In this document: in pieces, positions 1 through 64,000 of the stretch | How the letters are laid out: every line of letters begins with the position of its first letter | Numbering within the stretch: the stretch's first letter is position 1 | Origin: an uncultured Arenicella sp. | GTDB taxonomy: Bacteria; Pseudomonadota; Gammaproteobacteria; Arenicellales; Arenicellaceae | DNA: 64,000 nucleotides | NCBI GenBank assembly: GCA_938048185.1 | Contig: CALIVT010000003.1 | Span: 1 to 64,000, forward strand | Direction: 5' to 3' | Notes under the pieces: generated by a model | The model's input: only the letters and a program-made list of their open reading frames with translations | What the model was told of the DNA's origin: nothing | Database searches by the model: none | Position numbers and translations under genes: made by a program

Positions 1-43
1 CATCCATGAGTCGCTTCGCTTCGCGACCGGCCTGCGGCCGTCC

Positions 44-64
44 AATTTCATTCCCGATGAAATT
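44..64. other. Short inverted repeat at window edge
   Basis: An 8-bp perfect inverted repeat (AATTTCAT / ATGAAATT) with a 5-base loop lies in the first 100 bases. No gene could be supported in positions 1-106, which is the far side of the tRNA-Lys terminator. Function unknown. Confidence 0.35.
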
Positions 65-106
65 GTCGAACGTAAGCATCCAATCCGACACGCCAAACAA
101 CGCAAA

Positions 107-131
107 TAAAAAAACCGCCAGAAGGCGGTTT
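107..131 (-). terminator. Rho-independent terminator of tRNA-Lys
   Basis: Read on the minus strand, a 7-bp stem (AACCGCC / GGCGGTT) with a 4-base loop is followed directly by a run of T residues. It begins 12 bases after the CCA end of the tRNA gene, so it most likely ends the tRNA transcript. Confidence 0.85.
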
Positions 132-142
132 CTTTGTTTGAA

Positions 143-218
143 TGGTGGGGCGTGGGCGGCTCGAACGCCCGACCACCTGATTAAAAGTCAGATGCTCTAC
201 CAACTGAGCTAACGCCCC
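143..218 (-). tRNA. tRNA-Lys (anticodon UUU)
   Basis: A 76-nt gene with the 3' CCA encoded. The 7-bp acceptor stem pairs GGGGCGT with ACGCCCC. The T-loop TTCGAGC and the D-arm TAGCTCAGTTGGTAGAGC are intact. The anticodon loop CTTTTAA gives anticodon TTT, which decodes lysine. It is transcribed on the same strand as the upstream ABC fusion gene but has its own promoter and terminator. In Pseudomonas aeruginosa a tRNA-Lys gene also follows queC and serves as an integration site for mobile islands; no integrase is visible here. Confidence 0.97.
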
Positions 219-236
219 GCACTCAAATGAGGCGTG

Positions 237-265
237 ATTATCTTTTTTTGCTAGGCCTTGGTCAA
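237..265 (-). promoter_or_regulatory. Sigma70-type promoter for tRNA-Lys
   Basis: On the minus strand a TTGACC -35 box (265-260) and a GATAAT -10 box (242-237) are separated by exactly 17 bases. The expected start is about 10 bases before the mature tRNA 5' end. The stretch after the -10 box (CACGCC) is GC-rich, as in stringently controlled stable-RNA promoters; that regulation is an inference. Confidence 0.8.
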
Positions 266-318
266 CCTTTTTTATTGGTTTATTTGCCTAAATACTGCGC
301 ATTTCTCGACTGCACGCT

Positions 319-1785
319 TTACGTCAGAATTATCACTAATTCAGCAAGAGATATCGCTAGCGTCGAATAGATTATAGTCTTTGTCGTGTGAATATTGAGC
401 TGATGAGCGGTTGTTTTAGGCGCCAAACCAAGGCTAACCACGGTTAAGGCGACCAAAACGCTGTAAATCACAGTCTTGGTAACGATTAAGCTCTTTTTTA
501 GGTCGTATTCAGTCAATGCCATCACCGCGTTAGTATTGGCCAAATCAAATAAATGATGCGCAGTGAGCACGCCGCCCGCCCACACACAGAAGGCAAACCA
601 ACTGATGGCGACCAACATCGAGATAAAGAGTGCCAGCACTGCGGGGGCTGCCAAGTACTGCTGGGGTGAGACACCCAGTAGCTTTAAGGCTCGAACTTGA
701 CGACTCCGCGTCATTTCTCCAAGCCAATTACTCACAATACTGCCCGACCGAGCGGCGAACAGCATGCCACCGATAGACGGCGCTAAATAGAGCACGTAGC
801 GCCCGCCCATCATCGACACCAGGCTTTCGGGTTTGACAAAAATGCCGACCCAGCCGCTTAGAGCGTTGTCAGACAACATTTTAACCACGGCCATGGTCGT
901 GGCCCCGAGCATTAAACCGACTAAGGCGAAGAAGACGATGCCAGTGATTAGGCTTAAATAGCTGGTATACGCGGCAATATGCAAAGCGTCACGCGGCGAT
1001 CGCGGTAACTGAAACAAGCTGCCAACGGTGAACACCAGCCCGATTAGCCAGCTCAATACCGGCCAATCTGCTCGATGCGGCGTATCGGCCTGCTTAGCTG
1101 ACTGCTCGGAAACTATGCTGAGCTCAGCTTGCAAGTACCGTTGTCGTTCTTGCAGCTCGCTTTGCGCGGTGGATTTCGGCCAGTCGGCTATCAACACCAG
1201 CTGCTGCCCTTGCAAGCGATAAACCTTGGTCGCGACGCGGGCGATATAAAATGGATTATGGGATACGGTAAGGCAAGCCTTGCTCGGGTCGGCGATTAGA
1301 CCGTTTACTGTGTCAGAGAGGCTGATTAAATTGGCAATATCTAAACCCGCGTCAGGCTCATCAAACATCACAAGGTCGGGGTGGCTAATAAGCGCTCTAG
1401 CAATCGCAACTCGACGCGTTTGCCCACCGCTTAGTTGGCTTATCGCCGCGTTATGCAGCGATGGTTCGACGTTCAACGTGGTTAAAATTGCCTCTATTTG
1501 GCTGAGCTCGATCTTGCGTTTGGCAAAACGCGCCACCAGTTTGAGATTATCGATTACGTTTAAATGGTCCAGCAGTGCGCCGTCTTGCAGCACCATGCTT
1601 GAGGTTGCGTCCTCGCTGAGTGTGATTGCCTCGTGGTGGTCGGCAATCAGGTTCAGTAGGGTTGATTTGCCGCCCCCGCTGTCACCCACAATCACCACAT
1701 GGTCACCTGCGGCGACGTGCAGCGACAGCTTATCGAATATAGGCTTAGACCCGTAGGCGAAGCTTAGACCCGAAATATCGAGCAC
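319..1785 (-). CDS. ABC transporter ATPase-permease fusion (MlaF-MlaE type)
   Basis: One 488-aa frame joins two proteins that are normally separate. Residues 1-215 are an ABC ATPase: Walker A GDSGGGKST, Q-loop VLQDGALLDHLNV (close to MlaF), signature LSGGQTRR, Walker B LVMFDEPDAGLD and an H-loop histidine in VSHN. After a short linker, residues from about 235 form a membrane domain with the MlaE-type segment LYLAPSIGGMLFAARSGS and then the RALKLLGVSPQQYL helix. MlaFE moves phospholipid between the inner and outer membranes with the MCE protein MlaD, but no mlaD, mlaC or mlaB is nearby. The start is GTG, overlapping the queC stop by one base (TAGTG), so translation is probably coupled. Substrate unknown. 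Confidence 0.85.
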   Translation of the reverse strand: MLDISGLSFAYGSKPIFDKLSLHVAAGDHVVIVGDSGGGKSTLLNLIADHHEAITLSEDATSSMVLQDGALLDHLNVIDNLKLVARFAKRKIELSQIEAILTTLNVEPSLHNAAISQLSGGQTRRVAIARALISHPDLVMFDEPDAGLDIANLISLSDTVNGLIADPSKACLTVSHNPFYIARVATKVYRLQGQQLVLIADWPKSTAQSELQERQRYLQAELSIVSEQSAKQADTPHRADWPVLSWLIGLVFTVGSLFQLPRSPRDALHIAAYTSYLSLITGIVFFALVGLMLGATTMAVVKMLSDNALSGWVGIFVKPESLVSMMGGRYVLYLAPSIGGMLFAARSGSIVSNWLGEMTRSRQVRALKLLGVSPQQYLAAPAVLALFISMLVAISWFAFCVWAGGVLTAHHLFDLANTNAVMALTEYDLKKSLIVTKTVIYSVLVALTVVSLGLAPKTTAHQLNIHTTKTIIYSTLAISLAELVIILT

Positions 1786-2453
1786 TAGATATTAGCCGGG
1801 TCCGGTGTGCCTGCTGCTTGAAAACCAGCTTCGCGAATTCTGCATGAATCACATTCACCACAAATTTTGCCGTCGGTGCGCGGGTTATAGCAGGAGATAG
1901 TCTGTGAATAGTCCACGCCTAGCGCGAGCCCCGCCTCGATGATTTCACCTTTACTCATAGTAATAATGGGCGCTTCGATCTTTATTACTTCGCCCTCTAC
2001 ACCGGCCTTGGTCGCAAGTTTAGCGAGTGTTTGAAAGGCTTCGATATACTCTGGGCGGCAATCAGGGTACCCCGAATAGTCCACGGCGTTTGCGCCAATA
2101 AAGATGGCATTCGCGTGCAATACTTCGGCCCAACCCAACGCAACCGACAAGAAAACCGTGTTACGAGCCGGCACATAAGTTATCGGAATGTCGTCAGTGG
2201 CCGCGGTGGGTACGCTTATTTCTTGGTCCGTTAAAGCAGAGCCCCCAAAGTTACCGATATCAATACGCACGACACGATGCTCCTTTGCGCCATTGCTTAC
2301 CGCCACTTTCTGAGCGCGATCTAACTCAATACGATGCCGTTGACCATAGTCCATACTAAGGGCATAACATTCATAGCCTTGGTCAATGGCCATGGCTAAT
2401 ACGGTCGCTGAATCAAGGCCGCCGGAAACGAGGACTACTGCTTTTTTACTCAT
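1785..2453 (-). CDS. queC: 7-cyano-7-deazaguanine synthase QueC
   Basis: Cytosolic enzyme that makes preQ0 from 7-carboxy-7-deazaguanine, ammonia and ATP, on the path to queuosine in tRNA. The N terminus carries the PP-loop [14 protein letters not shown] (SGGxDS). The C terminus has the zinc site with Cys residues in [20 protein letters not shown] at 2453 gives 222 aa, close to the family length; a GTG three codons earlier is possible. It lies 52 bp after queE on the same strand, so both preQ0 steps are co-transcribed. Confidence 0.96.
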
Positions 2454-2505
2454 TACTATCACACTCTATTTTTGCGTTGCAGGGAGATGCTGCCACCTAT
2501 ACCGA

Positions 2506-3162
2506 CTAACGCCCGGCCTCGTTTTCCCACAGCACTTTGTGTAGCTGAATTTGCATACGCACCGGTATTTGATCGCGTACTATCCAGTCAGCTAACTCGG
2601 TGGCCGATAATTCGTCGGCGGATGGAGAAAAGAATACATCGCACTTGTCACTCAGTGTGTGTTCCTCGACAAACGCTTTCGACCAATGGTAGTCAGATTG
2701 ATTACAGATCACAAACTTTAGACAATCGGTGGGCTTGATGAACTTCAAGTTCGAATACGTATTATTGGGTTCTTCATTAGAAGCAGGAGTTTTGATGTCA
2801 AGCACGACATAAACCCTAGGGTCAACATGACTGATGTCAATCGCACCACCGGTTTCGAGTGAGACCGAATAACCAGCATCGCACAAGGCGCTCATCAGGG
2901 CATGGCACTCGGGCTGAGCCAGGGGTTCGCCGCCGGTCACGGTAACGTGTTTGGTTTTGTACTGCGCTACGTCGGCTAAAATATCCGCGAGCTCGCGCTT
3001 TTCACCCCCGTGAAACGCATAAGCAGTATCGCAATAACTGCAGCGCATGGGGCAACCGGTTAGGCGCACAAACACGGTTGGATAGCCAACGGTTGCTGAC
3101 TCGCCTTGGATGGAAAAAAATATTTCGGTGATTCGTAGCGCCACGACTAAACGAGCCAACAA
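2506..3162 (-). CDS. queE: 7-carboxy-7-deazaguanine synthase QueE (radical SAM)
   Basis: Radical SAM enzyme that contracts the ring of 6-carboxy-tetrahydropterin to 7-carboxy-7-deazaguanine, the substrate of QueC. The iron-sulfur motif is CPMRCSYC (Cx3Cx2C), preceded by the family signature EIFFSIQGE. TVTGGEPL is the SAM-binding GGE motif. Length 218 aa is normal. The start used is TTG at 3162, because an AGAGG Shine-Dalgarno lies 8 bases upstream; GTG at 3144 is an alternative that matches the E. coli N terminus. It follows cpoB by 73 bp, an arrangement also seen in Pseudomonas. Confidence 0.95.
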   Translation of the reverse strand: MLARLVVALRITEIFFSIQGESATVGYPTVFVRLTGCPMRCSYCDTAYAFHGGEKRELADILADVAQYKTKHVTVTGGEPLAQPECHALMSALCDAGYSVSLETGGAIDISHVDPRVYVVLDIKTPASNEEPNNTYSNLKFIKPTDCLKFVICNQSDYHWSKAFVEEHTLSDKCDVFFSPSADELSATELADWIVRDQIPVRMQIQLHKVLWENEAGR

Positions 3163-3235
3163 GTGGCTCGCCTCTAAAATTTAGTTGGGCCGATAATAAA
3201 CTAGTTGGCTGCTAGCACAAACCAGTAAGCAGAAA

Positions 3236-4684
3236 CTAATTAGACGACGCTAGCTGGTTTTTGGCGGCAATAGCGGCGTCTGACTTCGGATGATAATTCA
3301 CAATTTCCTGAAACAGAATACGCGCTTCAATCTGGTTACCCTGACTTTGCTCTATGTAAGCCGTTTTTAACATTGCGTCTGGCAAGCGATTACTCTGCGG
3401 AAAATCTTTGATGATTGTTTTCAGGTGAACTTTAGCAACGTCAAGTTTGCGGCTAACGTGCATCGCTTCAGAAATCCAATAGTGCGCATCGTCCGCACGA
3501 TCGCCGCGCGGATACGCGGCAATTTGTTGCTCGAAAACAGTTGATGCTTCTTCGTACTTCGACTGCTTGAGTAGTTCGAAGCCTTGATTGTAAAACTCCA
3601 CCTCGGTTAAACCACCTGACGCCGCGACAGGGGCAGCAGAGTTAGTAGTAGCAGGTGCGGCAACAGAGTTATTTGCACCAGCCGAGCCAGTAGACGCTGA
3701 AGAGCCTGACGGGCCGACAGGCACTGTGTTGGCGACAATTGCGCCATCTGCTGAGCCTTGAGTCGTCGGCACAGCAATAACACCACCGCCAGACGGGTAG
3801 CGTTGCCCTTGAGGGGCGCGCGGCGCTTGTGCGTTAGTGCCAGGCAAGTCTTGAGAATACACTGACGTATCTCGCACTGTATTACCACTGGTGTTAATTG
3901 TTTGGGACTCAAACTCTTGGGAGCCACGCGACTGGGTTCCGGCCCCAGTAACCGGTACATTTTGAACCGGGCGACCAATACTACGATCAACCACCGGCGG
4001 ATAGTTATCAGCGGCTTGATTGCGATCAAGAGGCGGCGCATTAATCACGCGCTCCTCGACACCTTCACGGCTGCCGTAATTAGCATTCGCAGCCTGGTCA
4101 ACCACGGCCCCACCTGCTGGATTAGAGCCGTTCGCAGGAGTAGAGCCGTTCGCTTGATCAGAATAAGTGTCTGCATTGGGACGCCCACCTTGAACTACCG
4201 GCTGATATTCTGGATTAATGCCAACATCTTCCCACTCTGGCTTAGCTTGCGCAGGCGGGATAGTGCCAGAACCACGTTGTACCGAAGTATTGCCGCCTAA
4301 AGTGCTTTGGCCTGACGTACTTTGATCTCTAGCGCCTTGATTTAATGCGCTTTGGTCTAAAGACCCTTGATTCAATGGCCCTTGATTTGGCGTATTAGCG
4401 CCTGGGAAATTCCCGACGGGTCGATTGTCGTACCCACGTTGAGGTTCATCTGAGCGCGGTTGGCTGGCCAGCTGTCGCTGTAATTTGCGCATTTGAAACT
4501 GCTGTCGCTCAACCATGTCGCGCAATTCCGCAATTTCTTGTCGCAGATTCTGGACTTCAAAAATGAGGTTGGCTTGACCGCCGTTTTGTTGTGCATGCGC
4601 AGAATTAAAAATCGGGGTAACACTGAGTGCAACCCCGACCACTGTAATTCTGAGTGTACCTACAACTGCGTTAATTCGTTGCAT
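3236..4684 (-). CDS. cpoB: Cell division coordinator CpoB / Tol-Pal protein YbgF, with long linker
   Basis: Periplasmic partner of TolA and PBP1B that couples outer-membrane constriction to peptidoglycan synthesis. A signal peptide ends near HAQQNGG. It is followed by the trimerising coiled coil (FEVQNLRQEIAELRDMVERQ) and, from about residue 360, a TPR domain (EFYNQGFELLKQSKYEEA, then AHYWISEAMHVSRKL). At 482 aa it is nearly twice the usual length. The excess is a Q/N/G/S/P-rich stretch of about 280 residues between the coiled coil and the TPRs, with degenerate NQG/DQS repeats near its start. It is last in the tol-pal operon, 105 bp after pal with a hairpin in the gap. Confidence 0.92.
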   Translation of the reverse strand: MQRINAVVGTLRITVVGVALSVTPIFNSAHAQQNGGQANLIFEVQNLRQEIAELRDMVERQQFQMRKLQRQLASQPRSDEPQRGYDNRPVGNFPGANTPNQGPLNQGSLDQSALNQGARDQSTSGQSTLGGNTSVQRGSGTIPPAQAKPEWEDVGINPEYQPVVQGGRPNADTYSDQANGSTPANGSNPAGGAVVDQAANANYGSREGVEERVINAPPLDRNQAADNYPPVVDRSIGRPVQNVPVTGAGTQSRGSQEFESQTINTSGNTVRDTSVYSQDLPGTNAQAPRAPQGQRYPSGGGVIAVPTTQGSADGAIVANTVPVGPSGSSASTGSAGANNSVAAPATTNSAAPVAASGGLTEVEFYNQGFELLKQSKYEEASTVFEQQIAAYPRGDRADDAHYWISEAMHVSRKLDVAKVHLKTIIKDFPQSNRLPDAMLKTAYIEQSQGNQIEARILFQEIVNYHPKSDAAIAAKNQLASSN

Positions 4685-4716
4685 AATAGACCTGTAGAAA
4701 TACCCTTTAGAAACGC

Positions 4717-4743
4717 CTAGGGATACCGTTAAAGTATCCCTAG
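4717..4743 (-). other. Hairpin between pal and cpoB
   Basis: A perfect 10-bp inverted repeat (CTAGGGATAC / GTATCCCTAG) with a 7-base loop. It lies after the pal stop and before the cpoB start. No run of U follows on the minus strand, so it is more likely an attenuating or mRNA-stabilising stem than a full terminator. Confidence 0.6.
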
Positions 4744-4789
4744 CGTATCACTCTCACTTACCCCAGCAGGGAAGGTGAGAAAAACTTAA

Positions 4790-5320
4790 TTAGTACTTAA
4801 TTTCGACGCGGCGATTCGCCTGCCATGCTGCTTCGTTATGAGCAGGATCAGCTGGACGTTCTTCACCGTACGAAATAGTTTGAATAGTACTTGCTGAGTT
4901 AACCGCATTCATTACCTGAGACACAGTTTGTGCACGACGCTCACCCAAGGCTAGATTGTAATCGCGTGTACCACGCTCATCAGCGTGACCTTCTAGATTC
5001 ACTTGCGCACCGCCCTGTTGACCTAGGTGTTGCGCGTGACGCGTGGCAATCACTCTTGATCGCTCGTCCATCGCCGAGCTATTGTATTCGAAGTAAAGCG
5101 TGGTGTAATTTAGTGGGTCACCGTTAATGCCTAAACGCTCTAAATCAGACAAAGAATATTCGTCTAAGCCAAACGCGCCTTTTGCATTACGGCTGTCGGC
5201 GTCAGATAAGGTAGAAGTAGTGTCATCTTCAATAGCAACAGGTGCTTCCTTTTTAGAGGCACAAGCTGTTAGCACCAAAGCCATTAATATGGTCAAGATA
5301 AGACCTGATTTACGATTCAT
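4790..5320 (-). CDS. pal: Peptidoglycan-associated lipoprotein Pal
   Basis: Outer-membrane lipoprotein that binds peptidoglycan and TolB during envelope constriction. ATG at 5320 gives 176 aa, a typical length, and puts a GGAG Shine-Dalgarno at the right distance. The frame is open 29 codons further upstream, but that would precede the signal peptide with an implausible leader. The lipobox is LTAC. The OmpA-like domain includes LYFEYNSSAMD and the peptidoglycan-binding segment LEGHADERGTRDYNLALGER. It follows tolB by 43 bp. Confidence 0.97.
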   Translation of the reverse strand: MNRKSGLILTILMALVLTACASKKEAPVAIEDDTTSTLSDADSRNAKGAFGLDEYSLSDLERLGINGDPLNYTTLYFEYNSSAMDERSRVIATRHAQHLGQQGGAQVNLEGHADERGTRDYNLALGERRAQTVSQVMNAVNSASTIQTISYGEERPADPAHNEAAWQANRRVEIKY

Positions 5321-5363
5321 AATTTCACTCCGAGAATGATAGTTTTTTGTTGGCCGTGTTATT

Positions 5364-6674
5364 TTATTTTCTAAGCGGTGACCACGCCGGCTCACGCACA
5401 TCACCACTTACAAGCTCTAACCGAGTTCGCACACGGCCATCAGCAGAAGCCACCATCAAGGCCGGCTCAAACTGTTGTTCAGTTTTATACAATACCATGT
5501 CTCCATTAGGAGAAAAACTAGGACTTTCATCGAATTTTGCCAGTGTTAGCGGCGTAATGCGACTTGTTTCTTCATCCATTACCACGATTCTTCCGCCTTC
5601 GTGCACCATCACAATTTTGCGCCCGTCTAAATCGTAAGACGCGTTGGCACTTTCGTCGCCTTCAAAGGTCATACGAGTAACTGATTTATCGCTCATGCTG
5701 TAGCTGTAAATTTGGGGCTTGCCCGAGCGGCTAGAGGTGAATAAAAAGCTTTCTCCTCTGGGCGACCACGACGGCTCGGTATCAATACCGTAATGCGAGC
5801 TAATGCGTTGATGCTGCTTAGTTAACACGTCGTATACGTATATATCGGGGCTGCCATGGCGCGACGTAGAGTAGGCAATTTTGCTCCCATCTGGTGACCA
5901 TGCAGGCGCCGAGTTAACCCCTTTAAAATCAGCGATGACTTTTTCTTTACCAGTGTTTAGGTCTACAGTCTTGATGATTGGGCCGCGACTCGCATAGCTC
6001 ACAAACGCGAGTTCCGTGCTATCTGGTGACCAAGATGGCGACAATATGGGCTTCCAAGACGCGGCCATTTCTACGGCACCGTAGCCGTCCCAGTCGGAAA
6101 CCATCAATTGATAACGAAAGCGCTGATACTCAACCTCTTTGCGTTCAACGTAAGCCATGCGTGACTGAAAGGCTCCCGGGCGCCCGGTAAACGCTTCATA
6201 GACATTATCGCTAACAACGTGCGCTGCGGTTCTAAGGTTGCGCATTGATAAGCCGCTGATACGTTTGCCACGACCAATTTGTTTCTGACGCGCGATATCG
6301 TATATACGAAACTGAATTTCATATTGATCAGCACCGAGGGTGAGCACTTCACCAATCACAAGAATCTCAGCGTTGATAAAACGCCAATCTTTATAGCGAA
6401 CCTCTTCGTCACGTGATGGTTGGCTTAGAAAGCTTGCGGGCGGGATCGATTCAAATTTACCCGACGCGTTTAGATCAAACGCGACAATTTCATGAATCTG
6501 ATGCTCAATCAACGAACCGTCGGTCACTTTAAACGGAACAATGGCAATGGGTATGCCCTTGACCGCGGCCCCGGTTATATTTAGCTCAACCTGCGCGCTA
6601 CTTGCACTCACCCAAGCAACACTGGCAATGGCGAGCAATACAAGAAAAGAACGAATGGATTTTAATTTACTCAT
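5364..6674 (-). CDS. tolB: Tol-Pal system beta-propeller protein TolB
   Basis: Periplasmic protein that binds Pal and is released by TolA under proton-motive force. A signal peptide ends in ASSAQ. An N-terminal TolB domain with the segment IAIVPFK is followed by WD-like beta-propeller blades with repeated SWSPDSTELAF / AWSPDGSKIAY / SWSPRGESFLF / SFSPNGDMVLY motifs. Length 436 aa is normal. The gene lies 30 bp after tolA. Confidence 0.97.
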   Translation of the reverse strand: MSKLKSIRSFLVLLAIASVAWVSASSAQVELNITGAAVKGIPIAIVPFKVTDGSLIEHQIHEIVAFDLNASGKFESIPPASFLSQPSRDEEVRYKDWRFINAEILVIGEVLTLGADQYEIQFRIYDIARQKQIGRGKRISGLSMRNLRTAAHVVSDNVYEAFTGRPGAFQSRMAYVERKEVEYQRFRYQLMVSDWDGYGAVEMAASWKPILSPSWSPDSTELAFVSYASRGPIIKTVDLNTGKEKVIADFKGVNSAPAWSPDGSKIAYSTSRHGSPDIYVYDVLTKQHQRISSHYGIDTEPSWSPRGESFLFTSSRSGKPQIYSYSMSDKSVTRMTFEGDESANASYDLDGRKIVMVHEGGRIVVMDEETSRITPLTLAKFDESPSFSPNGDMVLYKTEQQFEPALMVASADGRVRTRLELVSGDVREPAWSPLRK

Positions 6675-6704
6675 TGGTTATACGCTTATTGGTTCTGACA
6701 TCAA

Positions 6705-7613
6705 TTATTTTTTAAGGTTGATATTTAAGTTCTGTAATTGTTGGTGAGCGGTCGCGTCTTCTTCCTGGCTAGGGAACGGCAGAGGACTTGCCTGTAAAAT
6801 AGCCGTTTCGACACTGCGATCAAAGTCAGGCAAGCCGCTCGAGTTTATGACACGCACCGATTGCACATCACCAGATGGAGACAGTTTAATATTTACTTTT
6901 ACCACGCGCCAAGCTTCTGTGCCGGGTGCTACGCGCCAGCGGTCTTTAATCGCCTGCTCAATACGCGAAGAATACAAGCTCATCACGGTTGCACTGCGCT
7001 CTTTGGCAACCTGATCTGCCGCCTGGCGCTGGCGCTCGGCTTCTTCATTCGCGAGCTCTGCCTCTAAGCGCGCTCGGCGTTTAGCATCTTCGGCATCGCG
7101 AATACGTTTTTCTTCAGCGGCCTTAGCTTTGCGTTTCTTATCTGCTTCGGCCTTTTTCTTGCGTTCGGCATCGGCTTTCTTCTTCCGATCAGCCGCTTCT
7201 TTTTCTTCTTTCTTTTTCTTTAGGGCAATGGCTTCTCGCTCACGCTCTAACTCAGCTGCTTTCTCTTTTTCCTTCTTTTGCTGATCTTTTAGCTTTTCGA
7301 TTTCCAGCTTTTCTTTCTCGGCTTCCTGCTTGAGCTTGTCTAACCGTTCGCGCTCGCGTTTTTCTTTTTCGCGCTTCTGACGCTCGCGCTCACGATCTTG
7401 TTGCTTTAGCTTTTCTTGTTGGTCTTTAATATCCGACTCATTAATCACGCTGGCATTAATAGTGTCAACTTTCTCGGCATCAAACGCGTCAACCGTTTCG
7501 CGGTTTTCCGTATAGTTAAACACCATGGCCCCAATGATAACCAAATGCACAATACCCGCAGCGATATACGCAACGGTCCTGTTCTTTAAGCCAGCCTTTC
7601 TTCTATTGCTCAT
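6705..7613 (-). CDS. tolA: Cell envelope protein TolA
   Basis: Inner-membrane protein that spans the periplasm and passes force from TolQR to TolB-Pal. It has one N-terminal membrane segment (about residues 13-30), then a long Lys/Glu/Arg/Ala-rich helix (about 65-205), then a globular TolA-III/TonB-like C-terminal domain (KVNIKLSPSGDVQSVRVINSSG). 302 aa, shorter than the E. coli protein because of a shorter helix. It starts 6 bp after tolR. Confidence 0.94.
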   Translation of the reverse strand: MSNRRKAGLKNRTVAYIAAGIVHLVIIGAMVFNYTENRETVDAFDAEKVDTINASVINESDIKDQQEKLKQQDRERERQKREKEKRERERLDKLKQEAEKEKLEIEKLKDQQKKEKEKAAELEREREAIALKKKKEEKEAADRKKKADAERKKKAEADKKRKAKAAEEKRIRDAEDAKRRARLEAELANEEAERQRQAADQVAKERSATVMSLYSSRIEQAIKDRWRVAPGTEAWRVVKVNIKLSPSGDVQSVRVINSSGLPDFDRSVETAILQASPLPFPSQEEDATAHQQLQNLNINLKK

Positions 7614-7619
7614 TTTTTG

Positions 7620-8045
7620 CTACTGTTTTGCTGGTAGTGGATCAGTGACTAGACTAACGCTCTCTACGCCGGCATTTTTCAATAACACCATGGCTTGTAA
7701 GACATCATCATAAATCGCTTGCTTATCACCGCGCACCAAAAAATCGGTGGCCGGCTTCTCTCGAAACAACGCGGCAGCATACAGTTGCACCTCAGGCCCG
7801 GTCTTCTTCAGATCGTCTATATACAGCTGACCATCCGCATCCACCGTCAAAATAAACGGCTCGGGTGATTCCTCGTTTAATTCAACCGGGTTCGCGGTTG
7901 TTTGTGGCAACTCAATTTTCACGCCTTCAGTTAACAGCGGGGCGGTCACCATAAAAATGATGAGCAGCACCAGCATCACATCAATGTAGGGCACTACATT
8001 GATCTCGGCGATGGGTTTGCGTTTACGGTCGCGATATTTACTCAT
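7620..8045 (-). CDS. tolR: Tol-Pal system proton-channel subunit TolR
   Basis: ExbD/TolR family. A single membrane segment (about 17-36, VVPYIDVMLVLLIIFMVTAP) carries the conserved proton-binding Asp at residue 22. A periplasmic domain of about 100 residues follows. Length 141 aa is normal. It is 14 bp after tolQ. This Asp is a useful reference for the vWA membrane proteins at 15531-17605. Confidence 0.96.
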   Translation of the reverse strand: MSKYRDRKRKPIAEINVVPYIDVMLVLLIIFMVTAPLLTEGVKIELPQTTANPVELNEESPEPFILTVDADGQLYIDDLKKTGPEVQLYAAALFREKPATDFLVRGDKQAIYDDVLQAMVLLKNAGVESVSLVTDPLPAKQ

Positions 8046-8059
8046 AACTCAGCGCGCGA

Positions 8060-8827
8060 TTAACGTTCTTCAATCGCAAGCTGACGATTCACGATGCTCA
8101 CGAACTCTTCCATAAAAATTTCATATTTACCAACCAGTTTCTCAACTTCATGAGAATATCGGTTATACGCTATTACCGCCGGAATAGCGGCGAACAAACC
8201 CATGGCGGTTGCGATCAAGGCCTCGGCAATGCCTGGCGCCACACTGGCAATGGTCGCTTGCTGGGTAGAAGAACCTAACGAGATAAACGAGTTCATAATC
8301 CCCCACACAGTTCCAAACAGGCCGACGTAGGGCGAGGTAGAGCCCACGGTTGCAAGAAACGGAATTTGAGATTCAAGATGGTCTATCTCGCGGCCTAGTT
8401 CAACACGCATAGCGCGCTGCACGGCGTCAAGCAGATCATTATTATTGGCATAACCGCGTTCTGACAAGCGCTGATACTCGCGATAGCCGGCGACAAAAAT
8501 TTCGCTCATGCCCGACGCTTTTTTGGTTTCAGCGCCCCATTGATTGTACAGCGCCTGCATGCTGCCGCCCGACCAAAACTCACGCTCAAATTTGGCGGTT
8601 AATCTGCGCTCTTTCCGCAGACTAAAAAACTTCGAAAAAATTATTGACCAAGAGAACAGCGATGCAAGCAGCAACAGCAGCATCACCAACTGTACGGTTA
8701 TACTCGCCTCACTGATGAGCGAGATGATAGACATACTGTCAGCAGCGTGCGCACCGGCTGACTGACTGATGGCATCAGCCGCCGCGCCCAGTGTTTCGGC
8801 TTGAAGATCTTGATTTTCGTTTGGCAT
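8060..8827 (-). CDS. tolQ: Tol-Pal system proton-channel subunit TolQ
   Basis: MotA/TolQ/ExbB family inner-membrane channel. The family core LATVGSTSPYVGLFGTVWGI and the last membrane helix PGIAEALIATAMGLFAAIPA are intact. ATG at 8827 gives 255 aa, including about 30 polar residues before the first membrane helix, longer than usual. The frame is also open to TTG at 8851. A later ATG in front of SIISLISEAS would give the E. coli-like N terminus but has no good Shine-Dalgarno. Start uncertain, function not. Confidence 0.95.
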   Translation of the reverse strand: MPNENQDLQAETLGAAADAISQSAGAHAADSMSIISLISEASITVQLVMLLLLLASLFSWSIIFSKFFSLRKERRLTAKFEREFWSGGSMQALYNQWGAETKKASGMSEIFVAGYREYQRLSERGYANNNDLLDAVQRAMRVELGREIDHLESQIPFLATVGSTSPYVGLFGTVWGIMNSFISLGSSTQQATIASVAPGIAEALIATAMGLFAAIPAVIAYNRYSHEVEKLVGKYEIFMEEFVSIVNRQLAIEER

Positions 8828-8875
8828 TGTTAGTGTGTTCTCGGCATTCAATTCACTGATTTTCTAGCGCTAATT

Positions 8876-9274
8876 TTAATTGTCGTTAGCAAGCGCCTTA
8901 CGCAGTGTTTCAGGCATGGCGCTTAATTTAAACGAACTATGTTCCAAAGTCGCTAGTTTTATCAGCGCTTGGCAAAGTAATTGCTGTTGATTATAGATTT
9001 TCTGCTCTAGCACCAGCTTAACCTTACCCACTTGCAATGGCTCAAGGGTAACGGTTAGCTCGTCAAACAGCCGTGCCGGCAGGTCGTATTTAATGTCCGC
9101 TTCGCGCACCACAAACACGAGGCCACTATTTTCTTGAATATCAGCAATATCGAAGCCCAGAGAAGCAAGCCAATCGCAACGGCAGCGCTCCATGAAGTTT
9201 AGGTAATTTGAATGATAGACAATGCCGCCGGCATCGGTGTCTTCGTAGTAGACACGAATTTTTTTCTCGAACAT
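8876..9274 (-). CDS. ybgC: Acyl-CoA thioesterase YbgC
   Basis: Hotdog-fold 4-hydroxybenzoyl-CoA-thioesterase family, 132 aa. The signature YYEDTDAGGIVYHSNYLNFM holds the catalytic Asp. It is the usual first gene of tol-pal operons and hydrolyses short-chain acyl-CoA thioesters near the membrane. It starts immediately after the ruvB stop, so the ruv and tol genes appear to be one transcription unit here. Confidence 0.95.
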   Translation of the reverse strand: MFEKKIRVYYEDTDAGGIVYHSNYLNFMERCRCDWLASLGFDIADIQENSGLVFVVREADIKYDLPARLFDELTVTLEPLQVGKVKLVLEQKIYNQQQLLCQALIKLATLEHSSFKLSAMPETLRKALANDN

Positions 9275-10333
9275 TTAGTGCTCGTCGAACAATTTTGCTT
9301 GTGGACTTACAGCGACCTCAGTATTTGGGTCACTCGGCGCTTGTAGACCGAAGTAGGCCCAGGTGCGTTTGGTCACAACTCGACCACGCGGAGTACGCAT
9401 CATAAAACCTTGCTGAATTAAGTAGGGTTCAATAACGTCTTCAATCGTACCGCGTTCTTCACCAATTGCGGCGGCTAAGCTATCTATACCGACCGGGCCG
9501 CCGTCAAATTTCTCCATGATTGATTTAAGGAGTTGCCGATCCATCCAATCAAGACCATGCGGGTCAACCTCCATCATGTCGAGCGCTCTCATTGACATTT
9601 CTTCGGTGAGTCGACCGGTGCCTTTCACTTCCGCGTAGTCCCGAACCCGACGCAACAAACGATTTGCGATTCGCGGCGTACCGCGCGCGCGATTGGCGAT
9701 GGTTCTTACGCCGTCGTCCTCAGTGGGCACGCCAAGGATGTTCGACGACCGTTGTACAATACTGGTTAGATCGTCGGTATTGTAATACTCCAAACGCTGC
9801 ACTATACCAAAGCGATCACGCAACGGTGACGTCAACAAACCCGCGCGCGTTGTTGCACCGATCAACGTAAAAGGCGGTAGCGAGAGCTTGACGGTACGGG
9901 CGGCAGGGCCTTCACCAATCACAATATCTAACTCAAAATCTTCCATCGCTGGGTAAAGAATTTCCTCAACCACAGGGCTCAGGCGATGAATTTCGTCAAT
10001 GAACAATACATCATTTGGTTCAAGGTTAGTCAACACCGCGGCCAAATCACCCGCACGTTCAAGCACTGGGCCAGAGGTTTGGCGCATTTTGGTATTAAGT
10101 TCGCGCGCGATGATATTAGACAGCGTGGTTTTGCCAAGCCCTGGTGGGCCAAATAGCAATACATGATCCAGCGACTCTTTTCGAGAACGTGCAGCTTGAA
10201 TGAAAATAGATAACTGCTCTTTTAGCTTGGGCTGACCGACGAAGTCTTCTAAATATTCGGGCCTCAGTGCGCGGTCAACCACCTCTTCGTCGCCCATTTG
10301 TAGCTCAGGATTAATTGGGTTCTCGTCGATCAT
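9275..10333 (-). CDS. ruvB: Holliday junction branch migration ATPase RuvB
   Basis: AAA+ motor that drives branch migration with RuvA. Walker A is [14 protein letters not shown] and Walker B is [10 protein letters not shown]. Sensor 1 lies in [10 protein letters not shown] and the arginine finger in [10 protein letters not shown]. The C-terminal winged helix contains RTPRGRVVT. Length 352 aa is normal. It lies 3 bp after ruvA. Confidence 0.98.
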
Positions 10334-10336
10334 GGT

Positions 10337-10939
10337 TTACAACACATTCCCAGAAAGCGTTCGTAGGGCTTGGCGAATGAGGTCTTCGCTTGAGAGGTCT
10401 TGCGGTAAACCACGCACCACACGACTGGCGTCAGCGGGCCGATAACCTAAGGACGCAAGCGCTTCGATCGCATCATTGCGAGCACTATTCGCACCACCCG
10501 ACTGCGCAGCGGCTTCAAGCGCGACGTCACCAAACTCTTTTTCCAAGCGGTCTTTCATTGCAACCACCAGCAAGGCAGCGGTTTTCTTGCCAATGCCAGG
10601 CACTTTGCAAAGCTGAGCGACATCTTCGTTTGCCATGCATTGCAATAACTCTTGAGGCGATAAGGTTGATAACACCGCCAACGCCACCTTCGGGCCAACA
10701 CCGTTGACTCGAATTAAGTTTCGAAATAAATCCCGTTGCTGCTTGCTGGAAAAACCATAGAGCAGCTGGGCATCTTCACGCACCACCATGTGCACAAACA
10801 CGGTAACACTTTCGCCTTCCGCCGGGAGATCATAAAAGGTGGTCATCGGCGCTTCGAGTTCATAGCCAACGCCGCTCACGTTAATCAATAGCGAGGGGGC
10901 CTGTTTTTCCAGCAAAACACCGCTTAGCCAAGCAATCAT
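10337..10939 (-). CDS. ruvA: Holliday junction DNA helicase subunit RuvA
   Basis: Tetrameric junction-binding subunit, 200 aa. The N-terminal OB fold begins MIAWLSGVLLEK. Helix-hairpin-helix motifs include VNGVGPKVALAVL and VPGIGKKTAALLV. The C-terminal RuvB-binding domain contains EALASLGYRPADA. Start ATG overlaps the ruvC stop (ATGA), so translation is coupled. Confidence 0.98.
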   Translation of the reverse strand: MIAWLSGVLLEKQAPSLLINVSGVGYELEAPMTTFYDLPAEGESVTVFVHMVVREDAQLLYGFSSKQQRDLFRNLIRVNGVGPKVALAVLSTLSPQELLQCMANEDVAQLCKVPGIGKKTAALLVVAMKDRLEKEFGDVALEAAAQSGGANSARNDAIEALASLGYRPADASRVVRGLPQDLSSEDLIRQALRTLSGNVL

Positions 10940-11442
10940 ACGGTGGCCTCTCGCAACGTGGTATTAATATGTTGATGATGAGCATGGCACACAGCGGCCG
11001 CTAAGGCATCAGAGGCATCTTCATCGGGTGCGACCCGTAAACTCAATAGCACTCGCATCATATGTTGCACCTGCGCTTTATCCGCTCGGCCTCGACCGAC
11101 CACGGTTTTCTTAATTTCAGTGGCACTGTACTCCACCACCGGCAGGCCATTATTCACGGCGGCCAGTACCGCCGCGCCACGCGCATGGCCTAGCACCAAC
11201 GCCGATTGAGGGTTTCTCGCTAGAAATACTTTCTCTATAGACACGACGTCAGGGCGAGTTTGCGCAATGATCGTCTGTAAGCGTGCGTAAATATCATGCA
11301 GGCGAATCGCTAAATCACCTTTGGGCAACGTCAACGACTCAGAGTAAATGTGCTTTAAGTCATTACCACGCGACTGAATAACCCCGACGCCAGTAATTCT
11401 AGAACCAGGGTCTATGCCCAGAATAGTGATCGCTTTAGTCAC
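10936..11442 (-). CDS. ruvC: Crossover junction endodeoxyribonuclease RuvC
   Basis: Resolves Holliday junctions. The first catalytic Asp is in ILGIDPGSRITG, the glutamate in SIEKVFLARNPQSAL and the last acidic pair in DEDASDALAAAVCHAH. GTG at 11442 gives 168 aa and leaves 10 bp after yebC. The frame is open to 11499 inside yebC, but the extra 19 residues do not resemble RuvC. Confidence 0.96.
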   Translation of the reverse strand: MTKAITILGIDPGSRITGVGVIQSRGNDLKHIYSESLTLPKGDLAIRLHDIYARLQTIIAQTRPDVVSIEKVFLARNPQSALVLGHARGAAVLAAVNNGLPVVEYSATEIKKTVVGRGRADKAQVQHMMRVLLSLRVAPDEDASDALAAAVCHAHHQHINTTLREATV

Positions 11443-11452
11443 GCGCAGGGGC

Positions 11453-12193
11453 CTAAGCCTCGTAGACCGATTCAGGAAAATCCGCGTTGGTATAGACATC
11501 CACCACGTCGTCTAAGTCCTCTAGGGCATCAACTAGTCTCAGCACTTTGACACCGTCGTCGTGACTTAGCGTAATTTCGTTCTCAGCGCGCTTGGTAACC
11601 TCAGACGACTCAACCGCCATGCCAGCAACATCTAATGCGCCCATTACCGCAACATAGCAGTTTGACGGACAATTGATTTCGACCGTGCCATCGTCATGGG
11701 TGACGATATCTTCAGCCCCGGCATCAAGCACAACATCCATCACCGCTTCTTCGTCGGCACCCTCGGCCATGATAATCACACCGAGAGATTCAAACATATA
11801 CGACACTGATCCTGATGTGCCTAAATTGCCGTTGTATTTGCTAAACGCATGTCGCACTTCGGCGACGGTGCGGTTCTTATTGTCGGAACTGCATTCAACC
11901 AAAATCGCAATGCCCGCTGGCGCATAGCCTTCGTAGCTCATGTCTTCGTAGCTAACCCCTTCGAGGTCACCGGTACCGCGCTTAATCGCCCGCTCGACAG
12001 TATCGCGCGTCATATTGACGCCTAATGCCTTGTCTACCGCAATGCGCAGTGCTGCGTTTGAGTCTACGTCGCCACCGCCTTCGCGTGCGGCCACCGTGAG
12101 TTCACGAATGTGCTTAGTAAAAAGTTTTCCGCGTTTCGCATCTTGCGCCGCCTTGCGGTGCTTAATGTTAGCCCACTTACTATGTCCTGCCAT
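11453..12193 (-). CDS. yebC: YebC/PmpR family protein
   Basis: 246 aa, starting at the strongly conserved MAGHSKWANIKHRKAAQD. The frame is open 23 codons further upstream, but those residues are not family-like. YebC-family proteins act as DNA-binding regulators in some bacteria, and related members help translation of difficult proline stretches; which applies here cannot be told from sequence. The position just before ruvC is the usual one. Confidence 0.96.
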   Translation of the reverse strand: MAGHSKWANIKHRKAAQDAKRGKLFTKHIRELTVAAREGGGDVDSNAALRIAVDKALGVNMTRDTVERAIKRGTGDLEGVSYEDMSYEGYAPAGIAILVECSSDNKNRTVAEVRHAFSKYNGNLGTSGSVSYMFESLGVIIMAEGADEEAVMDVVLDAGAEDIVTHDDGTVEINCPSNCYVAVMGALDVAGMAVESSEVTKRAENEITLSHDDGVKVLRLVDALEDLDDVVDVYTNADFPESVYEA

Positions 12194-12357
12194 GATGTTA
12201 CCGTTCTGGTGTTGCTTAAAACACCCTATTCTAACATTGGCGACAGACCGTGCGTAGATCAATTACTACTTTGAGCGCTATCGACTTTGCGGTTAACCTT
12301 GGCGAGACAGTAACGCTTAATTCAACGATGCCGAGCTGCAATCAGCTCAGACAAACA

Positions 12358-12564
12358 TCAATCTAAACGAAAACCCACTTTCAGGGTTACTTGGAAATGC
12401 GCCACGGCACCATCGACAATATGGCCTCGAGTATCGATCACCTCAAACCAATCTAAATTTTTCAACGATTTCGACGCCTTATCAATCGCATTTTTAATCG
12501 CGTCATCAACACCGGTCTTCGATGAACCAACAATTTCGACTTTCTTATAGGTATGTTCACTCAT
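12358..12564 (-). CDS. Dodecin family flavin-binding protein
   Basis: 68 aa with the dodecin pattern: KKVEIVGSSKTGVDDAIKNA, a Trp in the flavin-stacking position (NLDWFEV), and RGHIVDGAVAHFQVTLKVGF. Dodecins assemble into dodecamers that store or buffer flavins. The gene lies 63 bp after the M48 protease gene and 164 bp before yebC, so it may be independently transcribed. Confidence 0.93.
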   Translation of the reverse strand: MSEHTYKKVEIVGSSKTGVDDAIKNAIDKASKSLKNLDWFEVIDTRGHIVDGAVAHFQVTLKVGFRLD

Positions 12565-12627
12565 ACAGATTGCTCTATTATTATTTAGATTAATGAAGCG
12601 TAAACGTAAAACACGCCAACTGAGTGT

Positions 12628-14070
12628 TTAGTCTTCGAGTTTTTCCTTACGCAATTTCTTGATCCACGTGCCCGGTTCCGCCTCACCTTTCGGGTAATAG
12701 CCGTTTAGTACACGCAGCGCAGTCTCTACATCTTGTCCGTCAAACCCCTTGGTTTGTCGCGCTAAGCTTGAAAATGATTGGCCCGGCTCTAAACGCTCGT
12801 AATAGAGCTTGGTGACCATCGTTGAGGTCTTGTCTTTCGGATTCATACGTCGAAAGCTACGAATGATGCCGACAAACGTCGCATCTTGCTTTGCGGTAAT
12901 CACGTTGTTTTTCGCAATGCCTTGGAAATGAAATGTATTCCTTGCAACCTTAGCAAGTGCGACACGCTGGGCAGGAACAGCGCCGAGCGTCCCTAAATCA
13001 CGCTGAGAATCCCGATGAATTTTCTCAGGGTTCAGCAAATTTGGATACTTTGCTTTAATTGCGTCCAGACTGCTTTGCTTCTTATCGACCGTGCGCTCAA
13101 TCTCAATTTTCATCTGTACGGTTTTATCCGCGTCCTTGAGAATAATCTTTGACCCTTTGAGTTCAAAACTCCAGGTTTCGGGACGCAAAAATGTTATCCC
13201 AAGCGTTTCGTTGCTGTACCGCTTGAAACCTTTCGGGTTCACTTTTGCATAACTGGGCCCGAAAATTAAGCCTTCTACGGCATCACGGTATTCATCGCGG
13301 CCAATAATGCTTTCGCCTGGGGGCAGTTCACCTGCGGTATCGATCACTCTCTGCAGACGTCGATCTTCGCGCGGATGGCTCGCCCGCAAGCCGTGGTGGG
13401 TCACGGTATTGGCACCCACACCTGCAACAAATTTCGAAACATCAAATACTTGAGACAAACCGGAGATTAGGGCGGTCGGTTCATAGCCAGCCTTGTACAT
13501 ATAACTGGCACCAAATTGATCGGCCTCTAATTCAGCCGCGCGGCGATACTTAGAGAAACTAACCTGATTTTGAGTGGCGATTGCATTGCCAACGCTACTG
13601 TTGCCCGCCAAGATACTGGCCAGCGTTGCCAATACACTCGAACCAATCTGTTTGCGGCGGCTCTCAGCTATATGCTGGCCAACGTTATGCCCTATTTCAT
13701 GGCCTATCACGCCAGCAAGCTCTGCTTCCGAGTTAAGCGCCATAAACAGACCGCGATCTATATAAACCACCGGAATGCCGATTACCGAGGCGCCTGGCTG
13801 AGGGTTATCACGGATAATAAAGGCATACTTACGCCCCGCGTGCGCGCTTTGGGCTAACACGCGCTCGCCCACTTTGGTGACGTATGCCTCTAGCTTTTGG
13901 TCACGATATTCAGAGAAAGGTTGCAGGTATTGAAGGTGTTTTTTCAGCTGCGACTTCGAGAGGTGTGCGAGCCTCGCGTCGACACCTCCTTGATCTGAGC
14001 GCTCTTTATTTTGATCCGCCAACGAAGTGACGCAATACAAAAGGATAATTAGAGGTAGAAAATATTTCAT
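12628..14070 (-). CDS. M48 family periplasmic metalloprotease
   Basis: 480 aa with a signal peptide (about 1-18). The zinc motif is HEIGHNVGQH (HExxH) around residue 124, and the third ligand is in AAELEADQFGASYM. This is the BepA/YfgC or LoiP type of periplasmic peptidase, which acts in outer-membrane protein quality control. A middle domain (TLGITFLRPETW) and a C-terminal region (LEPGQSFSSLARQTKG, possibly LysM-like) replace the TPR domain of BepA, so it is not BepA itself. It is the last gene of the vWA/ExbB-like cluster, 9 bp after a lipoprotein gene, and may process cluster proteins. Confidence 0.88.
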   Translation of the reverse strand: MKYFLPLIILLYCVTSLADQNKERSDQGGVDARLAHLSKSQLKKHLQYLQPFSEYRDQKLEAYVTKVGERVLAQSAHAGRKYAFIIRDNPQPGASVIGIPVVYIDRGLFMALNSEAELAGVIGHEIGHNVGQHIAESRRKQIGSSVLATLASILAGNSSVGNAIATQNQVSFSKYRRAAELEADQFGASYMYKAGYEPTALISGLSQVFDVSKFVAGVGANTVTHHGLRASHPREDRRLQRVIDTAGELPPGESIIGRDEYRDAVEGLIFGPSYAKVNPKGFKRYSNETLGITFLRPETWSFELKGSKIILKDADKTVQMKIEIERTVDKKQSSLDAIKAKYPNLLNPEKIHRDSQRDLGTLGAVPAQRVALAKVARNTFHFQGIAKNNVITAKQDATFVGIIRSFRRMNPKDKTSTMVTKLYYERLEPGQSFSSLARQTKGFDGQDVETALRVLNGYYPKGEAEPGTWIKKLRKEKLED

Positions 14071-14079
14071 TGTAAAAAA

Positions 14080-14755
14080 CTATTGATTCACCTTTAGGGC
14101 ATTCGGATCTTTGGCAAAGAAGCGTACCAACTGCTTCCCCATACCTTGACAGGCGTCACCTTGAACTTGGGCCAACAAAGGAATAGGTATCACGAACGCC
14201 GGCATGTATGACGTGCCTACGGCCTCGGTGCTAACGCGGCCGACCTCGTCGAATGTTTTTAAGTCCCAGATCGTAGTTTCGTAGTCGCTGGTGTCTTCCC
14301 AAGTGCCGAAACCAAAACAACCACCACCGCCTGGCCCAATTGAACAGGTCATGCTGCCTGACGAATTGGTTCGCTCGGTAGAGCCTTCAACCCAAACAAA
14401 GTAGCGAATGTTCATTGCATCTATTTTCTCAGCCACCAGCGGATTGTCTAACACCTTACGAAGCTTCTCGGGGTGCAATGGTGCTGTTCGAGCCTCGAAC
14501 CAAGGGTAAAACGCGTCAACAAATTCGGGCTCAGGAATAATACGAACATTTTGAGTGCCGCGTTGTAAACGCCCACCGATGCACGCTACCAACGAGCCTT
14601 CAGTTTGAATCTCAGCCGTTTGGTGACGCCCTAAGACGACCATTGCGTCGCCCTCGATAAGTTCGACGGTGTCTTTGAGGCGTACTTGATCGATGTTAAT
14701 TGTGGTACACGCTGATAGCACCAATAGATATGCGCTTAACGCAATTAATTTTAGA

Positions 14756-14769
<14 letters not shown>
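14080..14769 (-). CDS. Lipoprotein of unknown function
   Basis: 229 aa. The signal peptide ends in the lipobox LSAC. The mature part has several Cys residues (VACIGGRL, MTCSIGPGGGGCFGFG, GDACQGM) that could form disulfides in the periplasm, and a glycine-rich loop. I do not recognise the family. Its start overlaps the end of the preceding lipoprotein gene by 14 bp, so both are translated together as part of the vWA/ExbB-like cluster. Confidence 0.8.
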
Positions 14770-15530
<761 letters not shown>

Positions 15531-15541
<11 letters not shown>

Positions 15542-16529
15542 TATTAAGCCCTATAAATGTTCCGTTATTCTGCTCAGCCAGTTCGCGCATCAAAGTTGCG
15601 TAGCGCATTTGTGAGCTATTAATACCAGGGTCTTGCATCAACAAAACCGGAAAGCCAACCCCGTGTATGCGCACCAACGTATCACCTTTGCGGTTACGTT
15701 TGTTCAATTCTTCGACAATTTTTGTGACACGGCGAATGGATCGACCTTGGTAATCATCGCCCATTACATACAAACTTATTTTCTTGTTCTTATCATAATG
15801 CTGGCGAATAGCATTAGTAATGCCGCCTACCGGTGTTGAAGTACTGAACGCTGACCAAGTGGACAACTTACTGACAATGCTGCGACGACGACTGGGTGAG
15901 TCGGGTAGAAATTTACCGCGATAACTCGGGAACATATAAATACCCTCATTGTTCATCACCTGTATACCCTTAACCGTCGGATAGATCGCCAAGATGTTCC
16001 GGACCTCTCGAACCAAACGCCCCCAAGCGTTCGAGGTCATACTGCCAGAACTATCAATAATAAAAATAATATACTCCGAATCGACTGGAACGCCAGCTAT
16101 GTATTCGTTTGCCTTTTTCCGACCTTGCAACAAACGCTTCATTTCACGGGTGAGTGTTTGCAGCGCAATTTGCAAGTCTTCCGCCTGCGTGGCGTCTTCG
16201 GCACCTTGATCCTCGGAGCTTGGTTTACGCGAATTCAGTGTGTCAAACTCGCTACGCAGAATGGCAACGCGGCGCTTATCTTTACCCAGCTGTTCTTGTT
16301 TCGCGTTTAGTTCGGTTTCTAAAAAATTCACTTGGCCACGAATTTCAAACAGGCGCTCCTGCAATGCGCGCACCAAGCCTTTATCTTGAATTAGCGATTC
16401 TTCGAGCACCACCGGCGGATTAGGCCGCACGATAACCAGTAGCAACACGATGGCACCAAAGCCACAGCAAATAATATCCAAGAAGGATATGTTTGCATCT
16501 TCTAAGCCGCGACGACGCCTTCGACTCAT
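15531..16529 (-). CDS. Membrane-anchored von Willebrand A protein 2
   Basis: 332 aa from ATG 16529, which overlaps the stop of the previous vWA gene as ATGA; the frame is open to 16586, but that start lies inside the other gene. An Arg-rich N terminus (inside-positive) precedes one membrane segment, NISFLDIICCGFGAIVLLL, with Asp at residue 18. A coiled coil follows (about 45-110), then a vWA domain with the MIDAS motif DSSGSM. The domain would lie in the periplasm. It is paired with a second vWA gene of the same layout and an ExbB-like gene, which suggests an ExbD/TolR-like stator role; that is an inference. Confidence 0.87.
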
Positions 16530-17605
16530 GGCCAATCTCTCGCTGGTGTTATGTAGGAACCGCGGGTTTGAATCGCTAAGCGCCAAAAGGATGCCGCCGC
16601 GTATGGGTCGCCTTCGAGCGGCAATAAGAACGTATTCACCGGAATACCTGGAATAAGTGTCTTGATGGCCGACCGAAAAGTCCGCAGTCGCTCAATGCCG
16701 CTGATCGTGCCCGATTTAGGACTTTTATCGCCAAGAGTTGGTAGACCGTCGGTAATCAAAAATATGTTGTCGGGCTTAGGCGTCATCGCCATCGCCATTG
16801 CAAACACTTTGTGCATATTCGTGCCGTTCTCAGGCACTACCTTGCCAACACCTTGCACGGCTGAAGCGACGGATGCGCGATCACCCACTTCGTACCATTC
16901 ATTAACTTCGTTACCAAACACAGGCTTCACATCTTCGTTAAAGCTCAGCACTTGAAAGTCGCTAGACAATGGTAGGTTAGCGACAACCCATTGCGCAATC
17001 GCGAGTGTGCGCTGCCATTTTTCCGATTGCCGCTTAAGTGAATCACTCATGTTGCGGCGACGCAGAATATTAACAATGGTTTCATCGAGCATACTCGATG
17101 ACGCATCAACAAGAATAAGCACATTCTCACCACCAAGCTTAATACCGGTAAGGTATTGTCGTTCACCCTCGCCCGTAAATTCGTACGCTTTGTTACCCGC
17201 CGGCACGGTAGTTTCAAGTGCCTCTTTTTGTTTTTCAAGACGCGCAATTTTGGCTTTTAAGCCGGGCACGTCGATCACCGAGTCTGGTTGAATTTCTTCG
17301 AGTAAACTTTTGAGTTCCTTAATTTCTTCAGAAATTTTTCGCGCCAAACCTTGCGCGGTTACAGTTTCGTCGGTGACGTCACTAATCGTGTTGCGGATAC
17401 GAACTAAGTTTTTCTCGCCAACCAGAATTTCTTCTTCTAGCAAGCTAATTTCGGACAGGTCTTGCGGGTCTTGATTGGGAACCGGTGAATCAACCACGTG
17501 CTTTAGCAATAAGAAAATCAACACGGCGGCACCTAAGCCACAGGACATAATATCCAAAAACGACAGGCTAAAGGTTGACGTGTTGCGAATTTTCTTGCGT
17601 GCCAT
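16526..17605 (-). CDS. Membrane-anchored von Willebrand A protein 1
   Basis: 359 aa. A basic N terminus leads into a single membrane segment, SLSFLDIMSCGLGAAVLIFL, with Asp at residue 18 as in its neighbour. Residues 50-150 are predicted coiled coil (two Glu/Lys-rich stretches). The vWA domain starts at about residue 160 with MIDAS DASSSM and continues with ITDGLPTLGD. Orientation by charge places the vWA domain in the periplasm. It lies 18 bp after the Hsp70-like gene. The TM Asp is placed like that of TolR (PYIDVMLVLLIIF), which suggests a proton-coupled partner for the ExbB-like protein. Confidence 0.87.
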   Translation of the reverse strand: MARKKIRNTSTFSLSFLDIMSCGLGAAVLIFLLLKHVVDSPVPNQDPQDLSEISLLEEEILVGEKNLVRIRNTISDVTDETVTAQGLARKISEEIKELKSLLEEIQPDSVIDVPGLKAKIARLEKQKEALETTVPAGNKAYEFTGEGERQYLTGIKLGGENVLILVDASSSMLDETIVNILRRRNMSDSLKRQSEKWQRTLAIAQWVVANLPLSSDFQVLSFNEDVKPVFGNEVNEWYEVGDRASVASAVQGVGKVVPENGTNMHKVFAMAMAMTPKPDNIFLITDGLPTLGDKSPKSGTISGIERLRTFRSAIKTLIPGIPVNTFLLPLEGDPYAAASFWRLAIQTRGSYITPARDWP

Positions 17606-17623
17606 TCGTTCTAAGGCCTCGTG

Positions 17624-18940
17624 CTAAATCACCTGGATGACAGTAATTACACCGTCAGCCAAATGTGACCCTAAGCGGTCATTGGGCTTTAACATGGTAC
17701 GGCCCTCGTCATTCATGACGAACAATTGACCCCCGGTCAGCAAATTGTTGACGTTCGCTGCGCCGCCGACTTTCACGCTTAAGCTATTGTCGTGCATTGA
17801 TACTTCTGCCTCACTGATGGCAATCGCTTTGCCAGCGCTTAGTAAGTGCGTAGCGGCGTGTGATGCGACACCTAAGACGCTTGCTTCTTTGCTCGCGTTT
17901 GGCTTTGCGCCTGGCGTTGGCTGATGGCTCGTTTTGCGGTCTGCACTTGGTAACGATACGTCGGTTTGGTACACCACTGAACGTCCGTCACCGGCATCAC
18001 TTATCAGTGCGTCAATGTCGCGTTCAGGTGCGCCCTGCACTAACTCGATACCTGCAGCGTCTAAACCTGCGAGCGACGCACTGCCAAACGCAGAATTAAG
18101 ATCGATTAACGTTTTACCGGCACTGGCTTGTGCTAGGCGTTGAGTGAAGCCACTCAATAAAGCCTGCCACTCTTTTGTGTCTAATGAGGTGCTGTGCAAT
18201 TTACTTTGATGCTCGACGCCGATATTCGCTTTACCATGCGCGGCAATTTGCTCCGCAATTTTCGGCAGCTGATCAAATAATTGCTGCTCGGTGCTGGCGT
18301 CATGTAAAGGGTCAAAGCGATCATTCTGAATGAAGCTATGTTGCAAACCCTTCAACAGCGTTTCTTGCATAAGGTGTATGCCAACGTCTTGAATTATCTC
18401 GACCTCGCCTAAGGTCACCGAGCCATCAGCAACAGTAAGACGTGAACTTACAGTTTGATGTAACTGCACGTCATGATGAAGATAGTCTCCCTCATTAGCC
18501 TGGTCGGACGACAACGCACCCGATGCAAGCGCCAAGCTCGCTTTGTTTAGCAACCCTCTGATTCGCAAATCGCAGGCCTTAGCGACACCTAATAGCAATT
18601 GCAAGTTTTCGGACCGGTAATGGGACGGCACAACTAAGACCAAGTCGTCTAGATTAAACTGCTGCTTGAGTTGGCTTAAGTGTTGCCAAATCAAATCGGC
18701 TGCATGCCGCATACCGGCGATATTGCTACTGATGGCACTTTGGTCACACTGCATCCAATAGCGGTTATTGATCTCTTGAGGTGCCAGGCGACAGCGTTTT
18801 ATCGCTGAGCTCTGAGCATCGCCGCCGAGGTCAAAGTGTACCGACTCGTTAGCTAACCACGCATAACCTTGGCTCGCAAATTGCTCGCGCTCTTTTCGCA
18901 GCAGCAATTTATTGTCATTGATGTGAAGCACGTCGACCAT
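17624..18940 (-). CDS. Divergent Hsp70/actin-fold (ASKHA) protein
   Basis: 438 aa, no signal peptide, so cytosolic. Segments match the Hsp70 order: LVLVVPSHYRSENLQLLLGVAKA resembles the VPAYF...A helix, followed by LRIRGLLNKASLALA in the place of the NEPTAAALA motif, and VTLGEVEIIQDVGIHLMQETL in the place of the DTHLGGEDFD region. The first phosphate loop (DxGTTNS) is not recognisable and the key glycines are largely changed, so ATP binding is doubtful. It lies between the ExbB-like gene (5 bp) and vWA protein 1 (18 bp), which suggests that it acts with them on the cytosolic face. Family assignment is by my own alignment. Confidence 0.65.
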   Translation of the reverse strand: MVDVLHINDNKLLLRKEREQFASQGYAWLANESVHFDLGGDAQSSAIKRCRLAPQEINNRYWMQCDQSAISSNIAGMRHAADLIWQHLSQLKQQFNLDDLVLVVPSHYRSENLQLLLGVAKACDLRIRGLLNKASLALASGALSSDQANEGDYLHHDVQLHQTVSSRLTVADGSVTLGEVEIIQDVGIHLMQETLLKGLQHSFIQNDRFDPLHDASTEQQLFDQLPKIAEQIAAHGKANIGVEHQSKLHSTSLDTKEWQALLSGFTQRLAQASAGKTLIDLNSAFGSASLAGLDAAGIELVQGAPERDIDALISDAGDGRSVVYQTDVSLPSADRKTSHQPTPGAKPNASKEASVLGVASHAATHLLSAGKAIAISEAEVSMHDNSLSVKVGGAANVNNLLTGGQLFVMNDEGRTMLKPNDRLGSHLADGVITVIQVI

Positions 18941-18945
18941 GATAC

Positions 18946-19749
18946 TTAGCTCTGCAGATGTCTAATTAGATTGTGATCGCAGTAGTCCTGCGCTTCGAGA
19001 ACCATGCGCTCTTGCATCAATGTTATTTGGTGCATTAAAAACATGATTACGATACTGATCAACAGCGCCACAAAGGTAGAGTTAAATGCCACCCCTAAGC
19101 TCGCCGTTACCGCGGCGATGTTACCCGCAACCGCTTCATGCGCATTACCTAGGGCGGTGCCAATACCCCGGACGGTGCCGATAAACCCAATTGAGGGAAT
19201 TGCCCAGGTTATGTAACGAACCATCGAGAGTTCTGAATCAAGACGATCGGCTTCGGTGTCGCATAAATCACGCACAACGTTTGACACGTCGGCCACCGAG
19301 CCAGTGGAGCCATAACGATTCAGCGCGCCACGCAGTGCACGCGGCAATAAGAAGCGACGCTCCGGCTCTGGCAGTGCCTCTAAGGGTCGGGCTAATTTTC
19401 GCGCATCTTCGGGCAACACCCTGCGACCTTCTTCAATACTAATAAGGGGCTGGCTTAACATACGGCGCTGCGCGCCTACGCCTTGGGCTTTAAGCCCCAT
19501 GATTGCCATCACCCACAGCATTAGTATAAAACACGACTCTTGCTCGTAATCTTTCAGCACCACCCATGCCGAACGCTCAATGCTAACTATTTCACCAGAT
19601 GCCTCTTGCTCGGCGATCGCTTGCTGCTCAGCCGCAAGCACCGCTTCAGCATTAGGCCTAACCAAACCAACATAAATGGTATGCACCACGACGAACGATA
19701 ATATCAAGGCAACAATTTGATAGAAAAATTCTGATTTTTGAAGTTTCAT
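18946..19749 (-). CDS. MotA/TolQ/ExbB-family proton channel protein
   Basis: 267 aa with about four membrane segments (around residues 8-28, 70-88, 180-200, 220-245). The family core is visible in AIPSIGFIGTVRGIGTALGNA, comparable to TolQ PYVGLFGTVWGI, and in TASLGVAFNSTFVALLISIV. These proteins form the proton-conducting pentamer of Tol, Exb, Mot and Zorya machines. No exbD, tolR or motB follows. Instead the next membrane proteins in the operon are two vWA proteins with an Asp in their TM helix, the likely partners. Confidence 0.9.
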   Translation of the reverse strand: MKLQKSEFFYQIVALILSFVVVHTIYVGLVRPNAEAVLAAEQQAIAEQEASGEIVSIERSAWVVLKDYEQESCFILMLWVMAIMGLKAQGVGAQRRMLSQPLISIEEGRRVLPEDARKLARPLEALPEPERRFLLPRALRGALNRYGSTGSVADVSNVVRDLCDTEADRLDSELSMVRYITWAIPSIGFIGTVRGIGTALGNAHEAVAGNIAAVTASLGVAFNSTFVALLISIVIMFLMHQITLMQERMVLEAQDYCDHNLIRHLQS

Positions 19750-19887
19750 AATGTGTGCTTTAGTGAGACCTATTTTTTATTCTATTACGCGCAATGTTGA
19801 TTTTTCTTCTTGATGGAATATTTTTACCAGTAAGCCTAATGTTAAGTACAAGCTGCATGCGAGCTGATTAAAGCGTCAAAGCGCATA

Positions 19888-19926
19888 GTTAGATATCAGC
19901 GTTAGATATCAACGTTAGATATCAAC
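19888..19926. repeat. 13-bp tandem repeat, three copies
   Basis: Three consecutive copies of GTTAGATATCARC (plus strand). The last copy covers the stop codon of the small gene starting at 20178, so the gene 3' end has been duplicated downstream. On the coding strand each unit contains TAA. Confidence 0.9.
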
Positions 19927-20178
19927 AGGAAAAGGCACAGGTAAATCTTCAGAAATCTCTTCACTAGGTTTGAAGACCTTTTTCGGCGGTTTGGCATTAC
20001 TTTTTTCCTCTTCGGCCTTTTTTTCGGATCGTGCTCGCGTGTTCGCAGACTCGTCGGACTTGTTCTGCTCGCCCGCACTTGTCTCGCTGCGCTCAGTAGC
20101 GCTATCAGTTTGGCCAATGGCAACTATCGACAACGAAAAAGCAAGCACGGACACACAAAGGGCTAATGATAATTTCAT
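19915..20178 (-). CDS. Small secreted charged protein
   Basis: 87 aa. A signal peptide of about 21 residues ends near VAIGQ. The mature 65 residues are Ser/Glu/Lys-rich and end in EEISEDLPVPFPVDI. No family is recognised. The gene starts 1 bp after the PEGA/FGE-like gene and precedes the ExbB-like gene by 165 bp, so it belongs to the cluster. It is probably an unstructured periplasmic accessory. Confidence 0.7.
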   Translation of the reverse strand: MKLSLALCVSVLAFSLSIVAIGQTDSATERSETSAGEQNKSDESANTRARSEKKAEEEKSNAKPPKKVFKPSEEISEDLPVPFPVDI

Positions 20179-20179
20179 G

Positions 20180-22330
20180 TTATTTCTTCTTATTCAATCC
20201 AGCATAGCGCGCAATGCGAAAACCTATGTCATGCTTACCCTTGGCGGAATAGTCTCGGTAGGCCAAACGTAACTGCGGCAAATGACCCTTAGCCCAACTC
20301 GCGCCACGAACCACATGGAATTCGCCAATGTCTGGGCCAATCGGGTCGCGCAGCGCTCGCGAGCCCTTTAACTCACTGTTGCCTTTAGAGCTATACCAGT
20401 CGTTGACCCACTCCGAGGCGTTACCACCAATGTCAAACAAACCGTGATGGTTCGCGCCAAAGCGGCCAACCGGCGACGGGCCTTTATAACCATCATCGTA
20501 GTCGCTAAGTGTAAACGCGAGTATGTCGGCTGCCTTTTTATCAGCAAAATTGCCAACTCGTTTATTCGCCGCAATTGTTTTGGAATTACCCCAAGGATAC
20601 GTCATGGTGGCGCCATCTTTATTACGCGCTAACCAAGCCCATTCAACCTCAGTTAGCAGACGATAGCCATTTGCGTTCTTTATATTGCCAGAAATAAAAC
20701 CTTTAGTGGTCTTATAAAATGGATCAAGCCCTTCTTTCTTGCTCAACCAATTACAGTAGCGTGCCGCATCTTGCCAACTGATATTTACCACTGGTGCTTT
20801 TTGGGCGTCTAGACTCTTAGCTTTATAATTCCCGGAATTATGCGAACCCCTAAAAGCTCGAAATTGCTTGTTAGTCGTTTCGTGCAACGCCACATAGAAC
20901 GGTTTGGTAAGCTCAGCTTGATACACAACCTCGTTCGCGCGCCGACCATCCTCTCTACGCGATGACCCGAGCGCTACCGAACCAAGCTGTTTAAACAGCT
21001 TCATCTGGTGGCCCGCGTTATTAGTGTATGTGTCGGGCACCTGAGCCCAATAATGTTGCTCTTCAGTAAGCAAGCTAACACTGATAATTTGAGTATTTCG
21101 GCGCGACGGAATGATGTCATTATTTTGAGTAACGTAACCCGGTTTGCGCACGCTGATCTGATGCGGCAAAGTGTTTAAATTTAGGGTTTGACTGCCGCGT
21201 CCGCGTGCCACACCATCGACGTAAACTTGTGCGTCACTCGGTGACACACTGATGCGTACAGGAATAATATCCGCACTTAGGCTGACCGATTTTTCCACCG
21301 CCTGCTCGGGTTCTAAGTTTAAGGTTTGTTCCGCAAGCTCAAAGCCCGCCTTATATATCTGCACCTGCTGTTGCGTGTTCGGCGCGACACTCAATTTCAT
21401 CGGTGTAACACCACGAAACTCATTATTCAAAATAACCGCAGCGCCAACTGGGGTCGAACTTAAATTCAATTCGCCGTCGGCCGGAATAAGCTCGATGGTG
21501 GGAATGGTCAAGTTTTCACCCGCAACCACGCCGATTTCTTGAGTGAAGGTTTTAAATTTATCCGCCTGTAAGCTGAGCTGACGAGTACCTTCTTCGACTT
21601 TCAGCAGCAAAGGTGTGACGCCAACGTCTACACCGTCAATGGCTACGCTTGCGCCCGCCGGTTGCGAGCTAACCTGGTATTCCGCCCATGCGGGCTGCAA
21701 GGTCAACGTTACACTCTGCGTCTCGCCCCGACCCTTTACCAACAGGCTTTGTGAAATAGGTCGATAGAGGGGCGCGTCGATGGTAATTTGACGTTTACCC
21801 GCAGCAATATTTTGAATCGTACCCGGCAGTGTCGCAAACGCAACACCGTCTATCAGAACATCAGCCTTAAGTGATTCGCCACCCTGATTACTAATTTTGA
21901 TCTCTAAGTTACCCGGTAAGCGCGTTAACTCGATTTCAAACTGTTGATGACGCTCGGAGCCAACTTGCAAGCTTTGATCTACTGGCGTAAACCCGTCGGC
22001 AGCAAGTCGCACACGGTGCTCTCCGGGCAACAACAGCACACGATTCCCAAGCGGCAGCTTGAGCATCGTGTCGATATTGATCTCGGCCGATTGTGCGAAA
22101 AATTTTGCAGGGTCACTTAAATCTACTTTAATCGCACGCACTTCGATACTGCGTGCAAAGGTTATAAACCCGATAAATAAAAGACTCAGAAGCGCAATAA
22201 AAAATAACCCAAAATGTGCGGCTGTTAATTTAAAGCGGGTAACGGCAATCTCGCCCGTTGGTGCTTGAAACTCGGCGGCACTAATCTGTGCGTTGTTTAA
22301 GGCACTATTATTGTTAATCGGCTGATTCAT
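20180..22330 (-). CDS. Membrane PEGA-repeat protein with inactive FGE-sulfatase (SUMF1) domain
   Basis: 716 aa from ATG 22330, placed 1 base after the upstream stop; a GTG eight codons earlier is possible. One membrane segment lies at about residues 37-60. At least three PEGA domains follow (VSSQPAGASVAIDGVDVG, LSSTPVGAAVILNNEFRG, ISVSPSDAQVYVDGVARG), with two more degenerate copies before them. From about residue 440 it is a formylglycine-generating-enzyme-like domain (NISWQDAARYCNWLS, LLTEVEWAWLAR, FDIGGNASEWVNDW, VVRGASWAKG, IGFRIARYAG). The two catalytic Cys of true FGE, expected after RGASW, are absent, so it should not make formylglycine and may bind a ligand or cell wall. Confidence 0.88.
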   Translation of the reverse strand: MNQPINNNSALNNAQISAAEFQAPTGEIAVTRFKLTAAHFGLFFIALLSLLFIGFITFARSIEVRAIKVDLSDPAKFFAQSAEINIDTMLKLPLGNRVLLLPGEHRVRLAADGFTPVDQSLQVGSERHQQFEIELTRLPGNLEIKISNQGGESLKADVLIDGVAFATLPGTIQNIAAGKRQITIDAPLYRPISQSLLVKGRGETQSVTLTLQPAWAEYQVSSQPAGASVAIDGVDVGVTPLLLKVEEGTRQLSLQADKFKTFTQEIGVVAGENLTIPTIELIPADGELNLSSTPVGAAVILNNEFRGVTPMKLSVAPNTQQQVQIYKAGFELAEQTLNLEPEQAVEKSVSLSADIIPVRISVSPSDAQVYVDGVARGRGSQTLNLNTLPHQISVRKPGYVTQNNDIIPSRRNTQIISVSLLTEEQHYWAQVPDTYTNNAGHQMKLFKQLGSVALGSSRREDGRRANEVVYQAELTKPFYVALHETTNKQFRAFRGSHNSGNYKAKSLDAQKAPVVNISWQDAARYCNWLSKKEGLDPFYKTTKGFISGNIKNANGYRLLTEVEWAWLARNKDGATMTYPWGNSKTIAANKRVGNFADKKAADILAFTLSDYDDGYKGPSPVGRFGANHHGLFDIGGNASEWVNDWYSSKGNSELKGSRALRDPIGPDIGEFHVVRGASWAKGHLPQLRLAYRDYSAKGKHDIGFRIARYAGLNKKK

Positions 22331-22331
22331 A

Positions 22332-23975
22332 CTAATTGGTCGCAACTCCGGCACTGACTACCGGCGTAGTACAAGCAATACTAAAGCTTTGAACATCCTC
22401 GCCGTTGGCACGCAATTCAATTTCCTTGCGCTCATCTCTATAACCCAAACGCTTACCACTGACGACATATCGCCCTGGCTTAAGCGCCAACTTCTTACTA
22501 CTGAACTTACCAAGATTAATCCGCTTTGACCCGGCCTTGACTAAACTTACATCGGTAAGCTGGTTCGAACTAAAACTAACCTTAATTGTGCTGTCGAGCT
22601 GTTTGAGCGAGGCCTCTAACTGTGCAACTTGACGACTGAGGACCTTGCCTTTTACCTTAATCGCGCGTGCATCGGCCAATACCTTCTCGGCACGCGCTCG
22701 TTGGGTGGCGCGGCTGAGCGCTAGTGGGTCCGCGAGCACATCCACAATTGATTGATTCAGCTCTTTACGAGCCTCGCTGCGAATTTTACCGAGCTTCGCG
22801 CCAACTTGGTTTGGGTCGCGCTGCAAAACGGCTTGATAAGTGCTTAGCGCGCTGGCCCACTCCTCCGTTTGCTCTAAATTTTTCGCGTTGCTAATCAGCG
22901 AGCTTAACGACGAGCGCTTATCGGACGCAAGTGATTGGCGATAGGCTGAATTCGCGGTAGTGTCATTCGGCCTAATTTTAAGCGCTTGCGAAAACCCAGA
23001 TTTTGCGGCGCCGTAACGCCCAGCAAATAAAGAGTTAAAGCCGATGCTCATTGCATCTCGATATTTCTTATCGGCGATAAGCTCGGCAACGCGTTGCGCA
23101 CCACGCTTTGCTTGCTCAGTACGTGGATCTAGCGCTAGCGCCTGTTGATATTTTTGATCCGCTAGCGTTAAGTTCTCTAGTTTATCGGTGTTTGCGAAGG
23201 CCTGTTCGTCTATGTCTGCCGTCCTAAGCAAATCGAGCACTTGATTCAGCGTGTTAGCTCGATCAATACCTCGTAGCGCCGGAATATGATTTTGATCTAG
23301 CGTCAGTGCCTCTTGGAATTTTTCGCGCGCCAATTCAGTTTTACCCTGCTCAATCGCTTGCAAGCCTTGCGTAACAAGGCTTTTTAGCACGCTCGGAATG
23401 AGGGCATCTAGGCTCTGCATTTGATCAAGCGCGGCTTGATAGGTTTTTACCGCGTTTACAAAATCTTTACGCTTATAAAATTCATCTCCTTCAGCGGCTT
23501 GCTGCAACGCAAGACTATAACCTTCGGCGCCCCAGTCGCTTACGTTTCGGCCTTCAAGCTCCTTTTTTACTTTCAACAAGTCGGCTAAAATATCTTGCGA
23601 ATCAGTGCGCGCCTGTTTGCGCCGGCTCTCATCCCATGGTGCAGCTTCATCGTCATCGCTAACAACACTTTGTCCTACGCTGGTGCTTCCTTGAGATGAA
23701 ACAACGGTGTTTTTATTCGGCGTGTTGGGTGCTGGCGTAAGCAGTACAAACAGCAATGCAGCAAGGCCTAGCAAGCCGAAGACGCATAACATTAGGTTAA
23801 ACTGTGAGTACCACCAAGGCGCGTCGGCGCGTGCGAGCAACAAAGAACCCGAGCCGCTCGATGTGTCGCTGCGCGAAAAGGCGGCATTTGTTGGCGCGGC
23901 GTTGCCAGCCGCCGGGGCGACAAAGTCGCTGGCTTCGATGGCCTGCTTGCCATCGATATCATTCGAGTCAACCAT
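22332..23975 (-). CDS. Membrane TPR protein with PEGA-like C terminus
   Basis: 547 aa. One membrane segment at about residues 57-82 (FNLMLCVFGLLGLAALLFVL) is followed by a short acidic linker and helical TPR-like repeats (EGDEFYKRKDFVNAVKTYQ, IEQGKTELAREKFQEAL, LFAGRYGAAKSGFSQAL, TEEWASALSTYQAVL). The last 90 residues look like a PEGA beta domain (LKPGRYVVSGKRLGYRDERK). The TPR part is presumably periplasmic and could scaffold the cluster. It lies 3 bp after a lipoprotein gene and 1 bp before the PEGA/FGE gene. Confidence 0.82.
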   Translation of the reverse strand: MVDSNDIDGKQAIEASDFVAPAAGNAAPTNAAFSRSDTSSGSGSLLLARADAPWWYSQFNLMLCVFGLLGLAALLFVLLTPAPNTPNKNTVVSSQGSTSVGQSVVSDDDEAAPWDESRRKQARTDSQDILADLLKVKKELEGRNVSDWGAEGYSLALQQAAEGDEFYKRKDFVNAVKTYQAALDQMQSLDALIPSVLKSLVTQGLQAIEQGKTELAREKFQEALTLDQNHIPALRGIDRANTLNQVLDLLRTADIDEQAFANTDKLENLTLADQKYQQALALDPRTEQAKRGAQRVAELIADKKYRDAMSIGFNSLFAGRYGAAKSGFSQALKIRPNDTTANSAYRQSLASDKRSSLSSLISNAKNLEQTEEWASALSTYQAVLQRDPNQVGAKLGKIRSEARKELNQSIVDVLADPLALSRATQRARAEKVLADARAIKVKGKVLSRQVAQLEASLKQLDSTIKVSFSSNQLTDVSLVKAGSKRINLGKFSSKKLALKPGRYVVSGKRLGYRDERKEIELRANGEDVQSFSIACTTPVVSAGVATN

Positions 23976-23978
23976 CAG

Positions 23979-25298
23979 CTACAGCTCGTCTAACTCTGAT
24001 TGAGCAGGCACACGGGTTACTGCTTGAGTATTTGAAGAATTGGTTTTCAGAGTAGACCTTTCAGTCGCTCTCGAGTCAGTGCTTTGCGATTCTGCTTCGC
24101 CTGAAGAATCGCTGTCACCTTCCTCCAAACGAAACATTTCCGATAGGATACGCCGCCATTCTTGGTATTGATCGTCTACGGTACCACTTAAGGTAATACT
24201 TCTGTCTTGCAGATCTACAATGCTTGGCTCTAGTTCGGTTTCAAGCGACGCTGATAACTCGCGTAACGTCGAGCTATGCGACAGCGCTTCTTCACTTTTT
24301 AAGAAGCTATTAGCGAACACGCGCGCGCCGCCAATAATACCAATATGACCCGCGCCCCGCGTTGTACGGCTATTACCGTTAGTCGCGGCGGCGATGCCAC
24401 CGGCTATGGCGGCAACGCCGGCGATTTTCTCGCGCCTTGCTTGCTCTTTTAATTGACGGGCATACAGCACTTCTTTATAGCTCAGCTTACGCCACTCTTG
24501 ATACGGGCCTTCCATTTTTCGATTAAAGGCTCGGTAGTAATCTTGTACCACGTCGAGGAATAGATCGTTTCGAGAACGAATTCTATCAACGCGTTGCATC
24601 ATCGGGTCACTGCTGGCCGGTACGCGAAGCAATGAAAGCTGACCCTGTTCGTCGGTACTAACAAACTCGTTAAATGCGTCCGGCACAAAATCGCGCGCAA
24701 ATAATACTTTCGAGATACTACGAATTTCAACAATTTGCTCATCACTTAAATTCGCACGATAGTTAAACAGATCGTTTGCAATTTCGTTGAACGTCGCTTG
24801 AAAAGGGTCGCCAGGCAAATTGACTTCGGGGTTGTACGCATAGGCACTGGCGCGCTGCTCGTACTCCTTTGCGAACCATTCGGTGCCACTCGCATCGTTC
24901 GCGCGGACAAGTAATTTAACAACTTCACCATTGGATTCAATCAACGTACCACTAACGGTAACATCCATTCCAAGGCGCTCGCCAGGAAGCACACGCACCA
25001 AGCCCCAGGCGTTACTGGTTTCCAGAGTTTTCTTTAATTGGTTAGTAAACCAAACCGACTCGCTTTGGCGCACATTGGAGTAGTCAACTTGGTCTGAATC
25101 TAAATCAACTAAACCCGGATCAAAAAGCACAACACCCACGTCGAGAAACAACTGTTCATCGATCAACTGCTCTTGGCTTTCACTGACTCGTTCAATCGAT
25201 ACCTGTTTGGTCTCGTGGTACTCGAAGGTCGTGCACGCACCAAGCAACGCAGTACACAATATGACAGCCGCTCGTAGGTAATAATTCAAGTGCGCCAC
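23979..25298 (-). CDS. Lipoprotein of unknown function with glycine-rich hydrophobic segment
   Basis: 439 aa. The lipobox is LGAC. The first half includes LFDVGVVLFDPGLVD-like secretin/lipoprotein-style sequence and LVRANDASGTEWFAKEY. In the middle a short hydrophobic Ala/Gly stretch (KIAGVAAIAGGIAAATNG) follows a basic segment and could touch a membrane. The C terminus is Ser/Thr-rich and probably disordered. The family is not recognised. It starts directly after the stop of the acidic lipoprotein gene. Confidence 0.78.
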   Translation of the reverse strand: MAHLNYYLRAAVILCTALLGACTTFEYHETKQVSIERVSESQEQLIDEQLFLDVGVVLFDPGLVDLDSDQVDYSNVRQSESVWFTNQLKKTLETSNAWGLVRVLPGERLGMDVTVSGTLIESNGEVVKLLVRANDASGTEWFAKEYEQRASAYAYNPEVNLPGDPFQATFNEIANDLFNYRANLSDEQIVEIRSISKVLFARDFVPDAFNEFVSTDEQGQLSLLRVPASSDPMMQRVDRIRSRNDLFLDVVQDYYRAFNRKMEGPYQEWRKLSYKEVLYARQLKEQARREKIAGVAAIAGGIAAATNGNSRTTRGAGHIGIIGGARVFANSFLKSEEALSHSSTLRELSASLETELEPSIVDLQDRSITLSGTVDDQYQEWRRILSEMFRLEEGDSDSSGEAESQSTDSRATERSTLKTNSSNTQAVTRVPAQSELDEL

Positions 25299-26357
25299 CT
25301 ATTGCTTTTTGTAGTTGTAATATTCCTCCCAAAGCTTCTTTTTCAGCTCAGGGTCGGTTTCATTTTCAGCAGCTTCACGAATTTGGCGGGCAACGATATC
25401 GTCATTCTTTCTTAAATCAGCTAAATCGGGCGCGTCATCTTGTTTTTGATTCTCGTCAGCTTGTTGCTGTGATTTGGATTCGCCTTCACGCGCTACACCA
25501 CTGTCAGCACTCTGACCACCCGCGCTCTGCGAGTCAGATGAACTGCTAGACGCGCCTTGCTCGCCTTGTTGTTGACCGCTTGCAGACGGTTTACGTTGAC
25601 CCTTGGCAACGCCATCTTCTGTCTCGTCGTACTCATCAAAAGCGCCTTCGTTATCAAAGTCACCGCTGCCGCCAGCATCACCTTCTTCGTTGGCGCGCCC
25701 CTCAGCATACTCTTGCTCACGTTCGATTTCTTCGTCGAAATCGCCCAGGGTTTCGTCTAATTCTTTCTCGAGTTCTTCCAATTCTTTCTCGCTCAAGCCG
25801 CCTTTATCTTCAAACGAAGGCTCTTCAAACTCTCCCTTAGCCGTAGCGTCAGTTTTAGGCTCTTCAAAACTCACATCGTTTTCGCCAGCGTTTGCACTGC
25901 CACCGTCATCACCCTCTTCTTCCCAGCCTTCAGGAACATCACCTTGTGCGCCGTCTTTGCCCTCGCCTTTTTCGCCGTCGCCGTCGCCCTCTCCCTTGCC
26001 TTTACCTTCTTCGCCTTCTTCGCCTTCTTCACCTTTAGTGTCACCGCTCTCACCACTGCTACCTGATGACGGTTTTCCCGGAGGTGTCGGTGGGGTTGGT
26101 AAGCCGGGCGGGGTTGGCGCGCCTGCGCCACCGCCCCCAACAGGCGGTACAGGCAATGGCAGTGATGGCCCACTGGGACCGCCACCACCGGACGGCCCAA
26201 TAGGTTGTGCGCATGCAGTTACAAGGGCGATAGCACCCAGGAGCAACGCTAACTTTAGAGCAGGCACCGGGCGCAGCCCGCTTGGTGCGACGGTGCTCTG
26301 GACTATGCCCTCTTTGATAATACTCATATTACTTGTCACGTTACATCCCAATTTCAT
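25299..26357 (-). CDS. Acidic low-complexity lipoprotein
   Basis: 352 aa. A hydrophobic segment ends in the lipobox VTAC. Next comes a Gly/Pro-rich tether (about 50-95), then about 200 residues dominated by Glu, Asp, Gly and Lys (EGEEGEEGKGKGEGDGDGEK). The C-terminal 45 residues are different and look folded and helical: VARQIREAAENETDPELKKK then LWEEYYNYKK. ATG at 26327 is an alternative start giving a shorter n-region. It could be a stalk-like anchor in the periplasm. Function unknown; it lies 30 bp after the TPR/TonB-C-like gene. Confidence 0.75.
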   Translation of the reverse strand: MKLGCNVTSNMSIIKEGIVQSTVAPSGLRPVPALKLALLLGAIALVTACAQPIGPSGGGGPSGPSLPLPVPPVGGGGAGAPTPPGLPTPPTPPGKPSSGSSGESGDTKGEEGEEGEEGKGKGEGDGDGEKGEGKDGAQGDVPEGWEEEGDDGGSANAGENDVSFEEPKTDATAKGEFEEPSFEDKGGLSEKELEELEKELDETLGDFDEEIEREQEYAEGRANEEGDAGGSGDFDNEGAFDEYDETEDGVAKGQRKPSASGQQQGEQGASSSSSDSQSAGGQSADSGVAREGESKSQQQADENQKQDDAPDLADLRKNDDIVARQIREAAENETDPELKKKLWEEYYNYKKQ

Positions 26358-26387
26358 TTCGCTATGGCTGTGCTTCTCAGAGCCAAG

Positions 26388-28088
26388 CTAGCCGGTATTT
26401 TTGCTTGAATTACCGCCACGAACTTTGATTTTTATATCTTGTTGGTGGCCGAAGCTTCTGACTAACTTACCACTATCTATAATCGGGCGAAACTTCATTT
26501 GCCGTGCAATCCTCTTCGCTCGAGATAATGACCAGCCCTTGGTGCCATCTGACGCCTCTCTTTGTATGCTTTTAACATTGCCATCGGTGTCAATATCAAA
26601 GGTAAGTGGCACTAATTGAAATTCGTCGTTCGAGCCAAATGTCTCAGCGCTTGCACGTGTGTCCGGGCGCTTGTTAGCAAATCTAAACGCGGGCAACAAT
26701 TGTGGCTGTTCAAAACTAGCGATTAAGGGATGGCCCAGCGGCAATGCATCCGACGCATCCCATGCTTGTTCATAGTAGCGTATCGCGCTGACTCTTCGAC
26801 CGAAAAGTATATTCAGGTCACCTAAATTCAGTAAAGCTTGCACCCTGTGCTCTTGTTCATTTTCTTTTTCAGCTTTAGCAAGGTATTCCCTTAAGTATCG
26901 TTCACTGGTACTGAAAGAGCCGCCTAGTGAGGTGCTAGACTTAGCGCGTTGATCGAGCTCTAGAAATGAACGTTGACGAGTCGTCTCTTGACTACGCGAG
27001 CGATCAACCTCTGCCTGGATACGGCTTTTCAAAAAATGTGAGTAAGCAAGCTCGCCGTAGGGCATAAATAATTCAGCCAACGGCCGGTCACCGTAACGAT
27101 TAACGGCCAGCCTAAAGTAGAGGGTTGCCTTACTTAGGTTGGATAAATTGTAGTCAGTGACAACGGGATTTTCTAAATACAGATCAAGAAAATGGTTCCC
27201 AAGACGCACCACCATATCAAATGAATAGTCATCCGCTTGCTCAGGAATTTTCTTCTCAAGCCAAATAATTCGGCGTAAATTGCCTTCTAATTCTTCAGTA
27301 TTTTTAAGCGCTAAATTCATTTCAAATAAGGCGCGCAGCACTGGCCGTTGCTCAATACTATTAACGCCGTTGTTCACCTTGGCGATGTGCAGAGCATTAA
27401 CCAACATTTTACGTGCTTCATCGAGTCGGCCCGCTTGTTTGAGCAATGTACCGTAACTTAGATAAACCTCACCTAGGGCTTCGCTAAACGCTTCTTCGGT
27501 TTCTAGCAGCTTGCGCACTTGCTGGAACTGACGCTCAAGCGCATCACGCAATTCCGGGCTTAAGTCAATAACCGGCCTTGTAGGAATGCCCCTAGTGGCC
27601 TGCACATTCTCGTTGCTAGCAGCGAGTTCGGGGTCTAACTCGGCGTTAGATTCAGTGCTCTCGGGATTAAACTCGGCACCAACGTCTTGGTTTTCGTTTG
27701 GTGCTTGTTGGGCCTGTAATTTTTGCCGCTCGCTAGCCGCCTGAATATCAAGCGTTGGCGGCGCTGCTGTTTCAGCCTGCGTGCTTTCACTTATCGCTGT
27801 GTCTCTTTCTTTTTCGCGAGCCACAGCGCTTTGGTTTTCGCCAGCCGCAGCGCTTTGGTTTAGGTCCCAACCTGTCGCGTTTTTAGCGTCGGCGATTGAC
27901 TCACTTTGGTCTTGAGCAATACCTGTTTGATGGCCAGCGAAAAAGAGAGCAAGAAGCAGCAGCGATTTTCGGCAACTGTTGGCCCGCACACCCGCCCCCT
28001 CGTAACCAGGATTGGCACGCGGATTGGCTTCGCGAAACGCCATTGCATGGATGCGTTTAAGCAACAAATCGGAAGTTTGGTCAGACAT
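26388..28088 (-). CDS. Secreted TPR protein with TonB-C-like C-terminal domain
   Basis: 566 aa. A hydrophobic signal segment at about 41-58 (KSLLLLALFFAGHQTGIAQ) is preceded by an unusually long basic leader. A later start, at the ATG of MAFREANP, would shorten it. Residues 60-180 are Gln/Glu/Asn-rich. Helical repeats (LGEVYLSYGTLLKQAGRLDE, LLNLGDLNILFGRRVSAIRY) span about 195-460. The last 85 residues (LTFDIDTDGNVKSIQRE, then MKFRPIIDSGKLV) match the TonB C-terminal pattern of a beta strand with a GxV turn and FRP. It is the first gene of the cluster; the 163 bp upstream hold a perfect 19-bp inverted repeat. Confidence 0.82.
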   Translation of the reverse strand: MSDQTSDLLLKRIHAMAFREANPRANPGYEGAGVRANSCRKSLLLLALFFAGHQTGIAQDQSESIADAKNATGWDLNQSAAAGENQSAVAREKERDTAISESTQAETAAPPTLDIQAASERQKLQAQQAPNENQDVGAEFNPESTESNAELDPELAASNENVQATRGIPTRPVIDLSPELRDALERQFQQVRKLLETEEAFSEALGEVYLSYGTLLKQAGRLDEARKMLVNALHIAKVNNGVNSIEQRPVLRALFEMNLALKNTEELEGNLRRIIWLEKKIPEQADDYSFDMVVRLGNHFLDLYLENPVVTDYNLSNLSKATLYFRLAVNRYGDRPLAELFMPYGELAYSHFLKSRIQAEVDRSRSQETTRQRSFLELDQRAKSSTSLGGSFSTSERYLREYLAKAEKENEQEHRVQALLNLGDLNILFGRRVSAIRYYEQAWDASDALPLGHPLIASFEQPQLLPAFRFANKRPDTRASAETFGSNDEFQLVPLTFDIDTDGNVKSIQREASDGTKGWSLSRAKRIARQMKFRPIIDSGKLVRSFGHQQDIKIKVRGGNSSKNTG

Positions 28089-28178
28089 TAAATCGGCACG
28101 CTCTAAAAGTTCGTTTCTATAACCTTAGTACTGACCGTGTCACAAATAGTTTCACCATTACAGAATGTTAACCTTCAT

Positions 28179-28222
28179 GCCGATAAATCAATAGAAATCA
28201 GTCTTTCTATTGATTTATCGGC
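28179..28222. terminator. Perfect 19-bp inverted repeat between murB and the vWA/ExbB-like cluster
   Basis: Two perfectly complementary 19-base arms (28179-28197 and 28204-28222) with a 6-base loop. It lies 30 bp after the murB stop and 90 bp before the start of the TPR/TonB-C-like gene. No long T run follows on either strand, so it may be a factor-assisted terminator, an mRNA stabiliser or an operator for the cluster. Confidence 0.6.
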
Positions 28223-28251
28223 AGGCTTGCTAGCGTCGCCCAATTAAGGGC

Positions 28252-29262
28252 TTAGTAGAGACGGGGCTCTATTTCTAATTCGACTGAGAAACGAGTTCGT
28301 ACGTCTTCTTGAATGGCTTGGGCTAGGGCTAAAACCGACTCACCAGTGCGCTGCAATGGGTTAGTAATCACCAAAGCATGATCATGATGCACCTTCACCC
28401 CATCAACTGATTTTGACTTCCAACCCAGATGCTCAATCAACCAAGCGGCCGCCAGTTTAAAGCCGTCGCCATAATCGAAACCAATTAAATTCGGATGTTT
28501 CACTAACAATGCATGGTAGTGCTCGGCACTAACTACTGGGTTTTTAAAAAAACTGCCGGCGTTCGGAATATCGTCAGGACTCGGTAGTTTGTGTTGGCGG
28601 ATAGCGCAAACCGCGTCGAAGACCGCTCGGGGGCTCGGCGCACCACCGACTCTAGACGCGAGCGCGGGATAGCTCAGATTACAGTTGGGCGTGCGTGAGA
28701 GCACAAAGTTAACGGCAGTGATAATGGCCTTGCCGGCTAATGCATGTTTAAAGATACTGTCACGGTAGGCGAACTGACATTGCGCATTAGTGAGTCGGCA
28801 CAACTCACCTGATTCTATGTCTAAATAATCGACTGAGCTAACAAAATCTTTGACCTCAACGCCGTAAGCGCCGATGTTCTGAATCGGAGACGCACCAACC
28901 AAACCAGGGATTAACGCAAGATTCTCAAGGCCAAACCAGGCTTGGGTGATGGCGTACTCGACCAGCGCGTGCCAGTTTTCGCCGGCCGCCACTGAGATTT
29001 CAATTTGATCATCGTGCTGTCCTAATGTCTTTACGCCGCGCAAACGATTTAGTATCACCAAACCAGCATAATTCTTGGTAAAGACAGTGTTACTGCCCTC
29101 GCCTAAAATTAGGACGGGTAAACTTCGTTGTTGTGCGAAAGCTAAGCTTGCTCGCACTTGATCCACGCTCGTACACGTGACACAAAAAGCGGCGGTCGCT
29201 GGAATTGCGAGCGTATTCAGCGCCAATAAGCTGACACCTGTTTCAATACTCGCTTGCGGCAT
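28252..29262 (-). CDS. murB: UDP-N-acetylenolpyruvoylglucosamine reductase MurB
   Basis: FAD enzyme that reduces UDP-GlcNAc-enolpyruvate to UDP-MurNAc in peptidoglycan synthesis. FAD-binding segments are LILGEGSNTVF and IPGLVGASPIQNIGAYGVEV. The catalytic Ser is in NAGSFFKNPVV, and the C-terminal Glu is in EIEPRLY, typical of the long, E. coli-type MurB. 336 aa. It starts 13 bp after aspS, an unusual pairing that makes it the last gene of the fmdB-DUF502-aspS unit. Confidence 0.96.
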   Translation of the reverse strand: MPQASIETGVSLLALNTLAIPATAAFCVTCTSVDQVRASLAFAQQRSLPVLILGEGSNTVFTKNYAGLVILNRLRGVKTLGQHDDQIEISVAAGENWHALVEYAITQAWFGLENLALIPGLVGASPIQNIGAYGVEVKDFVSSVDYLDIESGELCRLTNAQCQFAYRDSIFKHALAGKAIITAVNFVLSRTPNCNLSYPALASRVGGAPSPRAVFDAVCAIRQHKLPSPDDIPNAGSFFKNPVVSAEHYHALLVKHPNLIGFDYGDGFKLAAAWLIEHLGWKSKSVDGVKVHHDHALVITNPLQRTGESVLALAQAIQEDVRTRFSVELEIEPRLY

Positions 29263-29275
29263 GTTTAGCGAGCGA

Positions 29276-31090
29276 TCACTGCGCCTCGTCCGGCGAGCTT
29301 TGCTGAGCCGCTTGCGCCGCTGGGCTTAGGCGAATATGTAAGTCTCGCAATTGAGTTTTATCCACTGCGCTCGGTGCCGCGGTCAGCAGGCAAGACGCCT
29401 TCTGTGTTTTTGGAAACGCAATCACATCTCGGATGGACTCAACCTCAGACATCATCGCAACAATACGGTCTATACCAAACGCGATGCCACCATGCGGCGG
29501 CGCGCCATAGCGCAAGGCATCTAATAGGAATCCAAATTTCTCTTCTGCTTCTTCATCACCAATACCCAACGCCGTGAAGGCTTGACGCTGCACATCGGTT
29601 TGGTGAATACGAATTGAGCCACCACCCAGTTCAGTACCGTTTAGCACCATGTCATACGCTCGCGACAATACATTGCCTGGGTTAGTCGCCAATTCTTCAA
29701 TCTGATCAAGCTTAGGCGCGGTAAACGGATGATGAAGTGACGTCCAATTGTTGTCCGAGTCTTTCTCAAACATTGGGAAGTCGACCACCCACATCGGTGA
29801 CCACTTAGTATCAATCATGTCTAGATCTGTACCGACTTTGACGCGCAAAGCAGCAAGCGAGTCATTCACTACCTTAGCGCTGTCAGCACCAAAGAAAATC
29901 AAGTCACCATCTTCGGCACCTATGCGCTTCATCACATTGGGCAGCACGTCGCCACTTAAGTTCTTAACAATGGGTGACTGCAAGCCATCTAAGCCAGCGG
30001 ATAAATCGTTAACTTTGATATACGCTAATCCTCGCGCGCCATAATTGCCAACGAACTCAGTGTAGATATCAATTTGCTTACGGCTTAACTTGCTTGCACC
30101 GCCAGGAATGCGCAAAGCCGCAACTCGACCGTCATCAGAATTGGCCGGGCTTGAAAATACTTTGAAATCGACGTCTTTCATCAAATCGGTAACGGACACT
30201 AACTTAAGCGGAATACGCAAATCAGGTCGATCAATACCGTACTCTTCAATCGCTTCGGCGTAGGTCATGCGCGGAAATTCGTCTGGCAAATCAACGTCAA
30301 GCTTAGCCTTGAACAAGCCTCGAATCATGCTTTCCATCATGTTCATGATCTCTTCTTCATTCATGAACGAGGTTTCTACATCAAGTTGAGTAAATTCAGG
30401 CTGCCGGTCGGCACGCAAATCTTCGTCTCGAAAGCACCGTGCAATTTGATAATAGCGCTCAAAACCAGCGACCATTAACAATTGCTTAAACAACTGTGGC
30501 GACTGCGGCAAGGCGAAAAAATCGCCTGCGTGTACTCGGCTAGGCACTAGATAATCTCGCGCGCCTTCGGGCGTTGACTTAGTCAAAACTGGCGTCTCAA
30601 TATCGCAAAAATTCTCGGCTTCTAAAAAGTCGCGAAAGTATTTGGTTACGGCGCTGCGCAAACGAAAGATTTTTTGCATCGGTTCGCGACGCAGATCTAA
30701 ATAGCGATACTTTAAGCGTACCGCTTCACTGGTATCGTCGTCGTCCAACTGAAATGGAATTGGGTCGGCGCGATTCAACACATTGATCTCGGTCGCATAG
30801 ACTTCAACCATACCGGTTGGTAAATCAGGGTTCGTGGTACCGTCGGGTCGCGCTCGAACTTTTGCTGTGACCTGCAACACATGCTCATTGCGTACCGTGT
30901 CAGCGACCGCAAAGGCGTCCGTCACGTCAGGGTCAACCACCACTTGCAACAAGCCAGAGGCGTCTCGCAGGTCAATAAAAATGACCCCACCGTGGTCACG
31001 ACGGCGTTGTGCCCAGCCCGAGACGGTGATGATTTGATCGATTTGGCTTTCGTTGATATCGCCACAAACGTGACTGCGCATTGATTTCAT
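29276..31090 (-). CDS. aspS: Aspartyl-tRNA synthetase
   Basis: Class II synthetase, 604 aa from ATG 31090, preceded by an AGAGAAGA Shine-Dalgarno region. The frame is open to 31207 but that overlaps the DUF502 gene. The N-terminal OB fold contains [21 protein letters not shown]. Motif 1/2 regions are [20 protein letters not shown] and [20 protein letters not shown] bacterial GAD insertion is followed by motif 3, [14 protein letters not shown]. Whether it also charges tRNA-Asn cannot be told here. Confidence 0.97.
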
Positions 31091-31103
31091 TTTCTTCTCT
31101 AAA

Positions 31104-31787
31104 TTATTCTTGCTCGTCTTGAGCGGCTTTTCTTGCTTGCTGCTTATGCTGCATTTCGGCGGCGATTTTTTCTGCCTCAACAGGGTCATCAAAAGGATTA
31201 ACCACACCCGCTGACAAAATCATTTTCAAACCTACTTCCACTGGTATGTCCAAGCGTTTAATGTCGCTTGGCGGTACCATAATGTAAAACCCTGACGTTG
31301 GGTTTGGTGTCGTAGGCACATAAATATTAATTAGGTCTTGCCCGGCTACTTGCTGAAAGCGGCGTGGCGTATCGCCGGTGACAAATGCCAACATCCATAA
31401 TCCGCGGCGTGGATACTCAACCAGCACTACTTCGCGAAACGATTGACTGGCGTCGGCAAATAGGCTGGAAGTAATCTGCTTAACAGCGCCATACACCGAA
31501 CGCACTAACGGAATCCTTGACAACAAGGACTCCCATGCGAGGATTAAACGACGACCAAAAAAATTGGCGACAATCAGGCCGGTAAGTAACACCAACATCA
31601 GTGTCAGGATGACACCGAGGCCCGGAATTTTAAAACCGATTAGGTTTTCCGGTCGCAAGTTTGGTGGCAGCAGCAATAGGCTGCGATCGATCAGGCGGAT
31701 CGAGAACGCTAATACCAAATAGGTTGCCACCAGCGGCAACCAAACTAAGAGCCCGGCAACAAAGTAGCGTCTGAGTCGAGCCATCAT
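31104..31787 (-). CDS. DUF502 family membrane protein
   Basis: 227 aa. Two membrane helices (about 10-32 and 53-75), with the DUF502 signatures [19 protein letters not shown] and [16 protein letters not shown]. Function unknown in the family. It is conserved upstream of aspS in gammaproteobacteria, and lies 3 bp after the fmdB-like gene and 13 bp before aspS. Confidence 0.92.
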
Positions 31788-31790
31788 AAA

Positions 31791-32144
31791 TTACTCAGTC
31801 GCACCCACGGCGGCTTTCGAACTACTGGACGTTGCGTCACCCGCAGAGCTGGGCGTTGAGTCAGTCGCGGAGTCTGATTTTTTGCTTGCGGCACGATCAC
31901 CGCCTTGACCGCTGGCGCTGTCATCATTCGTCTTCTTAGCACCGGCGTCAGGCTTTTTACCCGAATTTTTAAAATCTGTCTCGTACCAGCCAGTGCCCTT
32001 GAGTTTAAACGCCGCAGCGGTTACCTGTTTCTTTAATGCGGGCGCCGAGCACGCAGGGCAATCCACCAACTTGGGGTCGCTCATTTTTTGCAAAGCCTCT
32101 AGGCCATGACCGCATTCAGTGCATTGATATTGATAAATAGGCAT
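31791..32144 (-). CDS. FmdB-type zinc ribbon protein
   Basis: 117 aa. The zinc ribbon MPIYQYQCTECGHGLEALQK with a second CPAC pair fits the FmdB family, and FKLKGTGWYETDF is the usual conserved end. The remaining 55 residues are a Ser/Ala/Asp/Lys-rich tail. Members are suspected regulators, but no function is proven. The location upstream of DUF502 and aspS is typical. Confidence 0.93.
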   Translation of the reverse strand: MPIYQYQCTECGHGLEALQKMSDPKLVDCPACSAPALKKQVTAAAFKLKGTGWYETDFKNSGKKPDAGAKKTNDDSASGQGGDRAASKKSDSATDSTPSSAGDATSSSSKAAVGATE

Positions 32145-32186
32145 AACTTGACAATCGGGGGTAAAAACTAGCGGCGCATTATAGCG

Positions 32187-33539
32187 CTAACTTCCGGCTA
32201 CCGTCATATTTTCAATGACGATAGAGCCACATTCGGTATTGCCTCGGCTATCGTAATCATTACCGATGGCGACAATATTACGGTAAATATCGGTCAAATT
32301 ACCGGCAATCGTGATTTCTTCGACTGGATATTGTAACTCGCCGTTTTCAACCCAAAAGCCTGCAGCCCCACGTGAATAATCACCCGTCACCATATTGATG
32401 CCTGAACCAATAAGTTCAGTGACGAGCAAACCAGTGCCCATTTGCGACAACAACTCAGCGAAATCCTGACCCGTGGTCGACACGCTTAGATTGCGCACAC
32501 CACCCGCATTAGCAGTCGATTCTAGGCCTAATTTGCGCGCGGTGTAGGAACCCAGAACGTAGCTTTGTAAACGACCAGCCTCCACAATGGCACGGTACTC
32601 TGGTGTTGCTACACCTTCGCCGTCGTAGGTTGCACTGCTAGCAGCTCCGAGCTTGTGCGGATGTTCCGCGATGTCGACAAAGTTGGGTAAGATATCTTCG
32701 CCGACTTTATCCAGCATGAAGCTGGCTTTCTTGTATATTGCGCCGCCTTTTATCGCGCCAATTAAGTGACTGACTAAGCTCTTGGCCATACTCGGGTCAA
32801 ACATAACCGTCGCCTGGCAGGACGCAATTTGGCGTGCACCCAATCTAGCAACCGTTCGCTCCGCTGCTTTTAGACCAATCGCTTGCGCAGATTCAAGCTT
32901 GGCCGCGTTCCGATTGGAGTCGTACCAATAGTCTCGCTGCATGTTTTCGCCTTTGGCGCCGATAACTGAGCAAGAAACACTGTGTTGGCTGCCGTTACTG
33001 GCGCTTAGAAAACCATGAGAGTTAGCGTAGACAGCGCTGCCTGCGTAAGAGCTGACAGATGCGCCTTCCGAGTTCGTTATCAAGGTATCGGCTTGCAATG
33101 CCGCTTGCTCGCATTGCAAGGCAATATCTACCAACTCGGAAACTTCTGCTCGCCATTCGTGGTGTAGATCCAAGTCTCTTAGGTCCGTCGCCATGCGCTC
33201 AGCATCGGCCAGGCCTAGACAATCATCAGCTCCGGTATAACGCGCGATCGACATAGCGGCGTCAACCGTCGCTCGAATGCCTGACTCACTCAGGTCAGCA
33301 CTGCTGGCTGAACCCGTTTTATGATCTCTATATACGCTAATAACGAACTGTGCGTCGTTGTGCTTCTCAACCGTTTCCAACTCTTGTTGGCGCGCTGCGA
33401 TCGAGATGCCGGTGCCTTGGTGTAATGACACTTCGGATTGATCCATGCCCTTTTTCTTTGCGTAGTCGATGGCGTATTCGGCGGCTTTGGTTAAGAGCTG
33501 TTCGTTCATGGCTGAACTTTCTGATTTTTGGTCGTTCAT
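32187..33539 (-). CDS. pmbA: Metalloprotease PmbA (TldE)
   Basis: 450 aa, TldE/PmbA half of the TldD-TldE heterodimer that degrades unfolded peptides and matures microcin-type peptides. It lacks the HExxxH motif, as expected for this subunit. Recognisable segments are [15 protein letters not shown] and [20 protein letters not shown]. Its start overlaps the tldD stop by 4 bp, so both subunits are made together. Confidence 0.96.
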
Positions 33540-34984
33540 AACTGAACTCCGCCCACAGTTAGTGCGTCCATTTTCAAGGTGGGCTGGCCCACACCAACCG
33601 GCACGCTTTGGCCGTCTTTACCACACACGCCAACCCCGGAGTCTAAGCTCATATCGTTACCAACCATACTGATGGTTTGCATCGCCTCAGGGCCGCTGCC
33701 AATAAGGGTTGCACCTTTTACCGGGGCGGTCACCTTACCGTCCTCTATTAAGTAAGCTTCACTCGATGAAAATACAAATTTGCCGGATGTAATATCGACT
33801 TGGCCACCGCCGAAGTTCACCGCGTATAAGCCTTTCTTGACGCTCTTAATGATCTCTTCTGGGTCGTGCTCGCCGGCGTGCATATAGGTATTCGTCATGC
33901 GCGGCATTGGCAGGTGCGCAAACGACTCTCGTCTGCCATTACCGGTTACCCCCATGCCCATCAGGCGGGCATTATGCTCGTCTTGCATGTAGCCTTTTAA
34001 GATACCTTTTTCGATTAACATGGTATTTTGAGTTTGATTACCCTCATCATCGACACTCAGTGAGCCGCGCCGATCCGCGAGCGTACCATCGTCGACCACG
34101 GTGCACAGTTCACTGGCAACTTTTTCGCCAATGCGACCAGAAAAAGCCGACGTACCTTTGCGATTAAAGTCGCCTTCTAGGCCATGTCCTACGGCTTCAT
34201 GTAATAAAATGCCAGGCCAGCCAGCGCCAAGCACAACCTCCATAGTGCCAGCTGGCGAATCAATTGCCTCAAGGCTTACAAGGGCTTGCCGTACGGCTTC
34301 GTGTGAGTAGTGGTTGATCATCTCGGCATCAAAATAGTCAAAGCCCAAACGTCCTCCACCGCCCATAGACCCGCGCTCTCGCTTACCATCTTGCTCGACA
34401 ATTACTGCCACGTTAAGGCGGACCAGTGGCCGCACATCGGGTATTTGTCGTCCATCACTGGTTACGATCAACACCACTTCATAGACACCGGACAAACTCG
34501 CCATAACTTCTTTGACCCGGGGGTCGCGCTCACGCGCGGCACGATCAGCGTGTTCTAATATGGCCACCTTACTAGCGTCGTCAAGCGCGGCAATCGGGTC
34601 TAGTTCAGAATATAAAGGCTTGACCCCTTGAGTTTTCCAAGTCTGGTTGGCAGTGATATTTTGACCCTGACGGCCAATCGCGCTGACGACGTCAGCGGCG
34701 TTCAAAATCGCCTGAGAATTTAGGTCTTCGCTATACGCAAACGCGGTTTTCTCACCACAAACGGATCGCAAGCCTACGCCCAAATCAATATTAAAACTGC
34801 CCGTTTTAACCTGCCCTTCATCCAGCGACCAGCTCTCATGTTTGGAGTATTGGAAATACAAGTCTGCAAAATCGCTACCCGATACATTGGTCAGCTTCTG
34901 CATCACATTATTTAAATGCAAATCGGACAAGCCGGTCGGCTCGAGCAAGGTTGCTTGCGCGATAGAAAGATGATCTTGATTCAT
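33536..34984 (-). CDS. tldD: Metalloprotease TldD
   Basis: 482 aa catalytic subunit. The zinc motif [11 protein letters not shown] (HExxxH) lies at about residue 264. [20 protein letters not shown] is the second conserved block. It partners with PmbA, encoded immediately downstream with a 4-bp overlap. The upstream 240 bp carry a 12-bp tandem repeat and then yhdP. Confidence 0.97.
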
Positions 34985-35142
34985 AATGATTTAGCTGAAC
35001 GTGAGGCGGCGAAGGCCAACTCTGAAGGGTCGATAATAACAAAAGTCTACGTTTATGTAGTTCTATTTGCGGGGCTGAAGAGGTCGATTCCAGGTGCTAA
35101 TGACGCGCTAACATTTTAGCCGCTACTAGTGGCGTAACTAAC

Positions 35143-35195
35143 GTCGCCAACTAAGCCGCCAACTAAGCCGCCAGTTAAGCCGCCAGTTAAGCCGC
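35143..35195. repeat. 12-bp tandem repeat, four copies plus partial
   Basis: Four copies of a 12-base unit, of the form GCCGCCAACTAA or GCCGCCAGTTAA (first copy begins GTCGCC), then a partial GCCGC. It begins 29 bp downstream of the yhdP stop on the yhdP strand, between yhdP and tldD. On that strand the units read TTARYTGGCGGC and carry stop codons. Confidence 0.9.
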
Positions 35196-35224
35196 TGAAA
35201 TAATGCGTCAGCTACGCACCTGCC

Positions 35225-38200
35225 TTAAGGAATGGGGCTGGCTTCTAACTTTTCAAGGTCCGGCATAGGCTTTTCTGGCTTGGGCGCGGCGTGCTGCTCA
35301 GAAGCCTCGAGCTCGGTCGCGTCACTCTGTAGTATAGAGTCTGGAACATCTCCCTTTTCAGACGCCTGTTGAAGCTCTAGATCTGAGCCTAATTCAGCAG
35401 CAACTTCATCAGTTTGAGCGTCGGCACTCAGGGTCGCACCAAGCTCGTCGCCAGCCTTCATTTCGACCATTTCAAAGTTTTCCCACGTACCCAAAGCACG
35501 GTAACTTTTAAAGCTTGATTTTCGCATTTCATCTTTAAATATGCGCTGAGTTAAAAATACAACGGCGCCTGCGGTCGGATTCGCTAGGGCACTTAACAAG
35601 GCTAAATTGCCACCCAATTCAGGAGAGACATGCACCTCCATGTCAATCAACTCTTTATCCAAATCCACCTTGCCCTCCATCCGTACAAATACCGCTGGGG
35701 CTAATATAAAAGCGTCACGCAGGATAACTTCGCCCTCCGCCAGTATTGCGGAGTAACGCATGCGGTCAAAAATCAGACCCGACGCAAAAACATCACGAAA
35801 GTCGAAAACCAGCCTGCGGGCAATCGCGTTAAAGTTGAGCAGGCCCAGAAGCTTACCGCCACCGGGCTCCACCTTCACTAACTCGCCATCTTTAATAAAC
35901 GCCTCAAACTCGCCGTTCAAACGCGCATACTCGAACTCATGTGGTGCACCAACCCAGCTCAGTTTACCGTCGACATTGCCCATACCCTTACGTATTAGGC
36001 CATCGAAATCCATGTCAATGAGCGCGCCCTCGGCTTCGTCAATGACCGTTGAAAACTCGAACTCAGACACCGAACCGTCTTGGGTATTATTTCTCCAGCC
36101 ACCAGTTGCGGTCGTCTTGATGCCATTGTGCACTAAGTCAAACATCTCGATTTGCCAAGCATCCTCGCTCGGCTTGGCAGAAAAAGACAGACTGCCTAAG
36201 TTTTTACCCGCTAAACGAAAGCGATCAATACTCACCGCAACGGACGGAAACTCAGCAGGCACCAAACTATAATCAACAGGCGCGAGAGGCTCGTCGTTTT
36301 CAAGTTCCTCCACTAGATTGAGGTAGGCGAGTTTAAAACCATAGTGCGCCAGCTCATCCCTGGGTTGCAATTGCATGGTGCCATCAACATTCTCGCCGTC
36401 TAGGGTGCCTATCCAGTAGCGACCATCAACCGACATTGCAGTGACATTCAAGGGACCAATGCGCCGCCCAAACAACAGCGGGTCCTTCGCAGAAATATTG
36501 ATTGACCGCATCGCGTCGAGAAAATCAGTATTATCGGTCGCAACCTTAGGCTGGTAAGACGCTAGGTCAATTATCGCGGATAACCATTTATCCAAATCAA
36601 CCGCGTCTTCTTCAATTAGAAAATTGATCCCGCTTTTGAGAGGCGCGGCACTCTCACTGCCGATACTGATCAGAGCGTTATCAAGCAAAGACGGCACCGA
36701 GGACGAGCCCGCTGGGCGCGCATTCGCCTTAAAACTGGCTTGCATCATATCGCGATAACTCACGCGCAACGACGGCGGCGTGGTTTTACCGCCGAGGGTC
36801 ATCGACAACGCGAAGTCTGCGGCGTCGTCGACCGGCTTAGCCAACGGCGCCGGCGCGCTAACCTCAATACCGACTAGGTTTGAGCTGCCGTTTATATCAA
36901 CGTTCCCACCGTCAATCAGCACCGACCCTTGCCAAGGCGCTTTGCCATCAAACCAAGTTAATAGATGCTCACCCACCCACGGTGTTAAATTGAGCGTATG
37001 CGCTTCACCGCTGGCGCTTAACTTCAACACCGGCGGTTGCGCTTGCTTGAGGGTTTCGAGCTTGCCAGACGTTTCACCGCCTAAGAATTTCGCGCGAATA
37101 TTGTCGGAGGTCACGCTGCGCTCGGTAAACTTTACGGTCGCCTCGATATCACTCAACGCGACATCGCCGGGTAACACGCCAAGACCGTCTCGAATTACAG
37201 CGGTACCGTTTACCCGACCTTGAGCAACGTTGCTTAGCGGTATTTCAACCTCAGTAGTAATGTCGACTGACCCTTCTTTAGGCAAAATGGGCAGCTCATC
37301 GAGCTGCTCACTGGGCTTAATTAGCGGGCCCTTGAAGATAAAGTCCATGCCCTTTATTAGCGACGTCGTCGTATTACCCTTAACCGTCAGCAAGCGTTTT
37401 TTGTCAAACAATGATGATATTGTTAGAAGTGCGTCTGTGACCGGGTCGCCATTGAGCCAAATTTGATCAGGGCTGATGGTAAGCAAGTCGTTGCGCACCG
37501 TCGCGACGCCTTGACCTTTTTCTGCCGCAGGCCAATTGAACTTAGGTGCATAATCAACGATCACATTGTCGAACTGAGCGGTGGCGTCTAGCGTTGCGGT
37601 ACCCGATGCGATTGCATCAGCCGTTGCCTCGCCTTTGTAGGTCACAACCCCATTCTTAACGGAGCCTGATCTAAACGCCGCTTTTGACCAGCGACTAAAT
37701 TTATCCAAGCGCTGAATATTTGGTAAATATTCGATCAACTTACTAATGTCAGACACTTCGAACTCGGCGTAGGCGTCGACAATGATCGGCGCTTGGCTTC
37801 TGTCAAGAACGGGTGATTCTAGCAACTCGCCGTCTTCAAAGCGCAAATCGGCGACCGATTCGACTTTAAACAATTGTCCAAAACTTGATACCTTGCGCGC
37901 GCTGGGATTGAGTTTAACCTCGGCATTGATGTTGGAAAGTTTCGCGTTGATATCCTCAAACTCGCCATTTCTAAGATTGACCGCAACGCCGCCATCATCA
38001 CCTATAGTCCAGCTAAACTCTCCCATCGCGCGATTGATTGGAAAGCTCCTTTGATACCAGCGAGCCCACTTAAACTCAGAATCACGGGTCGCGAATACGA
38101 AACGACCGCCGTCGATTGACGCCTTTAGTTCACCTCGTAAATTGTTCATTGCTGGCGCTCGCCCCACCGCTCTAAAACCAATATCAGATGCCGACGCCTC

Positions 38201-39097
38201 TAAGCCCCAAGACTCGATTGCCAGCAACGGCCCAGAGAAATCAAAGTGCACATCGTGCAAACGGCCAGCCAATTTGGCGTCAAGTAACCATCCCGTATTC
38301 GACACTAAACCAGATAGCTTAACAAAATCACGGATGCGCGCGATATCCAAGGTTTTCAGCAGTACCCGACCTTTGCCCTCGTTAACCCGCACCGAAAAAT
38401 CATTGGGTTCTAGCAGTCTAGCGCCCTCCTCGCCTAGCACCTCGAGCGACGCATCCCAATTACTTTGGTTAATTAAATCGCCATTAGACGTCGCAATAAA
38501 AGCCAGTACGCCTTTGGGCGTTGTGATCTCAGTTTGTAACTTACGATATTGTTCATCGCGCTTATAGGAAATAGAAATATTTTTGAAGTGCTGAATATCG
38601 TCGACATCTCGCCGCCAAATAATCTCTCCGCCTTTCCAGGTTGCTGCTCGTTGGTCTAACAACCACGACAGAACACGCTGGGTGAATTCTTTACTCCGAC
38701 GCTGCCCCTTGAGCTTCAAACCTGCGATCTCGACATCACTGCCATCCAGCGTGACAATCTCGAGTACCGGCTTAGTCACTTCGAATTCGGTAAAGCTTGG
38801 CCACAGACGCAATACCGATAGCGGGCTAACGGTGGCCGACAACGATTCGAACGCGAGCGCGGGTTGGCCTTCATTGTCGCCTTCTACTTGAAAGTCACGC
38901 AGTTGAACTCGTGGCGCGACACCTCGCCAAACCGTTTTGATGTCAGCAATACTAACGGGGCGGTCAAACGCCTCGCTGAGCTTAGCTTCGAGTTCATTTT
39001 TATAGCGATCAGCGTAGGTGAAATACGCGGCAACAGAACACCAAAACAAAACGTATACGAACAGCAGGCCGAGTATTATTTTAAGCAAACGTTTCAT
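35225..39097 (-). CDS. yhdP: AsmA-like envelope protein YhdP
   Basis: 1290 aa, anchored by one N-terminal membrane helix (about 5-27), then a very long periplasmic beta-rich groove. Family markers include LSEAFDRPVSIADIKTVWRG near the start and the C-terminal AsmA_2 block KVEPGGGKLLGLLNFNAIAR then FDRMRYSAILAEGEV. With TamB and YdbH, YhdP carries phospholipid toward the outer membrane in E. coli. The last 90 residues are an acidic Ala/Glu/Pro tail not usual in the family. The order rng-yhdP-tldD is conserved in gammaproteobacteria. Confidence 0.94.
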   Translation of the reverse strand: MKRLLKIILGLLFVYVLFWCSVAAYFTYADRYKNELEAKLSEAFDRPVSIADIKTVWRGVAPRVQLRDFQVEGDNEGQPALAFESLSATVSPLSVLRLWPSFTEFEVTKPVLEIVTLDGSDVEIAGLKLKGQRRSKEFTQRVLSWLLDQRAATWKGGEIIWRRDVDDIQHFKNISISYKRDEQYRKLQTEITTPKGVLAFIATSNGDLINQSNWDASLEVLGEEGARLLEPNDFSVRVNEGKGRVLLKTLDIARIRDFVKLSGLVSNTGWLLDAKLAGRLHDVHFDFSGPLLAIESWGLEASASDIGFRAVGRAPAMNNLRGELKASIDGGRFVFATRDSEFKWARWYQRSFPINRAMGEFSWTIGDDGGVAVNLRNGEFEDINAKLSNINAEVKLNPSARKVSSFGQLFKVESVADLRFEDGELLESPVLDRSQAPIIVDAYAEFEVSDISKLIEYLPNIQRLDKFSRWSKAAFRSGSVKNGVVTYKGEATADAIASGTATLDATAQFDNVIVDYAPKFNWPAAEKGQGVATVRNDLLTISPDQIWLNGDPVTDALLTISSLFDKKRLLTVKGNTTTSLIKGMDFIFKGPLIKPSEQLDELPILPKEGSVDITTEVEIPLSNVAQGRVNGTAVIRDGLGVLPGDVALSDIEATVKFTERSVTSDNIRAKFLGGETSGKLETLKQAQPPVLKLSASGEAHTLNLTPWVGEHLLTWFDGKAPWQGSVLIDGGNVDINGSSNLVGIEVSAPAPLAKPVDDAADFALSMTLGGKTTPPSLRVSYRDMMQASFKANARPAGSSSVPSLLDNALISIGSESAAPLKSGINFLIEEDAVDLDKWLSAIIDLASYQPKVATDNTDFLDAMRSINISAKDPLLFGRRIGPLNVTAMSVDGRYWIGTLDGENVDGTMQLQPRDELAHYGFKLAYLNLVEELENDEPLAPVDYSLVPAEFPSVAVSIDRFRLAGKNLGSLSFSAKPSEDAWQIEMFDLVHNGIKTTATGGWRNNTQDGSVSEFEFSTVIDEAEGALIDMDFDGLIRKGMGNVDGKLSWVGAPHEFEYARLNGEFEAFIKDGELVKVEPGGGKLLGLLNFNAIARRLVFDFRDVFASGLIFDRMRYSAILAEGEVILRDAFILAPAVFVRMEGKVDLDKELIDMEVHVSPELGGNLALLSALANPTAGAVVFLTQRIFKDEMRKSSFKSYRALGTWENFEMVEMKAGDELGATLSADAQTDEVAAELGSDLELQQASEKGDVPDSILQSDATELEASEQHAAPKPEKPMPDLEKLEASPIP

Positions 39098-39114
39098 ATT
39101 ATGTGCAGGCGATA

Positions 39115-40593
39115 CTAGGCAAGCGCAATATCGTATTGCTGCTGTTGGTAATGGGGGTCTACCTGCACGCTAATCGGCCGGTCAATAAATTCCTGCAGAT
39201 CGGCCAGGCTGCTGGCTTCGTCGTCGGTAAACAAGTCTACTACCTGGCGTGAGGCGACAATGGTGTAAGCCTGTGCTTTGTACTGACGGTCTTCGCGTAG
39301 AATTTCGCGCAAAATTTCATAGCATACGGTTTGCGCCGTTTTAACAGTCCCTCGCCCGGAACACACCGGGCAGGTTTCACACATTACTTGTTCTAAGCTT
39401 TCGCGCACACGCTTGCGCGTGATTTCAACCAACCCCAATGGCGAAATATCAGTGACATTAATTTTGACTCGATCTTTGGAGATAGACGCATCCAATGCTG
39501 CCAGCACTTGCTTCTTATGTTTGCTACTTTGCATATCAATGAAATCAACAATGATAATACCGCCCAAGTTACGTAATCGCAGTTGATGTGCGATCTCGGT
39601 CGCGGCTTCCAAGTTAGTTTTAAATAAGGTGTCTTCTAAATTACGGCGCCCAACGTACGAGCCGGTATTCACGTCGATGGTCGTCATCGCTTCAGTTTGA
39701 TCGATAATCATATCGCCACCCGACTTCAGCATTACCTTGCGGTCCATGGCATTTTCTAGCTCGCTCTCGATCGAGTACAAACCAAAAAGTGGCTGCTCGC
39801 CCGGATAGTATTCTAGTTTGCCGACAACTTCGGGAATAAAGTCTTTTGCGAAGTCGAGGGCCTTATCGAATGTCTCCTTAGAGTCGATCCGAATTTTTTC
39901 TAAATCATCGTGCACCAAGTCGCGCATGGTCCGCAATGACAATGGCATATCCTCATGAATTTGCGTGGCCGGGCTGGACTGTCCCATCGCCGTACTTACG
40001 TACATCCAAACGCGTTGCAAAAAACGCATATCGTTAGCAATATCAGCGTCCGTTGCAGCCTCGGCCATGGTGCGAATAATAAAGCCGCCGCTCAACTCAT
40101 TTTGCTGTATGTGGTCAGTGACTAACGCGAGCAAACGTTGGCGCTCTTGGTCATCTTCTATTTTTTGTGAAATACCAATATCTGAGCCATTAGGTAAGTA
40201 AACTAGGTGCCGTGATGGCACGCTTAATTCCATCGTCAGGCGCGCGCCCTTAGTTCCAATTGGGTCTTTGAGTACCTGCACGTAGACGCTCTTACCTTCA
40301 TGCACTAGGTCTTGAATTGGGGGCGTTTCTTTGTAGTGACTGCTCGCAAATGCAGGGTCATTGCGAGCGATGTCGGCGGCGTGTAAGAAGCCATTCTTAT
40401 CTAAGCCTATGTCAACAAACGCGGCTTGCATACCAGGTAACACACGCACCACCTTGCCTTTAAATATATTGCCGACGATGCCGCGCGCTGATGATCGCTC
40501 TAAATGCAGTTCTTGTAAGCGCCCATTCTCAACCACCGCCACACGGGTCTCGCGCGGGGTTACGTTGATTAAAATTTCGTCTTTAGTCGCCAC
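39115..40593 (-). CDS. rng: Ribonuclease G
   Basis: 492 aa RNase E/G family endoribonuclease that matures 16S rRNA 5' ends. The S1 domain begins after RGIVGNIFKGKVVRVLPGMQ and the catalytic region has TTIDVNTGSYVG and GGIIIVDFIDM. The zinc-link CETCPVCSGRG (CPxC) is present. It lacks the long RNase E tail. The start is GTG at 40593. It ends 17 bp before yhdP. Confidence 0.97.
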   Translation of the reverse strand: MATKDEILINVTPRETRVAVVENGRLQELHLERSSARGIVGNIFKGKVVRVLPGMQAAFVDIGLDKNGFLHAADIARNDPAFASSHYKETPPIQDLVHEGKSVYVQVLKDPIGTKGARLTMELSVPSRHLVYLPNGSDIGISQKIEDDQERQRLLALVTDHIQQNELSGGFIIRTMAEAATDADIANDMRFLQRVWMYVSTAMGQSSPATQIHEDMPLSLRTMRDLVHDDLEKIRIDSKETFDKALDFAKDFIPEVVGKLEYYPGEQPLFGLYSIESELENAMDRKVMLKSGGDMIIDQTEAMTTIDVNTGSYVGRRNLEDTLFKTNLEAATEIAHQLRLRNLGGIIIVDFIDMQSSKHKKQVLAALDASISKDRVKINVTDISPLGLVEITRKRVRESLEQVMCETCPVCSGRGTVKTAQTVCYEILREILREDRQYKAQAYTIVASRQVVDLFTDDEASSLADLQEFIDRPISVQVDPHYQQQQYDIALA

Positions 40594-40657
40594 AGCTGCT
40601 TACTTGAACCTGGTTAATTGTCTCTGTCTCTATTACTTGACCTGATTTAAACGATTG

Positions 40658-41266
40658 TCACAGCCAATTTCTGTCGATTGTGGCTAATAATTCATTTACT
40701 TCGCGCAGCGGCAAACCAACCACATTGCTATAACTACCATGGATAAGCTTAACCCAAGCTGAAGCAAAGCCCTGTATTGCATACGCGCCGGCTTTGTCTT
40801 GCGGTTCATTACTGTCCCAATAGCGCTGCATTTGCTCCTGCGTAATGCTGCCAAATTCAACATCGGTAACCCCTAACTTTATTGACAGCTTATCACGATG
40901 CATCAAGCATACTGCGGTCATGACCTGATGTTTATTGGCACTCAACGTTCGCCACATCGCACTCGCGTGCTCAAAGTCTCGGGGTTTACCAAAAATTTTG
41001 TCAGACTGCACAACGATGGTGTCTGCGGCGAGAATCGCAATATTATCGGCTTTGCTGGTATTCGAAGCCGCATCGTCTACAAGACTGGCAAACGCCGCGC
41101 GTGCTTTGTCGCGTGCAAGTCGAACCACAAAATCTTCAGCATGCTCACCGTCGTGTCGGCTTTCATCGGTATTGGTCACGTGCACAGAAAACTCGACGCC
41201 CATGCTTTGCAGCAACTCTTTGCGACGCGGCGAGCCTGAGGCCAGCACTAGCGTTATAATTGGCAT
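40658..41266 (-). CDS. Maf family nucleotide pyrophosphatase (YhdE-like)
   Basis: 202 aa. The Maf signature LASGSPRRKELLQSMG is at the N terminus, and ILAADTIVVQSDKIFGKP and DKAGAYAIQGFAS hold the active-site residues. YhdE-type Maf proteins hydrolyse dTTP/UTP and modified nucleotides. It lies 2 bp after rlmH and 64 bp before rng, the usual YhdE neighbourhood. Confidence 0.94.
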   Translation of the reverse strand: MPIITLVLASGSPRRKELLQSMGVEFSVHVTNTDESRHDGEHAEDFVVRLARDKARAAFASLVDDAASNTSKADNIAILAADTIVVQSDKIFGKPRDFEHASAMWRTLSANKHQVMTAVCLMHRDKLSIKLGVTDVEFGSITQEQMQRYWDSNEPQDKAGAYAIQGFASAWVKLIHGSYSNVVGLPLREVNELLATIDRNWL

Positions 41267-41268
41267 TT

Positions 41269-41742
41269 TTAATCGCCTCGATGATAGGGTAAATTTGCGT
41301 TAATACTCCACGCTCGGTATAGCTGTTCAGCTAACATTACGCGCACCAGCGGGTGCGCAAAGGTTAACGCCGAGAGCGACCACTTACGATTTGCTGTCGC
41401 TAAATAACTAGGGTCTATACCTTCCGGCCCGCCAATCAAAATAGCAACGTCTTGGCTTTCGTCTATCCAAGATTGCATGTTGCGTGCCAAATCTTCGGTG
41501 TCGATATGCTTGCCTTTGCGATCTAAGGCAATGACTAAGGTGCCCTTTGGTATAGCCGCCTGCAACGCGTGCGCCTCATCGCGTAAAATACGCGCAGTAT
41601 CAGCATTTTTGCCACGTTTTTTAGCGGGTATTTCGAGCAACTCTAATTCGCAGAGCTTGGGCATCCGCTGTGCGTACTCCTTAAAACCCTGTTCGACCCA
41701 TGACGGCATTCGAGTACCGACCGCCAGCAACTTAATACGCAC
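41269..41742 (-). CDS. rlmH: 23S rRNA pseudouridine-1915 N3-methyltransferase RlmH
   Basis: 157 aa SPOUT methyltransferase that modifies position 1915 of 23S rRNA. The knot motifs [11 protein letters not shown] and [22 protein letters not shown] are intact, and the C terminus ends PYHRGD. The start is GTG. It lies 44 bp after the nadD-rsfS fusion, matching the usual rsfS-rlmH order. Confidence 0.97.
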
Positions 41743-41786
41743 GTCGAAAGCTACGCTGGCGGCATTGGGTTGGTGTTGAAGTGCGC

Positions 41787-42848
41787 TTAGTCGTCTTGCT
41801 CTGCGCGGTGCTTTTTGACCAAGGCTCGAACATCTTCATCCCATAATTTTTCCAAGTCATAGTACTCGCGCACTTCTGGACGCATTACATGCAAGACGAC
41901 ATCGCCAAAGTCGACTAGCACCCACTCACCCACGTCAGCGCCATCTTGGTTCAGAGGCTTGACGCCTTGCTTGCGCAAACTATCCGAAGCCGAGCGCGCT
42001 AGAGCTTTAACGTGGGTGTCAGAGGTACCGCTGGCAACCACCATAAAATCGGCGAAATCGGAGATATCAGCGATATCGATAACTCGGATGTCGTGGCCTT
42101 TGATGTCTTCAAGCGCGGCAACAACCTGGTCTTTAACTTGTTCTGGTTTCATGCCGCGTATTCTATACAGTTGCTGAGTTTTTATATAGTTGAAAACGGA
42201 CTCACTTAGGAATTCTTTGCACAATTTTAACGGTTTATGCGCCAACCGTTCTGTTGCTGGTCCGACACTCGGTTGATTGCTAAGTTCTGCCCTGATTTCG
42301 GAGGATGAAATCGCAAACTCGCTGTGCTGGAAAACCCATATTTGGCCATCGTTAACACTATTTAGCCCAGCAGGTGACGCCACTAAGCGTTGCGCTAACT
42401 CGGCGGGCAATTGCAATTTAAAACCGGGCCGATTTAGTACCACCCAGTTACTCTGATCAAGCAATTCTGCGTACCGATGCCAAGTCGGCAAGCTGAGCAA
42501 ACTATCGCCCCCAATAATTACGCTTATCGAGCAATTCGGATAGCGTGTCTTGAATGTCTCAACGGTATCAATGGTGTAAGATTTCGTTTGCCGTCGTATC
42601 TCAGTGTCGTCGGCAATGAACTGAGGGTCTCCATCAAGAGCCAGTTTCAGCATCGTAAAGCGATCTTCAATGCTGGCGCTAATTTCTCCCTTGTGCGGCG
42701 GCCTCGCACTTAGAACAAAGTGAACTCGATCGAATTCAAGGTGTTCACACAGCAGCTTAACCGAATTTATATGCCCCAAATGAATAGGGTCAAAAGTGCC
42801 GCCGAAAATGGCGATTCTGGGCTTAGGTGCGGATATGTCCGTCACCAT
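41787..42848 (-). CDS. NadD-RsfS fusion: nicotinate-nucleotide adenylyltransferase and ribosomal silencing factor
   Basis: One uninterrupted 353-aa frame. Residues 1-230 are NadD, which makes nicotinate adenine dinucleotide: [19 protein letters not shown] carries the GGTFDPxHxGH nucleotidyl-transfer motif, and SSSEIRAEL the ISSTxIR-like motif. From residue 233 ([20 protein letters not shown]) it is a full RsfS, which binds ribosomal protein uL14 and blocks subunit joining: [35 protein letters not shown] and YYDLEKLW. No stop codon separates them and no Shine-Dalgarno precedes the internal ATG at 42152. ATG 42848 is used, overlapping the proA end by 26 bp; the frame is open to 42935 inside proA. 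Confidence 0.9.
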
Positions 42849-44076
42849 AAACCACATATTTCTGAGACGTAAGCCCCGCCAAGCCAACCGGGCCGCGCGC
42901 GTGTAGCTTGTCAGTGCTAATGCCAATCTCGGCACCTAAGCCATATTCAAAGCCATCGGCAAAGCGGGTAGACGCGTTTACCATAACCGAGCTCGAATCA
43001 ACTTCGGCAATAAATTGCCGCCCGGTGGTGTAGTTTTCGGTCACAATGCTTTCGGTATGAGCCGAACCATGCGCGTCAATATGTGCCACCGCCTGCGCAA
43101 AGTCAGAGACGACTCGAATTGCTAAAATTGGCGCGAGATACTCGGTATCCCAGTCTTCGTCGGTCGCAGCCTGCATCTCAACAAGTGCGCACGTTTGTTC
43201 ACAACCACGCAGCGCAACGCCCTTTTCAATATAAGCAACGCACAAACGCGGCAAAATATCATTCGCCACTGAAACATGCACCAAAAGAGTCTCCATTGCG
43301 TTGCACACCCCGTAACGATGAGTCTTTGAATTCAGCGCAATTGCGAACGCCTTCTCCAGATCAGCATCTTTATCTATGTAAACGTGGCAGATGCCGTCGA
43401 GGTGCTTAATCACCGGCACCGTTGCGTCGCGACTGATTCGCTCGATCAAGCTCTTGCCGCCCCGAGGGACAATCACATCGACAAATTCAGGCATGCTAAT
43501 CAACTGGCCGACCGCGTCGCGATCAGTCGTCTCAATCACTTGCACTGCATCACTTGGCAAGCCAACGTCATTTAGGCCTTGCGCAATACACTTGGCAATT
43601 GCCATGTTTGAATGAATTGCTTCGGACCCACCGCGCAAAATAGTGGCGTTACCGGACTTTAAACATAAAATAGCCGCGTCGACTGTGACGTTAGGTCGTG
43701 ACTCGTAAATAATGCCAATGACGCCAAGCGGAACACGCATCTTACCCACCTGAATGCCGCTAGGGCGATAACTCAAATCGGTGACCTCACCAATAGGGTC
43801 AGCGAGCGCAGCGACTTGCCGACAACCGTCGGCCATCGCAGCGATGCCAGCTTCACTCAACTCTAAGCGATCTAACAGGGCTGCGTCCAAGCCACTATCG
43901 CGCCCCGCACTAAGGTCTTTAGCGTTCGCCTCACGCAAAATCGTAAGCGAGGACTCTAGCCGTGCGGCAATAGCGCGCAAGGCGGCATTTTTGTCACCAC
44001 ACGTAGCACGCGCCATCTGGCGTGCTGCGACTCGGGCGTTCTGCCCAACGGATTGCATGTACTCTACTACGTTCAC
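42823..44076 (-). CDS. proA: Glutamate-5-semialdehyde dehydrogenase ProA
   Basis: 417 aa enzyme of proline biosynthesis, reducing gamma-glutamyl phosphate. Conserved blocks are [36 protein letters not shown], the catalytic Cys in [13 protein letters not shown], and [20 protein letters not shown]. The start is GTG with an AAGAGA Shine-Dalgarno. It sits between holA and nadD, as in Pseudomonas. Confidence 0.97.
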
Positions 44077-44172
44077 TTTAGTCTCTTGGTTTTCGTTATA
44101 CAGCGCGTTTAGATTTTGCGCTTTGATAATCGTTTATATTTCGAACCCTGATTATTTAGGTGAGTATCTAAA

Positions 44173-45216
44173 TTAAGCACTCACGGTACTTGCCAATTCA
44201 ACGCCACAGAGTTTGGCGCAAAGCTGTTCGATTTGATACCAGACATTGCCTACTTCAGAATAGCGCTGACCTTTTACCGTTTGGTCAAGGTGTGCCGCGT
44301 GTTCTAGCGCGTCATACCACGCCGCTGAGGACAGTCGATTTAACGCGGCATTTACTGCGGGCTCACGCTTATTCCAAATACGATTTTGTTTAAACAACAT
44401 GCCACGATTTTGGCCTTGCTCTACGCCCGCTGCGATCGCTGCCAATACTCGAATTTCACGCACCAAGGCCCACACAACGATAACCGGCTCGATGCCCTCA
44501 GACTGAAGGCGGCTTTTAATTCTAAGCGCTCGAGTAAAATCGCCAAGCAGGCAGCCGTCGGTTAATGCGTATACGTCAAAACGGGCTTGATCGGCTAAGC
44601 TCTCATTCACTAACGTTAACGTCACTGCGCCATCTTTAGCTAATACTTGCAGCTTATCTATTTCTTGTGCTGCCGCCATAACATTGCCTTCGAGCTGCTC
44701 ACTCATCAACTCAATAACGCCGTTTTCAACACGCAACGAGCGACTTTGTAAGCGCTTTTTTAACCACGCGGGGAACTGTTGTTGCGACACGTCATAACCG
44801 TCGGCTAGCCAACCAACCGATTCAATCGCGCTGACCCATTTAGCCGAGCGCTGGCGCTTGTCTAACGCCGGCATTAGAATAATCAAAATATCGTCTTCGG
44901 CCGGGTTTTGACAGTATTCAGTAATGGCCTTAGTGCCGGGCGCGCCAAGCGCCTTAGGCACGCGAAACTCGATGATACGTCGCTCGGCAAATAACGACAT
45001 TGCCTGGCCTGCACCGGTGAGCTTATTCCAGTCAAAGCCAGCTTCGAGCTGATATTTCAATCGCTCAGTGAACCCGTGCTCGCGTAGCGCATTACGCACG
45101 CCATCCAACGCCTCTTCTATTAATAGGGGCTCGTTGCCATTTAGTAAAATAACTTTTGGCAGTTGTGCGCCGCTGGCTTTTAAACGAGACGCTAATTCTT
45201 CAAGTACAACGCGCAT
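44173..45216 (-). CDS. holA: DNA polymerase III subunit delta
   Basis: 347 aa clamp-loader wrench. The N terminus has the pattern KVILLNGNEPLLIEEALDGV; LLIILMP-type strand DDILIILMPALDKRQRSAKW and WAL-REIR motif VWALVREIRVLAAI are characteristic. It follows lptE by 17 bp, the standard leuS-lptE-holA order. Confidence 0.95.
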   Translation of the reverse strand: MRVVLEELASRLKASGAQLPKVILLNGNEPLLIEEALDGVRNALREHGFTERLKYQLEAGFDWNKLTGAGQAMSLFAERRIIEFRVPKALGAPGTKAITEYCQNPAEDDILIILMPALDKRQRSAKWVSAIESVGWLADGYDVSQQQFPAWLKKRLQSRSLRVENGVIELMSEQLEGNVMAAAQEIDKLQVLAKDGAVTLTLVNESLADQARFDVYALTDGCLLGDFTRALRIKSRLQSEGIEPVIVVWALVREIRVLAAIAAGVEQGQNRGMLFKQNRIWNKREPAVNAALNRLSSAAWYDALEHAAHLDQTVKGQRYSEVGNVWYQIEQLCAKLCGVELASTVSA

Positions 45217-45233
45217 TGCATTGAACCTTTGAG

Positions 45234-45776
45234 TTACTTACCAGGATTATTATCACCAGACTCGCGAGGCTTTCCCGGCTGGTAGCCAGTAATAGTCGAA
45301 AGTTGACGTACGATGCGCAATGACGCTTCCTCTTCCATACTTTCCAGCAGTTCAGCTTCTTCTGCCTCAGACTCAACCACTCGTTCTGGGTCGAAGTTAT
45401 AGCGACGAGATTCCGTGAGACTAGTCACCTTTCTCACTTTTTCACCGTCAAGGCCATCCAGAGAGTAGGTAACGCTAAAAACTAAGTTATAACTATTTGC
45501 TTTGCCACGTTCATCCAGGGTGCCGACCGTACGCTTGACGGAGGCATTGCTTACATTTAGAACCACATCGGCGGCGCTCCGAGCACCCGCAACTTCAGCG
45601 CCCGCTTTACTCACGATACGCTCGAGCTGATCTTTAAAGGTGCCCTCGGGCGCCAGCACAAACATATTTTTAATCCCCTCATCGAGCGGAATATTGCCAC
45701 GCAAGTGAAAACCACAAGCCGTAATCGAGACAGCCAAAGTCAATAGAAGTGCGGTGCGCGTCATAGTGTTGAGCAT
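45234..45776 (-). CDS. lptE: LPS-assembly lipoprotein LptE
   Basis: 180 aa outer-membrane lipoprotein that plugs the LptD barrel and helps insert lipopolysaccharide. The lipobox ITACGFHLRG matches the family's typical CGFxLRG start. An AAGG Shine-Dalgarno precedes ATG 45776; ATG four codons later is possible. It lies 83 bp after leuS. Confidence 0.94.
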   Translation of the reverse strand: MLNTMTRTALLLTLAVSITACGFHLRGNIPLDEGIKNMFVLAPEGTFKDQLERIVSKAGAEVAGARSAADVVLNVSNASVKRTVGTLDERGKANSYNLVFSVTYSLDGLDGEKVRKVTSLTESRRYNFDPERVVESEAEEAELLESMEEEASLRIVRQLSTITGYQPGKPRESGDNNPGK

Positions 45777-45859
45777 GTTGAGACCCTTTTCTTAAGAGGT
45801 TTTTTTGATGTTATCTAATTTATCAGTCGATTTTATCGCAAGCTAAGACCTATGAGGAA

Positions 45860-48460
45860 TTAATTCGCGACAATATTGACCAGCTTATTCGGTACCACAA
45901 TCACTTTACGAACGGTAACACCTTCTAGAAAGCGTTGCACATTCTCGTCAGCCAGCGCCATGACTTCGACGTCGTCTTTGCTGGCTAATGCGGCGACTTC
46001 TAGCTTGGCACGTAGCTTGCCGTTAACTTGCACCACGTAAGTAATTTCATCTTTCACCAGCGCCGACTCATCAACGGCTAACCAGCCACTGTCATATAAC
46101 GACTTCGCATCGCCATAGACCGACCATAAATGTTCACATAAATGTGGCGTTACCGGTGTCAATATTTTAATCAAGGTATAGCACGCCTCTGCCAGCACCG
46201 CATTCGCATGGTCAGCCATAGATGGGAAATCGGCTTTTTCGATTGCGTTAGTGAGTTCCATTGCCGCCGCCACCACGGTGTTAAAGTGTTGACGTTCATA
46301 GTCAAATAAAACCCGCTGCGTAATCGTGTGCGTAATCAAACGCAGAGCTTTAGCCCCACCGTTTGCATTTTCAAGATTGTCTATTGGCTGTAAATTTACC
46401 GTCGCTAAGGTCTCGGCATGCTTATCGAATAAATTCCACACCCGGCGCAAGAAACGAGAGCCGCCGGCAATAGCGTCGTCATTCCATTCCAGAGATTGGT
46501 CAGGCGGCGCCGCAAACATGGTGAACAGACGCACCGTATCAGCACCAAACTTATCAATCATGCTTTGCGGGTCAACACCGTTGTTTTTTGACTTGGACAT
46601 TTTCTCAACGCCGCCGATTTGCACGGCCTGACCGTCAGCCATCAACACGGCGGCCAATGGCTTACCTTTGTCGTCCAGCGTTAGTTCAACCTCTTTGGGG
46701 TTATAGAACTTTGTTTTACCATCAACATCTACTCGAAAGTAGGTCTCCGCCGTCACCATACCTTGAGTCAATAAGCGGGTGAATGGCTCATCAGAACGAA
46801 TCAGACCGACGTCGCGCATTAATTTATGAAAGAAGCGCGCGTATAAAAGGTGCATAACGGCGTGCTCAATACCGCCCACGTACTGATCAACCGGCAACCA
46901 GTGATCGGCCCGTTCGTCTAACATCGCTGTATCCAGCCCCGGGCAGCAATAGCGCGCGTAATACCAAGACGACTCAAAGAAGGTGTCAAACGTGTCGGTC
47001 TCGCGCGTTGCTGCCTCGCCCGTCAGCGGATGTACCGTGTCGATAAAGGAACGCATTTTCTTGATCGGCGACCCAACACCATCCATCACCACATCGGTTG
47101 GAAGCTCAACTGGGAATTCGGTTGCCGGAGTTGGGTTACCATCCGCGTCGTAGATAAACGGAATTGGACAACCCCAATAGCGTTGACGAGAGACTCCCCA
47201 ATCACGTAATCGGTAGTTGATTTTTTGCTCACCCTTGTTGTTTGCCTGCAACCATTCGGTAATGCTGATTTTTGCTTGCTCAGATGTTTGACCATCAAAT
47301 TCGCCAGAATTTTTCAACACACCGTAATCAGTGTAAGCCTCGGAGCTTATATCCAACTCACCATCAACCGGGTATACCACTGGCTTAATTTGGATGCCGT
47401 ATTTCGATGCGAACTCGTGATCACGTTGATCGTGTGCGGGCACCGCCATAACCGCACCGGTGCCATAACTCATCAATACAAAGTTCGCGCACCAAACAGG
47501 CACCGCATCGCCACTTATCGGGTGCTTAGCAGTAACGCCTAAACTCACACCAAGTTTTTCCATGGTCTCCATGTCTGCCTCAGCGGTTGAGCTTTGGGCA
47601 CATTGCTTGCGAAATGCAGCAATCTCGTCACTCGTCTGCGACGCGTTGATCGCAAGCGGGTGGTCGGACGCAACCGCTAAGTAGGTTACTCCCATGATAG
47701 TGTCGGGCCGGGTGGTAAAAACACGCAGGTTATCCTCACCATCGATTGCAAATTCAGCCTCGGCACCTACCGATTTGCCAATCCAGTTGCGCTGCATAGT
47801 TTTAACCGCATCTGGCCAACCGTCTAAGTCATCTAAACTACTCAATAACTCCTCGGCGTAATCAGTAATTTTAATAAACCACTGCGGGATCTTTTTCTTT
47901 TCAACGAGCGCGCCAGAACGCCAGCCGCGGCCATCGATTACTTGTTCATTCGCCAGTACTGTTTGGTCGACCGGGTCCCAATTGACCTCACTCTCTTTTT
48001 TATAGACCAAGCCACGTTCATAAAGTTTAGTGAAGAACCATTGCTCCCACTTATAATAGTCAGGCTTGCAGGTTGCTAATTCACGCTCCCAGTCATAGCT
48101 AAACCCCAAACGTTTGAGCTGCTCGCGCATGTGAGCGATATTGTCATCCGTCCACGGTGCGGGTGCAGTATTGTTTTGAATTGCCGCATTTTCAGCAGGC
48201 AGGCCAAATGCGTCCCAGCCCATTGGGTGCAATACGTTTTTGCCCAGCATTCGCTGGTAGCGACTGATCACGTCACCGATGGTGTAGTTGCGTACATGCC
48301 CCATGTGCAGCTTGCCTGAAGGGTATGGGAACATCTCTAGGCAGTAAAATTTTTCCTTACTGCTGTCTTCTACCGCTCGATAGACGTTAGTTTCAGTCCA
48401 GTGTTTCTGAATGTCGAGTTCGATGGCTTGCGGATTATATTCTTGCTGCGTATGTGGCAT
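45860..48460 (-). CDS. leuS: Leucyl-tRNA synthetase
   Basis: 866 aa class I synthetase of bacterial length. The HIGH motif is in [18 protein letters not shown], the KMSKS motif in [15 protein letters not shown]. The CP1 editing domain contains [16 protein letters not shown] and [16 protein letters not shown]. It heads the leuS-lptE-holA-proA-nadD/rsfS-rlmH-maf-rng run. Confidence 0.98.
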
Positions 48461-48557
48461 TGCTACGTCGTTACTTTTCTCAATTGACTCGCGCGAGTCA
48501 ATGGCTCAAATTTAGCCGAGTATTGTAGCGTTTTTGGCGCGCTAGTGTAGAGATTCC

Positions 48558-49580
48558 TTAATTCGCGTCATGCGGCAGGTAACCCGCAAGCTCAGAATAA
48601 CCATCGACGGCTGAGCGCTGCTGCTGACCCAAGATGCCATTGTTGTAGCGTGGCGCCTTAGCCGCGTCGACTCGGTAGCTCATGTCTTTAAAGGCCGTAT
48701 CAAAACGCGCATCGGTAACGGCGACGTTACGAGTTTGAGACGAGAAATCACCCAGCTTTTCTGGGCAGAGTTCGTGACTAAAACGCTTAAAGCCATCAAA
48801 GCTAACGTTTTCCTCGATAAAGCGATCACTCGCGTGAATCAGCGTGCGGCACAATTGATGCAGGAAATCACCGCCGTCACCATGCTCGCAAACGACGGTC
48901 AGTGCGCCACCAGATAATTCAGGAAAATGACTTGGCTCACCAGAGTTGAGCAGCGTGACCTCAAAGACCTGCCGACTACCCACCATTTGCGACGCCACTA
49001 CTCGTAACTCTTGACCATCAATACGCACTTGGGCCAGCAACTCATCAATCGGTTTAACCACCGCCTGGCAAGCGAACTCGGTGCGATTACCCGCCATCAA
49101 CGGCAAGTCTAGATGGCAGTTGAATGGGGTAGTAACACGCTTAGCCTCGCCCACTCTGAGAGTGAGCAGCTCTCTGACTTCGTGTTCACGCGCTTTTTTC
49201 ACAGCAAGCATCGCGGTTTGTACAATCTCTGAGGTTGGTGCCGTGTCTTCGATTAGCCAGCGGCGGCCGTATACTAATTTAGTTTGGGCAGCTATTTCAG
49301 GTGAGGCCGGATAGTTTTCTTTGCCAAAAACACCCACGATTAAATATAAGCCAGACCCTTCTTGGCCCGCGAATAGCTGATAACCATCAGGAATCGACAC
49401 GCAGGCGAGCACATTTGCTAGATTGTCTAAATTCCGTTCGACGTCCAAATACTGTTGTGGCACGGCCTGCTGCCCATTGGCCAAGGAGATGGTCGGCGCG
49501 AACGCCAAGGGCACTTCACCAAACTCGTTAGTGCGTGCACGTCGATTGCCTTGAATAAGCTGAAGAATAGGAACGCTCAT
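48558..49580 (-). CDS. Conserved-looking protein of unknown function
   Basis: 340 aa, no signal peptide or membrane helix seen. It starts MSVPILQLIQGNRRARTNEF and contains YQLFAGQEGSGLYLIVGVFG and FQLLD-like beta segments. I recognise no domain or catalytic motif. Codon use and a clean 1-kb frame support a real gene. It lies 97 bp before leuS on the same strand and ends the EamA-to-leuS interval. Confidence 0.75.
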   Translation of the reverse strand: MSVPILQLIQGNRRARTNEFGEVPLAFAPTISLANGQQAVPQQYLDVERNLDNLANVLACVSIPDGYQLFAGQEGSGLYLIVGVFGKENYPASPEIAAQTKLVYGRRWLIEDTAPTSEIVQTAMLAVKKAREHEVRELLTLRVGEAKRVTTPFNCHLDLPLMAGNRTEFACQAVVKPIDELLAQVRIDGQELRVVASQMVGSRQVFEVTLLNSGEPSHFPELSGGALTVVCEHGDGGDFLHQLCRTLIHASDRFIEENVSFDGFKRFSHELCPEKLGDFSSQTRNVAVTDARFDTAFKDMSYRVDAAKAPRYNNGILGQQQRSAVDGYSELAGYLPHDAN

Positions 49581-49689
49581 CTAAAAGTCTCGCCTAAATT
49601 CCGGTTATTTATTTACTTAATTAGACCGGAATTATGCCCACATCTCGCAACGACAGTGTGAATATAATATTGCAATAAAGTGACAATTG

Positions 49690-50586
49690 TCAGGCAGGCG
49701 CACTGCTTTTTGCTCGCGGTTTTAGTACCCCGGTAACCAGTGCGGTACCAATCAAAACGATACCCATACCAACAATCATAGTCACGCTCAACTCTTCGTC
49801 GATAAAAAGTACGCCCCAGAGTGCGCCGAATACCGGAATCAAGAAGGTCACCGTTATCGCACGGGTGCCGCCCACGTCGGCCAACAATCGAAAAAACATC
49901 ACGTAAGCAAAGGCCGTACAAGCAATCGCTAATACCAGTAGCGAGAGCCACGCATTTACGCTCGGCATTACAGTCGGCATGAAGTACAAAGCAACGGGCA
50001 GCAACAACAGCGACGCGCAAAACATCGTAAACGTGGCAATCGTTAGCGGGCTTAGATCAGAAAGCTTTTGAGTCGTGTAGTTCGCTGCAATACCATACAT
50101 GATAGGGGCCGAGCCTGACGCGAGAATGCCGAGAGTCTTACCACTCAGGGAAAAACTTAAATCACCTGACACCAACACCACAACCCCACCAAAACCGACG
50201 ACCAAGCCGAGTGTGGCTGACTTTGATAAACGTTGATTTAGCCAGAACCAAGCAACGACGGCACCCCATATCGGCGCTGTGCCGTTAAGAGTCGCCGCCA
50301 TACCGCCGCTAATGTAGAGCATGGAGTACGCAAACAGAACGAAGGGGATGGCCGAATTTAACGCGCCGATGACAAACAACTGCCGCCATTTCTTGCGTAC
50401 GATCGCGTTCTCTTCAATGCTCTTATTCAACCACCAAAACGGCAACAGTATGAGCCCCGCTAGCAACACTCGAAGTTCGATCAGAACCACGGCTCCAAAC
50501 TCCGGCACCGCAATGCGCATGAACATAAACGAGGCACCCCAGAGAGCCGCTAGCAAAATTAATTGAATACTGTTTTTGGTCGACAT
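49690..50586 (-). CDS. EamA/DMT-family transporter
   Basis: 298 aa with ten predicted membrane helices in two EamA halves: LLAALWGASFMFMRIAVPEF opens the first, LGILASGSAPIMYGIAANY the second, ending ALWGVLFIDEELSVTMIVGM. Such drug/metabolite transporters export amino acids or other small solutes; the substrate cannot be predicted. It is divergent from the oxidoreductase gene at 50718, with a 131-bp shared upstream region. Confidence 0.92.
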   Translation of the reverse strand: MSTKNSIQLILLAALWGASFMFMRIAVPEFGAVVLIELRVLLAGLILLPFWWLNKSIEENAIVRKKWRQLFVIGALNSAIPFVLFAYSMLYISGGMAATLNGTAPIWGAVVAWFWLNQRLSKSATLGLVVGFGGVVVLVSGDLSFSLSGKTLGILASGSAPIMYGIAANYTTQKLSDLSPLTIATFTMFCASLLLLPVALYFMPTVMPSVNAWLSLLVLAIACTAFAYVMFFRLLADVGGTRAITVTFLIPVFGALWGVLFIDEELSVTMIVGMGIVLIGTALVTGVLKPRAKSSAPA

Positions 50587-50717
50587 CGGGCGCTTATAAA
50601 CTGCGTGGTAGTTACCCGCTAGTGTACCTTCTTTACCGAGTTAAGATTGGGTTGGCTTAGTGCAGGTAGGTTAGTGATAGACTAGTCGTCTACTAAACCA
50701 ATACGAGTATTCTGAAC

Positions 50718-51848
50718 ATGCAAAGCAGCCGCCAGCTATTTTCCAACATCACGTCAAACGGCGAACTTGAGTTCTCCTTATTGGAAGTCGAGATACCAAA
50801 GCCAAAGCCACACGAGGTTGTGGTGCGCATTGAGGCCGCGCCGATTAACCCGTCCGACATGTGGCCGATGTTTGGTCCAGCCGACCTATCTGCGGCTGAA
50901 CTAGAACTTAGCGACTCGACCAAGCGCCTAAAAGCGCCACTATTTCCAGGCATGCTGGCGCGCATGGGGTCGCGCATAGACCAAGTCTTACCCGTTGGCA
51001 ATGAAGGTGCGGGCACGGTTGTGGCTGCTGGCGAAAGCGATGCAGCACAAGCAATGCTGGGGAAAACCGTCGGGGTGCTCTCAGGCGCGACTTACGCGGA
51101 TTATTGCAAGGTAGCGGTACAGGCATGCATTGTGCATCACGACGCCACCACTGCCAAACAAGCCGCCTCGTCGTTCGTCAACCCGCTGACCGCACTGGGC
51201 ATGGTCGACACCATGCGCATGGAAGGTCACAGCGCGCTAGTGCATACCGCGGCAGCATCAGGCTTAGGCCAAATGCTAAATAAGATATGCCTTGGAGAAG
51301 ACGTTGCACTGGTAAATATTGTGCGCAAACAAGAGCAAGTTGAATTATTAAAGAATATCGGTGCAAAACAGGTTTGCGATTCATCCAGCGACAGCTTCAA
51401 AAAAGACCTAGTAGCCGCCATCGACAACAGCGGCGCGACCTTGGCATTTGATGCGATCGGTGGCGGCGAATTAGCCAGTGATATTTTGTCCGCAATGGAG
51501 CGCGTCGGCAGCAAAGATGCGGTAGGCTTTAATACCTACGGCTCACCAATGCACAAACAAGTGTATATCTATGGCGGATTAGACTTTTCACCCACAATAT
51601 TAAACCGGGCATACGGCATGTCTTGGGGCATTGGCGGCTGGCTGCTGATGCAATTTCTAGGCAAGGCCGGGCCAGAGCGTGTTGCCGAACTGCATCAACG
51701 CGTTGCGGATGAAATCAATACCACGTTCGCCAGCCACTTCACTGATGAATTGAGCTTCGAGCAAGCCATGACGCCGAGTTTTGTGCACCAATATAACGCG
51801 AAGAAAACAGGTGAGAAATTTTTAATCAACCCCTCTTTGGGCTCCTAG
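50718..51848 (+). CDS. Zinc-type (MDR) alcohol dehydrogenase/quinone reductase family protein
   Basis: 376 aa. The N-terminal GroES-like part contains PHEVVVRIEAAPINPSD and NEGAGTVVAAGE. The nucleotide-binding part has SALVHTAAASGLGQMLNKIC, a Rossmann AxGxG variant. No structural four-Cys zinc site is visible, as in quinone oxidoreductases. Substrate unknown. First plus-strand gene after 50 kb of minus-strand genes. Confidence 0.9.
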   Translation: MQSSRQLFSNITSNGELEFSLLEVEIPKPKPHEVVVRIEAAPINPSDMWPMFGPADLSAAELELSDSTKRLKAPLFPGMLARMGSRIDQVLPVGNEGAGTVVAAGESDAAQAMLGKTVGVLSGATYADYCKVAVQACIVHHDATTAKQAASSFVNPLTALGMVDTMRMEGHSALVHTAAASGLGQMLNKICLGEDVALVNIVRKQEQVELLKNIGAKQVCDSSSDSFKKDLVAAIDNSGATLAFDAIGGGELASDILSAMERVGSKDAVGFNTYGSPMHKQVYIYGGLDFSPTILNRAYGMSWGIGGWLLMQFLGKAGPERVAELHQRVADEINTTFASHFTDELSFEQAMTPSFVHQYNAKKTGEKFLINPSLGS

Positions 51849-51917
51849 ATTTTCAGACTCTTTAAAACATCGCTCATGGTGACTATATTATGAGTCATGA
51901 GATGGTTTAAATAAGAA

Positions 51918-52322
51918 ATGAACGTTTTCCGCAACAGCCGCGCTTACCGAAAAGCCAAAAGCATGGTCGACGCAACCATTGAAAGTCCCGCAACGCTGCT
52001 GGGCTTGATCAGCGCTGCGCAGACCAAGCTTACCGCTAAGGCCAGCAGCAAAATGGCGCAGGTTTTAGAGCCGCTAAGCGCGTCATTTCGACTAGTCCAC
52101 GCCTATGCAACGGGTAGCTACCGTCAGATCAGTCTTGAAAACTTAGGCTTAATCGTTGCGGCAATCACCTACTTTGTAATGCCTGTAGACGCCTTACCGG
52201 ATTTTATCCTCGCGCTTGGGCTGACCGACGACGCGGCCATATTGGCCTGGACCTTCAAAAAAATTGGTGATGAACTGCAACGGTTCACGCAATGGGAACG
52301 CGAGAATATTAACGATTCCTGA
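51918..52322 (+). CDS. DUF1232 (YkvA-like) protein
   Basis: 134 aa. The DUF1232 signature is ITYFVMPVDALPDFILALGLTDD, a hydrophobic hairpin with the PxDxxPD pattern. The N-terminal half is basic and Ala-rich. Function unknown in the family. It lies 69 bp after the oxidoreductase gene and is convergent with the next gene. Confidence 0.9.
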   Translation: MNVFRNSRAYRKAKSMVDATIESPATLLGLISAAQTKLTAKASSKMAQVLEPLSASFRLVHAYATGSYRQISLENLGLIVAAITYFVMPVDALPDFILALGLTDDAAILAWTFKKIGDELQRFTQWERENINDS

Positions 52323-52330
52323 AAAATAGA

Positions 52331-52379
52331 CTCAGGGCTCAGGGCTCAGCGCTCAGGGCTTAGGGCTTAGGGCTTAGGG
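52331..52379. repeat. Telomere-like 7-bp tandem repeat, seven copies
   Basis: Seven heptamers: CTCAGGG (twice), CTCAGCG, CTCAGGG, then CTTAGGG (three times). They fill the gap between two convergent genes and run into the stop codon of the minus-strand gene, which reads CCCTAAG there. A chance minisatellite; the chromosome end is not implied. Confidence 0.92.
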
Positions 52380-53216
52380 CGTTTGATTCAGCAACAAGTC
52401 AACGATGGGTGCGACGATAACTGGCCCGACTTCGGCCGGCGCTTCGTCATCAACCAGAAAACTAATGCCTTGATGATTTTCATTTGGCGACAGGCCTTCT
52501 GGGAACGTTTGCGCCTTGGCGGACTCGCCAAAGCAATTAGTGCACCGAACGCTGACCGAAAATAAATTGGCTCCAATTGCTCGACGCAAGCCAGTCACCT
52601 CATAACTAACGACCGACTCGCCCTCAAGCAAGCGGATATTCGGCTCCCGCGCATAAACGATATCCGAATTTAACGAACTTGCGATCACTATTTCATAGAC
52701 CAAATCACGCGCCGCGAGCGCGCCACCCGCCAAGCTGATCTCACCGGCAATGGTCGCGTCGGTGATGATTGTAGTATTGAGAACCGGGCCAAGACTCGGC
52801 GGATCAAGGTAGACCGAGTTCGCAAACCCAAACCGGTTTCCACCCTCGCTGTAGTACTGAGTACGAAAGGTGTCTCGACACCCCACACACCTAAACTCCA
52901 CCGTATAATCAACTGGGTTAGTAAGAATGTTGTCGACGAAATAAAGCGCGCTATCCTCGCCCTGCCTGAGAGTAACGCGTCGCGTCTGTCTACTGGTGAT
53001 CGGACGAATAATCGTAAAGCTCGGAGGCACCACTACGAACGAATGATTGTTTACGGTTACATCGACAGCCAAGTCTGCAACGGCGACACCAACATCAAGA
53101 CGTATCTCGCCTGCCAACGTTCTTACTTGCTGGGCGTATGCATCGTTGAGAGTACCGTGGCACACAATGGATACACCAACGACCAAACAAGCTAATAATT
53201 TAGACAAACTAAACAT
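52374..53216 (-). CDS. Secreted protein with two tandem homologous domains
   Basis: 280 aa with a signal peptide of about 28 residues (ends DAYAQ). Residues 33-147 and 153-265 look like two copies of one beta-rich domain: TLAGEIRLDVG against TIAGEISLAGG, FRCVGC against VRCTNC, and both copies end in GPV. The paired CxxC motifs suggest a disulfide in each domain. Family not recognised. It is convergent with the DUF1232 gene and has no close operon partner. Confidence 0.78.
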   Translation of the reverse strand: MFSLSKLLACLVVGVSIVCHGTLNDAYAQQVRTLAGEIRLDVGVAVADLAVDVTVNNHSFVVVPPSFTIIRPITSRQTRRVTLRQGEDSALYFVDNILTNPVDYTVEFRCVGCRDTFRTQYYSEGGNRFGFANSVYLDPPSLGPVLNTTIITDATIAGEISLAGGALAARDLVYEIVIASSLNSDIVYAREPNIRLLEGESVVSYEVTGLRRAIGANLFSVSVRCTNCFGESAKAQTFPEGLSPNENHQGISFLVDDEAPAEVGPVIVAPIVDLLLNQTP

Positions 53217-53233
53217 TGCGACACCCCCCCTTT

Positions 53234-53269
53234 ATACTCATCAACTCCGCCATACTCATCAACTCCGTC
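53234..53269. repeat. 18-bp direct repeat
   Basis: Two adjacent copies of ATACTCATCAACTCCGYC, differing at one base, located 18 bp upstream of the start of the minus-strand secreted-protein gene, so within its 5' region. Confidence 0.9.
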
Positions 53270-53588
53270 GCTCACCGATTTAACAAAAACGTTCAAATTA
53301 ACACTCAAGGCGGACAATCAAGCCTAACCTTACATCGCCGTGACCGCCGATTCAAATAGGGGCCTCATCTCACTGGCTGAAGGACAACTAGAGCGCAAAC
53401 GGCAGGGTAGCCATGCGTATAACAGGCGAGCCATGCATGTAAAGGGAACAACCAGATCAGAGGGTCGTGCCAACGCTAGGCCAACTCAGAATTCGCGCAA
53501 AACCCGCACCAATCACTTCTAACCTACCCAAATTTTGAACAAATATAGGCAGACAGACCGGCAATAAGGTGATTTTCTTGCATTTTAA

Positions 53589-53600
53589 TTGTATGATAAA
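53589..53600 (+). promoter_or_regulatory. Shared upstream motif TTGTATGATAAA (copy 1)
   Basis: This 12-mer, about 345 bp before receptor 1, is identical to one 39-50 bp before receptor 2 (minus strand, 63533-63522). It contains a -10-like TATGAT, and could be a promoter element or a binding site for a shared regulator. Two copies only, so this is tentative. Confidence 0.35.
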
Positions 53601-53945
53601 GCAGATTAATCGAGCTGGGTAAGCTAGCTGATTAAATTAAAGAGTTCGCATCACCAAGCTTTAGTTAATGCTTTGGTGTAAGCAACCAACACGAATTTAC
53701 CTACCTGATCGCTGTTTTACCTATTTTTATTATTAACAAACGGTCGATTACAACTTGTTTTGTCAACTGCCTTGCAGGTTGTTAGACACAGTCAGTTGGT
53801 AGATAAATCATTTGGAGGATGATAGCTGTTTCAGCCAACGTTAGCCGTATTAGTAGTATGGGTAAGTCTACATATGCCCGGCAACGTGTGCCGATGTCTT
53901 CCGACAAATACATTAAATCAATAATAATTTCGAAGGAGCACCGTA

Positions 53946-56726
53946 ATGCACAACATACCAACTCAAACTAAAACAGCGACGTTTAGACGCACCGCACTCG
54001 CAGTCGCTATCTCAGCGACAATCCCTATGCTTGCGCCAACCATCGCAACCGCCCAGGAAACCGAGCTATCACTAGAAGAAGTCGTGGTCACTGGTATCCG
54101 CAGTTCGATCAAACGCGCACAAGATATCAAACGTGATGCGTCCGGCGTAGTTGATTCAATTGCCGCAGAAGATTTGGGTAAATTCCCAGACTTAAACGTG
54201 GCCGAATCGCTGCAACGTATACCGGGCGTCGCGATTGACCGATCTGGCGGCGAAGGCCAAGCCGTGACCGTGCGTGGGCTAGGGCCACAATTTAATACCG
54301 TGCTTTTAAACGGTCGACAAATCGCAACCGACACCGGCGGCCGCGACTTCAGTTTTGATGTACTTGCCGCCGAGCAAATCACCGGCGCAAACGTATATAA
54401 AAGTGCAAATTCGTCATTGCAATCAGGTGGCATTGGGGCAACGGTTAATCTAACCAGCGCACGCCCACTGACTACGCCTGGCCTACAAATTGCCGGATCA
54501 GTAAAAGCTATTTACGAAACATTATCTGAAGATACGGCACCTGCGGCGTCACTTTTAATCAGCAACACATTTGCTGATGACACTATAGGCATCGGCTTAG
54601 CACTTAGTCGCCAGGAACGTGACGTGCAAATTAACCGTATTCAAACCGCTGGCTGGCGCCCAGGACAAACTATTTCAAACGGCCGTGACGGCGTGTTGTT
54701 TACCAACGCGTTCATCCCCCGTAATTGGGACCAAATCGTTGACAGTCAAGAGCGTACGCGCACCAATATTGGTTTGACCTTGCAGTACGCGCCTTCGGAC
54801 GACTTAACCATCACGCTAGACGGTTTCCAATCTAAGTTTGAGATTGATTCCTTGGTAACCGACTTGGCTTCTTGGTTTGAACCTGATCGCGTTGGCGCGG
54901 GCACCATCGACCCATCAACCGGCACGCTGCTTAACTTCACTCAGGAAATTGGTTTAAACCAAGGTTCCGGTGACCCGGCAACCGACTTCGTATCACACAC
55001 ACGCAATGGCCGCGACTCTACGACCGACGGTTTTGGTCTGAACATCGATTGGCAGATCAACGATAAGTTATCCGCCAAATTCGATGCCTCAAATTCAACC
55101 GCCGAAGATGACTCTGCTGGCCAGGCGCGTTTCAACGTGATCGGTATCATCAACAACTATCAGTTCGCCGGTAATGCCGGTGCCACTCCGGTGGTTACCC
55201 ATGACGGTTTTGGCAATGGTCAACTTGCTAGCGCTGACCGTACTCGCTTGCACTATAACGAGCGCGGTGGCGTTACCTTTGAAGACGAGATCACCGAGCT
55301 TAAAGCGGATTTCGAATACGTGCCTGATTCAGAATTAGTCACCAGTGTTAAATTTGGCGCCTATTCATCCGAGCGTGAGAATAATCGTTTTCAATTATTC
55401 GGCAACCAATGCGCATTCTGCGGCTATCAAACAGCGGCTCCCAATGCGACAGTCGGCTTACGTCAATTTGATGCAAACAACTTCTTCCCAGGCTTGATCG
55501 ATTCGTTCTACACCTACGATGGTGATGCCTATGAAGCGTTCTTAGCGTCAACTGGCAACCCCGTCAGCCCAACGTTGCAAAACAACCGCTTCACAATCAA
55601 CGAAGACGTTACATCGCTTTATGCTGATGTTACCTTGAATATGGAATTGGGCGCTATGCCGTTGCAGTTGAACGTGGGCGCGCGTTACGCGGACACGGAT
55701 ATCAGCGTTGCCGCCGTGCAAAGCTTTATTGCCGATGTGGTACCAACCACTGACTTGACGTTGTTCGCAAACCGCTTTGGGCCGGCGACAAACTTCTCTG
55801 AAGGCAGTTCTTACGACAATATCTTGCCAAGCTTAAACGCTAAGTTAGACTTAACTGATAGCATGGTTCTGCGCTTTGCAGCGTATGAGTCACTAACCCG
55901 TGCAACCTTGTCTGAGTTATCTCCAGCGACGACGTTCAACGAGCCTCGCCGCCAGAACCTGACTGCACAAGGTGGTAACCCTGGCTTAGAGCCGTTTGAG
56001 TCAACCAACTTTGACCTCGGCTTTGAGTGGTATTATGGCGAATCCAACACCTTCTCTATTGCGTACTTCAATAAAGACGTAGGTAACTTTGTAACTACCT
56101 TGACTGGCGCTGAAACATTTGAACTAGCCAATCGTAGTGCGGCAGATGGTTTTCGCTGTGCTGACCCGCTCTGCGCGCCAGGCGCGTTGGTACCGGGGCA
56201 AGATATCGTGGCCACCACTGACGAGCTCAACGGCCAGTCAGAAGTGTACACGGTCGCGCGTCCACAAAATGGCCGTTCAGCTAAAGTCGATGGTATTGAA
56301 ATCGCGATCACACATCTGTTTGAAAACGGCTTTGGTATTTCGGCCAACGCTACATTTGTAGACAGTAATGTGAGTCTCGGCAGTGATACAACAACGAGCT
56401 TTGCGTTAGAAGGTTTAGGCGATTCACAAAACTTGGTGCTGTTTTACGAGAACGATGTTATGCAAGCACGTATCGCGTATAACAATCGTGATGCGTTCTT
56501 ACGTCAGATTGACAACGGGTTTAATGGCGAACCAGTCAACACTAATGAGTTTGGCCAAGTCGACATAAGCGCTAGCTATGACGTCAGCGACCAACTCACT
56601 GTGTTCTTCGAAGGTACCAACATCACCGAAGAAGAGCTCGTACAAACTGGTCGGTTCGCTAATCAAACGTTCAATATCGAAGACAACGGTGCGCGTTATG
56701 CGATCGGCCTTCGAGGCAAGTTCTAG
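53946..56726 (+). CDS. TonB-dependent receptor 1 (Caulobacter/Xanthomonas type)
   Basis: 926 aa outer-membrane barrel with a signal peptide ending ATAQ. The TonB box region is LEEVVVTGIRSSIKRAQDIK. The plug includes SIAAEDLGKFPDLNVAESLQ and VRGLGPQFNTVLLNGRQI. The barrel ends in an aromatic residue (GLRGKF). It belongs to the TIGR01782-type receptors that often take up sugars or other carbon sources. Two Cys pairs are notable: CAFCGYQ (about 494) and CADPLC (about 738). It heads the operon-like run with the halogenase and SapC genes, though a strong terminator follows it. Confidence 0.95.
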   Translation: MHNIPTQTKTATFRRTALAVAISATIPMLAPTIATAQETELSLEEVVVTGIRSSIKRAQDIKRDASGVVDSIAAEDLGKFPDLNVAESLQRIPGVAIDRSGGEGQAVTVRGLGPQFNTVLLNGRQIATDTGGRDFSFDVLAAEQITGANVYKSANSSLQSGGIGATVNLTSARPLTTPGLQIAGSVKAIYETLSEDTAPAASLLISNTFADDTIGIGLALSRQERDVQINRIQTAGWRPGQTISNGRDGVLFTNAFIPRNWDQIVDSQERTRTNIGLTLQYAPSDDLTITLDGFQSKFEIDSLVTDLASWFEPDRVGAGTIDPSTGTLLNFTQEIGLNQGSGDPATDFVSHTRNGRDSTTDGFGLNIDWQINDKLSAKFDASNSTAEDDSAGQARFNVIGIINNYQFAGNAGATPVVTHDGFGNGQLASADRTRLHYNERGGVTFEDEITELKADFEYVPDSELVTSVKFGAYSSERENNRFQLFGNQCAFCGYQTAAPNATVGLRQFDANNFFPGLIDSFYTYDGDAYEAFLASTGNPVSPTLQNNRFTINEDVTSLYADVTLNMELGAMPLQLNVGARYADTDISVAAVQSFIADVVPTTDLTLFANRFGPATNFSEGSSYDNILPSLNAKLDLTDSMVLRFAAYESLTRATLSELSPATTFNEPRRQNLTAQGGNPGLEPFESTNFDLGFEWYYGESNTFSIAYFNKDVGNFVTTLTGAETFELANRSAADGFRCADPLCAPGALVPGQDIVATTDELNGQSEVYTVARPQNGRSAKVDGIEIAITHLFENGFGISANATFVDSNVSLGSDTTTSFALEGLGDSQNLVLFYENDVMQARIAYNNRDAFLRQIDNGFNGEPVNTNEFGQVDISASYDVSDQLTVFFEGTNITEEELVQTGRFANQTFNIEDNGARYAIGLRGKF

Positions 56727-56807
56727 GCAGCTAACGTCGAACGCGCCTATGCGCTGGGGTTTGACGCTTTTTCAAACCTCAACGCTGGTGCTATCAGGCC
56801 AATAAGG

Positions 56808-56839
56808 GCTCGCGATTATTAGGTCGCGAGCTTTTTTTT
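56808..56839 (+). terminator. Rho-independent terminator after receptor 1
   Basis: An 8-bp GC-rich stem (GCTCGCGA / TCGCGAGC) with an 8-base loop followed by eight T residues. It ends the receptor transcript, so the halogenase gene either has its own promoter or is reached by read-through. Confidence 0.92.
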
Positions 56840-56898
56840 GCAAAAAATAGACTCGTCATAGAGTACGATAAGACAAGTGAACGCTAAGAGCCCTCTCA

Positions 56899-58419
56899 AT
56901 GTCCAACGCAATTAAAACCCTCGCGATAGTTGGCGGCGGCACTGCCGGCTGGTTGTCGGCGGCAGTCATCGCCGCGCACCACAAGTCCAATCACGCTGAC
57001 CGCTTGCGGGTCATCTTGGTTGAAGCCTCAGATATTCCGACCGTTGGCGTTGGCGAGGGCACGTGGCCGACCATGAAAAACACCATCCGCCGCATTGGAA
57101 TTAAAGAAAGCGATTTATTTAGTCAATGCCATGCGGCCTTCAAACAAGGCGGCAAGTTTGTCGACTGGGTGCATGGTAACGGCGACTTTTACTATCACCC
57201 TTTCACCGTTCCCTTGGGCTATGGCCGTTTAGATCTCGCGCCCTATGTATCGTCAATTGAAGATTTTGCTGTGCAAGCAAACTTTCAGCATCACGTGTGT
57301 GAAGCCGGGTTAGCGCCGCGCGGTCTAAACGAGGCCGAGTACTCAGGCCAATGTAATTACGCCTACCATCTCGACGCAGGTGCTTTTGCCGAGCTACTTA
57401 AGACGTTTTGCAAAGACAAACTAAGCGTCGAACATATAATAGGGACCGTCCAATCCGCCAGCAAAAACATCGACGGCAATATTGATTTCATTACCTTAGA
57501 CGACGAACGACAGGTCAAAGCCGACCTCTTCGTTGACTGCACCGGATTCAGCTCGCTGTTACTGGGCAAGGAAATGGAGGTGCCGTTTATCTCGGCCGAC
57601 AAGTATTTGTTTAACGATTCGGCGCTCGCACTGCACATGCCGTATGCCGACGACGAAGACCCCATTGCGAGCCACACGATCGCAACCGGCCAAAACGCAG
57701 GTTGGATTTGGGATATTGGCTTGACCCATCGCCGCGGCGTTGGGCACGTGTATGCAAGCGAGTTTCTCAGTGATGACGAAGCCGACGCGAACCTTCACCA
57801 TTATCTAGGCCCCAGAGCAGACGACCTTACAGCGCGCAAAATAAGCTTTAAGTCAGGTCATCGCGCTCAATTCTGGAAAGGGAATTGTGTTGCCGTAGGC
57901 ATGTCAGCGGGTTTTGTCGAACCACTCGAAGCCACCGCGATTATGTTGGTTGAAATATCAGCACGTTACATAGCGGAAAACCTTCCACCCGACCAAAACA
58001 CAATGCGCATCACCGCCAAACGATTTAACCAACAAATGGATTATCGTTGGGGCCGCATCATCGATTTTCTAAAACTACATTACTTGCTCACTAAACGTCC
58101 CGAACCCTATTGGCAAGCGCATACAGAAGACGCTAGTATTCCTGATTCCTTGAAAGAGGACTTACAAATTTGGGGGCACCGCGGCCCAATCAATACCGAC
58201 TTTGATAGCGCAATTGAGCTTTTCCCCGCGGCCAGCTACCAATATGTCATGTATGGCATGGGCTTTAAGCCAAATTTTGACTCGCAGGCATACTTGTATC
58301 AAGAGCAAAAACAGGCCGAGCGAATCATGCAACAGAACGAAAAAATTACCGAACAGATGCTGCAAACTTTACCGCCGCATCGTGAATACATTCAACAATG
58401 GCTGAGAACCAGTCGTTAA
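56899..58419 (+). CDS. Flavin-dependent tryptophan-halogenase-like protein
   Basis: 506 aa. The FAD motif is IVGGGTAGWLSAAVIA (GGGTAGW box). The catalytic Lys (PrnA Lys79) fits KQGGKFVDWV, and the active-site Glu (PrnA Glu346) fits SAGFVEPLEATAIM. The WxWxIP motif reads GWIWDIGLTHRRG, with Gly in place of Pro. Genes of this type often sit beside TonB-dependent receptors in Caulobacter and Xanthomonas, and few substrates are known. A free-indole or natural-product substrate is a guess. It lies 25 bp before sapC-like and needs a flavin reductase, none being nearby. Confidence 0.9.
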   Translation: MSNAIKTLAIVGGGTAGWLSAAVIAAHHKSNHADRLRVILVEASDIPTVGVGEGTWPTMKNTIRRIGIKESDLFSQCHAAFKQGGKFVDWVHGNGDFYYHPFTVPLGYGRLDLAPYVSSIEDFAVQANFQHHVCEAGLAPRGLNEAEYSGQCNYAYHLDAGAFAELLKTFCKDKLSVEHIIGTVQSASKNIDGNIDFITLDDERQVKADLFVDCTGFSSLLLGKEMEVPFISADKYLFNDSALALHMPYADDEDPIASHTIATGQNAGWIWDIGLTHRRGVGHVYASEFLSDDEADANLHHYLGPRADDLTARKISFKSGHRAQFWKGNCVAVGMSAGFVEPLEATAIMLVEISARYIAENLPPDQNTMRITAKRFNQQMDYRWGRIIDFLKLHYLLTKRPEPYWQAHTEDASIPDSLKEDLQIWGHRGPINTDFDSAIELFPAASYQYVMYGMGFKPNFDSQAYLYQEQKQAERIMQQNEKITEQMLQTLPPHREYIQQWLRTSR

Positions 58420-58444
58420 CCTTAATAAACATAGAAGACGAAAA

Positions 58445-59221
58445 ATGGCCGAGCAAGCAGAAGCGACAAAATTAGTAGAATTAAGTGCAAAAACACACGC
58501 CGACTTAAGAGTTGACCCCGCGTGTGCAATTAAGGTGGCTCAGCACCAACATCTTATTAATCTAAAGGTCAGTGAGGTGAGCATGGCGGTAAGCAGCTCG
58601 CCCGTATTTTTTAGCCGCATGTCGGACAAAGGTGATTGGACTTTATCCGCGATCAATAGCTTTGAAATGAATCAAAATTTGTTCGTAGAAAACGATCAAT
58701 GGACCGCCACCCACCTACCGATTGGCATGCAAACGTTTCCGTTTTTTCTGATGAAAAAGGATGGCGAAGAAAACAACTTCACAATTGGCATCAATGAAGC
58801 CAGCGACTCGTTCTCAAAAGACGAAGGCGAAAATTTATTTGAAGATGGCAAAGCATCGATACGACTCAGCCAGGCGACCGCTCAACTAGAAGTCGAAATT
58901 AAAAACGACATACATACTTACCAGTTTGGCAAGAAGCTCGATGAGCTCGAGCTGATTAAAGCGGTTGATGTGCAAGTAGTCTACCAAGAAGGGAAAATTA
59001 ACACCCTCAAAGGCCTAAACACGATCGACGAAACCAAACTAATGGATCTAGATAGCGAACAGTTCGAAGAACTTCGCAAGCTCGGCTATCTTGCGCCAAT
59101 TTACGCAATACTTATCTCAATTTATCAGTTCAACAATCTAATTCGTCTGCACAACGCGCAACACGAAAACAAGGTAGCCCAGGTCAAACTGGAAGTGCCT
59201 AAAGATGATGCGGCGGCGTAA
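58445..59221 (+). CDS. SapC family protein
   Basis: 258 aa. SapC signatures are DKGDWTLSAINSFEMNQNLF and WTATHLPIGMQTFPFFL. The name comes from Campylobacter surface-layer work, but in proteobacteria these genes accompany TonB-dependent receptors and tryptophan halogenases. No signal peptide or membrane helix is seen, so it appears cytosolic. It starts 25 bp after the halogenase gene. Confidence 0.9.
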   Translation: MAEQAEATKLVELSAKTHADLRVDPACAIKVAQHQHLINLKVSEVSMAVSSSPVFFSRMSDKGDWTLSAINSFEMNQNLFVENDQWTATHLPIGMQTFPFFLMKKDGEENNFTIGINEASDSFSKDEGENLFEDGKASIRLSQATAQLEVEIKNDIHTYQFGKKLDELELIKAVDVQVVYQEGKINTLKGLNTIDETKLMDLDSEQFEELRKLGYLAPIYAILISIYQFNNLIRLHNAQHENKVAQVKLEVPKDDAAA

Positions 59222-59285
59222 CTCACGCAAGCGCATTAACGTGATGCCATTGTCGGCTTACTTTGGCATCACTAAAATCTAAGCG

Positions 59286-59311
59286 AAACCTGGTGAAATA
59301 GGACCAGGTTT
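59286..59311. other. Hairpin after sapC-like gene
   Basis: A 9-bp perfect stem (AAACCTGGT / ACCAGGTTT) with an 8-base loop, 64 bp after the SapC stop. Not followed by T residues, so a rho-independent terminator is not supported. Confidence 0.5.
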
Positions 59312-59411
59312 GTCGCGGTCTACTGAGCAATACAGATTCACTCATGCGCGACAACGCCGCTTATGCCCAATGACGTTTTTAGCCTAACTCAAATTTAGGA
59401 GAGCTCACTTT

Positions 59412-60209
59412 ATGAAATCTATCGCACTATTTTCTGTTATTGCACTCTTGTTGTCCGAGTCCGTGCTGGCGAATTCAGACAACTCTCTGAGTAACCAAAA
59501 AAGCATCAGCGAAACGACGAGTGAATTAGGTACTGAGCTAAGCGCCGATGAACAAAGTGCGTTGTTAAGACTTATAGACAGCGAGCAACGCTCGGAGAAA
59601 CTACGGGCTCGCAATCAATATCGCAACCCGTTTCATACGCTCAACTTCTTTGGCGTAAAGTCTGACCAGACGGTCGTTGAAATATGGCCAGGGGGCCAAG
59701 GAGGCTGGTATCGAAGCATTCTTGAACCCTATTTAGAAAGCACCGGGACCTATATTCCAGTGCGTTCGAATTCCGCATTTCCAAATGCAATAGCAAGCGT
59801 TCCAGACGATTCTGCAGATCGGGTGCTGGTGTTCCGCGCACACGGATTTATGATTTACGACAAGCCGGCCCAACAGTATTTCGATGCACTATTTAAAATG
59901 CTAAAACCCGGCGGCGTATTCGGCATTGTCGACCACCGAGGCGATGAGTCGATTCCTCAAGACCCAAAAGGCGAGAGCGGCTATGTGAATCAATCTCACG
60001 TGTTAATGCTTGCCGAGAAAGCCGGGTTTAAATTGATAGCCAGCTCAGAGATAAACGCCAACCCGAAGGACACTAAAGATTATCCCAAGGGCCTGTACTC
60101 ATTACCACCGAGTTTAAAGGGCTCGGCATTAAACAAATCGCTAAGGCAAAAAATGTTGGCAATAGGCGAGAGCGATCGTATGACGTTGAAATTTATCAAA
60201 CCCGAATAA
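59412..60209 (+). CDS. Exported methyltransferase-like protein (COG4798 type)
   Basis: 265 aa. A signal peptide of about 20 residues (LLSESVLANS) is followed by a helical pro-region and a class I methyltransferase-like core: FGVKSDQTVVEIWPGGQGGW (motif I region, with an EIWPGG variant), LFKMLKPGGVFGIVDHRG (motif post-III) and KAGFKLIAS. Proteins of this type are annotated as predicted methyltransferases without known substrates. Export to the periplasm, where S-adenosylmethionine is not expected, makes catalysis doubtful. A TAGGAGAG Shine-Dalgarno supports the start. Confidence 0.86.
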   Translation: MKSIALFSVIALLLSESVLANSDNSLSNQKSISETTSELGTELSADEQSALLRLIDSEQRSEKLRARNQYRNPFHTLNFFGVKSDQTVVEIWPGGQGGWYRSILEPYLESTGTYIPVRSNSAFPNAIASVPDDSADRVLVFRAHGFMIYDKPAQQYFDALFKMLKPGGVFGIVDHRGDESIPQDPKGESGYVNQSHVLMLAEKAGFKLIASSEINANPKDTKDYPKGLYSLPPSLKGSALNKSLRQKMLAIGESDRMTLKFIKPE

Positions 60210-60525
60210 AATTCGTACTAACCGTTACTGAATAATTGCCGAACCATTGCTTTCTGAGTGCGCGCTAGTGCGAAAGACTAATCCTAGACTCATCGTGATA
60301 GCGTTGCAGTTCCTAAGAGCATTTTGATCACGCTGCGCTCTGCCCCTGAGCGAATGACACGATTGCAGACGATTTCATTCTAATCCGTACGACCATCGCA
60401 AGCAGCGATGGTAAATACATTAGACTGCGGTAAATACTCTGCGGCTACCGCTAGCTAACGTTGATGATAAAACACCTTCCCACACACGATCATTTATATT
60501 TGGCCCACGACCTCTGAACGAGAAA
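60210..60525. other. Non-coding gap between convergent genes
   Basis: The 377 bp between the methyltransferase-like gene and receptor 2 hold no convincing gene. Only the bidirectional terminator at 60526-60558 is recognisable; nothing else was seen here. Confidence 0.6.
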
Positions 60526-60558
60526 AAAAAGCGATACGCGGTGAGCGTATCGCTTTTT
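60526..60558. terminator. Bidirectional rho-independent terminator
   Basis: A 9-bp GC-rich stem (GCGATACGC / GCGTATCGC) with a 5-base loop, extended by A residues on one side and T on the other. It lies 28 bp after the receptor 2 stop on its strand and can also end transcripts arriving from the plus-strand methyltransferase gene. Confidence 0.93.
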
Positions 60559-60586
60559 AAGACGATAATTATCTAAAGCCTAAACC

Positions 60587-63484
60587 TTAGAAATCTCCTC
60601 GGATACCGAACGTGTAACGTGCGCCTGTGTCTTCAAGCTCAAGGAAACGATTCGAGAATCGAGAGAAATCGCGACGCGTTTCGCCAAAGATATTAATGCC
60701 TTCTACAAAAACCTGATAAGAGTCATTAATGTTGTAAGACGCTGAGAAATCCACCTGTGCAAATTCTTCACGTTCACGCGGCTCACTTTGAACATCGAAA
60801 CACTGAACCAAGAACTCGTCGCGGTAGTTATAAGACACACGAGCTGACCATTTATCAGATTCATAGAAACCACTTAGGTTCAATACGTTCGGTGACAAAC
60901 CGTTGTAGTCACAATCTGATGCGCCAGACCCTTCGGCGCGATCAATGCTACTGGTTACGTATGTGTAGTTAAGTGACGCGCCAAGGCCGTTATCCCAACC
61001 TTTTTGCAACGCAAGCTCTAGACCGCTTAAGTTACCCGTTTCACCATTACGTGTCCGCGTATCTTGGAAGTTCACCGAAACAACCTGATCGGTTGGGCCT
61101 GGGTTCGAAACGTTGCCAGCAGGAATAATAATATCTCGTGCGACAGGCAGGGTTTGCGACTCTAGGAAGTTATCGAAGTCTTTGTAGAACGCTGACACAC
61201 CGACAAACGTAATGTCGTCAATATACCACTCAAAAGATGCATCAAAGTTACTTGCTTCGAACGCTTCCAGATTCGGATTACCACCACCACTAGTCGGTGC
61301 ATTTGAACGCCCACCAAAGGTATTACTAACACCCAACGCGGTTAGGGTTGGGCGCGTAACCGTTTCTGAATAGGCAAAACGCAACACTTTGTCGTCAGCA
61401 ATATCTAACTTGATATTGGCCGAAGGCAAGAAGTTTGTATAGGAATTATTAATCGCCACGATTGTCGATGGCGCGAAATCAAAATTCAATTGCGTATCAC
61501 CCGCCGACTCACGAATGCTGTTGATCGGTTGGTCAACACCAATCGATGTTGTCTCGGTACGAGCAACACGAAAGCCCAGGTTCGCCGACCAAGGTGTGTT
61601 TCCAAAATCGCCAGTCCATTCAGAGTTCAAGAAGAATGAGGTGATTTCCTCTTCGACGATGAAACCACCCGCCGCATTTAGTTCAGGCTCGTAGAATCCG
61701 AAGATCGAACCATTTGCCGCCGCCGCGTCACGACGCGCGCGCAATTCGGCTGACGACAAGCCAGCGGGACGATTCGGATCATCAATAGCGGCGTCTGAAT
61801 TCAGTTGAGCGAATGCTTGCTCAAACGTCGAATTTAGGAAATTAGTTGGCACCCGGTCAGCACCGGAAACACCACTTAAGAAACTGCCTAAGTTGACTTG
61901 AGAAAGAATTGCATCATCGAAGTCGACTGTGTAGCCGCAAAATGCGCAAAAGATTCCACCACCTTGCGTTGGTGAGAAATTGTCAAACAATACACGCTCT
62001 TTGGTTCGATCTGTTGCCGCAACACCAAACGACAACTTACTCAATGACCCTTCGCCAAATGACCAATCACCACCCAGTTTAAATTCATTGATGTCGTCTT
62101 CAACTTGGGTGCGTGCGACGTTAACGAAGTGCAAGCGTTGTATTGACGTGTCTTGCGCTTGAACAACATTAGTAATGGTTGAAATTTCAGCATCACCTGG
62201 CAGTGCAATCAACGGCGATGCTGGCGCCAACGCACCCAGTACGACAAACGGGTTGGTGCTTTCACGCGTCGCATTTGACGTTGAGAAATCTAGGTTGACT
62301 GAGAAATTATCGGCAATGTCATATTTGAAGTTTGCACCCACCAAATAGCTTTCGGCTTCGCGCTCATTCGCGGTTATGACGTTATCGTTTTGCGAGAGAC
62401 CAATGGTGCCGGCAATCGCTGGATTGCGATTTTGAAAATCGATACCAGGGCGGTTAAACGCGGTTACCGTGCCGTTGCCATCAATTTGTGGATTAATAAA
62501 AGGTGGGCTAAAGAAACCTGAAAACTGACTCGCGAAAGAACTGACGTTGAACTCGGTGTAAAGCGCGTCTAAGGTGATTTCAAGCTTATCCGATGGGCGG
62601 AATTGTAGGCCGCCGTTGAGTGTAGTGCGCTCACGTTCTTGCTGATCTCGCTCGACAACTACTTGCTGCTGTACTCGGGTGCCGGCCGGTAATGCACCGA
62701 CATTTGCCGCGGTCAAACCGCTAGAGTTCTCCGGTGCAAAGACTGCAGTCGCGCCGCTTCGCTCTGAAAATCCGTTAGTGAATACACGATCAAGCTGGCT
62801 TGTACGGTCTGAGTACGAGATACCGCCGACTGCGCCAAATGTACCCGAATCGTTTACCCAAGTTCCGAGTAACGATAAATCAGGGCTAGTTTCACCGCTC
62901 AGTTCATCGTAGATACCAGACGCTGAGAAAGAGACGCCAGACTCTGTGCTTTCGAGCGGCCGGGCCGTAACGATATTAACCGTCGCGCCAATACCACCTG
63001 ATTGCAGATTCGGAACTGCGCTTTTAAATACCTCGGCGCGTTGAATAATATCCGACGACAAGACGTCAAACGAGAATTCGCGACCGTCGTTATCGGTCGC
63101 CAAGGTACGACCATTTAGTAAGACCGTATTAAACTCTGGGCCTAAGCCGCGAACAGTAATGAACTGGCCTTCGCCGCCAGTTCTATCGATCGCAACGCCG
63201 GTGATGCGCTGCAATGACTCAGCCACGTTGGCGTCGGGGAACTTACCGACGTCTTCCGCAGAGATGGCGTCAACAATTTGAGTTGAGTTGCGTTTAACGT
63301 CCAGCGATCGCTTTAAACTGCTACGAATACCAGTAACGACAACCTCTTCTAATTCGATGCCTTCTTGCGCATGCACTATTTGCGGCGCACCAATTGTGGC
63401 GACCACACTTGCCGCAACCAACTTAAGCGTTAGCGCTCTATAAACGTTACGGCTCTTATTAAGATCAGAATTAATCTTATTCAT
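60587..63484 (-). CDS. TonB-dependent receptor 2 (Caulobacter/Xanthomonas type)
   Basis: 965 aa from ATG 63484, 7 bases after a GAGGAG Shine-Dalgarno; an ATG two codons earlier is too close to it. The signal peptide ends IVHAQ. The TonB-box region is LEEVVVTGIRSSLKRSLDVK, the plug FPDANVAESLQRITGVAIDR, and the C terminus ends GIRGDF. The N-terminal plug is very like receptor 1. It carries a matching CAFCGYT motif. Regulated probably by the divergent PAS-domain gene at 63787. Substrate unknown. Confidence 0.95.
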   Translation of the reverse strand: MNKINSDLNKSRNVYRALTLKLVAASVVATIGAPQIVHAQEGIELEEVVVTGIRSSLKRSLDVKRNSTQIVDAISAEDVGKFPDANVAESLQRITGVAIDRTGGEGQFITVRGLGPEFNTVLLNGRTLATDNDGREFSFDVLSSDIIQRAEVFKSAVPNLQSGGIGATVNIVTARPLESTESGVSFSASGIYDELSGETSPDLSLLGTWVNDSGTFGAVGGISYSDRTSQLDRVFTNGFSERSGATAVFAPENSSGLTAANVGALPAGTRVQQQVVVERDQQERERTTLNGGLQFRPSDKLEITLDALYTEFNVSSFASQFSGFFSPPFINPQIDGNGTVTAFNRPGIDFQNRNPAIAGTIGLSQNDNVITANEREAESYLVGANFKYDIADNFSVNLDFSTSNATRESTNPFVVLGALAPASPLIALPGDAEISTITNVVQAQDTSIQRLHFVNVARTQVEDDINEFKLGGDWSFGEGSLSKLSFGVAATDRTKERVLFDNFSPTQGGGIFCAFCGYTVDFDDAILSQVNLGSFLSGVSGADRVPTNFLNSTFEQAFAQLNSDAAIDDPNRPAGLSSAELRARRDAAAANGSIFGFYEPELNAAGGFIVEEEITSFFLNSEWTGDFGNTPWSANLGFRVARTETTSIGVDQPINSIRESAGDTQLNFDFAPSTIVAINNSYTNFLPSANIKLDIADDKVLRFAYSETVTRPTLTALGVSNTFGGRSNAPTSGGGNPNLEAFEASNFDASFEWYIDDITFVGVSAFYKDFDNFLESQTLPVARDIIIPAGNVSNPGPTDQVVSVNFQDTRTRNGETGNLSGLELALQKGWDNGLGASLNYTYVTSSIDRAEGSGASDCDYNGLSPNVLNLSGFYESDKWSARVSYNYRDEFLVQCFDVQSEPREREEFAQVDFSASYNINDSYQVFVEGINIFGETRRDFSRFSNRFLELEDTGARYTFGIRGDF

Positions 63485-63786
63485 TTTCATACTCCTCACG
63501 ATGGTTATTCTGTTTATATGTTTTATCATACAAATGATATACAATCAGTTGTGAAAAATATGCGGCTTACTCTAATAACGCCGATTTTTTACTATTCCAT
63601 GCCGATTTTTTTTCAGTTAAGTAATAAGATATAAGGCGCTCCGGTCTCAATTAATAGCCTTTTTCGTTATTAGTAGTCAATGACGATTAATTTCATCAAA
63701 TAAAAAGAAAAAACTTATAAATTAGGGAGTATATGCCGGCGCACGAAACTTGCTCGCTGCTAGACACTTAAAGCCTTCACCCAGCT
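63485..63786. promoter_or_regulatory. Divergent regulatory region between receptor 2 and PAS-domain gene
   Basis: 302 bp of AT-rich DNA between two divergent starts. It contains TTGTATGATAAA (minus strand, 63533-63522), and overlapping it a short inverted repeat TATCAT-ACAA-ATGATA at 63524-63539, about 40 bp before the receptor start: a candidate operator. No clear -35/-10 pair could be named with confidence. Confidence 0.4.
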
Positions 63787-64000
63787 ATGGAAATTAACGA
63801 AATATCAGATCTGCCGATCCCTCAAGTTTTAAGTGCTTACGACCTATTAGCCGATGTGCTGTTCTGGATTAAAGACCGATCCGGCAGAATTATTCACGCA
63901 AACGGCGCCTATTTAGAGCACGTTGGCGCGTCGTCAGTGTCACATGTCATCGGCAAGACGGATTTCGATTTCTTACCAGAGCATTTGGCTAAACAATATT
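63787..64000 (+). CDS. PAS-domain protein, partial (probable regulator)
   Basis: Starts at ATG 63787 and runs off the window after 71 codons. The sequence includes VLFWIKDRSGRIIHANGAYL followed by VIGKTDFDFLPEHLAKQY, a classic PAS/PAS_4 pattern. Such N-terminal PAS domains are common in AraC-type regulators beside TonB-dependent receptor genes, but the DNA-binding part is outside the window. It is divergent from receptor 2, which it may control. Confidence 0.75.
   Translation, partial: MEINEISDLPIPQVLSAYDLLADVLFWIKDRSGRIIHANGAYLEHVGASSVSHVIGKTDFDFLPEHLAKQY

Follow-up and report, generated by a model that had tools for sequence, protein, structure and literature searches.

Which partner does an ExbB-like motor subunit use when no ExbD gene lies beside it, and what do two membrane-anchored vWA proteins encoded close by contribute? 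These questions are raised by a locus in a 64,000-nucleotide stretch of DNA from an uncultured Arenicella sp. (contig CALIVT010000003.1, positions 1 to 64,000; hereafter the window). We consider it very likely that the locus encodes a proton-driven 5:2 motor with a pentamer of the ExbB-like protein as its wheel and the two proteins, vWA1 and vWA2, as its (hetero)dimeric axle, a motor that would do work on an outer-membrane complex. The general idea of a vWA axle motor is not new, as it was predicted in the section on TPH-vWA proteins of a recent paper (PMC12204202; Mol Biol Evol 2025 msaf138, Fig. 4c,d). New here are a test of Asp conservation that is independent of the motif, the exact co-occurrence of the ExbB-like and vWA1 families and the lone status of this ExbB in its genome, as well as a collinear cassette of about 13 genes with an Hsp70-fold protein and a probably non-catalytic FGE-like part (Table 1).

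Table 1. Features of the cassette, listed in cassette order with their positions in the window
Feature	Position	Strand	Basis and remarks
TPR566, no predicted TM	26388..28088	(-)	cassette member; name from sequence reading
Acidic low-complexity lipoprotein (VTAC)	25299..26357	(-)	cassette member
Lipoprotein, lipobox LGAC, no Pfam family	23979..25298	(-)	syntenic 61/80
TPR protein, single TM	22332..23975	(-)	PF07719 and others; syntenic
PEGA repeats + FGE-sulfatase-like domain, single TM	20180..22354	(-)	Pfam; Cys scan
Small protein, 87 aa, N-terminal signal/TM	19915..20178	(-)	syntenic 57/80
ExbB-like motor subunit	18946..19749	(-)	PF01618 E=4.1e-13; probably 4 TM; invariant P185, T192, T225
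438-aa protein, Hsp70-like fold + probable FHA	17624..18940	(-)	AlphaFold, VIA, hmmsearch; 71/80 loci
vWA1	16526..17605	(-)	basic N terminus, Asp18 TM helix, coiled coil, vWA domain with MIDAS DASSSM
vWA1 TM helix, residues 16-34	17504..17560	(-)	hydropathy; Asp18 codon 17552-17554
vWA2	15531..16529	(-)	architecture as vWA1; MIDAS DSSGSM
vWA2 TM helix, residues 16-34	16428..16484	(-)	predicted TM; Asp18 codon 16476-16478
Lipoprotein (LSGC), downstream	14756..15541	(-)	syntenic 72/80
Lipoprotein (LSAC), downstream	14080..14769	(-)	syntenic 72/80
M48-family peptidase	12628..14070	(-)	PF01435 E=7.5e-24; found in 56/80 loci

The vWA pair and its membrane helix

An earlier note on this DNA, made from the sequence alone, had described two vWA proteins in the span 15531-17605 with FLDI at residues 16-19, a basic N terminus and a single TM helix, and in all these points it was right. 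In both proteins (vWA2 being counted from the ATG at 16529) the basic N terminus leads into the sole membrane helix, predicted at residues 16-34 and with Asp18 at its start, which is followed by a coiled-coil stretch and the vWA domain. The TolR encoded in the window carries Asp22, within PYIDVML, in the equivalent place, as had also been noted. The start of vWA1 is MARKKIRNTSTFSLSFLDIMSCGLGAAVLIFLLLKH, and the protein matches PF13519 (Pfam, E=2.8e-6). The N terminus of vWA2 is MSRRRRRGLEDANISFLDIICCGFGAIVLLLVIV when read from the ATG at 16529; this ATG shares the bases ATGA with the vWA1 stop and is most likely the start, the listed TTG start of the open reading frame at 16586 being unlikely. 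The vWA fold of vWA2 was recognised by Foldseek, and the profiles of vWA2 and vWA1 align with an hhalign probability of 99.4.

A profile scan with vWA1 of about 85,000 species genomes gave at least 574 relatives; the 80 loci retained all have two divergent vWA paralogues. The two genes are adjacent; of 71 loci measured, 32 show the 4-nt ATGA overlap and another 15 an overlap of 1 base. Because one of the patterns of the vWA1 scan held the Asp motif itself, the fair tests of Asp18 are vWA2, which was not used in the scan, and the loci reached via the ExbB-like gene. The conservation check proposed in the earlier note gave an invariant residue: all homologues with the N terminus carry Asp18, 118/118 for vWA1 (79/79, 14/14 and 25/25 by three sampling routes) and 116/116 for vWA2 (80/80, 14/14 and 22/22). 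The residue is kept in the 25 vWA1 and 22 vWA2 sequences reached solely through the ExbB-like gene, in the unlinked pair of one genome (G658) and in members that belong to a second class within the phylum. Of 84 control ORFs from the same loci, all outside the cassette and with one TM at the N terminus, only 1 has an Asp inside a comparable uncharged stretch.

Conservation in both proteins peaks in the helix as a whole, where the mean column identity over residues 14-32 is 0.91 in vWA1 and 0.88 in vWA2, against 0.64 and 0.73 for their vWA domains. The anchors of two other single-pass proteins of the cassette, PEGA and TPR, reach only 0.40 and 0.37; an ordinary anchor would not be expected to behave as the vWA helix does. 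Its conservation is not limited to one helix face, and by inspection the N termini of vWA1 and vWA2 lack the S-x-H-x-L-x-S motif. In one draft genome (L183, G757:C244) vWA1 is split by stops or frameshifts, by assembly error or decay.

The earlier note had called this helix TolR-like, which stands for the position of the Asp; detectable homology to TolR was not found. A Pfam scan gave no PF02472 match to vWA1 or vWA2, and a helix-only hhalign comparison with ExbD/TolR gave probabilities of 5.5% and 1.3%, within the range of the controls, among which a signal peptide scored equally high. The helix as a detectable homologue of ExbD/TolR was accordingly rejected, and the likeness to TolR is positional. 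"TolR-like" would thus denote position and a proposed function, with descent not proven.

The MIDAS motifs DASSSM (vWA1) and DSSGSM (vWA2), which had been described as intact, retain D-x-S-x-S in 80/80 members of each family. The MIDAS residues D167, S169, S171, T262 and D286 of vWA1 are kept in 79-80 of 80 sequences, and the second MIDAS loop of vWA2 has a conserved Ser and no clear Thr. Conservation of the MIDAS residues in both members of the pair makes it probable that their vWA domains bind a ligand, the simplest candidate being a partner from the cassette.

The ExbB-like subunit and its probable partner

The ExbB-like protein scores 49.6 bits against PF01618 (cut-off 22.9). Its invariant P185, T192 and T225 align with P138, T145 and T178 of Escherichia coli TolQ, of which Thr145 and Thr178 together with TolR Asp23 form the reported proton site of TolQR (PMC12583513). 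In a profile comparison with solved structures TolQ was the only one among the relevant matches (E ~0.03), and in the colinear alignment both threonines fall into place. The subunit seems to have four TM segments rather than three, three being predicted from hydropathy and the fourth from the TolQ alignment.

The genome contains six MotA/ExbB loci and five ExbD loci. Every ExbD adjoins another ExbB gene, and the ExbB-like gene of the cassette is the only one of the six without an adjacent ExbD. An ExbD profile found no ExbD inside the cassette across the 80 loci, and between the cassette genes of the window there is no space for another gene of ExbD size. The ExbB-like gene was found in 75/80 loci; most of the remaining loci stop at contig edges and one (L062) is rearranged. 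In a sample of 369 Gammaproteobacteria genomes, the 31 that have the ExbB-like family are exactly the 31 that have the vWA1 family, a co-occurrence that is partly expected for linked genes inherited as one cassette. In G658 the ExbB-like gene lies alone on one contig and vWA1/vWA2 lie on another (L182, L198), so that the partnership is kept though the genes are unlinked; in its relatives L184 and L185 the gene order is vWA1-vWA2-ExbB. Motor partner, missing ExbD and co-occurrence together support the earlier proposal that the vWA pair stands where ExbD, TolR or MotB stand in other motors.

The cassette and its relation to known systems

The cassette is collinear over the 80 loci as far as the contigs reach, with some genes missing in some loci, in the order TPR, acidic lipoprotein, lipoprotein, TPR, PEGA/FGE, small protein, ExbB-like, Hsp70-like, vWA1, vWA2, lipoprotein, lipoprotein, M48 peptidase. 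It is present in about 8% of the sampled Gammaproteobacteria genomes, including the cultured marine genera Microbulbifer, Pseudoalteromonas, Thalassomonas and Bowmanella. One genome of the same genus contains, besides the usual cassette, a second and divergent one (L148, G004:C7:37000-56900; lipoprotein-TPR-PEGA/FGE-ExbB-like-vWA1-vWA2) with the helix motifs FIDAMSCGLG and FLDVISCGFG. In the rearranged locus (L062:619-3528) the upstream half is replaced by a gene that reads as DNA methyltransferase/restriction-like, possibly by rearrangement or in a chimeric contig. In this genus some 7 kb separate the cassette from the tolQ/tolR genes of the Tol-Pal system (window 7620-8851), and among the 80 loci such a same-strand downstream pair was seen only in Arenicella-like ones.

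Pfam gave only spurious low-complexity matches for the lipoproteins scanned. FGE catalysis needs a Cys pair, and GldK is a structural FGE relative without it. The Cys scan found a single conserved Cys (Cys534) in the PEGA/FGE-like protein, and with the catalytic pair missing enzyme activity is unlikely; the domain is probably non-catalytic and structural. The AlphaFold model of the 438-aa protein (pLDDT 88.5) shows an Hsp70 nucleotide-binding fold over residues 1-318 (VIA Z 25.5, rmsd 3.5 over 304 residues to DnaK 2v7y; Foldseek E 5.6e-16). No Pfam family, HSP70 included, matched any of 37 members; hmmsearch gave weak matches to Ssz1 and to FHA domains, and the protein has a probable C-terminal FHA domain and, with no predicted TM, would be cytoplasmic. 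Its gene usually lies between those for the ExbB-like protein and vWA1. The ATP-binding and phosphate loops of the protein look degenerate, and many cassettes with motor and vWA genes lack it, so it is accessory.

In the TPH-vWA section of PMC12204202 (seed Idiomarina loihiensis), TPH-vWA proteins with TolQ-like pentamers are described from Proteobacteria, as heterologous pairs of TM-tethered vWA genes beside tolQ without tolR/exbD, with a conserved helix Asp, a conserved Thr ring and no SHLS motif; AF3 models of this kind set the helix inside the TolQ-like pentamer. The window pair shares the heterologous vWA pairing, the linked tolQ-like gene without tolR/exbD, the helix Asp, the Thr ring and the absence of SHLS. 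Because it has every feature of that description that could be tested here, the pair is best regarded, on descriptive features, as a new member of the TPH-vWA family. The same section does not mention a wider cassette, an Hsp70-like/FHA protein or a PEGA/FGE protein, and in the text of other open-access literature we found no description of the cassette either.

Compared with TolQ-TolR and ExbB-ExbD, the cassette has in common a PF01618 subunit with two pore threonines and a one-helix partner with an Asp just inside the helix. However, the periplasmic part of this partner is a coiled coil and a vWA domain instead of the ExbD/TolR fold, the motor subunit seems to carry one more TM at its N terminus, and no TolA or TonB gene was recognised in the cassette. 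With GldL-GldM and GldK of type IX secretion and gliding it shares a motor with a long periplasmic axle and an FGE-sulfatase-like protein, which gave a match to the GldK model (E=4.2e-24) that lies far below the cut-off of that model and may reflect the shared FGE fold only. In contrast to that system, vWA stands in place of the GldM periplasmic domains, and the FGE domain forms one membrane-anchored protein with PEGA repeats. The comparison with Zorya-type motors made in the earlier note holds for the general class, a MotA-like wheel with a single-helix axle as in ZorAB, and fails for the proteins themselves: among six cassette proteins scanned there was a weak match to the ZorA model (12.6 bits, E=0.012) and none to ZorB or any other Zorya protein, and membership of the Zorya defence systems was rejected.

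Alternative readings and a proposed mechanism

The vWA proteins might instead be force transducers at the side of the motor, like TolA and TonB, with a distant ExbD or TolR supplying the axle. Five ExbD-family genes are available in the genome, and the first family in PMC12204202 comprises such TolA/TonB-like vWA transducers, which resemble the window pair in being TM-tethered vWA proteins adjoining a TolQ-like gene. Those transducers, however, carry the SHLS motif and accompany tolR-like genes, and the pair here does neither; each other ExbB-like locus of the genome has its own nearby ExbD, the vWA helices carry the Asp of an axle, and their conservation extends beyond one face, all of which makes this arrangement improbable. 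Similarly doubtful is a non-rotary device, in which the vWA helices do lie in the pentamer and serve as a sensor or ion channel, gated by the PMF, which reports the envelope state via the Hsp70-like/FHA protein. The position of that protein between motor and axle genes in 71/80 loci and its degenerate loops would suit such a role, yet many cassettes retain the motor and vWA genes without it, and mechanical work is considered to be what other motors of this class perform (PMC9389320). That Asp18 is a structural or assembly residue of an ordinary anchor and the ExbB-like neighbour incidental would agree with the lack of profile similarity to ExbD; it is scarcely credible given an Asp invariant in more than 230 sequences and in both paralogues, the exact co-occurrence over 369 genomes and a helix conserved far beyond other anchors.

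In the preferred reading, the vWA axle, the ExbB-like protein would form a pentameric wheel with vWA1 and vWA2 in its pore, where the Asp18 residues would load and unload a proton against the ring of Thr192 and Thr225. Proton flow would drive a rotation that runs through the coiled coil to two periplasmic vWA domains, and their MIDAS sites may grip a cassette partner, be it the PEGA/FGE-like protein, the TPR protein or the outer-membrane lipoproteins. The proton motive force would in this way be put to work on an outer-membrane complex. The ATGA overlap in many loci and the strict pairing suggest equal amounts of vWA1 and vWA2 and perhaps a mixed dimer; one vWA1 and one vWA2 per axle, rather than two homodimers, we infer from these features only.

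We infer the cellular role to be proton-driven force transmission to an outer-membrane complex. A wider proposal, which we hold somewhat less probable than its opposite, is that the cassette encodes a whole undescribed trans-envelope machine. In it, the axle, a vWA heterodimer whose two MIDAS sites differ, would turn in the ExbB-like pentamer, the Hsp70-fold/FHA protein would tend the cytoplasmic side, and a complex of PEGA/FGE-like, TPR and lipoproteins would be driven at the outer membrane, perhaps as a new secretion, export or surface-remodelling system. The data, which were not selected by the motif, support the existence of vWA-built axles in the proton-driven 5:2 motor class. As a widely conserved and defined set of genes, the cassette allows genetic tests of the load, of the partner proteins and of what an axle of two different subunits is for.

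Follow-up and report, generated by a model that had tools for sequence, protein, structure and literature searches.

What could a degenerate Hsp70-type protein be doing among the genes of an ion-channel operon? The question is raised by the window, the whole stretch of 64,000 nucleotides analysed here (uncultured Arenicella sp., contig CALIVT010000003.1, positions 1 to 64,000), in which such a protein, E, is encoded within a run of genes on the minus strand. Lettered in the order of their transcription, from J to A, these genes are:

25299 to 26357, minus strand: J, predicted low-complexity lipoprotein
23979 to 25298, minus strand: I, predicted lipoprotein of the same operon
22332 to 23975, minus strand: H, bitopic TPR protein; relatives elsewhere have an N-terminal Ser/Thr kinase at the same place
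20180 to 22354, minus strand: G, bitopic protein with PEGA and an FGE-sulfatase fold (Pfam)
18946 to 19749, minus strand: F, MotA/TolQ/ExbB-type channel subunit of 267 residues (Pfam MotA_ExbB, E-value 4.1e-13; conservation)
17624 to 18940, minus strand: E, pseudo-Hsp70/FHA-like protein of 438 residues, ATG start; full-length relatives exist
16526 to 17605, minus strand: D, vWA protein 1 (Pfam), with N-terminal membrane helix SFLDIMSCG, Asp18 and MIDAS DxSxS
15531 to 16586, minus strand: C, vWA protein 2 (Pfam), with membrane helix SFLDIICCG, Asp37 and MIDAS DxSxS
14756 to 15541, minus strand: B, predicted lipoprotein
14080 to 14769, minus strand: A, predicted lipoprotein

Relatives of E were collected by a pattern-based scan of genome contigs with an alignment as the query, which returned 322 sequences, of which 80 were kept as loci L030 to L109; a single-sequence query of the contigs returned nothing. 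The family alignment, A2, has 78 members, namely the window and 77 of the 80 loci (L041, L068 and L082 were dropped, being truncated at contig ends). By title, the relatives belong to Arenicella, Microbulbifer, Woeseiaceae and other Gammaproteobacteria. In a sample of 370 genomes of the class, E has a full-length match in 13 and an N-domain match in 3; in a sample of 397 genomes of the phylum, the full-length matches number 4, all within the class of the window. The remaining matches in both samples are chiefly to the C-terminal FHA stretch, or are weak or partial. The E family is gammaproteobacterial. A phage, plasmid or defence origin was considered and rejected: no relative was found among viral contigs, plasmids or phages, and PADLOC gave nothing specific. 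Three of the operons (L044, L074 and L083) lie on contigs titled as a Klebsiella pneumoniae MAG, labels that are probably wrong.

E is present as an open frame in 16 of 17 other genomes of the genus, so the reading frame is not a product of chance; in the sole exception, G012, the vWA1 gene sits at a contig end. The family signature RFDPLHxAxxEQ (window sequence RFDPLHDASTEQ, residues 208-219 of E; 18284 to 18319, minus strand) has R, F, D, P, L, H, A, E and Q invariant in 78 of 78 members, and the C-terminal end NDRLGS.LADGV is conserved throughout the genus. E diverges fast, with 36-57% identity across nine loci vs 81-93% for the channel subunit F. Some genomes of the genus (L132 and L135-L138) have a further short Hsp70-like frame, about 424-446 residues long, that matches PF00012.

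E is a single-copy gene in its own genome. The original prediction placed it 5 bp after an ExbB-like gene and 18 bp before the first vWA gene and described it as coupled to the channel; both distances were confirmed, and F is the nearest recognised upstream gene in 72 of the 80 loci. The PEGA/FGE gene is the upstream neighbour in 6 of 80 and vWA1 the downstream neighbour in 75. At L100, L103, L105, L055, L070 and L077 the operon is rearranged: E comes after the PEGA/FGE gene, and the channel gene is found downstream. By phmmer, F recurs in 79 of the 80 loci, D and C in 78 each, G in 69, H in 67, I in 61, J and B in 50 each and A in 44, some of these counts being lowered by contig ends. At 4790-8851 of the window a canonical-looking Tol-Pal gene set was read by eye, so an ordinary ExbB/ExbD-type system is also nearby in the genome.

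The positions within E that bear on its fold and chemistry are as follows.

17987 to 18940, minus strand: ASKHA (Hsp70 nucleotide-binding domain) fold, residues 1-318 (AlphaFold model, Foldseek, VIA-align)
18905 to 18925, minus strand: phosphate-1 loop position, residues 6-12, HINDNKL
18455 to 18472, minus strand: phosphate-2 loop position, residues 157-162, DVQLHQ
17627 to 17860, minus strand: degenerate FHA-like domain, residues 361-438, lacking SRxH

The AlphaFold model of E, built with the 78-member alignment, has a mean pLDDT of 90.1 and a disordered linker at residues 336-360. Structure search places it in the ASKHA/Hsp70 fold, as had been expected: Foldseek matches DnaK (2v7y) with an E-value of 3.2e-15, and the 50 PDB entries in its list of matches are Hsp70-type proteins or complexes that contain them, with E-values down to 2.0e-16. 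VIA-align gives a Z score of 25.7 with DnaK 2v7y (rmsd 3.4 Å over 304 aligned residues) and of 24.9 with Ssz1 (4gni). The window protein alone has no Pfam family at an E-value of 1 or below, and its two matches among PDB sequences are at chance level (E-value about 1). The Pfam HSP70 profile matches the orthologue in G017 (6.2e-4) and 2 of the 78 family members (best 3.7e-4). The claim that Hsp70-like blocks are kept in order was substantiated by hhalign of A2 against a DnaK/HscA profile of the nucleotide-binding domain, built from sequences of the window's own and related genomes, in which residues 26-271 are collinear (E-value 5.3e-8, probability 94.8). Because this collinearity joins the structure matches, the Hsp70 kinship of E rests on sequence and fold together. 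By modelled fold and profile, the N-terminal part of E is an Hsp70-type ASKHA domain. The Hsp70 substrate-binding domain is absent from E; in its place the C-terminus aligns with FHA-bearing relatives.

The same domain has lost the residues with which an Hsp70 holds nucleotide, by motif definitions that we take as the usual ones for phosphate-1, phosphate-2 and adenosine. At the phosphate-1 position Gly is found in 0 of 78 members, Thr or Ser in 0 and Asp in 9, which bears out the prediction that this loop is unrecognisable; a conserved [E/H]-[L/I]-N-D occupies the position. At phosphate-2, hhalign places D157-V-Q-L-H-Q of E on the D-L-G-G-G-T of the DnaK/HscA profile; the Asp is retained in 66 of 78 members and GGG in 0 of 78. 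No GG was found at the adenosine-motif anchor among the rows that have the anchor (6 of the 78 rows do not). In an alignment of DnaK from the window's own genome, the normal nucleotide motifs are present as invariant columns. Inspected for a complete ATP site, none of the 78 members has one. We therefore ruled out an active Hsp70 or ATPase, no complete nucleotide motif being present among the 78 members: judged by its residues, E has an Hsp70 domain without an ATP site.

The C-terminal region is of a different kind. The original prediction missed both this FHA-derived domain and the Ser/Thr kinase that accompanies it in other species. The Pfam FHA profile (PF00498) matches 24 of the 78 family members at an E-value of 0.1 or below, the window protein not being among them, and Yop-YscD_cpl, the FHA-like profile of YscD, matches 20 of 78 at the same threshold. 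Two distant relatives, with whose kind the window C-terminus aligns, pass the Pfam cut-off for FHA (L025, 1.8e-12; L027, 5.2e-12). Modelled alone, the C-terminal domain has a pLDDT of 93.6, and its top matches are mostly FHA domains, weakly (Foldseek E-value 0.87; Z score 3.7 over 63 residues); at an E-value of 0.001 or below Foldseek gave no match for this model. The SRxH motif marks the phosphothreonine site of FHA domains. It is present in 22 of 80 loci and is found neither in the window protein nor in its genus. With moderate confidence, based on alignment and model, we assign the C-terminus to a degenerate FHA-derived domain. In type III secretion, FHA domains of the YscD/MxiG type have likewise lost phosphothreonine reading; the degenerate domain of E would be alike in this, and E differs in partner domain and system. 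In L187 and L188, E consists of the ASKHA part only.

The neighbours of E suggest the kind of machine it belongs to. An Asp in the N-terminal membrane helix is invariant in 76 of 76 vWA1 (D) and 74 of 74 vWA2 (C) proteins, and the MIDAS DxSxS is invariant in both. In MotB and ExbD a membrane-helix Asp is tied to ion conduction. By analogy, the helix Asp of D and C suggests that they conduct ions as partners of F and that their vWA heads lie in the periplasm; in ion flow, stoichiometry and topology the set presumably follows its family. F matches ZorA of Zorya at an E-value of 0.012 only, and the vWA proteins have no ZorB row in PADLOC at 0.1 or below. The best match of G is NCBIfam GldK, at 4.2e-24, which is below the curated cut-off. 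Near the end of the C-terminal FGE domain of G, the region RGASWAKGHLPQLRLAYRD has no Cys at what we take to be the place of the catalytic pair, so this FGE domain is probably not an enzyme.

H links the operon to phosphorylation in other lineages. H is absent in 13 of 80 loci, and in 19 of the 67 that have it an N-terminal kinase-like domain is present (Pkinase E-value 3.3e-30 in L108). E carries SRxH in all 17 loci in which this kinase keeps HxD and D[F/L]G, and in 0 of the 50 others (0 of 2 whose kinase has lost HxD and 0 of 48 with no kinase). L091 and L094 are the two kinase loci lacking SRxH; the catalytic HxD is gone in both, and their kinase domains are, from these residues, likely pseudokinases. 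The changes there read HGH in the one case and K to T, HGN and QFG in the other, and the FHA domain is degenerate in both. Arg replaces the ATP-binding Lys of VAIK in 3 of the 17 kinases (L072, L080 and L085). An extra N-terminal FHA-like domain is found on G in 17 of 19 kinase loci and 2 of 48 others. L076 has SGSHC and a separate kinase frame, L059 has SPLHC and no kinase, and in the later loci L183 and L186 kinase and SRxH are both present. The association of kinase and FHA site has a Fisher p of 3e-16 over 67 loci, which are related to one another. On the tree of the ASKHA part either trait changes twice, with one starred independent pair, so the association is not claimed as independent evidence; the trees are unrooted and read the same for gain and loss.

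A second association concerns the cytosolic N-terminal tails of the bitopic proteins, in which the window has these two motifs.

22259 to 22285, minus strand: ISAAEFQAP, in the N-terminal cytosolic tail of G, where E is proposed to dock
23913 to 23939, minus strand: IEASDFVAP, in the corresponding tail of H, similar to the motif of G

The tails of G vary in length and sequence, yet share the motif I-x-P-x-x-[F/Y]-x-P. Among 64 tails (63 of the 69 loci with G, and the window) it is present in 58 in its strict form and in 64 in its lax form, as compared with at most 6 and 13 among shuffled tails; the pattern was written after these E-bearing tails had been viewed, and the counts in them are therefore descriptive. 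The motif is weaker in the tails of H (strict in 13 of 64). In a larger set of E-bearing G tails the lax form is found in 71 of 74 and the strict form in 64; E is present at L053, L184 and L187 with a G tail that lacks even the lax form. The tail of L187 is a Tyr variant that misses both patterns, and L188 keeps the motif though its E has no FHA domain.

Operons devoid of E provide the counterpart. vWA1 is found in 29 of the 370 class genomes, and E is present in 16 of these 29 and absent in 13, absence being called by profile search, with an N-domain search of the 13. One of them, G396, has a single weak partial match to the E profile (3.1e-4, profile positions 28-136, in a 626-residue frame), which we read as a putative ordinary Hsp70. 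Ten of the 13 were covered at the level of the locus (L223-L232, from G396, G224, G373, G325, G139, G414, G172, G062, G282 and G107, respectively, with G118, G302 and G341 left out), and in these D follows F directly. F is conserved in all ten, with E-values of 3e-77 to 2e-126. These loci were fetched after the motif pattern was fixed. In seven readable G tails, with helices set by hand, the strict motif occurs in 0 and the lax motif in 1 (L232); with automated helix calls, of which that in L225 fell inside the FHA domain and produced a false motif, the numbers are 1 and 2 of 7. On the tree of F the presence of E changes twice. With two changes each, a sign test has too little to work on, so both the kinase/FHA and the E/motif association could be due to common descent. 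Since the operon occurs in 13 of 29 vWA1 genomes without it, E is accessory to the channel, a character with which its fast divergence agrees. The occurrence of the operon without E backs the earlier suggestion of a regulator or scaffold indirectly.

A nucleotide-free protein of ASKHA fold, placed among membrane proteins with short tails, most resembles a docking adaptor. We see an even chance that E is an adaptor of the PilM/FtsA kind which, nucleotide-free, sits on membrane-protein tails beside an ion-driven channel, phospho-regulated elsewhere and constitutive in Arenicella. F, D and C would form an ExbB/ExbD-like ion-driven motor, by analogy, whose moving part ends in periplasmic vWA heads. 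E would be a soluble cytosolic protein, an Hsp70-type ASKHA domain minus its ATP site followed by the FHA-derived domain, and from the co-occurrence described above it would bind the tail motif of G and, in Arenicella, also the similar motif of H. Such binding may resemble that of PilM to PilN and of FtsA to FtsN, and would keep these tail proteins next to the channel. In lineages whose H bears a kinase, the FHA domain of E would read phosphothreonine and make assembly or activity switchable. Arenicella has neither the kinase nor the FHA site, so there the adaptor would work independently of phosphorylation. A broader version, possible but on balance doubtful, is that Gammaproteobacteria have an undescribed envelope machine, driven by ions and controlled by a kinase, with the dead Hsp70 as the assembly key that grips the tail motif and with FHA letting the kinase switch it; some lineages would have hard-wired it by joint loss of kinase and FHA site, others have a bare E (L187, L188), and others do without E and motif.

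The alternative that E acts as a clutch or plug by binding the cytosolic loop of the MotA/ExbB subunit directly, with no need of the tail motif, is unlikely: the channel gene is its usual upstream neighbour, 5 bp away in the window, but in 6 of 80 loci E comes after the PEGA/FGE gene, and the channel is conserved in the ten loci lacking E and evolves slowly while E evolves fast. It is improbable that E is a cytoskeletal scaffold that polymerises like FtsA or MreB and positions the machine. To our knowledge Hsp70s are as a rule not filament formers, the structure matches listed are of the Hsp70 type, and E has no nucleotide site to drive assembly. What speaks for a scaffold is the superfamily shared with FtsA and MreB, the double filaments that FtsA forms on binding a short cytosolic tail (PMC7613929), and the link of the Myxococcus Agl/Glt motor to MreB (PMC3169522). 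A chaperone-like holder that prevents vWA or lipoprotein clients from folding until they are exported would suit the Hsp70 origin of E and the precedent of Ssz1, an atypical Hsp70 that works without ATP hydrolysis (PMC8476630), but E has no ATP site and no substrate-binding domain, with the FHA-derived domain or nothing (L187, L188) instead, and we regard this reading as very improbable. Least probable of all is that E in Arenicella is a decaying relic of a kinase/FHA system: the degenerate FHA, the missing kinase and the fast divergence agree with decay, but the full-length open frame in most genomes of the genus, the invariant signature and the genus-wide C-terminal end argue against it.

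The docking-adaptor reading is framed by several known systems. Like the nucleotide-binding domain of Hsp70/DnaK (PF00012), E has the fold over residues 1-318 and a collinear profile. Ssz1 is a non-hydrolysing Hsp70 type in a fixed complex, as E would be; it binds ATP (PMC8476630), whereas E has no nucleotide motif at all. E differs from both in having no substrate-binding domain and a C-terminal FHA-derived domain. In PilM-PilN and FtsA-FtsN the tails are bound in an interdomain cleft (PMC7613929). These pairs resemble the present case in the combination of a cytosolic ASKHA protein with bitopic proteins that have short conserved cytosolic tails; E differs in being of the Hsp70 and not the FtsA type, the tails are those of PEGA/FGE and TPR proteins, and binding is here a proposal. 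The Agl/Glt system of Myxococcus (AglR-AglQ-AglS, GltG) similarly combines a single MotA/TolQ/ExbB subunit and two partners of one helix each; it also has TPR proteins and a bitopic protein whose FHA domain is cytosolic (PMC3169522). Here the partners end in vWA, and the kinase, the PEGA/FGE protein and the pseudo-Hsp70 are additional. PorK/GldK with PorLM/GldLM of the T9SS also sets a sulfatase-modifying-enzyme fold beside a proton-driven motor (PMC12635249); PorK is a lipoprotein of the outer membrane and part of a ring, G is bitopic with PEGA repeats, and their similarity may be only that of a common fold. CoCoNuT systems combine Hsp70-like nucleotide-binding domains of degenerate motifs with kinases and vWA, but in a restriction context (PMC11090510). 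We propose, by analogy, a working like that of the PilM/FtsA, Agl/Glt and PorK systems and not membership in them. In the literature searched there was no account of a motif-less Hsp70 nucleotide-binding domain fused to an FHA-derived domain beside a MotA/ExbB channel; such papers as came up deal with other systems.

E thus has the look of a passive docking component in a bacterial envelope machine that is undescribed and probably driven by ions. Its family offers a testable set: a single soluble protein, a single peptide motif, and operons that by nature have or lack E. If the adaptor reading is true, an Hsp70-type case would be added to the PilM/FtsA idea of ASKHA proteins as tail-binding adaptors. 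The family indicates that hundreds of species share a conserved motor-like system, as yet uncharacterised.
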